Virus record (IMG/VR): IMGVR_UViG_3300007616_000009
Span: 1-26,211 of that record
DNA from: a virus
Length of the DNA: 26,211 nucleotides
Direction: 5' to 3' (one strand)
This document shows positions 1-26,211 of the stretch, one piece after another. The first letter of the stretch is position 1; each line of letters opens with the position of its first letter. Position numbers and translations under genes: made by a program. The notes below the pieces were generated by a model. That model made no database searches. It was not told where the DNA came from and saw only the letters and a program-made list of their open reading frames with translations.

Positions 1-17
1 ACGATGTACTTCACCAT
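1..17 (-). CDS. 5' end of a further fibre-region gene (partial)
   Basis: Only the first five complete codons are present (Met-Val-Lys-Tyr-Ile). The ATG overlaps the TAA of the preceding gene as TAATG, the same kind of tight coupling seen at other junctions in the window. The position downstream of two fibre genes suggests another fibre, chaperone or late gene, but nothing can be said about its product. Confidence 0.4.
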
Positions 18-802
18 TAGTCAACCCTCCAGCTAAATCCGACAGCGTAAACTGAACGATCTCGAAACGTCGCGGTCCCGCCAGACACCTTTGCCTCCAA
101 ACTGTTTCCCGCGATAATTTCGTTATTCTCTGCGTCGATAGATGTGATTTCGGTCCATCCAGACAGAGCCGACCCTGCGGATTCTCCAGAGTCAAAGACA
201 ATCTCCAACTCATCTAACGTCGCGGTCGTGAAGCCACCTGACTGCTCGACCCGAGTGATTCTCGGTCTTATATGAACGGTCTCTCCAACGGATACCGTGT
301 CGGGGAACGCAAACATATTAGCGTACAGGCTCGCTCCATCGGGTTTTTCCGCTCCTAAGATAGCCCCCGATAGCTTCGCAACACCAGTATAAGTTGTTGA
401 GGAAGTATCACTTGGAGCAGTCAATGTCATAAAACCAGCCCCACTCCCAAGTGACGACCCCTGATCAATGAGTGGTTGGTCAGTCCGTCTGTTGATTACA
501 CTCCCTGTACTGACCGAATCCGCCACCACGTCCGTCGTACTAACCGAACTCGCATCTACCGAATTGGGTGACAAGTCATCGCCCTGATGCGTTCGATTAG
601 TCGTATTGTCGTGATCAACTGCATCAGCATTCAGTGATCCCCCAACTGTCGCATCGCCTTGGACAGTCGCATTCCCACTCACCTCTAGTGATTCGAACGG
701 AACCTCAAATGTCGAACCATCACTCGGGTCACGGGCAATAAACCGACCGCTTGTTGGATCTCGATACAACTCCAGCTTTTCAAGAGCACTTACGTCTACC
801 AT
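17..802 (-). CDS. putative tail fibre / receptor-binding structural protein
   Basis: I do not recognise a named family. The 261-residue acidic protein starts with a short conserved-looking head (residues 1-40), continues with a low-complexity Ser/Thr/Gly/Val/Asp region (about 40-115) whose short valine-rich steps resemble a fibre shaft, and ends in a beta-rich region (about 120-261). Such a shaft-plus-tip layout is usual for virion fibres. It is the third gene of the apparent fibre operon, begins two bases after the stop of the 276-residue fibre protein (context CTAATAATG, no Shine-Dalgarno), and its stop overlaps the next start. Its placement at the distal end of a baseplate cluster supports host recognition. 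Fibre identity is inferred from position and composition, not from a diagnostic motif. Confidence 0.55.
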   Translation of the reverse strand: MVDVSALEKLELYRDPTSGRFIARDPSDGSTFEVPFESLEVSGNATVQGDATVGGSLNADAVDHDNTTNRTHQGDDLSPNSVDASSVSTTDVVADSVSTGSVINRRTDQPLIDQGSSLGSGAGFMTLTAPSDTSSTTYTGVAKLSGAILGAEKPDGASLYANMFAFPDTVSVGETVHIRPRITRVEQSGGFTTATLDELEIVFDSGESAGSALSGWTEITSIDAENNEIIAGNSLEAKVSGGTATFRDRSVYAVGFSWRVD

Positions 803-804
803 TA

Positions 805-1635
805 TTAGTCAAGTGTTAGTTGTTCGTCTGCTTCGATTTCGATTGCTGCATTTCGTTCAAGTTGATACGCCTCGTATGAATCCGAATCGTTATCGGTTGT
901 CCATCCTGAAATAGCGATGAACGTGTTTGTGTCGATTGTCGCATCGATCGGTTCGAACCGATCGCCCGAATCGTTGAGCACTGACACGCTGCCAGATCCA
1001 GTAACCCCACCGTAGCCATAGATCGGGCCATTCGTGACCGTCGTATGCCCATCAGTGTAAAGCTGCCCATCAATCCGAACCGGGCCACTCAGATTCGTCC
1101 CATAACCGCTGTCAATTCGAACAGTCCGATCAGTGTCGATCGATTGGAGCACCGATAGCTCGCTAACCGACAGTGACTGTCCAATAGCACGATAGTCCGA
1201 TGTTGACACCACACCAGACCCATCCGTTTCGAACTCCCAAAGCGGAATCCGTTGGTCCGAATCTGACGCGGTCGATGCAAAGGCACTCGGCAGGCCAACG
1301 ATCACATCGTTACTGGTGCTCTTGTCCCACCCGACATACACGGTCTGTGTCGAGTTTGCATCCAGGCTCACGGTAGTCGTCGTATCGATGGCCAGCCATG
1401 ACCCAAAGACAAACGCCTCGCCCCCAGCAATATCGACTGACAACGACGTTTCACTTGTCGTTGCATCGAAGGCATCGAGTGCTGTGTCATCGATGTCTCC
1501 GTCCTGCTGGGCGATCTGAGAGGGGTTCGTTGCATCCGAGACCCAACCGTCGGAGCCACCAGCAAGTGCGATTGCACCGGCTGTCTCGAACGATCCAGCG
1601 ACACGGTTTTTACTCGGATTTGCTTTACTCGTCAT
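805..1635 (-). CDS. putative tail fibre protein
   Basis: A 276-residue, Thr/Ser/Asp/Gly-rich protein with almost no lysine after the N-terminus. Residues 60-150 have the pattern seen in N-terminal domains of viral fibres, including a segment 'GGEAFVFGSWLAID' followed by alternating beta strands and 'RIPLWEF'. Residues 160-220 contain short glycine-rich beta steps (GPVRIDG, GPIYGYGG) typical of fibre shafts. It lies five bases after the 173-residue fibre-associated gene and two bases before the next fibre gene, so the three are probably translated from one message starting at the promoter near 2206. Function as a fibre that contacts the host surface is inferred; no adhesin fold can be proven from sequence alone. 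Confidence 0.6.
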   Translation of the reverse strand: MTSKANPSKNRVAGSFETAGAIALAGGSDGWVSDATNPSQIAQQDGDIDDTALDAFDATTSETSLSVDIAGGEAFVFGSWLAIDTTTTVSLDANSTQTVYVGWDKSTSNDVIVGLPSAFASTASDSDQRIPLWEFETDGSGVVSTSDYRAIGQSLSVSELSVLQSIDTDRTVRIDSGYGTNLSGPVRIDGQLYTDGHTTVTNGPIYGYGGVTGSGSVSVLNDSGDRFEPIDATIDTNTFIAISGWTTDNDSDSYEAYQLERNAAIEIEADEQLTLD

Positions 1636-1640
1636 GAATA

Positions 1641-2162
1641 TCAGGCTGCGCTAAATGTCAGATCAACCTCGATCGTAATCGTCCGAGTATTGTCCTTTTC
1701 GATCGCAGCGATGGTCGAGTGGTTCCACATTCGATCCGTCTCGTTCGGGCCAGCAAAGAGACCGACCTCTCGGAACGTAAATCCGTTTGCTTCGTCGGAA
1801 TCGATGAACGTTGATGCCGTCAACGTCTCGTTGATCTGACTGTAGTCAGAGACTGATTTCCGAAACACCTCGTTCGTCAGTGTGCTATCATCGGTCGTCG
1901 GAGCCGTACTATCGTCACCAATGGCCAGATGCGTAACCGACTCATCCAGCACCTGCGTATCATCGAGATTAATCGCAAAGTACTCGTGCATCCCAAACAC
2001 GGTCGTGTTGTAGTCAACATGCTGTTCGTCAGGAGCAGCCGAATCGAGCCAGTCCATCTTCTCGGACTCGGACATCGAGTCCCAATCAGACGGAAGTCTC
2101 TCGTTATCAAAGACGTTCGTCTCGATACGGCCTTCAATCGTCGTATCTTGTGTAATTGTCAT
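1641..2162 (-). CDS. fibre-type protein with a phage tail-fibre-like domain
   Basis: A 173-residue protein. Residues about 75-170 follow the plan of the N-terminal domain of P2/Mu-type tail fibres: 'VTHLAIGDD' near residue 78, then 'LTNEVFRK', then 'FTFREVGLFAG', ending with a hydrophobic beta strand ('TITIEVDLTFSAA'). In the phage family this domain docks the fibre on the baseplate. Here the domain ends the protein, so it may act as an adaptor that joins the wedge to the separate fibre proteins encoded next. It is the first gene of the fibre operon; a promoter at about 2203-2229 predicts a leader of only about 18 bases. The start is preceded by a T-rich run and no Shine-Dalgarno. Confidence 0.6.
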   Translation of the reverse strand: MTITQDTTIEGRIETNVFDNERLPSDWDSMSESEKMDWLDSAAPDEQHVDYNTTVFGMHEYFAINLDDTQVLDESVTHLAIGDDSTAPTTDDSTLTNEVFRKSVSDYSQINETLTASTFIDSDEANGFTFREVGLFAGPNETDRMWNHSTIAAIEKDNTRTITIEVDLTFSAA

Positions 2163-2184
2163 GAAAAAGCAAATGCGGTTGTAT

Positions 2185-2229
2185 CAGTGTAGTCGCTCGG
2201 TGCACTTAAGTCTTTCGATTTCAGGAGGA
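2185..2229 (-). promoter_or_regulatory. archaeal promoter of the fibre operon
   Basis: On the minus strand, a TCCTCC block (2224-2229) is followed by ATCGAAAG (2212-2219, BRE-like), TTAAGT (2204-2209, TATA position) and CTACACTG (2185-2192). Start of transcription would fall near 2180, giving a leader of about 18 bases before the ATG at 2162. The same blocks at the same spacing recur at 6373-6418. It fills most of the 69-base gap after the gpI-like gene. Confidence 0.65.
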
Positions 2230-2231
2230 TC

Positions 2232-3890
2232 TCAGTCCCAATACATCGCCTCCCAGTCGGCCTGGTCCCATCGGACAACCGCAGCCGTAATTGTCACGGT
2301 ATCAGCACCAAGTCCGGTCCCACCGTCTACGGTTGCCGTCCCAGTTTGTCGAATCGCATCGGCCCCAAGACCAGTATCCGTTTCCCGATCAGTAAGCGCC
2401 GATTCAATTGCATCGAGACCGGCTGTCCCATCACTCGTTTCACCGATTGTAATGGCAACAATAATCTCTTCGACGGTGGCCTCTGTGTTCTCGTCAATCA
2501 CTTCCCCTTCGAGAACGATCGCCTCGTCGGCTGTCAGTGCATTGTCGGGCTCTCGGTACGCCGACAACTCGTGATCGATCCCGGACGGATCGGCAAGTTC
2601 AGCCACTGTTTCAACAGTTCGCCCACGATGCGACGGCCACGTATCAAAGACGACTTGATAGCTGTTGTCTGTAAAGTCCTCCCGGATTGAAATATCATCT
2701 GGCTCCATGCCAATCGAAGTGGCCACCGCTTGTTTGATACCAGGCACGGTACCACGGCCACTGAACGAGCCAACGATCGATTTCAAGTAGTCGGCGTATT
2801 CGTCATCAGCCCGATTCCGTCGTCGGCCCAATTCACCGAACAACGATCCGATCCGATCGAGATCCCCGGTAATACGATCAATAACGCGGGCCGTGTCAAC
2901 GTACACCTCGCTCTGACAGGTCGGATTGGACGCTGCCCATCTGATGCCACCGGAGGTATACTGGGTGTCGGAAATGGACACTGATCCAACTGAATCTCCG
3001 GTTTCGGTATCTATCACAGTCACGTTGATCGGGCCTGAGTCAGAGACTGTCACATCCACACGATACCAGGTATCCGTCACATCGCCACCAGCAATACTGT
3101 CTGTATCGGACGGCCCGCTCTGGTGTGTTTCGAGCGACAGTTCCTGTGTTCCTGCATCAAGTTCGATCCGATAGAACTGAGACACATCGTTCCCGTTCTG
3201 GTACAGAAAGTCGAATTGCGCAATGTCATCGGGCTTCCCGAGTCGCGTGTGGTACACGAAGTAGTCGCCCCGTTGCGGATAGACAGTAAGCCCGTTCTGT
3301 GAGACCAGCCGAACAAATGCGTCTTCACAGGCGCTGTTCAGTTCGAGCGCCCAATCACCGTTGAAGACCACATCCGACTGGACGGTTGCATTCGGAGCCC
3401 CACCCGAGTCAAAGGTATACTCGACTAACTGTTGGTCTTCGAACGTATCGATCGGGCGACACTGGGTCGCTGCATCGACATAGTGCGAGTCAATGACCCG
3501 ATCAATGTCGCTCTCGATCGTATGCAACTCGGTCCCGTATGACCCAATATACCGCGACAGTACTGATTCACACCGATAATCGATCGTGAATCGGGTCCCA
3601 GCATCGGGCCGTTGGCCCCCAACAGCGAAGTCGATCGTATCGGATCGACCGTCGTTGTCTGTGTCAAGAATTTGATAGTCCTCATCCGGTTTGAACGTGT
3701 AGTCCTGTCCGTTGACAACGCCCTCTATCGATCGAATTGTATTGAACGGTGCTTTGTTCGGGACGTACTCCGTGCGCTCGGTTGTTGTCCCATCATCGTA
3801 GGTAACGGACTCATAGACGTGCTGCTCGTCCTCTACGATGATCTCTTCGGTTGGGAGTACATCGGGCAGTGACTGAATGATATCACTCAT
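2232..3890 (-). CDS. gpI-like baseplate wedge protein with calcium-loop module and inserted lectin-like domain
   Basis: A 552-residue protein at the place of P2 gpI, directly after gpJ (start and stop overlap by eight bases). Four regions can be seen. Residues 22-106 are a module with the loop DTDNDGRSD (76-84), also present three times in the preceding protein. Residues 107-150 and 339-445 look like the two halves of a gpI-type tail protein, including 'ADDEYADYLKSIVGSF' and 'GIKQAVATSIGMEPDDI'. Residues about 153-338 form a beta-rich insert resembling concanavalin-like/LamG domains, with a repeated 'YxF', 'FYRIELD' and 'WYRVDVTV' pattern. Residues 450-552 are Ile/Val/Thr/Gly-rich. Typical gpI proteins are about 180-250 residues, so this one is enlarged by added domains. 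The gpI call rests on order and partial motifs; the insert is inferred from pattern. Confidence 0.65.
   Translation of the reverse strand: MSDIIQSLPDVLPTEEIIVEDEQHVYESVTYDDGTTTERTEYVPNKAPFNTIRSIEGVVNGQDYTFKPDEDYQILDTDNDGRSDTIDFAVGGQRPDAGTRFTIDYRCESVLSRYIGSYGTELHTIESDIDRVIDSHYVDAATQCRPIDTFEDQQLVEYTFDSGGAPNATVQSDVVFNGDWALELNSACEDAFVRLVSQNGLTVYPQRGDYFVYHTRLGKPDDIAQFDFLYQNGNDVSQFYRIELDAGTQELSLETHQSGPSDTDSIAGGDVTDTWYRVDVTVSDSGPINVTVIDTETGDSVGSVSISDTQYTSGGIRWAASNPTCQSEVYVDTARVIDRITGDLDRIGSLFGELGRRRNRADDEYADYLKSIVGSFSGRGTVPGIKQAVATSIGMEPDDISIREDFTDNSYQVVFDTWPSHRGRTVETVAELADPSGIDHELSAYREPDNALTADEAIVLEGEVIDENTEATVEEIIVAITIGETSDGTAGLDAIESALTDRETDTGLGADAIRQTGTATVDGGTGLGADTVTITAAVVRWDQADWEAMYWD
3573..3827 (-). 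repeat. calcium-loop module, fourth copy (in the gpI-like protein)
   Basis: Encodes residues about 22-106 of the gpI-like protein: a beta-rich segment, then a 'DYQILD' step, the loop DTDNDGRSD, an acidic-aromatic strand, 'RPDAGTRFTIDY'. It matches the three C-terminal modules of the neighbouring gpJ-like protein in order of elements. Confidence 0.7.
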
Positions 3891-5790
3891 ACTGTGTTAC
3901 CGTAATTTCATCGACAACTGGGGAAATCTTCTTTCGGGGATCGACATCGAAGTCCTCGATTACATCCGTTTGGACCGACATATCCACGGTGAATACAGTA
4001 TCATCGTCCGGCGTCGTTCCGGACAACCACTCGATACTATCCGTGTAGCCATCACCGTCAGCGTCTTGTTCATCGTAATCAGTGCCTTCAGTAAAGTTGT
4101 AGGACGAACCGGAGACGGTGCCCGACACAAAGTTAATCGATCCAACATCAATCTCATAGGACACGGTGAAATCCTCACTCGAATCCGGTGTTGTGCCACC
4201 ATCGAGCCATTCGAGTGTGTCAGCAGCCCCATCACCGTTCGTGTCAACGATATCGTAGTCGGTTCCAAGCGTATAGCTGTCGCCTGATGTATCACTGACA
4301 CTCGATCCCCCAGCAAGCGCCGGGACGTATGTCAGTTCGAACTGCTCGCTCCCATCGTATGTGAATGTTTCGTCGGCACTCGTTTTCGTGTCATACGACA
4401 CGGTAAATGTCGTCCCTGAATCGGGCGTCACCGTTCCAACAGACCAGTCAATAGAATCAAGCATTCCATCGCCATTATCGTCTACGATATCATACTCGGT
4501 ATCTGCAACGGACTGTTGCTCGTCGTTTACGGTTGCCGTGACGCTTGTCGATCCGGCAGCAATCGGGGCCACATTCAGCTCGTACACCGATGTATCGCCA
4601 GTATAGTAGTGCGTTTCGTTGTCGATTGATCCGAGCGGTATCTCAGGCAACTCGTAGCTCGACGTACCACTTTGATAGTCTTGGCGATAGTTAACAATGC
4701 TCACGACTCGAATATTGAGTGCCAACACGTTCTCGACGTTCGGTTCAATATTGAGCACTCGTTGCACGATCTTATCCGTAATCAACGGGTCACCCAGATC
4801 AAGCTCGAACAAATACGACTCGATCTCGTCTTTGATCTGTAGCGTATCGATGTCCGTCCCTTCGACCTCGATATCGACTGCCAGTTGATTCGTGACCGGT
4901 CGAACAAGGTTGTGTTGGACACCAGCCGGGCGTGCAATGTCAATCCCGTCCCGAACTGCACTATCAGTCCCACCATCAACAATTACGTCGACAAAGATTG
5001 GCTGTTGCTCCTTGAATTCATCAATGAATACGTCCGTCACGTTGGCCACGTTATTCAACAGATAGCCACGAATTCCGTCTGTCGTCCCACCACCGGACGT
5101 TTCGAAGACAGCATTCTTGATTCGTTGTCGAAACTCATCGTTGGTCTCGGGGTCTTGTCCCCCATCAATAGACGCCGGGTTCGTGACAGACTCGACGCCA
5201 GGCGGTGGGGACCGGAACCGGGTAACGGTATTACTACCAACGTTGTACTCGGTCCCTGAGCCAGTCGCTACCACGCTCACTTCGACAAAGTCCGCATTAT
5301 TTTGATCAGCCGGGGTAACAAACGGATCGTCGCCCAGATCGACCTCGAACGTGTACTGTTCACCATCGAACTGCTCCGGTGTTGCGACAGCCATGCCATC
5401 GGGGACCCTGGTATTCGAGTCAAACGTTTCGACCCGAACCTGCCCGGTTGCCGTGGACCCAGTGTCCCGAGTTGTCCCGACCAAGATCCCGATATTGTCG
5501 AGATGGGAGTCGAGCATGTACTCGTTGAGTAGTTCGAGATCATCGAACTCGTCCAGTCCGAGCCGATCGAGGTCTTCCTGGGTGATCGGCCCCCCTGCAT
5601 AGTCAACCCAGCCCGACAGTTGGGCTGCCAACAGACGCACCTCGTACTCGTACAACTGCTCGGCAAAGGCTCCGAGAAGCAACTTATTAAAGCTGCCATC
5701 TATGAAATTGGTCAGCTTAAATATTTGCCCTCGCAACCGCGACTCGATTGATGCTTCAATATCGTCTTCCGATGTTGGTTCAAGTACCAT
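3883..5790 (-). CDS. baseplate J-like wedge protein (gpJ/T4 gp6 type) with C-terminal calcium-loop repeats
   Basis: A 635-residue protein. Residues 1-365 match the baseplate J-like family: an alpha-helical N-terminus ('FKLTNFIDGSFNKLLLGAFA'), a beta region containing 'TGQVRVE' and 'VPDGMAVAT', the characteristic 'GGQDPETNDEFRQRIKNAV' near 210-228, 'GTTDGIRGYLLNNVANVTDV' and a C-terminal lobe. In phages this protein forms the ring of wedges around the hub. Residues about 393-606 add three tandem modules of roughly 60-75 residues, each with DxNGDGxxD or DxDGDGxxD (437-445, 516-524, 576-584), the spacing of a calcium-binding loop of EF-hand or thrombospondin type-3 kind. It follows the gp25-like gene by three bases and overlaps the gpI-like gene. 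The modules lie beyond the usual J domain and may reach outward to the fibres. Confidence 0.85.
   Translation of the reverse strand: MVLEPTSEDDIEASIESRLRGQIFKLTNFIDGSFNKLLLGAFAEQLYEYEVRLLAAQLSGWVDYAGGPITQEDLDRLGLDEFDDLELLNEYMLDSHLDNIGILVGTTRDTGSTATGQVRVETFDSNTRVPDGMAVATPEQFDGEQYTFEVDLGDDPFVTPADQNNADFVEVSVVATGSGTEYNVGSNTVTRFRSPPPGVESVTNPASIDGGQDPETNDEFRQRIKNAVFETSGGGTTDGIRGYLLNNVANVTDVFIDEFKEQQPIFVDVIVDGGTDSAVRDGIDIARPAGVQHNLVRPVTNQLAVDIEVEGTDIDTLQIKDEIESYLFELDLGDPLITDKIVQRVLNIEPNVENVLALNIRVVSIVNYRQDYQSGTSSYELPEIPLGSIDNETHYYTGDTSVYELNVAPIAAGSTSVTATVNDEQQSVADTEYDIVDDNGDGMLDSIDWSVGTVTPDSGTTFTVSYDTKTSADETFTYDGSEQFELTYVPALAGGSSVSDTSGDSYTLGTDYDIVDTNGDGAADTLEWLDGGTTPDSSEDFTVSYEIDVGSINFVSGTVSGSSYNFTEGTDYDEQDADGDGYTDSIEWLSGTTPDDDTVFTVDMSVQTDVIEDFDVDPRKKISPVVDEITVTQYE
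3973..4614 (-). repeat. three tandem calcium-loop modules in the J-like protein
   Basis: The three copies are at about 4390-4614, 4150-4383 and 3973-4149. Each carries (in order) a beta region, 'T(E/D)YDIVD' or 'TDYDEQD', NGDG/DGDG followed by xxD, then 'xIxW' and a 'PDxxxxFTVxY' strand. They differ enough in sequence to be old duplications rather than a recent expansion. Confidence 0.8.
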
Positions 5791-5793
5791 AAG

Positions 5794-6132
5794 TTATACC
5801 AAAAACACGCGCTCGATTGTCCTCGCAGCCGTCTCGATTGTAATAGCAAGTTCCAACTCACCAGTATCGTTCTGGAATGTGGCCTCGGTCTCAGCCGATG
5901 CAACGCCCGGATGTGACTCTACAACCCGATTGGCGACCTGTTCAACATCAGCTTGCTGCCCGTCTGTCATTGGAGCCCCGACGGCCCCAGCAAGCGCCAG
6001 CGCCAGGTTGAGGGCCAGATCCTTTTCCAGTTCTGCCTCACCCTCGCTGTATGCGATATCACCAGAGGCCCGATCTACCTGGAGATCGAACTGGCCATCC
6101 AGGCTCCACCCAGATCCGAACTCCTCACTCAT
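5794..6132 (-). CDS. gpW/gp25-like baseplate wedge protein
   Basis: A 112-residue protein at the normal length of the gpW/gp25 family (T4 gp25, P2 gpW), which forms part of the core of the baseplate wedge and contacts the sheath. Visible family features are 'GWSLDGQFDLQVDRASGDI' near the N-terminus, a helix 'ELEKDLALNLALALAGAVGA', and a C-terminal beta strand 'LELAITIETAARTIERVFLV' expected to join the sheath handshake. It is the first gene of the wedge operon, three bases before the J-like gene, and is preceded by a long repeat-filled leader and a promoter near 6395. Order gp25-J-I matches contractile phage baseplates. Confidence 0.85.
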   Translation of the reverse strand: MSEEFGSGWSLDGQFDLQVDRASGDIAYSEGEAELEKDLALNLALALAGAVGAPMTDGQQADVEQVANRVVESHPGVASAETEATFQNDTGELELAITIETAARTIERVFLV

Positions 6133-6165
6133 GTGTCCACCTCATGCGACTGTGTTGTTGCAGTA

Positions 6166-6327
6166 AGGCCCTGTTCATGTACGATTGGTGGCCCGCTTCG
6201 TCTAAGATTACCGCAGGCCTTGTTCGGGTAGGATTGAAGGACTTGTTCGTGTAGCAATTGATGGCCTCTTTCGTCTTGGACCACCGCAGGCCCTGTTCGT
6301 GTAGGAAACAAGGCCCTATTGGTAGAG
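6166..6327. repeat. alternating 23/50-base direct repeats in the wedge-operon leader
   Basis: A 17-base core, best form AGGCCCTGTTCGTGTAG on the plus strand, occurs five times, at 6166-6182, 6215-6231, 6238-6254, 6288-6304 and 6311-6327. The starts are separated by 49, 23, 50 and 23 bases, so two copies of a 73-base unit plus one end core are present. The spacers between copies also match (for example ACCGC immediately before the core in the second and fourth copies, and TTCGTCT within both long spacers). The 73-base period is not a multiple of three, which argues against a repeated peptide. Function is unknown: operator, iteron or structured RNA leader. Confidence 0.75.
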
Positions 6328-6372
6328 GACAAACAGCAAAGATCCCATCGGGAAGGACACCGCCACCCACAG

Positions 6373-6418
6373 CAGAGTAGGGCCTCCGTCTACTTAAACC
6401 TTTCGATCCGTGGGAGGA
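6373..6418 (-). promoter_or_regulatory. archaeal promoter of the baseplate wedge operon
   Basis: Minus-strand blocks are TCCTCC (6413-6418), ATCGAAAG (6400-6407), TTAAGT (6392-6397) and CTACTCTG (6373-6380). The last three have the same spacing as in the fibre-operon promoter, and 26 of 34 bases are the same from the BRE-like block to the downstream block. Start of transcription would lie near 6368, leaving a leader of about 235 bases before the gp25-like gene. The stretch 6133-6513 holds this promoter, the repeat array and a hairpin, and no credible gene. Confidence 0.65.
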
Positions 6419-6441
6419 CATACCAAGCCCTCTATCGTCAA

Positions 6442-6472
6442 GGACCGCCCCAAATTCGGGCCGGATCGGTCC
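6442..6472 (-). terminator. hairpin after the spike gene
   Basis: GGACC (6442-6446) pairs with GGTCC (6468-6472), and an inner GCCC (6447-6450) with GGGC (6458-6461), with a one-sided bulge. It lies between the spike stop and the wedge promoter, where a transcript end is expected. No strong T-run follows, so termination is inferred. Confidence 0.4.
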
Positions 6473-6513
6473 CGCCTTCCCCATATTTTTGTATGACTCG
6501 GGCATCGTATCAG

Positions 6514-7197
6514 TTACCAGTTTATCGTTGATCCGTCACTAACCATATTTATATCGTTGTTGTACCAGGTAAAGTTCCCGTTGCCATCTGACTCGATCCC
6601 ATATCCGGACCCATCGCCGAGCGTGAAGGCCCCTGTATCGAAGTTTAGTTCCAGGCCCATGTCTGTGCCATCCGTCTCGTCTGGACCGCGTGTGAGCCGA
6701 ATCTGGGCCGATTCGCCACTGTTATCGAGTTCGATGCGTGCGACTGGATTGGAGAGACCATCTTCCTTTACTGCAAACCGAAGGACATCCGGTTCGCCCG
6801 CACTGTGGTCTTGGGGCTCGGCTTCCAAATACATGTTGGGGCCACTGTCCGACTGATACTCCGTTCTCCGGTGTCCGGCCCGACCGAGTGGCGCTCGCTT
6901 CGTATCCGTATAGACAACGTTAGCCACGAACGGGCGCTGGGTATCGCTCTTCAAGAAGCCGAGTTCGACTACATCGTCTTCCTGTGGAATGTAGACCGAT
7001 CCGTTGTACGTCGTATGGATCGGAACGTTTTTGAACGATTCGTCACGACTTCGTAGCTGCACGTTGACCTCGTGATTTGAGAGTCTTTCTTCGGTCCCAT
7101 CGTGTTCGTGTACTTTTGACACGATACCGAGCATGCTATCCCACCGATTCTGTTGCTGATCACGTCGTTGCTTTTCGATGAGTGTTTTTCGTGGCAT
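6514..7197 (-). CDS. baseplate spike protein (gpV/gp45-like)
   Basis: A 227-residue protein following the hub gene by five bases. Residues about 20-105 fit the OB-fold of P2 gpV/Mu gp45 spike proteins: 'GIVSKVHEHD', a 'VNVQLRSRD' strand, 'YIPQEDDVVELGFL' and 'RPFVANVVY'. The remainder is a beta-rich, Gly/Asp/Asn-rich region ending 'NWYNND'-like repeats around 'GDGSGYGIESDGNGNFTWYN', compatible with a trimeric beta-helix tip. In contractile tails the spike caps the tube and is pushed through the cell surface. The usual HxH iron-binding tip motif is not evident at the end. The start lies after AACTAATAGAT, with no Shine-Dalgarno. Confidence 0.8.
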   Translation of the reverse strand: MPRKTLIEKQRRDQQQNRWDSMLGIVSKVHEHDGTEERLSNHEVNVQLRSRDESFKNVPIHTTYNGSVYIPQEDDVVELGFLKSDTQRPFVANVVYTDTKRAPLGRAGHRRTEYQSDSGPNMYLEAEPQDHSAGEPDVLRFAVKEDGLSNPVARIELDNSGESAQIRLTRGPDETDGTDMGLELNFDTGAFTLGDGSGYGIESDGNGNFTWYNNDINMVSDGSTINW

Positions 7198-7202
7198 ATC
7201 TA

Positions 7203-8471
7203 TTAGTTGAGTATGTCAGCACCGATGCCCGTGTTATCGTCAACACCGGAGATGTTTTCGCTGACAATTCGTTGCCCGTCTTCTTGGGCGAGATACTGCT
7301 GCACAATTGATGCGCCAACACCTGTCTCGATTCGCTCAGCACTCGATCTAAGTGTCGGTGTTAATTCGAGCGTTGTCAGGAATCCATCTTGGGCATTGAT
7401 TGTGTGTGTCACGCCGTTCACTTTGTAGATTCCCTGTTGCACGTTGTTCGGGATTTCGGTGTTGACTGTTCCGGTAATCGTAAATTCTAGTTCGGGGACG
7501 ACAACTTGATCGTACAGTTCAATATCACCGTTGCCGATAATTGTTGCAGTTCCCATATTGCGCGTCTGATCTTGTTTGACAGCTTCGTTGACTGCCATTT
7601 TATCAGCTTCCTCCTGTGTTGACGCATTCACTTCGAAGAAGTTTTTCTCCGGAGTCGGCATCGGTTTACTTTTACCAGGGGGTGACATTGGGACCGGAGA
7701 CTTGTGCGAAAAGTCCTGGTAGGCCGACGATGCGCCTTGGCCGTATTCGGAGGCAATATCGCTCGTTTCGAAGACGACTCGGGATGCATTGGCCGAGTCA
7801 TCACCAGCATTCGTTTCGGTGATAAACGGAATGTCCCATTTAACTGAATTGGACTTCGGGGATGGGGTGATATTGAGTGCCCCGTTTTTGTCGACCCATA
7901 CGTCGGCCAGAAGTGTTCGAGCCAATCCTTGGACAACGTCCATCAGTGGGTCACCACGGTCACCGCTGCCGAACGACCATTGCCTGGCGGTTCGGCCACC
8001 AACGAATGCATCGAATGGGGCCAGATACGGCTGATCGATTGTGGCCCGCTCAGGGAACTGTGTGACACCATCCGGGAACGCATCGGCCAGTAATACGAAG
8101 AGGATACTGTGTGGATACTTGACGAACTCCGTGTCGAGAACGACCTCCTGTGAATGGAGTACGTCTCGAACGTCGTACGCTGTGACCGTCACAATGCCTT
8201 CTTCGTCTTGCTCGGCCTTATGCGCTTTGCCTTTGAATACGGTGCTTGTTCGTTCGTCTGCGACATCGGCCCACGGTGATGCTGTCGACTCGTTCGAGAC
8301 GAACACTTCGACAGTGCTCCCTGGAACGAGGGCATCGATATCCTGTGGGATACCGCTTATCTTTGCACGTCCAATCTGTCGGCCGGTAAATCGTTCGACA
8401 TCGATCTTCGTGACTCTGAAGTTGGTGCCTTCGACCTCAGCCCACGTCGTAACGTCTTGTGTCAGAATCAT
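7203..8471 (-). CDS. baseplate hub protein (gp27/gpD-like)
   Basis: A 422-residue protein in the slot of T4 gp27, P2 gpD and XkdQ, between the tape-measure-proximal adaptor and the spike. The N-terminal part has the hub-like beta domain ('ISGIPQDIDALVPGSTVEVF', then 'FKGKAHKAEQDEEGIVTVTA' and 'YDVRDVLHS'), followed by a helix-rich middle and a second beta domain with 'LYDQVVVPELEFTITGTVN' and 'GIYKVNGVTHTINAQDGFLT', typical of the C-terminal hub barrel. As a trimer it would join the six-fold tube to the three-fold spike. Start and preceding stop overlap as ATGA (8468-8471), so the two proteins are probably translated together. Confidence 0.8.
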   Translation of the reverse strand: MILTQDVTTWAEVEGTNFRVTKIDVERFTGRQIGRAKISGIPQDIDALVPGSTVEVFVSNESTASPWADVADERTSTVFKGKAHKAEQDEEGIVTVTAYDVRDVLHSQEVVLDTEFVKYPHSILFVLLADAFPDGVTQFPERATIDQPYLAPFDAFVGGRTARQWSFGSGDRGDPLMDVVQGLARTLLADVWVDKNGALNITPSPKSNSVKWDIPFITETNAGDDSANASRVVFETSDIASEYGQGASSAYQDFSHKSPVPMSPPGKSKPMPTPEKNFFEVNASTQEEADKMAVNEAVKQDQTRNMGTATIIGNGDIELYDQVVVPELEFTITGTVNTEIPNNVQQGIYKVNGVTHTINAQDGFLTTLELTPTLRSSAERIETGVGASIVQQYLAQEDGQRIVSENISGVDDNTGIGADILN

Positions 8472-8935
8472 TCGTCAAATAGTGCGTCTTCACCGAATTC
8501 AATTTCAAAGCCACCCAACTCTTCGGTGTCAAGGGAGCCGATTGTACTCGATTCACCAGGTACGGTCGAGCCCTCTTCGACTTCGAGGGCCTCGATAGTG
8601 GCATCGTAGAGCCAGTCGCCGTCCTTCGTTTTGGCACGCTTGAAACTGGTGCTGGTTGACTGGACGAGAATGTCACCAGACCAACGTTCTGTTCGGAGCG
8701 ACAAGACGCCCTGTTGTGTCAAATTATCGATAATTTCCAGTTCGTAGTCCACAACGACGCCTTCGATCGAGAGCGAGTCAGGCTTTCGACCTAACGTTTG
8801 GACGACAATTTGATCGTCAATCGTTTCCTGTTCGACTGTCCGCTGTTCTGTTGTGACATTTACCGCCGGATCAGCGTATGTGAATTCGAGTTCACCGATC
8901 CGTGCTGGGTCACGATTGTAGCCTTGTGCTGCCAT
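8468..8935 (-). CDS. tape-measure-proximal tail/baseplate adaptor protein
   Basis: A 155-residue protein placed where XkdP of Bacillus PBSX or gp43 of Mu is found, between tape measure and hub. Residues about 45-125 show the plan of such tube-initiator proteins: 'VVQTLGRKPDSLSIEGVVVD', a helix around 'IDNLTQQGVLSL', 'WSGDILVQSTSTSFKRAKTK' and 'WLYDATIEALEVE'. No LysM domain is visible, unlike XkdP. The likely role is to start tube assembly on the hub or to join hub and tube. It begins two bases after the tape measure stop (CTAATTATG). Role is inferred mainly from order and this short pattern. Confidence 0.6.
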   Translation of the reverse strand: MAAQGYNRDPARIGELEFTYADPAVNVTTEQRTVEQETIDDQIVVQTLGRKPDSLSIEGVVVDYELEIIDNLTQQGVLSLRTERWSGDILVQSTSTSFKRAKTKDGDWLYDATIEALEVEEGSTVPGESSTIGSLDTEELGGFEIEFGEDALFDE

Positions 8936-8937
8936 AA

Positions 8938-11900
8938 TTAGCGTCCGTTCTCTCGTCGCTCATTTTCAAGGACTTTGTCTCGGATGATTCGGCCGAATTT
9001 GTTGGCCATCCGATCATCGATAGAGCCCGATCCGCTGTTATCGACATTAACCTCGACGTTGGTCTCACTTCGTCTCGATGTGTTCGTTGTTCGGTTCGAT
9101 GCTGCTGCCTGTTCGTTTGTAATATCCTGTCCGGTTACTCGATCAAAGTTCGGCAACAGGTTCGAAATGATGTTACCGAAGAGATCGATTGAAATAGAGG
9201 AGCCATCAAGTCCGTTCACAATATCCCAGATAGACATCATTACCTGCTTCAGTAGTCGGAACTGCAAGATAATCGGGTTTAGCCCAAGCCCTGCATCTAA
9301 TGCGGATTTAACTTTATCCCAGTTCTTATAGAGATATGCCAGTGCGAGTCCAATGCCAACGATTACAGCACCGACTCCGGTTGAGATCAGTGCCACTTTT
9401 AGTGCACCGAGGCCAAGTATCAATGCTGTAACAGCTACTGTTGCAGCGCCAAAGGCTGCTGCTAGTGCTGTAATACCGGTTGCAACTGGTCCAACGAGAT
9501 TATGTATTTCGTACAGACCTTTTGCCATCAATGCAATTCCAACCAGTGCGCCTGTTAGTAGTGCTGCATTTAGCGAGATGACGGCTGTCACAGCACTCCA
9601 GATGGATGCTGTGAAGGCACCGACGGAACTGGTTGCGATTGACGTTGAGCCAGCGTATGCTATCATATTCCCGATGCCAGCTACAATTTGGCTATTGAGT
9701 ATGAGTGTTGCACCGGCTGCTATTAGAATGGTGCCAGCGATGAACTCAATCACTGATTGAACGATGTCCCCAACCAACCCCATTTCATTCAGATGACCAT
9801 TAACTGTTCCGATTACAGATCCGATCGTTTCGAAGAACGACCCAATTGTTTCGAGTAGTGGGGCCAGCAATCCAAGTGACTCAAGTACAAGTGCAATACC
9901 AGCTACAAGCAACAGTACACCACCAGCAAACATGATCGTGGATTTAAGGGCCATGACCATGTTCTGGTTACCCTTTTGTAGCGTCTGTGTAAATGCATCG
10001 TAGGCATTGTCTGCATCTTCAACCGCGTCCGTTAGGTGCTCAAGTGATTGAGCGACCAGATAGTTTATCTTAAACGCAAACTCTGCCACGGCAATCATTT
10101 TCATCAGTGTCATTGTAATTGCCAAAAATGCAATTACAGCGGTTGCAGTTACGTCGGATAGCATCCCAAACGCTTCGTATACCTCCAATGCAACGCTAAT
10201 AACTGATGCAAACACATTGATTGTAAATGCAAGAGGTGGCAATAGTTGCTCACCGATCCCAGCACCAACTCGGGTAATGACTGTGACAAGTTCGAGCAGT
10301 GCACTACCAAAGTCTGAAACTGTTGGACCAAGATTGCCGATAATCTTCCCCCAGTATGCCATGGCATCCGGGAGTTTATCGATGAACCAAACGAAGAAAT
10401 CCTCAAGCAGCGGAAGCGCGTTTTCGATGAGCACTGTCAGGCCTTCGATCATTGTGAGGCCACCAGTGCGATCGCTGAATCCGAGCACCGCAGCCCTGAG
10501 TTCGAGGAGGAAGCTCTGGACTTCTTCCATTTCGAGCAGTTCGGCTGCTGCTTCAGCAAACATGTGCACTAGTTCCACGATATCTCGGAGCACGGTGACA
10601 AAGATACCGGAGGCTCCGAGTCCACCAATTGTAACGTCTTGCAGTGGTGCGACAGCATCGATGATTGCTTCCTTGAAGCCCTGTGCTGTTGCTTCAACAG
10701 CCTCCATCGTGTTATTGATACCAGCGAACTGGTCTTCGAGATTCTGCAAGAATCCCATTGCACCGACCGCGACGAGGGCTCCGAATGCGCCAGCAACAGC
10801 AACGGCTGCCGATGCGAGCCCAAGGAAAAGCGTAATTAGTGGCCCAACAAAGGCTATCAATGCTGGAATTGTAATCAGTAGGTTAGCGAATCCGATATTG
10901 AACGGGCCAAGGTTGGCTGACACAGTTTTCAGTGCCGGAACAAGTGCGCTCAACGATCGGGCCAGATCCTCGACCTCATCGTCAAGATTTTCGACGGCTT
11001 GGCTGGCACCAACGGAACTTGTTGTCAGTGTATTGAGCCCGGCGACAACGAATCCAAGCGTCGATGTGGTCTGCACCGATGCTACTTGTAGCTCGGAAAG
11101 GGCCGTTCGTACGTCTTTGATTTCATTTTCAGCTTTATTAGCTGCTGAACTCATTGCAACAGATCCAACCGTGGCACCTGTTGCACCACCAATCGCTTCT
11201 AATCCGCCTGGAACCCGCCGTGATCGAAGATCGGGGCCTATTTCCTGCCCGATTGTTTCACCGCGCTCCGTGTCTGCACGAGCAATTGATCCAATTGCAG
11301 ATGTATCAAATTTACGCTCAAATTCAGCAAGTTCGCTGTTAACTCCATCTAAGTTATCATCTAATTCACTAAAGTCTATATCATCAAATGGACCGAACAC
11401 ATCTTCGAGTACACCAAGACCACCAGATCGGGGATCAACTTCAATAACTTCATTTACATCCATCCCCCCGGCTGGTCGTGAACGACGAACGGCCTCGCTT
11501 ACTTCAGACCCAAATTCTGCCGGTGTATATGTGATTCCCCGCTCTTCATCACTTTTAAATGGAACTGGTAAGTTTCCTCGATCCAAGTCAAGTGCTTCTT
11601 CAACTGCTTCAAGAGATTCTGAGAAATCAGATGCGACTGCATCTGCATTGGCAAGTTTTCGGGCCAACGACTCGATGTTAAGATCGCCTTCAACACTTCT
11701 AAATAGTCGTGATACAACACCAGGCGCTTGTCGTTGACCCCTGTCTGGATTTATGTCAGACTCATAGGAGAGCGCGTTGACAAGAGACTCACGGAACTGG
11801 TCGTTTTGTATGAGTGCCGGTTGTACTGAACGACGGCGGGCTTCAAATGGGTCAGTAATATCAACATCATCTGCTGCATCACCAACGCTTCCGAGTCGTT

Positions 11901-12381
11901 TTTCATATCCTTCGAGCAGGTTCATTGAATTCCGGAACTGAGATTCATCAGCAAATAGTGTGTCTCTGTCCGGAATAACATCATCGACTCTGTTATCAAA
12001 GTCGCCAAGCGAATTACGAATTATTTGATACTGTTCGTCAAGATCAGCGACATCTGTATTAAGATCAACCGTTGTTCCGTTAAGTGTTGCCATTGACGAC
12101 TGGAGGCCGTAGATAGCTCCAGCAGCACCGGCTGAATCATTTCGAACGTCTTCTAATTCGTTTTCGACGCCACGGAGTGACTCTTCCATATTTTCGGCCG
12201 AGCCAAAGGTGCCGGCGAATGCTTTGGCCAGGTCTTCTGTCGCACCTTCAGCGTTCCCGGCTGTTTCAGCAGCCTTTTCGAACGATCGGGCTGCACCGTC
12301 GATACCGTTCTCTATTCGCTCACCAACTTCGCCGGCATTGCTACTGATTGTAACATCGCCAAGTACGGAAAAGTCAACCAT
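8938..12381 (-). CDS. tape measure protein
   Basis: At 1147 residues it is the longest gene in the window and stands directly after the tail chaperone pair, the fixed location of tape measure proteins. Residues 1-480 are mostly helical, acidic and Ala/Glu/Ser-rich. Hydrophobic stretches, likely membrane-active after injection, occur at about 500-545, 737-768, 817-842, 880-905, 925-955 and 965-1018. The C-terminus (1085-1147) is polar and ends with a basic/acidic helix. In the family this protein sets tail length and leaves the tail ahead of the DNA. At about 1.5 angstrom per residue the length would allow a tail of at most about 170 nm. No lysozyme or peptidase motif is visible, which fits a host without peptidoglycan. 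Confidence 0.9.
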   Translation of the reverse strand: MVDFSVLGDVTISSNAGEVGERIENGIDGAARSFEKAAETAGNAEGATEDLAKAFAGTFGSAENMEESLRGVENELEDVRNDSAGAAGAIYGLQSSMATLNGTTVDLNTDVADLDEQYQIIRNSLGDFDNRVDDVIPDRDTLFADESQFRNSMNLLEGYEKRLGSVGDAADDVDITDPFEARRRSVQPALIQNDQFRESLVNALSYESDINPDRGQRQAPGVVSRLFRSVEGDLNIESLARKLANADAVASDFSESLEAVEEALDLDRGNLPVPFKSDEERGITYTPAEFGSEVSEAVRRSRPAGGMDVNEVIEVDPRSGGLGVLEDVFGPFDDIDFSELDDNLDGVNSELAEFERKFDTSAIGSIARADTERGETIGQEIGPDLRSRRVPGGLEAIGGATGATVGSVAMSSAANKAENEIKDVRTALSELQVASVQTTSTLGFVVAGLNTLTTSSVGASQAVENLDDEVEDLARSLSALVPALKTVSANLGPFNIGFANLLITIPALIAFVGPLITLFLGLASAAVAVAGAFGALVAVGAMGFLQNLEDQFAGINNTMEAVEATAQGFKEAIIDAVAPLQDVTIGGLGASGIFVTVLRDIVELVHMFAEAAAELLEMEEVQSFLLELRAAVLGFSDRTGGLTMIEGLTVLIENALPLLEDFFVWFIDKLPDAMAYWGKIIGNLGPTVSDFGSALLELVTVITRVGAGIGEQLLPPLAFTINVFASVISVALEVYEAFGMLSDVTATAVIAFLAITMTLMKMIAVAEFAFKINYLVAQSLEHLTDAVEDADNAYDAFTQTLQKGNQNMVMALKSTIMFAGGVLLLVAGIALVLESLGLLAPLLETIGSFFETIGSVIGTVNGHLNEMGLVGDIVQSVIEFIAGTILIAAGATLILNSQIVAGIGNMIAYAGSTSIATSSVGAFTASIWSAVTAVISLNAALLTGALVGIALMAKGLYEIHNLVGPVATGITALAAAFGAATVAVTALILGLGALKVALISTGVGAVIVGIGLALAYLYKNWDKVKSALDAGLGLNPIILQFRLLKQVMMSIWDIVNGLDGSSISIDLFGNIISNLLPNFDRVTGQDITNEQAAASNRTTNTSRRSETNVEVNVDNSGSGSIDDRMANKFGRIIRDKVLENERRENGR

Positions 12382-12406
12382 GAATTATGTGGAACAGTAG
12401 GGTGTC

Positions 12407-12823
12407 TTATGGGGTACGATTGAGTGCGCTTCGTCCAGCCACATTCGTCGGTGTCCCGGATGGTTGGGCACCAGACTGGGCTTGTTTCTGCATTCGTTTT
12501 GCTTTTTGCTGTTGCTTTCGACCTTCGTCTCCGCCCGATTCGCGGTAGATATCCGCGTGCAGGAGTGTTTTCACTTGGGCATCACTTAGCTCTTCGAGTC
12601 TGGCGTCACGTCGCTCGACAATCGTACCGTTTCCGTCGCACCGTTCGCACGTTTTGTCGAGCACACCGTTGATCTCGAATTCACGCCCATAGACGCTGGC
12701 TGATAGGCCAATTGACTCGGACCCGCTGCCATCGCATCTCGGGCATTCGGATTCGTGTTCAACCGTGAACTTGTATCCGGCCTGATGGAGCGTTAGGAGT
12801 TCTTGTCCGAGTCCACCTTCTGA
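12407..12823 (-). CDS. tail assembly chaperone, frameshifted extension (gpT-like) with zinc motifs
   Basis: This frame is open from 12898 down to the TAA at 12407 and lies in the -1 frame relative to the upstream chaperone gene. From 12823 it codes for 138 residues. Two CxxCxGxG motifs of DnaJ zinc-finger type are present: CPRCDGSG (cysteine codons at 12745 and 12736) and CERCDGNG (12649 and 12640). A basic, Gln-rich helix follows ('GRKQQQKAKRMQKQ'). There is no ATG, GTG or TTG in this frame between the last stop (12899-12901) and a GTG at 12664, which would cut off the first zinc motif. A -1 frameshift from the upstream gene is therefore the simplest way to make it, as in lambda G/GT. The joint product would have about 279 residues. 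Confidence 0.7.
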   Translation of the reverse strand, partial: SEGGLGQELLTLHQAGYKFTVEHESECPRCDGSGSESIGLSASVYGREFEINGVLDKTCERCDGNGTIVERRDARLEELSDAQVKTLLHADIYRESGGDEGRKQQQKAKRMQKQAQSGAQPSGTPTNVAGRSALNRTP

Positions 12824-13245
12824 AAATCTTTGATGGAGCCGGTCTCTTCGAAGGACATTTCGATGATCTCGGACCCGATTTCGAACAGTGTTTCGAAATC
12901 AAGCTCGGCCACGATCTCCTCAAAGTTGTGTCGTGTCAACTCTTCGTGCGCCATCGACTCGACACAGATGTTCTCGAAGGCGAGGATCGTGTCGCCGTTG
13001 ACATTGGAGAGCATGTTGCGCTCCTCAGCCATTTCCTGGGCTTCGTCCTCATCCTCGGCCTCCGATAGTGTCTGCAACATTTCTTCGGGAAGCCGATTGA
13101 TCTCGTCAAGGAGTACTTTCCGATTGACGACGTGTAGTTCAACATCCATCTGTGCCCCACTATCGTGGGTCAGGGTGTACTCACTGATGTCGTTGGTACT
13201 CTCGGTCACGCGCTTGTAGAATTCCATTGCGTCAACTTGTGTCAT
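12793..13245 (-). CDS. tail assembly chaperone (gpG-like)
   Basis: A 150-residue, very acidic, mainly helical protein between the tail tube and tape measure genes. In long-tailed phages this position is occupied by the chaperone that coats the tape measure while the tube is built. The N-terminal 'TQVDAMEFYKRVTES' and the middle beta segment 'MDVELHVVNRKVLLDEINRL' are followed by Glu-rich helices ('LSEAEDEDEAQEMAEERNML'). The gene overlaps the gpT-like frame at its 3' end, and a TTT codon preceded by T (12823-12826) allows -1 slippage near residue 141. It is preceded by a 93-base gap with hairpins. The chaperone role is inferred from order, size and the overlap. Confidence 0.75.
   Translation of the reverse strand: MTQVDAMEFYKRVTESTNDISEYTLTHDSGAQMDVELHVVNRKVLLDEINRLPEEMLQTLSEAEDEDEAQEMAEERNMLSNVNGDTILAFENICVESMAHEELTRHNFEEIVAELDFETLFEIGSEIIEMSFEETGSIKDFQKVDSDKNS
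12821..12828 (-). other. candidate -1 frameshift site
   Basis: In the zero frame the codons are GAT TTT CAG; slipping back one base on TTT keeps perfect pairing with the preceding T and gives TCA as the next codon. Of the codons available in the overlap (12793-12898) this is the only one I found that re-pairs fully after a -1 slip. It is not a classical X XXY YYZ heptamer, so the exact site is uncertain. Confidence 0.45.
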
Positions 13246-13248
13246 AAT

Positions 13249-13262
13249 GAATCACTTGATTC
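13249..13262. promoter_or_regulatory. 14-base dyad upstream of the tail chaperone gene
   Basis: GAATCA and TGATTC form a perfect inverted repeat with a two-base centre, ending three bases upstream of the chaperone ATG. It could bind a protein or fold weakly in RNA; no function is shown by the sequence. Confidence 0.3.
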
Positions 13263-13279
13263 GGGTGAAAAGTAGGAGC

Positions 13280-13293
13280 CGGGCACATGCCCG
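13280..13293 (-). terminator. GC hairpin between tube and chaperone genes
   Basis: CGGGC and GCCCG flank the loop ACAT (minus-strand loop ATGT). On the transcribed strand the hairpin is followed, after a short spacer, by a TTTT. This fits a partial terminator or RNA stability element that would lower expression of the chaperone relative to the abundant tube protein. Confidence 0.4.
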
Positions 13294-13322
13294 ATGAAAA
13301 GGTGGAGCGACTGTAACAGCAA

Positions 13323-13340
13323 AACCGCGTTGGCGTGGTT
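13323..13340 (-). terminator. hairpin at the end of the tail tube gene
   Basis: On the minus strand AACCACG-CCAA-CGCGGTT forms a seven-pair stem with one mismatch, overlapping the TAA of the tube gene and followed by further T residues. With the second hairpin downstream it suggests attenuation after the sheath-tube message. Confidence 0.4.
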
Positions 13341-13812
13341 ACCGACTCGAAGCGCCGGTTACGCCACCAGAGGACACGTATGCGTCCTCACAATCGAAGT
13401 CCCACGATGACGAGGCAACATCGTCGGACGGTACGTCACGACTGAGGCCAGTTACCTGCACTTCTTCGAGCGTCCAAGTGCGGGGGAACCCGCCGGCTGC
13501 CCCCTCTTCGGGAGCCTCCTCTTTGACTGTCATGGTCACTCGCTTCGGTTCGCCAGCCTCGTGATAGTCACTCTCACCCGCACTATAGAACATGAGGTTT
13601 CGAATGACATCCTGGCCCCCGTCGTACTCGAACGAGCCGGAGTATCGAAGGCCAGTCGTTACGAGTGTGGGCTTCATTGACTGATCGGTCTGTACATCGG
13701 TCGACTGTGGGTCGATACTGAACGAGACGTTTGTGACGGCAATCTCCTGATCGCCGGCCTTGATAATGGCCTCTTGTCCAGTAATACGACTTGTGTGATC
13801 TGGTGCAACCAT
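13339..13812 (-). CDS. tail tube protein
   Basis: A 157-residue protein directly after the sheath gene, in the order seen in PBSX (XkdK-XkdM), P2 and T4. It is of the usual tube size and beta-rich, with 'ITGQEAIIKAGDQEIAVTNV' near the N-terminus, a loop region (35-55), 'GLRYSGSFEYDGGQDVIRNL' and a strand 'RTWTLEEVQVTGLSRDVPSD' near the C-terminus. This arrangement resembles the XkdM/gp19-like tube fold. Its product should form the inner tube through which DNA passes. It follows the sheath by seven bases, and its end overlaps a hairpin. The family assignment combines position with fold pattern. Confidence 0.8.
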   Translation of the reverse strand: MVAPDHTSRITGQEAIIKAGDQEIAVTNVSFSIDPQSTDVQTDQSMKPTLVTTGLRYSGSFEYDGGQDVIRNLMFYSAGESDYHEAGEPKRVTMTVKEEAPEEGAAGGFPRTWTLEEVQVTGLSRDVPSDDVASSSWDFDCEDAYVSSGGVTGASSR

Positions 13813-13819
13813 ATATTAG

Positions 13820-15139
13820 TTATGTGTTAATTGTGATAGAGACATCGATTCGCTTGGCAATGCCCTGCGGTGTGACACCGAGATCGATGCCGATTTCGTC
13901 TGAACTGACCTGATACACTTCAACGAAGTACTCGTTGGTGATCAGTCGATCATCGTTTAGACCCTTCAGTTCGGATCGGATTGTGTCCTCGACTGTGTCA
14001 CGAGTCCGTTCGTCGTTGATCTGGCCAATGGCCGAGTCACCGACTGTCTTGGCAATCAGGATCGTCTGATCGACAATCCGACGACGCCAGTAGTCTCGAA
14101 TCCAATCGGTCTCGTCAGAGGTGGACGTGTTGTCACCGATCGTAATCGACCCGCCCTGCGGTGGCTGTCGAATCGGAATGACGTTTGCGTCTCGAAGCTC
14201 GTTTGCTTCCGTCTTCGAGAGCCGATCGTCAAGGTTATCAGTCGTCAGGTTGTCGTTGTAGATCGAGCCACCGGGTCCGAGGGCAGCGCCAGCCATGTAT
14301 CCGGCCAGCGCCGGGGTAATGGTTTCGGTCGATAGCTCCTTGCGAGCCGGTGCGTGGAGGAACACGGCATCATTGTTGATGGAATCCGCATAGTTAGCCG
14401 TGTTATAGTCGGGCATCTCGCGCCCCTCTTGGTTGGCATTGGGCTCTGCTGCGGTAACACCCATCGCCAGCTTGTATTCGCCACGAAGGCCGTTCACTTC
14501 GGCCGAGAGGTCAGTTGCGATCGCCCCGCTCTCTTCGAGCGGAACGATAAGCCCTGTTTCCTCATCACCGATGGCCGTCGCTGCTTCAGCAAGGGCTGAC
14601 TCGTAGTCGTAGTGCGTATAGTCGACGGTGTATGTCGCATCGCCATCGTCTTCTATTTCGACAGCGCCCGTAATCGGATTGACATACGCCTCGCCCGCTG
14701 TTCCCTCATTCGTCGGCGGGCTATCGTACTTGAAGACGACCGTGTACTCTCCGGACACATCGCCCGTAATCGTGATCTCATCTGTATCCTCGACAATCGG
14801 CGCATTAGCGAGTGTGCCCGACACACCGCCCAGGTCTTCGTCAGTGACACTGATCTCGTCCAACATCACCCCGTAGAGGAAACTGATGTTAGCACCGTTG
14901 CCTCGGGCTTCCTGCATGCCATTCGCCAGTTCGGTATCGGCCCCGAACTTGCGTTCTGCGTCGAGGCTGGAATCGATCTGTGTCAGTGTGTTCGGATCGA
15001 CGGTATCCGTTGCCCCAGGATTACCGTCACCAATCAATACTACCTTCTGTTCTCGACCGATAGCAACGCCTGTGATGGCCCCACCAGCGGTCGTGATCTT
15101 TACGCCAGGAAAGTCGCCGTATGTTGTTGTACTTGCCAT
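13820..15139 (-). CDS. tail sheath protein
   Basis: A 439-residue protein that shows the virus has a contractile tail. The N-terminus ('FPGVKITTAGGAITGVAIG', then 'VLIGDGNPGAT') and the conserved C-terminal domain ('WRRRIVDQTILIAKTVGD', 'RSELKGLNDDRLITNEYFVE', 'GIAKRIDVSITINT') match the sheath family. The middle (about 100-215) carries extra beta-rich segments that would face outward. In the family the C-terminal domain forms the inner layer around the tube and contracts on infection. It starts six bases after the tail terminator-like gene. Confidence 0.93.
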   Translation of the reverse strand: MASTTTYGDFPGVKITTAGGAITGVAIGREQKVVLIGDGNPGATDTVDPNTLTQIDSSLDAERKFGADTELANGMQEARGNGANISFLYGVMLDEISVTDEDLGGVSGTLANAPIVEDTDEITITGDVSGEYTVVFKYDSPPTNEGTAGEAYVNPITGAVEIEDDGDATYTVDYTHYDYESALAEAATAIGDEETGLIVPLEESGAIATDLSAEVNGLRGEYKLAMGVTAAEPNANQEGREMPDYNTANYADSINNDAVFLHAPARKELSTETITPALAGYMAGAALGPGGSIYNDNLTTDNLDDRLSKTEANELRDANVIPIRQPPQGGSITIGDNTSTSDETDWIRDYWRRRIVDQTILIAKTVGDSAIGQINDERTRDTVEDTIRSELKGLNDDRLITNEYFVEVYQVSSDEIGIDLGVTPQGIAKRIDVSITINT

Positions 15140-15145
15140 AGTTAT

Positions 15146-15739
15146 CTATTGTAATACGTCGTCCTCGTTTGGACCGACGATTGACGCCACGTATGGGAGC
15201 GCACCATATTCTTCGGCTGTGTTGATGGTTTCATAGAACCATACTGTTCCGTCTTGACGCCAGCGACGGAGTGCTGGAGTCATTGACAGATCGTTTCGGA
15301 CGTTGCCATCGCCCATGAAAAACTGCGTGATCTCGTCCTGTGGCACTGATGGATCGTCTGGGTCCGGAAGTGGGTCGCCAACGTGTTTGTCGTCATACCG
15401 ATACAATGCGTATCGGACTGCTTCCCCGAGTTCGTACGGATCGTAGTGCCCACCTTCGGCCGTCCACAGATCGATTGCAATTGGCATCTCGAACTCCGAC
15501 TCGTAGATATAACCGATTGCGTTGTCCGACCCATCGGTCGCGTAGTCGACCAGATCCGTGTTGTGCTCGTCGTAGACCATTGCGCCCGTCGTTGTTACTT
15601 CAACGATGGGCGGTCTGAGGTTCGATTGTCCGCCGTCAGCATCGATCTCATAGACCGAGTACGTCGTTTCGTCCGGAAGCCTCTCCGACTCTTTGAGCGC
15701 CCGTACAATGCTCTTGCAAACGGTATCAGGTCGGACCAT
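15146..15739 (-). CDS. putative tail terminator / tail completion protein
   Basis: A 197-residue protein between the gp10-like neck protein and the sheath. It shows an N-terminal helix ('DTVCKSIVRALKESERL'), a beta strand 'RPPIVEVTTTGAMVYDEH', a strand pair 'SEFEMPIAIDLWTAEGGHYD' and a helix 'PYELGEAVRYALYRYDD', the alpha-beta order of the tail terminator family (lambda gpU, T4 gp15). Such proteins cap the finished tail and bind the connector. The size is somewhat larger than the usual 130-160 residues. Assignment is by gene order and secondary-structure pattern; a further neck protein is the alternative. Confidence 0.55.
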   Translation of the reverse strand: MVRPDTVCKSIVRALKESERLPDETTYSVYEIDADGGQSNLRPPIVEVTTTGAMVYDEHNTDLVDYATDGSDNAIGYIYESEFEMPIAIDLWTAEGGHYDPYELGEAVRYALYRYDDKHVGDPLPDPDDPSVPQDEITQFFMGDGNVRNDLSMTPALRRWRQDGTVWFYETINTAEEYGALPYVASIVGPNEDDVLQ

Positions 15740-15751
15740 GTTGTGTTAGTT

Positions 15752-16345
15752 TCAGAACTTCTCGAATTCTTCGGTAATACGGTTTTCTATTGCTTCGATA
15801 TTGTGCATTAGTGCCCTGTACATGAATCGTTGGTCTTCGACACCAGGATGCACTGAGTACTGGAAACTGGCACCGAGTTGTTCTAGTGCAGCGGGGAAAT
15901 TTTCTGGACCATAGACACCGTATTCAGTTTGAACTGGATAGCCCTCGAATGGAATGATATAGCCAGATCGGCTTGGTGCATTGATCGTGGCCTTCGTTTG
16001 GTCACGAGCTTTCGGCCCAGTTCCATACTCGTGGTACTTGATTAGTTCGTGTGTGGCACCGAAGTAGTGCTCGTTCCACGACAGACTGTAGCCCTGGATT
16101 GACTCGACCGCTTCTGCTGTCACATACGAGCTTGCTTTTCGTTTTGCATCCGGGATAATGTCCAAATCAAGTGCCTTGTCAACTCCGATTTGAATTCGCT
16201 GTAATGGCTTAAAGTCGTCACCGTATGCATCGGCACGACTTTGGAACTGGCCTGTCTCTGGATCACGGCGTGCTTCACGTTCGAAGCGTTCCGCTTCTCG
16301 TTTGAGTTCATCAGCCAGTTCTTCGAAGCCATCTTTCCAACTCAT
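15752..16345 (-). CDS. HK97 gp10-like neck / head-tail joining protein
   Basis: A 197-residue protein with a charged, helical N-terminus (residues 1-35, 'FEELADELKREAERFEREAR') and a core 'HELIKYHEYGTGPKAR' followed by 'YIIPFEGY' and 'YSVHPGVEDQRFMYRALM'. The E-(Y/F)-G-T motif and the late 'HPG' helix are characteristic of the HK97 gp10 group, which closes the head-tail joint. It lies two bases after the connector-like gene (CTAATCATG). Confidence 0.75.
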   Translation of the reverse strand: MSWKDGFEELADELKREAERFEREARRDPETGQFQSRADAYGDDFKPLQRIQIGVDKALDLDIIPDAKRKASSYVTAEAVESIQGYSLSWNEHYFGATHELIKYHEYGTGPKARDQTKATINAPSRSGYIIPFEGYPVQTEYGVYGPENFPAALEQLGASFQYSVHPGVEDQRFMYRALMHNIEAIENRITEEFEKF

Positions 16346-16347
16346 GA

Positions 16348-16821
16348 TTAGTAGTTCGGATGGTCCTCGTAATCAGCCGGTGTAAAGTCACTCGGTGCAC
16401 CAGTATCGTAGGTGTCCTCGTACCGATCATCGTCGGTATTGACTGCGATAGCAAAGTTCCCATGGCCACCGGACCCGCTCTCACGAAGTGCTTTGACAAT
16501 TCGCTGGTATTCCTCCAGATACCGGGACGAGTATTCGGTGATCGTCCCGCCTCCGTCTTGCATGTCACCGATCGTCACATCGGACGGCTCTTCGGCTGCA
16601 TGGGTCAGCACGTGTGTTGCCAGATTCATCACGGCCGATCGATGCGAGTTAGATAGGTTCTCCGGTTTGACCGGATCGCCGTTGTTCACGTCGAGTTCCA
16701 TCGATGACTCTGCGTGGAACAGTGCCTTCCGTTTTTCTTCAACCGCGTAGTCGTCGGGTCCGGACAACGGAATGTCGTCCAGGTCGACGTACACCGGTTC
16801 GTATTCTGTTTCGACGGACAT
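16348..16821 (-). CDS. head-tail connector (adaptor) protein
   Basis: A 157-residue acidic protein immediately after the major capsid gene. A hydrophobic helix 'RSAVMNLATHVLTHAAE' and a second helix 'YLEEYQRIVKALRESGS' with intervening beta residues resemble the helical core of HK97 gp6/SPP1 gp15 adaptors, which bind below the portal. The last 30 residues are Asp/Pro-rich and probably unstructured. A 51-base gap with a hairpin separates it from the capsid gene. The adaptor call is mostly from gene order. Confidence 0.55.
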   Translation of the reverse strand: MSVETEYEPVYVDLDDIPLSGPDDYAVEEKRKALFHAESSMELDVNNGDPVKPENLSNSHRSAVMNLATHVLTHAAEEPSDVTIGDMQDGGGTITEYSSRYLEEYQRIVKALRESGSGGHGNFAIAVNTDDDRYEDTYDTGAPSDFTPADYEDHPNY

Positions 16822-16829
16822 GAATGAGT

Positions 16830-16856
16830 GCGACGGTCAATGATGCGCTCCGTCGC
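16830..16856 (-). terminator. hairpin between capsid and connector genes
   Basis: GCGACGG (16830-16836) and CCGTCGC (16850-16856) form a perfect seven-base stem with a 13-base loop in the 51-base gap after the capsid stop. There is no T-run after it on the minus strand. It could act as a pause, partial terminator or 3'-end stabiliser that separates capsid from connector expression, or hinder translation of the connector, whose ATG is nine bases from the stem. Confidence 0.45.
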
Positions 16857-16872
16857 TAAAACGTGGATTCGC

Positions 16873-17763
16873 TTACCCTTCGATCACTGCGCACGCCTTG
16901 GGGTCGATCGCCAGCCAGCCCATGCGTGTGTAGACACGGTAGACATCGGTCTGCGTCCGATCCTCTCGGTACTCCTCGGACGTGATGGGCTCTCGCTCGC
17001 CCTCGTAGCCGTAGAAGTCCGTGTCAACCATCACCGCGCCGGGATTGTCCGAATTACCACCGGCCGTTCCAGTGATATCGAAGTCATCGTCGGCCTGAAT
17101 CACGTCAAAGCCAGCAATCTCGCCGATCTGTCCGGCACGACGCATGTCCGACTGTTCCTCAGTCGCTTCGAGGAAGTTGCCGTCCTGAAGCAGGTCGTGG
17201 GCTGCGTCCAGATCAGCGATGAGCAGATCCGGATCGAAGTTGTCCTGCATGAGCGGACGACGGCCCGAAAGCACGTCGTCGTACGTGAACACGCCGTCCG
17301 AGTCCCCCTCGATCGTGCCACGGTTATTGTTCGCAATAACCTGGAAGGCCTGTCGGTTCATTTCCTCCGACATCTGTCGGGCCTGACGGTCGACCTGGTC
17401 TCGGACCACGTCGATCATGGCGTCTTCAGTGGCCTCGTGTGTGAGAGCAATCTCGAAGCCGTACTTCGAGAAGGTGAGGGACTCCTTGCTGTAGGTCTCC
17501 TGCTCACGCGGGAACTCAGCACCCTCTGCCACGACATCCGGGTTGCCGATCTCGTCGTCCGGCACCGGGAACTGGACTGTGTTGGAGTTGATCCCAGTCG
17601 CGTCGTAGTCGCGGAAGGCCTGTCGCCAGACCAGGTTCTCCTGGGTGATCTCTTCGACTCGGTCGCGGAGAATCGGGTGCGTCAGTCGGAAATCATCGAT
17701 GTCCCCGACCTTCACTGCCAGTTCCTCCGCACTCATCTCGGAAATGTCAATTTCGTCTGTCAT
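16873..17763 (-). CDS. major capsid protein, HK97 fold
   Basis: A 296-residue protein. Landmarks of the HK97 fold include 'INSNTVQFPVPDDE' (N-arm/E-loop side), 'ETYSKESLTFSKYGFEIALT' and the long spine-helix region 'DVVRDQVDRQARQMSEEMNR' near 120-140, a 'NFDPDLLIADLDAAHDLLQ' helix, 'IAGFDVIQADDDF' and the C-terminal strand 'TDVYRVYTRMGWLAIDPKA'. There is no long cleaved delta domain at the N-terminus, which agrees with a separate scaffold encoded just upstream. Gene order protease-decoration-capsid is common. The start context TACAATGACAGAC is the same 13 bases as at the internal scaffold start. Confidence 0.9.
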   Translation of the reverse strand: MTDEIDISEMSAEELAVKVGDIDDFRLTHPILRDRVEEITQENLVWRQAFRDYDATGINSNTVQFPVPDDEIGNPDVVAEGAEFPREQETYSKESLTFSKYGFEIALTHEATEDAMIDVVRDQVDRQARQMSEEMNRQAFQVIANNNRGTIEGDSDGVFTYDDVLSGRRPLMQDNFDPDLLIADLDAAHDLLQDGNFLEATEEQSDMRRAGQIGEIAGFDVIQADDDFDITGTAGGNSDNPGAVMVDTDFYGYEGEREPITSEEYREDRTQTDVYRVYTRMGWLAIDPKACAVIEG

Positions 17764-17785
17764 TGTAATATAATGTTACTGTGTA

Positions 17786-18172
17786 TCAGTTCTCGTAGCG
17801 GATGAGGGCCACGTTGCTCCCATCTTTATCAGTACGGTTGGCTTCGTAGACTGTATAGTCGCTTTCACCAGTCCCAAGGACACCGTCGCCTGTTTCGCCA
17901 ACAGTAGCAGATGCGGAGACATCGCCATCAACAATTGCCCACACAAGTCCGTGCGAAACCATCTGGATCGCTTCACCATCGCCGGCTGCATCGGCAAGGA
18001 TGCCGTCAGAATCGTCACCATTCGTGGACGGCTCAACCGTAACGTGGTCACCCGTCGCTGCTCGGCCAGTAACCTTGACCGGCGTCCCACCGGCAAGCGT
18101 CCCGCCACTGTCGTTTACAACTGTAACCTGATCGCCGTGACCGAATTCTCGGTCGCCACCTTGCAGTGTCAT
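17786..18172 (-). CDS. capsid decoration protein (DUF2190-like)
   Basis: A 128-residue beta-rich, Gly/Asp/Val-rich protein between the protease-scaffold gene and the capsid gene, the typical place of gpD-type decoration proteins. The segments 'GTLAGGTPVKVTG', 'GEAIQMVSHGLVWAIVDGDV' and 'SATVGETGDGVL' follow the DUF2190/decoration pattern of short strands joined by Gly turns. Such proteins bind the three-fold sites of expanded capsids and resist internal DNA pressure. The gap to the capsid start is 22 AT-rich bases, so the pair is probably co-translated in bulk. Confidence 0.7.
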   Translation of the reverse strand: MTLQGGDREFGHGDQVTVVNDSGGTLAGGTPVKVTGRAATGDHVTVEPSTNGDDSDGILADAAGDGEAIQMVSHGLVWAIVDGDVSASATVGETGDGVLGTGESDYTVYEANRTDKDGSNVALIRYEN

Positions 18173-18198
18173 TGTATTGTAGTAAAATTAGTTGTCAG

Positions 18199-18840
18199 TT
18201 AGTCGAGCACCGTCTCAACGTCGATGCCCATTTCGGCAAGCCCGATCTCGCCCGATCGAATCTTCTCGGCCTGTCGGTGCATCTTGCCGTCTTCGAGGTG
18301 CTCCGCAACTGCCTCTCGAAGTTCCTCTTCGGACATCTCGGACGGTTCGCCCTCCGAGAGTTCCTCTTTCGAAACCGAGCCACCGTCGGGTTCGGGGTCA
18401 GTCTCGGTCGCACCGAGTTCGCCAGTGACCGAGGCCTCGTCGTGCTCAGTCACCTTGTCGCGGAGTTCGAGGGGCGTGAATCGGTCCTGAAGCTCCTCGC
18501 TTTCGAACGGACTGTACTCGGCCAGTTCGTCCGCAAAGACGGTGCCGATCTCGTCCACGAGCCCGTTCAGTTCCTCGTACTCGTCCGTACCGAGCACAAC
18601 CGGCTCCTCGTGGGCCTGCAACTCGTCCAGGGCGTCCTCGTCAACGCTGTCGAGTTTCTCCTGATTCTCGGCCAGTTCGTCAATCGAACTGTTCACGTCT
18701 TCGAGCCGGGATGCGAGTTCGTCGGCATCCTCGGCCTTGCTTCGAAGCGATTCCACGTCGTCCTGTTCGATGACTACGGGCTCGGACATCTCTTCGATCT
18801 CCTCGTCCGTGAGCGCATCATATTCGATAGTGTCTGTCAT
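18199..18840 (-). CDS. nested scaffold protein, internal in-frame start
   Basis: Met754 of the protease protein begins a 213-residue segment that looks like a free scaffold: acidic, helical ('VESLRSKAEDADELASRLED', 'SSIDELAENQEKLDSVDEDA'), ending with a mixed-charge C-terminus ('GKMHRQAEKIRSGEIG') that could bind the capsid protein. The start region TACAATGACAGAC is identical over 13 bases to that of the major capsid gene, and the proteins begin MTDxI in both. The AT-rich stretch before it (GATATCACTACA) stands out from the surrounding coding DNA and resembles gene junctions in this window. Lambda C/Nu3 is the known precedent for a nested scaffold. Internal initiation is inferred. Confidence 0.6.
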   Translation of the reverse strand: MTDTIEYDALTDEEIEEMSEPVVIEQDDVESLRSKAEDADELASRLEDVNSSIDELAENQEKLDSVDEDALDELQAHEEPVVLGTDEYEELNGLVDEIGTVFADELAEYSPFESEELQDRFTPLELRDKVTEHDEASVTGELGATETDPEPDGGSVSKEELSEGEPSEMSEEELREAVAEHLEDGKMHRQAEKIRSGEIGLAEMGIDVETVLD

Positions 18841-21099
18841 TGTAGTGATATCGGTTGTATCAGAAGTGTTGCCCACCGTACTCGACCCAGTTCGGGCGTC
18901 ATTGTCCAGTGATGCAACCTGCAAGTTCGGCTGCGATGTCGCAGCCATCGATTCCCCGGCAACCGGTTCATCGAATTCGTCTTCAGCCCACGCGTTGATC
19001 TTCGACTGCAACTCGTCGGCCATGTCGTCGGAAATGCCGTCCACTTGGCCAGCCATCTGGTGGGCCGAGTCGAGTCCGTCGAGACTCAGGTCCCCGTTCG
19101 GGAACACAACTGGCAGGGCCAGATCGCCGTAGTTTTCCGGAGGCCACTCGCCGGTTTTCGAGACAATGAAGTGATCATCGATCTCGGACATGTTGTCCGT
19201 GTCAAAGTCGGACATGGCCGGCTTGTCCCATTCACTGTCGGCGTCCGTGCCGTCATACTCAGGCGTGTGCCATGTGGCTTCCAACTCGGCCGTCGATCCG
19301 GTTCGAACGGCGCTGGCTGACATTGACTCGACCTCGTGTAGTGGCTTCTGCATCGTGTCGCCAGTCTTAGTGAACTGGCCATCTTCTTTGTCGATGGCAT
19401 CGATTTCGACCATGAGCGTGCCATCGTCGGTTTCGAAGCCAGCAATGGTGCCCATGTTACCATCCCACATTACGGTCCCATTGATATCGAGGCCGTTGAT
19501 GGTTGCCAATTCAGCGTCGTGTCGGTCAGCATACTGTGCCATCTCGTCCTCGTGCATGCTCATATCGGCTTTCGACATGAGCGTCTGCATCGGCTTGATA
19601 TCGGAATAGCCGGCCGTGATGGTGAAGCCAGTCGACTCCATCGAGCCATCATCGAGGCCCATAATCTCGACCATCACGATGTTCTTTGCCTCGTCAACGT
19701 GGACGATCTTTCCGAAGAGATCCGGCTCGACCTGCCATCGAACCAGGTCGCCTTCGTCCCACTCGGGCGCATCGCCCATCATCGACTTCGGCATGTCGGT
19801 TCGATCGGGCATGTTTGTCATGTCTGAATCGTCTGTGCGTCGTGCAAGACCGTTTTCTTCTGCCATTTCGTCCGGCACATCCGGAATCGAATCGAACGGA
19901 TTGTACGCCCAGTTGAGCAGGCTAATGGCCCACTTGCTCGGGCACCCCGACGGTCCATCTCTGGGATCATCGGGCTCGTTCTCTTCGTCGGACATCCGGC
20001 TGATGAACGAGATCGTCCGTTTCGCATCCTCGATCTCGTCCGATCCCCACTCGGACTTGTTCGTGTCGAGTAGGTGCATATTGCGATCGATAACCGCTTC
20101 CGGATCGACAGAGGCCTTATTTGCACACGGATGATCGGCCCATCGTTCGAGATCACTGGCCGACATGTTGACGTGCTCGGACCACTCGCTGTAGACCGAA
20201 TCGAGATCGTCTTCGTCGCCTTCAAGCTCGGCTGCTTCGGCATCGATCGCAGCCTTGAATCGGTTTTCATCGTGGTCCCACATCGAAATCGAGTCTTCCT
20301 TGTGGGCCACCATCGTATCCGTGAATTCGCCCGATTCTGGATCGTAGTTCTCGATCAGATAGACCGTGCTATCACCAGCACAAATTTCCTGATCACCGTC
20401 GATCTCGTCGGAATAGCAACCGTCGGATTTCATCCCGCGCACTTTGCCGTGCCAGGTACCACCGGACGAATCGCCTTTGACCCAGTCTCCCTCGCTGTAT
20501 TCAGCGAGTTGGGCCGTCGATCGTTCGACACCAGATTCGAGCGTTGCGACAGCACCAGATTTCGGCCCGGCTGCCATAGCAACAGCGCCCGACGTGTCGA
20601 GGCCACCGATCTCCGCTGTGTTCGACGGTGAGGCCCCTTGCGAGACGACCGACAGATTGTCGAAGAGGATCGATGTGACACGCTTCGCACCGGACTCGGT
20701 CTCTTCGAGTTCCTCGACCGGGTCGTGGTATGCTCTGGCACTTACTTCCTGAATGCCAGCAGCAACGTCTTTGGCCAACTGTTCGTAGTGTGAAGCGATC
20801 TCGGCTTCGTATCGGACCCCAACGCCCTCATCGTAGAAGGCCTTCGTGACGGTTCCGACACGACCGTCGCTGTTGTTCTGGTGATCGCGGACGAGCGGTT
20901 TGCCTTGCAACGACGACGCAGCTTGCTTCAGTTCAGCAGCCGGCCACTGCTTTTTGATACCACTGTTGCCGACTGTTACATCGCCAGCACCGAGGGCAAT
21001 CCCACTAATCGTGTACTTGCCATCGGAATCCAATTCGGAGTTCAGTTCAGCAGTACCGACGCCGGCCTGCGAAACACTCCGAGTCGCTGCGTCACTCAT
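18199..21099 (-). CDS. prohead maturation protease fused to SH3/tudor-like repeats and a scaffold
   Basis: A 966-residue protein, several times longer than a usual prohead protease. Residues 20-170 resemble the HK97/U35-type serine protease, with likely catalytic His73 (in PLVRDHQNN) and Ser120 (in EVSARAYHD), then 'LSVVSQGASPSNTAEIGG', the family's end motif. Three SH3/tudor-like segments follow at about 200-275, 445-505 and 535-595, each with a GD/WV or W start and a glycine before a hydrophobic strand. Between them (295-405) is a helical region ending 'GCPSKWAISLLNWAYNPFD'. Residues 655-712 ('GDLALPVVFPNGDLSLDGLD') resemble a small domain found in other protease polyproteins. Residues 754-966 are a helical, very acidic scaffold. 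The protease should digest the scaffold during maturation. Confidence 0.8.
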   Translation of the reverse strand: MSDAATRSVSQAGVGTAELNSELDSDGKYTISGIALGAGDVTVGNSGIKKQWPAAELKQAASSLQGKPLVRDHQNNSDGRVGTVTKAFYDEGVGVRYEAEIASHYEQLAKDVAAGIQEVSARAYHDPVEELEETESGAKRVTSILFDNLSVVSQGASPSNTAEIGGLDTSGAVAMAAGPKSGAVATLESGVERSTAQLAEYSEGDWVKGDSSGGTWHGKVRGMKSDGCYSDEIDGDQEICAGDSTVYLIENYDPESGEFTDTMVAHKEDSISMWDHDENRFKAAIDAEAAELEGDEDDLDSVYSEWSEHVNMSASDLERWADHPCANKASVDPEAVIDRNMHLLDTNKSEWGSDEIEDAKRTISFISRMSDEENEPDDPRDGPSGCPSKWAISLLNWAYNPFDSIPDVPDEMAEENGLARRTDDSDMTNMPDRTDMPKSMMGDAPEWDEGDLVRWQVEPDLFGKIVHVDEAKNIVMVEIMGLDDGSMESTGFTITAGYSDIKPMQTLMSKADMSMHEDEMAQYADRHDAELATINGLDINGTVMWDGNMGTIAGFETDDGTLMVEIDAIDKEDGQFTKTGDTMQKPLHEVESMSASAVRTGSTAELEATWHTPEYDGTDADSEWDKPAMSDFDTDNMSEIDDHFIVSKTGEWPPENYGDLALPVVFPNGDLSLDGLDSAHQMAGQVDGISDDMADELQSKINAWAEDEFDEPVAGESMAATSQPNLQVASLDNDARTGSSTVGNTSDTTDITTMTDTIEYDALTDEEIEEMSEPVVIEQDDVESLRSKAEDADELASRLEDVNSSIDELAENQEKLDSVDEDALDELQAHEEPVVLGTDEYEELNGLVDEIGTVFADELAEYSPFESEELQDRFTPLELRDKVTEHDEASVTGELGATETDPEPDGGSVSKEELSEGEPSEMSEEELREAVAEHLEDGKMHRQAEKIRSGEIGLAEMGIDVETVLD

Positions 21100-21106
21100 A
21101 GATCAA

Positions 21107-21502
21107 TTAGTTCGCCGTCGATCGGTAGGTGTCGCTGTACGCGAACCCGTGCCCGTTTTCGGCCGGATCGGAGGCCGGGTGGGTCCTGGCTTCAAAGTCC
21201 ACACTGTTTCCAGTGGCACCAGTCACCTCAATCTCAACAATTGCCGTTCGACCAAGAGCCGTTGTTCCGGCCCCACCATAGTTACCAGCAGTCGGATTGA
21301 ATACATCCTCTTCTACGACCGACTCATCGGCCGGGGTAATATTTTCAGGATCGTCGTCTTTTGCTACACGAAACGTCACTGTACATTCGTTGTCACCGGT
21401 CGCGTCTACTCGAACGGCATCGTGTCGCGGATGCCCATCGAAGTAGAGCGTCTCGGATTCGCCTTCAGCAAGGCTGACTGTCTTTGTCGGATAATTAACC
21501 AT
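21107..21502 (-). CDS. small beta-rich head-region protein of unknown function
   Basis: I do not recognise this 131-residue protein. It is acidic, has a beta pattern in its first half ('ETLYFDGHPRHDAVRVDATG', 'CTVTFRVAKDD') and a strand 'GRTAIVEIEVTGATGNSVDF' in the second, with no membrane segment. It sits between the portal-side genes and the maturation protease, two bases after the preceding stop (AACTAACTATG) and seven before the protease start. A minor capsid or decoration role is possible from location only. Confidence 0.6.
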   Translation of the reverse strand: MVNYPTKTVSLAEGESETLYFDGHPRHDAVRVDATGDNECTVTFRVAKDDDPENITPADESVVEEDVFNPTAGNYGGAGTTALGRTAIVEIEVTGATGNSVDFEARTHPASDPAENGHGFAYSDTYRSTAN

Positions 21503-21504
21503 AG

Positions 21505-21867
21505 TTAGTTGTTGATTGTAATTCGACCGCGTTCGTACGCAAGCACGAAGTCCTCCCAGTCCATCGTTCGGATCGTGGACTTCGATCGGTTCCGTCTATA
21601 CACCGCATGTCCGCCCAGATCGCCGAGCAACTCACAGGACGTGCCATCTAAGTCGAATCGCGTCCCGTTACAGTGGTCGATTGTAAACGGGAGCATATCG
21701 TCTGGCACATAGCGACCATCGTGTGCGAGTGAGTCCTCGGCAACACCAAACTCGGGTGCGTAGTTGATCTGCACTGTCTCCTTCGATCGGAAATCGGTAT
21801 CAGTTTTCTGAGCAGACATCGTCGGTAATATAGACCGGATTGATTGACCACAATTCGTCAGCGACAT
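21505..21867 (-). CDS. small protein of unknown function in the head module
   Basis: A protein of up to 120 residues that I cannot assign. From Met17 on it is a regular acidic protein ('MSAQKTDTDFRSKETVQINY', 'LPFTIDHCNGTRFDLDGTSC', 'VYRRNRSKSTIRTMDWEDFV'). The first 16 residues use codons such as ATA and TTA that are uncommon nearby and do not look halophilic, so the ATG at 21819 may be the real start; the longer form leaves a 19-base AT-rich gap to the previous gene. The 'MDWEDFVLAYERGRITI' ending resembles a short helix-strand tail. It is probably co-translated with the next gene (two-base gap). Confidence 0.6.
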   Translation of the reverse strand: MSLTNCGQSIRSILPTMSAQKTDTDFRSKETVQINYAPEFGVAEDSLAHDGRYVPDDMLPFTIDHCNGTRFDLDGTSCELLGDLGGHAVYRRNRSKSTIRTMDWEDFVLAYERGRITINN

Positions 21868-21886
21868 TGAATTATCTTAGACTACC

Positions 21887-22480
21887 TTAGAATCGGTTTC
21901 TCCATCTTTCGGTGCCTAAGATTTCGTCCTTGAAGCTGCTGCACAGGCGTCGAGAGCCGATTTCTGACATACATCCTCTCCAAGTCGCCCCCATTTGTGT
22001 CCACGCGTCCAATGCGATCAAGCGAGCCGGTTTGTCTGATTTACGCCAACTCGGGGGCCAATTGTCAAAGCCAACTCCCGGATCATCAACACCGGGTACG
22101 TTGAGCAATTCCGATACGGATTTGTGATGCAGTTCAGCAACACGCCCATCGTTGAGCATTTTATAACTGGCTGCCATTTCAGCATCATCGAGGTCTTCTT
22201 CAGGATTATCGGGCATCTCGTTTTCGTCTCCGATAACGGTCTCCCGATCTACGGCCGTAATTTCATCTGCGGTATATGGCTTTGAGCCACCGCTAACTCG
22301 TGCCACAACATAGACATCATCACCTTCAGAACCAACTGTCTCCGTTTTGTCGTCACCAGTCGGCCACTCCATCGGGCCGGACATAGCAGCCACGATGGTC
22401 CCGTACTGCCCATCATCGTATTCGACCCACTGTCCCTCTTCAAGCGACTGTAGTTGTGCGACGTATCGTGCGCGTTTCAT
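21887..22480 (-). CDS. SH3/tudor-like protein linked to the portal gene
   Basis: A 197-residue protein whose start overlaps the portal stop as ATGA. Residues 10-80 form a tudor/SH3-like segment: 'LEEGQWVEYDDGQYGTIVAA', a long acidic loop, 'DVYVVARVSGGSKPYTADEI'. Similar segments occur three times in the maturation protease protein. The C-terminus (about 155-197) carries 'TWRGCMSEIGSRRLCSSFKD' and ends near 'GTERWR', a Cys-x(10)-Cys pattern followed by Lys-Asp and Trp-Arg. The translation coupling to portal-MuF and shared SH3-like modules suggest an internal head protein or a processed head component. No catalytic motif is seen. Confidence 0.6.
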   Translation of the reverse strand: MKRARYVAQLQSLEEGQWVEYDDGQYGTIVAAMSGPMEWPTGDDKTETVGSEGDDVYVVARVSGGSKPYTADEITAVDRETVIGDENEMPDNPEEDLDDAEMAASYKMLNDGRVAELHHKSVSELLNVPGVDDPGVGFDNWPPSWRKSDKPARLIALDAWTQMGATWRGCMSEIGSRRLCSSFKDEILGTERWRNRF

Positions 22481-24762
22481 GCTGAATCAGAATCAAGTTG
22501 TGTCACCGGAACGATTTCTGTCCGGCAGTTAAAGTGGAACGGGGGAACGGTTGGCAAGGGATCGAAGCCATCGAAGAGCATGTCATCCGGCACATCAGCT
22601 TGGAACTGTTCACCAAGCGTCTGATCGGCATCGAACAGGGCCACTGATCCATCACCATCGTCACAGGTCAACTCCTTGCACAACGGCGTTGTGTTCGGAT
22701 TACAGGGATTGATCAGTTCGACACCAATGATCTCGTCGTGCCGATCGTATTCGGCCATTTTGAGGGCATTGACGCCACTCATGATCTCGATCCGAGCCAT
22801 TACATCGGCCCGCTCTCGAAGATCGTCGTTGTCAAAGGACTCGGCCAATCGTTCACCGACGACGGCCGGCGACTCATCGTGTTGGACAGCTTGCGTCGTG
22901 TTAACACGCGCAAATTCGTCCATATCACCGACCACGTTCTCGAACGAGTCGGCCATTGCATCGGACAGGAATCGAGCCCGCTGTCGATGCCGGGCACCCA
23001 TATCGAGTTCGATCTGTGGCGAATGATTTGGTTGCGACAGTGTATCGAGTGTTGCTTCGATAGCTCGCTCGAAGTGGTCTCGGGAGCGCGGATCAATGCG
23101 AGCGTCACCAGTGGCCTCAGAGACGGCCCGAGCGATCGCTCCATCGAGTTCGTCACTGTTGCGGAGTGATCGGTCGGCCGTGTCCTCGAACACGCTCACA
23201 AGCTGCTCACGGACGTTCACGAGTTCCTCGTAGAGCAAGTCGGATAGATCGGATTCGATATCACGCGTGCTCACGAGTCGCGGATCACTCAGTTCTCCGA
23301 CTGTTCCAGCCAATTCCGCGGTTCCGGGTTCTGTAGTGACGCGAAAGGAGTTATCAACTGACACAGTGCCAGTGTTTTCTGCACTCGATGAGCTTGAGTT
23401 AGCGTCAGATTCTGCTTGTCGTTCTTCTTCAACGTCATCCGGATCAGTGACGATATCATCGCTGCTGATAGCCGTAATGGGCTGCTCTTGCTCCCCATTC
23501 GTGGCTTCACTTGTGTAGCGAATGATGCTGCCTTCAACGTCTTCAGGTGCCACTTCACCGTTCGGTCGGCCCAGATGGAGTTCCACGCTATCGGCCCCAT
23601 CGAGGCCATAATCTGTTGCGACATCGCGGAGGTACGGCGTGAACAGTTGCTCGACTTCCCGACGAGTCTTCTTCACTTCTTTAATGAACGTCCGCTGCTG
23701 GGATTGGGCCACAGCCGGCGCGACGTTCTGGGCGAACCCGCCAGTTGCATACACCGGACCAGGAAGGCCGGACATGATCATTGAAATGTCGAAGTTGAGT
23801 GTGTCCTGAATGTCAGCCGTGTCGCCGGCAAACTCCTCGACGCTCACGTCGCCGGCCACTGCTTGCATCATTCCAGGACTGATCTGACCATCCTCGTAGG
23901 CCGAGATAAAGTTCTGCACTTCCTCTTCATTCCACGGGTTGTCTTCGTCGCCCAACTGAAAGATGATCTGGGGCCACGCTTTGAACTTGACAGCATCGTC
24001 GTTGTCCTGCAACTTTTCGAGCAGTCCTTCGGCACGACGGGCACTCGATGCGATCCGAGACGTGCCTCGTGGCTCCCCGATCTCGGCGTCTCGGGTCCAT
24101 TTGATGACTTGATCGCGTGTGTACACGACCTCGTTCGTCTGTGCCCATTGGGGCTTCAGTTCATCGAACTGTACGTAGGCCCCCATTTCACCATCATCAG
24201 TGAGCGGGGGTTGATCTCGGGACTGATCGATATCCGGATTGAAGGCCTCAGCTTCCGAGTCATCTGGTGCCGGAAGCATGGCCTTCCCAGGCTTCGTGTA
24301 GATTGTAATCGTATCGTTCTGCAACGGATACAGGGCCTGGTTTCGGTTTTCACTATCCGTGACTTTCTCAAGGAATACCGTGCCCTTGATCTCCCGTTCG
24401 CGGACCATTGACTCGATCAGTCGTGAGGCATTCACGTCCGTTTCCGTATTGATAATTGCGACGTTTCGGAAGTACTCAGTGAGTTGCTCTGCTGTCTCTT
24501 CGTTGTCACAGGTGATATACCAGCCGGGCTCAACGACTTCCGAAGAAAAGTTATCGATTGCCGATTTGATCGGGCCGACATTCTCGTAGAGCTTGCGATA
24601 AAAGTTAAGATCGTCTCGGGGCGGATCGTGTTCGAGTGCTCCGCCACGAATGAGGCCAGACGATCGCTCTTCACCCTGATAGCCTTCAGGTTCCGGCTCC
24701 TCATCTCTGGAGCCATCAATGAGTTCCGCAATCGACTGGCGTAAATTATCAAATCGGCCCAT
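22477..24762 (-). CDS. portal protein fused to a MuF-type head morphogenesis domain
   Basis: A 761-residue protein. Residues about 30-430 match the portal family: 'DLNFYRKLYENVGPIKSAID', 'SSEVVEPGWYITC', 'IKGTVFLEKVTD', a middle with 'QWAQTNEVVYTRDQVIKWTR' and the stem-like 'SMIMSGLPGPVYATGGFAQN' plus helix 'QQRTFIKEVKKTRREVEQLF'. A Ser/Glu-rich linker (about 440-490) leads to a helical region and a C-terminal MuF-type domain with 'ARIEIMSGVNALKMAEYDR', 'NPCNPNTTPLCKEL' and 'PPFHFNCRTEIVPV' (about 738-752), where the usual form is PPxHxNCR. Portal and MuF are separate genes in many phages. A TATA-type promoter lies about 33 bases upstream of the ATG. Confidence 0.88.
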   Translation of the reverse strand: MGRFDNLRQSIAELIDGSRDEEPEPEGYQGEERSSGLIRGGALEHDPPRDDLNFYRKLYENVGPIKSAIDNFSSEVVEPGWYITCDNEETAEQLTEYFRNVAIINTETDVNASRLIESMVREREIKGTVFLEKVTDSENRNQALYPLQNDTITIYTKPGKAMLPAPDDSEAEAFNPDIDQSRDQPPLTDDGEMGAYVQFDELKPQWAQTNEVVYTRDQVIKWTRDAEIGEPRGTSRIASSARRAEGLLEKLQDNDDAVKFKAWPQIIFQLGDEDNPWNEEEVQNFISAYEDGQISPGMMQAVAGDVSVEEFAGDTADIQDTLNFDISMIMSGLPGPVYATGGFAQNVAPAVAQSQQRTFIKEVKKTRREVEQLFTPYLRDVATDYGLDGADSVELHLGRPNGEVAPEDVEGSIIRYTSEATNGEQEQPITAISSDDIVTDPDDVEEERQAESDANSSSSSAENTGTVSVDNSFRVTTEPGTAELAGTVGELSDPRLVSTRDIESDLSDLLYEELVNVREQLVSVFEDTADRSLRNSDELDGAIARAVSEATGDARIDPRSRDHFERAIEATLDTLSQPNHSPQIELDMGARHRQRARFLSDAMADSFENVVGDMDEFARVNTTQAVQHDESPAVVGERLAESFDNDDLRERADVMARIEIMSGVNALKMAEYDRHDEIIGVELINPCNPNTTPLCKELTCDDGDGSVALFDADQTLGEQFQADVPDDMLFDGFDPLPTVPPFHFNCRTEIVPVTQLDSDSA

Positions 24763-24794
24763 TACTTCGTCTCATATATCTCGTAATGGGGGTT

Positions 24795-24802
24795 CTTTTA
24801 AA
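24795..24802 (-). promoter_or_regulatory. TATA box of the portal operon promoter
   Basis: TTTAAAAG on the minus strand begins eight bases after the TAG of the preceding gene, within a 47-base gap. Start of transcription would fall near 24772, giving a leader of about ten bases, typical of haloarchaeal leaderless or short-leader mRNAs. It lacks the CGAAAG block of the two promoters further left and may belong to another expression class. Confidence 0.5.
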
Positions 24803-24809
24803 CCAGGGG

Positions 24810-25160
24810 CTATGGTTCAATTGAAACCGTGATATACTGTGTCGTAGGGAACGTTTCAGTCCCAGTTTGGTATTGGACAACAAATTCCCCATTATACACA
24901 CCAGCATCGCTTGTATCAGACGCATCCCACTCGTATGCGACCTTTCCTGATTCGGCATCAGTGACAACCGCATCGGACTCAACAACTGTGTCACCGGACT
25001 CGGGCTCTGTCAGTACAAACTGAACGGTCGCGTTTGTCAGATCGGGATACGAGCCATCTTCGTTTTGCAACTGCCATTCGAGTCGAGGTTGTGTTGACTC
25101 CGCTGCGATAGCAAAGTCGTAGTTTCGGTTCACCCAGTCCGGTCGTGTAATGCCATCCAT
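24810..25160 (-). CDS. small Ig-like / BppU-N-like virion protein
   Basis: A 116-residue, Asp/Glu/Thr-rich beta protein between terminase and portal genes. The pattern 'LTNATVQFVLTEPESGDTVV', 'ESGKVAYEWDASDTSDAGVY' and 'GEFVVQYQTGTETFPTTQYI' fits the N-terminal domain of phage upper baseplate proteins (BppU-N) and related immunoglobulin-like virion domains, where a G-x-Y step precedes the last two strands. As a single domain it may decorate the capsid or be a loose virion component. It starts two bases after the terminase stop (AACTAACAATG). The fold call is by pattern; location is unusual for a baseplate protein. Confidence 0.6.
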   Translation of the reverse strand: MDGITRPDWVNRNYDFAIAAESTQPRLEWQLQNEDGSYPDLTNATVQFVLTEPESGDTVVESDAVVTDAESGKVAYEWDASDTSDAGVYNGEFVVQYQTGTETFPTTQYITVSIEP

Positions 25161-25162
25161 TG

Positions 25163-26211
25163 TTAGTTGTATCGAAGTCGATTGCTGCCAACGTGTACTT
25201 GATTCAGGTCCTCGTCTCGGGACATCTCGCCATCGTCTTCACCAAACGAGTAGCCTCGTTGCCCGTTCTCCGATTTGACCTGGCCGATCGTCTTCAATTC
25301 AGTCATGCCCTGTGCACCCATCGATCCAGTGCCACCGGTTTCAGGGAGCGCCCAGACTGCCAGGGCAAGTGAATCCGGGATATCGTCGTGGAATCCGCTC
25401 TTTGCGTGGATCGACAGGTTGCCCGACTTGGTCTTCTTGTAGCCGAGCTTTTCGAGTTGGAGCCGAATGTCCTCGTCGGCCGGCAAGTGGACGTTTCCGG
25501 CTTCCATCTCGGCCTTCATCGTCTGATAGACTGATTGCTTCTTCTGTGTCGACAGATAGACCGCGTTCACCTTGTTGCCGATTTTGTTTCGCAACTCAGC
25601 CACTGGTCCTTCCCCAACGCCACCCCGATCGATATTGATTTGCTCGAAGTTGTAGTGATTATCGAGTTGCTGAATGCGCTTTCGGGCCTCATAGACACCA
25701 AAGTCGTGCTTTTCGACCGAGAAGATATTGCCGTATTCATCGATCATCGAGAGTATCGTCTGATCGGTCCCCTCGGCCCCAAGGTCAGCCCCCAAGTAGA
25801 GTCGAGCGTTCGGATCGACTTCCTGCTGTTGTGACTCAGTCGCATACTGTGTCACACCACGCTTGACATCGTCGTTGAGGCAGGATTTGATGAGCGGGTT
25901 CGTGAAGAACTGATCACCGGTCGGAACGAACTCGCCCAGGATCTCCTGTTTGATCTGGTTCCGTGTCTTCCCTTTCTTGAGTTCTTCGATATCATCTTCA
26001 TCGATCTTCGGGTTATTGTACGAAGAGACCTGTACTTTCTCCCACGGACTGTCCGACAGTTCGGATTCCTGGGCCTTGTCATAGAAGTAGCCTGAAGCCC
26101 CGTATGGCGTCGAAGAAAGCACGATTGTCCCCTTCGAAACGAGTGTCATGGGTTCGATGACCTCCTTGAAGATCGAATCCTCAACGAAGGCTGCCTCGTC
26201 AATAATGATCA
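25163..26211 (-). CDS. terminase large subunit (partial, 5' end missing)
   Basis: The reading frame continues to the right edge; the ATPase Walker A part lies outside the window. The visible part opens with a Walker B strand 'IIIDEAAF' and the coupling motif 'SSTP' shortly after, then the linker and the RNase H-like nuclease domain. Its acidic residues appear in 'LYLGADLGAEGTD', 'INIDRGGVGEGP' and the late 'FHDDIPDSLALAVWA'. The protein pumps DNA into the prohead and cuts the concatemer. An internal ATG at 26149 is not the start, because Walker B lies upstream of it. The last 35 residues are polar and likely flexible. It is first in the visible gene order, in agreement with terminase-portal-head modules. 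Confidence 0.93.
   Translation of the reverse strand, partial: IIIDEAAFVEDSIFKEVIEPMTLVSKGTIVLSSTPYGASGYFYDKAQESELSDSPWEKVQVSSYNNPKIDEDDIEELKKGKTRNQIKQEILGEFVPTGDQFFTNPLIKSCLNDDVKRGVTQYATESQQQEVDPNARLYLGADLGAEGTDQTILSMIDEYGNIFSVEKHDFGVYEARKRIQQLDNHYNFEQINIDRGGVGEGPVAELRNKIGNKVNAVYLSTQKKQSVYQTMKAEMEAGNVHLPADEDIRLQLEKLGYKKTKSGNLSIHAKSGFHDDIPDSLALAVWALPETGGTGSMGAQGMTELKTIGQVKSENGQRGYSFGEDDGEMSRDEDLNQVHVGSNRLRYN

Follow-up and report, generated by a model that had tools for sequence, protein, structure and literature searches.

The tail module and its relatives

The stretch of DNA analysed here (the window) is an IMG/VR virus record of 26,211 bases whose tail module is encoded on the minus strand. 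It is a fragment of a myovirus of haloarchaea, a relative of Halogranum tailed virus 1 (HGTV-1). The sheath protein of the contractile tail (13820..15139, minus strand) matches phrog_10244 with an E-value of 1.7e-101 and shares 43% identity with the HGTV-1 sheath. It is followed by a probable tail tube protein (13339..13812, minus strand), which shows weak tail matches to phrog_12452 and phrog_365 and occupies the same position as the HGTV-1 gene after the sheath. Directly downstream lies an open reading frame of 150 amino acids (12793..13245, minus strand), called G hereafter, which codes for a tail assembly chaperone-like protein, is 42% identical to HGTV-1 gp19 and is conserved in 26 distinct genes. 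The end of G, read as the 0 frame, is overlapped by a -1 frame extension, T (12407..12826, minus strand), which codes for 138 residues after the slip codon and ends with a TAA stop. The tape measure gene (8938..12381, minus strand), recognized by phrog_1272, phrog_20644 and other families of tail length tape measure proteins, is directly downstream of T. The pair sits between tube and tape measure, an arrangement (tube-G-T-tape measure) also seen in known G/GT pairs.

Two further minus-strand genes of the window were inspected, and neither product has a Pfam match at 0.001. The first (18199-21099), upstream of the major capsid gene, encodes a protein of 966 residues; by eye its N-terminus looks like a prohead protease, and its acidic C-terminal part could be a scaffold. 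The second (22477-24762) encodes a portal-like protein of 761 residues whose C-terminal part, from our impression of the sequence, may be MuF-like.

No known chaperone family gave a significant sequence match to G. When its predicted fold (pLDDT 71) was compared with 350,542 PDB chains, the HK97 tail assembly chaperone 2ob9 ranked second and fourth, with E-values of 0.47 and 0.91, so that this likeness is only a hint. EndoA, which appeared as a weak match to PDB sequence profiles, was unconvincing as a relative of G. The position and size of G and T and the shift between them fit the lambda G/GT pair, and a chaperone function is proposed on this basis. By analogy with lambda gpG and gpGT, G would be expected to coat the tape measure protein, and the T part to bring in tail tube subunits.

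To collect relatives, viral contigs were searched by alignment-based scans. These yielded 31 loci, among which 26 G genes are distinct, at identities down to ~40%, from IMG/VR contigs and from the isolate HGTV-1. One of these loci (L066) is cut by the end of its contig. Two scans of sequenced-genome contigs found no relative. The loci L010-L012 and L014 were set aside as chance matches to the pattern GAYTTTCA...GQEL, which also recovered members of the family.

The T_TTT_C site at the end of G

The sequence-only reading of this DNA proposed that slippage at GAT TTT CAG joins the two frames, and suggested looking for TTTTC in related viruses. In the window, GAT TTT occupies 12828-12823, its Phe being residue 141 of G, and the T_TTT_C site formed by the end of codons 140-141 and the following base lies at 12822..12826 on the minus strand. 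The same site was found in frame in all 26 distinct G genes, 15-30 nt upstream of the G stop.

We then asked how strictly these bases are kept, using a codon alignment of 25 of the 26 G genes with 141 gap-free codon columns. The third base never varies in only three of the 141 columns, which are one forced Met ATG, codon 140 and codon 141. Codon 140 is GAT in 18 genes and GGT in 7, which means that the residue switches between Asp and Gly while the final T is constant, and codon 141 is TTT throughout. The four other invariant Phe columns of G are all mixed TTC/TTT, 32% of the remaining Phe codons in the 26 genes are TTT, and several of these genes have no TTT elsewhere in G. The Ser codon of the T frame places a further constraint on the third T of codon 141. 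HGTV-1 and L039 each carry a stop of the -1 frame directly upstream of the site (TAAGGATTTTC, TAGGGATTTTC); entry into the -1 frame is thus restricted to the slip site or the few codons after it.

In the scheme that we propose, most ribosomes would read G to its stop, while a minority, with tRNA-Phe on the UUU of GRU_UUU_C, would slip back by one base and re-pair with the overlapping UUU. UCA (Ser) would then be read into T, and the product, GT, would be a protein of ~279 residues (141 + 138), the length that had been predicted. Minimal -1 sites have the form Z_ZZN (PMC5009743), which U_UUU fits. A frameshift prediction tool for phages reports two non-canonical motif classes, twofour and twoonefour (PMC10885494), which judging from these names would fit GGTTTT and GGATTTT.

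The same fusion could also be made by another route, namely through tandem slippage involving P-site GAU or GGU, through a shift of +2, or through slippage of RNA polymerase on the T run. A-site, P-site and tandem slippage all yield the same protein, and one member, L047, does carry the canonical heptamer G_GGT_TTT. This heptamer is found in L047 only, and the window site, A_GAT_TTT, is not a canonical X_XXY_YYZ heptamer. Across the family, codon 140 together with the base that precedes it reads A_GAT, G_GAT, C_GGT or A_GGT; since both vary, tandem re-pairing in the P site is not conserved, and T_TTT_C alone is kept. A run of four Ts also seems short for transcriptional slippage. We therefore regard these other routes as improbable, and -1 slippage of a single tRNA-Phe on U_UUU as the very likely way in which G and GT would be expressed, as judged from the conservation of the site.

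RNA signals around the site were also sought. No common RNA structure was found downstream of it among 19 members outside the four-sequence zinc set. For the four closest zinc-bearing sequences, RNAalifold gives a weak candidate stem (12784..12817, minus strand) that starts 4 nt after TTTTC, with 12817-12812 pairing to 12789-12784 and no compensatory changes. Upstream of the site, at -20 to -7, pairing with the anti-Shine-Dalgarno sequence is below -4 kcal/mol in ~67% of the members, the mean being ~-5, compared with -1.5 for control segments from these genes; in the window this pairing is weak. The stretch concerned precedes the slip TTT by ~20 to 7 nt, is equivalent to 12845-12832 of the window and is exemplified by L020:4395-4408. 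Either an internal Shine-Dalgarno stimulator or a simple codon constraint could account for it, conserved Glu and Gly codons being a confounding factor.

The T frame and its putative zinc knuckles

In the window, the -1 frame is open from 12898 to its stop at 12409-12407, and its first ATG, GTG or TTG is the GTG at 12664, in agreement with the coordinates of the earlier reading. The frame is kept in every complete relative, where it always extends beyond the G stop and terminates close by the following gene, mostly just before an ATG. Beyond the G stop, T shows a dN/dS of ~0.05-0.15 in close pairs, that is, strong purifying selection. Over the four codons that follow TTT, amino acid identity averages 64% when they are read in the -1 frame, compared with 30% for frame 0 and 23% for +1, indicating that the conserved T residues FS(R/E)T.(L/I)GQ begin at the slip site itself. 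This segment, which lies upstream of or at the G stop, is more conserved than the G tail that it overlaps. The retention of the T frame in the relatives, the selection on it and the invariance of the slip bases together argue that this frame is not there by chance. A fold search with the predicted model of T (mean pLDDT 63) gave no meaningful match, and a comparison of T with PDB sequence profiles gave no match.

T could alternatively be a separate gene with its own start, for instance the GTG at 12664, or a non-standard codon close to the G stop and used by termination-reinitiation. T does overlap the G stop, as coupled genes do, and HGTV-1 gp20 has been annotated separately from a TTG located 11 nt after the start of the G stop codon. 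A TTG at this place is shared by L022 and L047, the others having no start so close, and in most relatives the first ATG, GTG or TTG is met far inside T or close to its end. A gene with such starts would moreover leave the conservation of FS(R/E)T.(L/I)GQ and the invariant slip bases to be accounted for, and we consider a separately initiated T very unlikely. A further reading would be that the gene is decayed or that sequencing or assembly went wrong, the window being a metagenome contig; we reject it, since 26 distinct sequences show the same arrangement, the isolate genome HGTV-1 among them.

The T of the window also contains two cysteine knuckles, CPRCDGSG (12722..12745, minus strand) and CERCDGNG (12626..12649, minus strand). 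As had been pointed out, the first knuckle precedes the GTG at 12664 and the second follows it. Two such CxxCxGxG knuckles in the T hairpin were found in five forms only (the window, L004, L005, L018 and L019), which form one subclade, and none of these five has an ATG, GTG or TTG upstream of the first knuckle. The two checks put forward in the earlier reading, for a start ahead of CPRC in relatives and for conservation of the -1 frame, thus both supported it. HGTV-1 and most relatives have at this position a short hairpin without cysteines. The zinc pair, being limited to one subclade, is thus an accessory insertion into T and not part of the basic mechanism.

The earlier reading described this pair as DnaJ-type, which holds for the presence of the two knuckles and not for membership of the DnaJ cysteine-rich domain family (PF00684). 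DnaJ shares the CxxCxGxG knuckles and has four of them, whereas T of the window has two, and the weak Pfam match stays below the cut-off of 32.7 bits (21.7 bits for the window, 21-23 bits overall). From its motif, the CxxCxGxG...CxxCxGxG module probably binds one zinc ion, and its gain in the T hairpin would stiffen T or modify its contact with the tube. In L067 (4429-4722) and L068, T carries a different cysteine-containing insert (CDCFNSDAPPNEECPHPK) at the same hairpin position, which may be an independent metal site. The family shows where tail chaperones accept new domains.

The presence of T_TTT_C in all 26 genes, the invariant slip bases, the selection on T and the lack of a start before the first knuckle make expression of G and GT by -1 slippage very likely. 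From these comparative data we conclude with high confidence that the locus encodes the putative G/GT tail chaperone pair of an HGTV-1-like haloarchaeal myovirus, made by -1 slippage.

Comparison with known frameshifting systems

According to a 2021 review, programmed -1 frameshifting in archaea comprises one demonstrated case, the Saccharolobus fucosidase, and a few halovirus reports (PMC8211752). Among the latter, a -1 shift of G/GT has been reported in HVTV-1 and HCTV-1/2/5 and a +1 shift in HSTV-2 (PMC5009743, PMC8211752). In archaeal tailed viruses, where the earlier reading held that it deserves attention, a G/GT shift is not new in itself; for HGTV-1 and its family, no shift is reported in the papers examined. 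Within this literature, what is new here is the proposed shift of the HGTV-1 group, which the annotation lacks, a slip site other than a canonical heptamer and a two-knuckle zinc insert confined to one subclade, the kind of event being already known. T_TTT_C is a compact and strongly conserved site in 26 distinct sequences, one of them from an isolate (HGTV-1), and this makes archaeal frameshifting directly testable with a short cassette.

The closest system is that of HGTV-1 itself (Halomagnusviridae), which shares with the window a homologous G, a T that is 33% identical over aligned residues, the same gene order and the same GATTTTC. It differs in that gp19 and gp20 are annotated in GenBank as two separate hypothetical genes, gp20 beginning at a TTG, and in that it lacks the zinc module. 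This TTG start of gp20 (L006:4456-4662) lies inside the T frame and drops the conserved segment FSRTGLGQE. gp20 is probably misannotated, and gp19 and gp20 should be G and GT. The annotation of these two genes and of their relatives would be corrected accordingly, the extension being otherwise lost or truncated.

In HVTV-1 (gp129/gp130) and, by published description, in HCTV-1/2/5, an archaeal tail chaperone also undergoes a -1 shift before the tape measure gene. The C-terminal helix of the HVTV-1 T shows a weak profile similarity to that of the window T. HVTV-1 has GGGAAAG in the overlap, unlike the T_TTT_C described here, and its G is not detectably related. Phage lambda infects a bacterial host, unlike the haloarchaeal virus studied here; it slips on the canonical GGGAAAG, and we know of no zinc pair in its T. 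The lambda gpG/gpGT pair has the same gene order and the same rare -1 extension of an assembly chaperone (PMC5009743).

Finally, HSTV-2 and the HF1 group (Hafunaviridae) are, like the virus studied here, haloarchaeal myoviruses whose shift involves a UUU_C codon for Phe towards the end of G, the site of the HF1 group being TTT-CGC (PMC7230728). They differ in shifting by +1 (UUU to UUC), in having a base other than T ahead of this codon and in showing no clear sequence relation in G or T. Their sites read TCC TTT CGC in HSTV-2 (L029:15470-15520) and AAG TTT CGC in HRTV-8 (L031:7220-7270). The Hafunaviridae +1 shift and the -1 shift of the HGTV-1 group may rely on one and the same tRNA-Phe, the direction being set by the base ahead of the codon. 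We tentatively put forward, as a possibility about which we remain rather doubtful, a wider model in which the whole family would depend on one-tRNA -1 slippage at U_UUU_C, with neither a tandem heptamer nor a conserved structure downstream, as a mirror image of the Hafunaviridae +1 shift on UUU_C, in which the one base ahead of the Phe codon would decide the direction taken by haloarchaeal ribosomes, and in which the zinc module would be a metal-stabilised extension.
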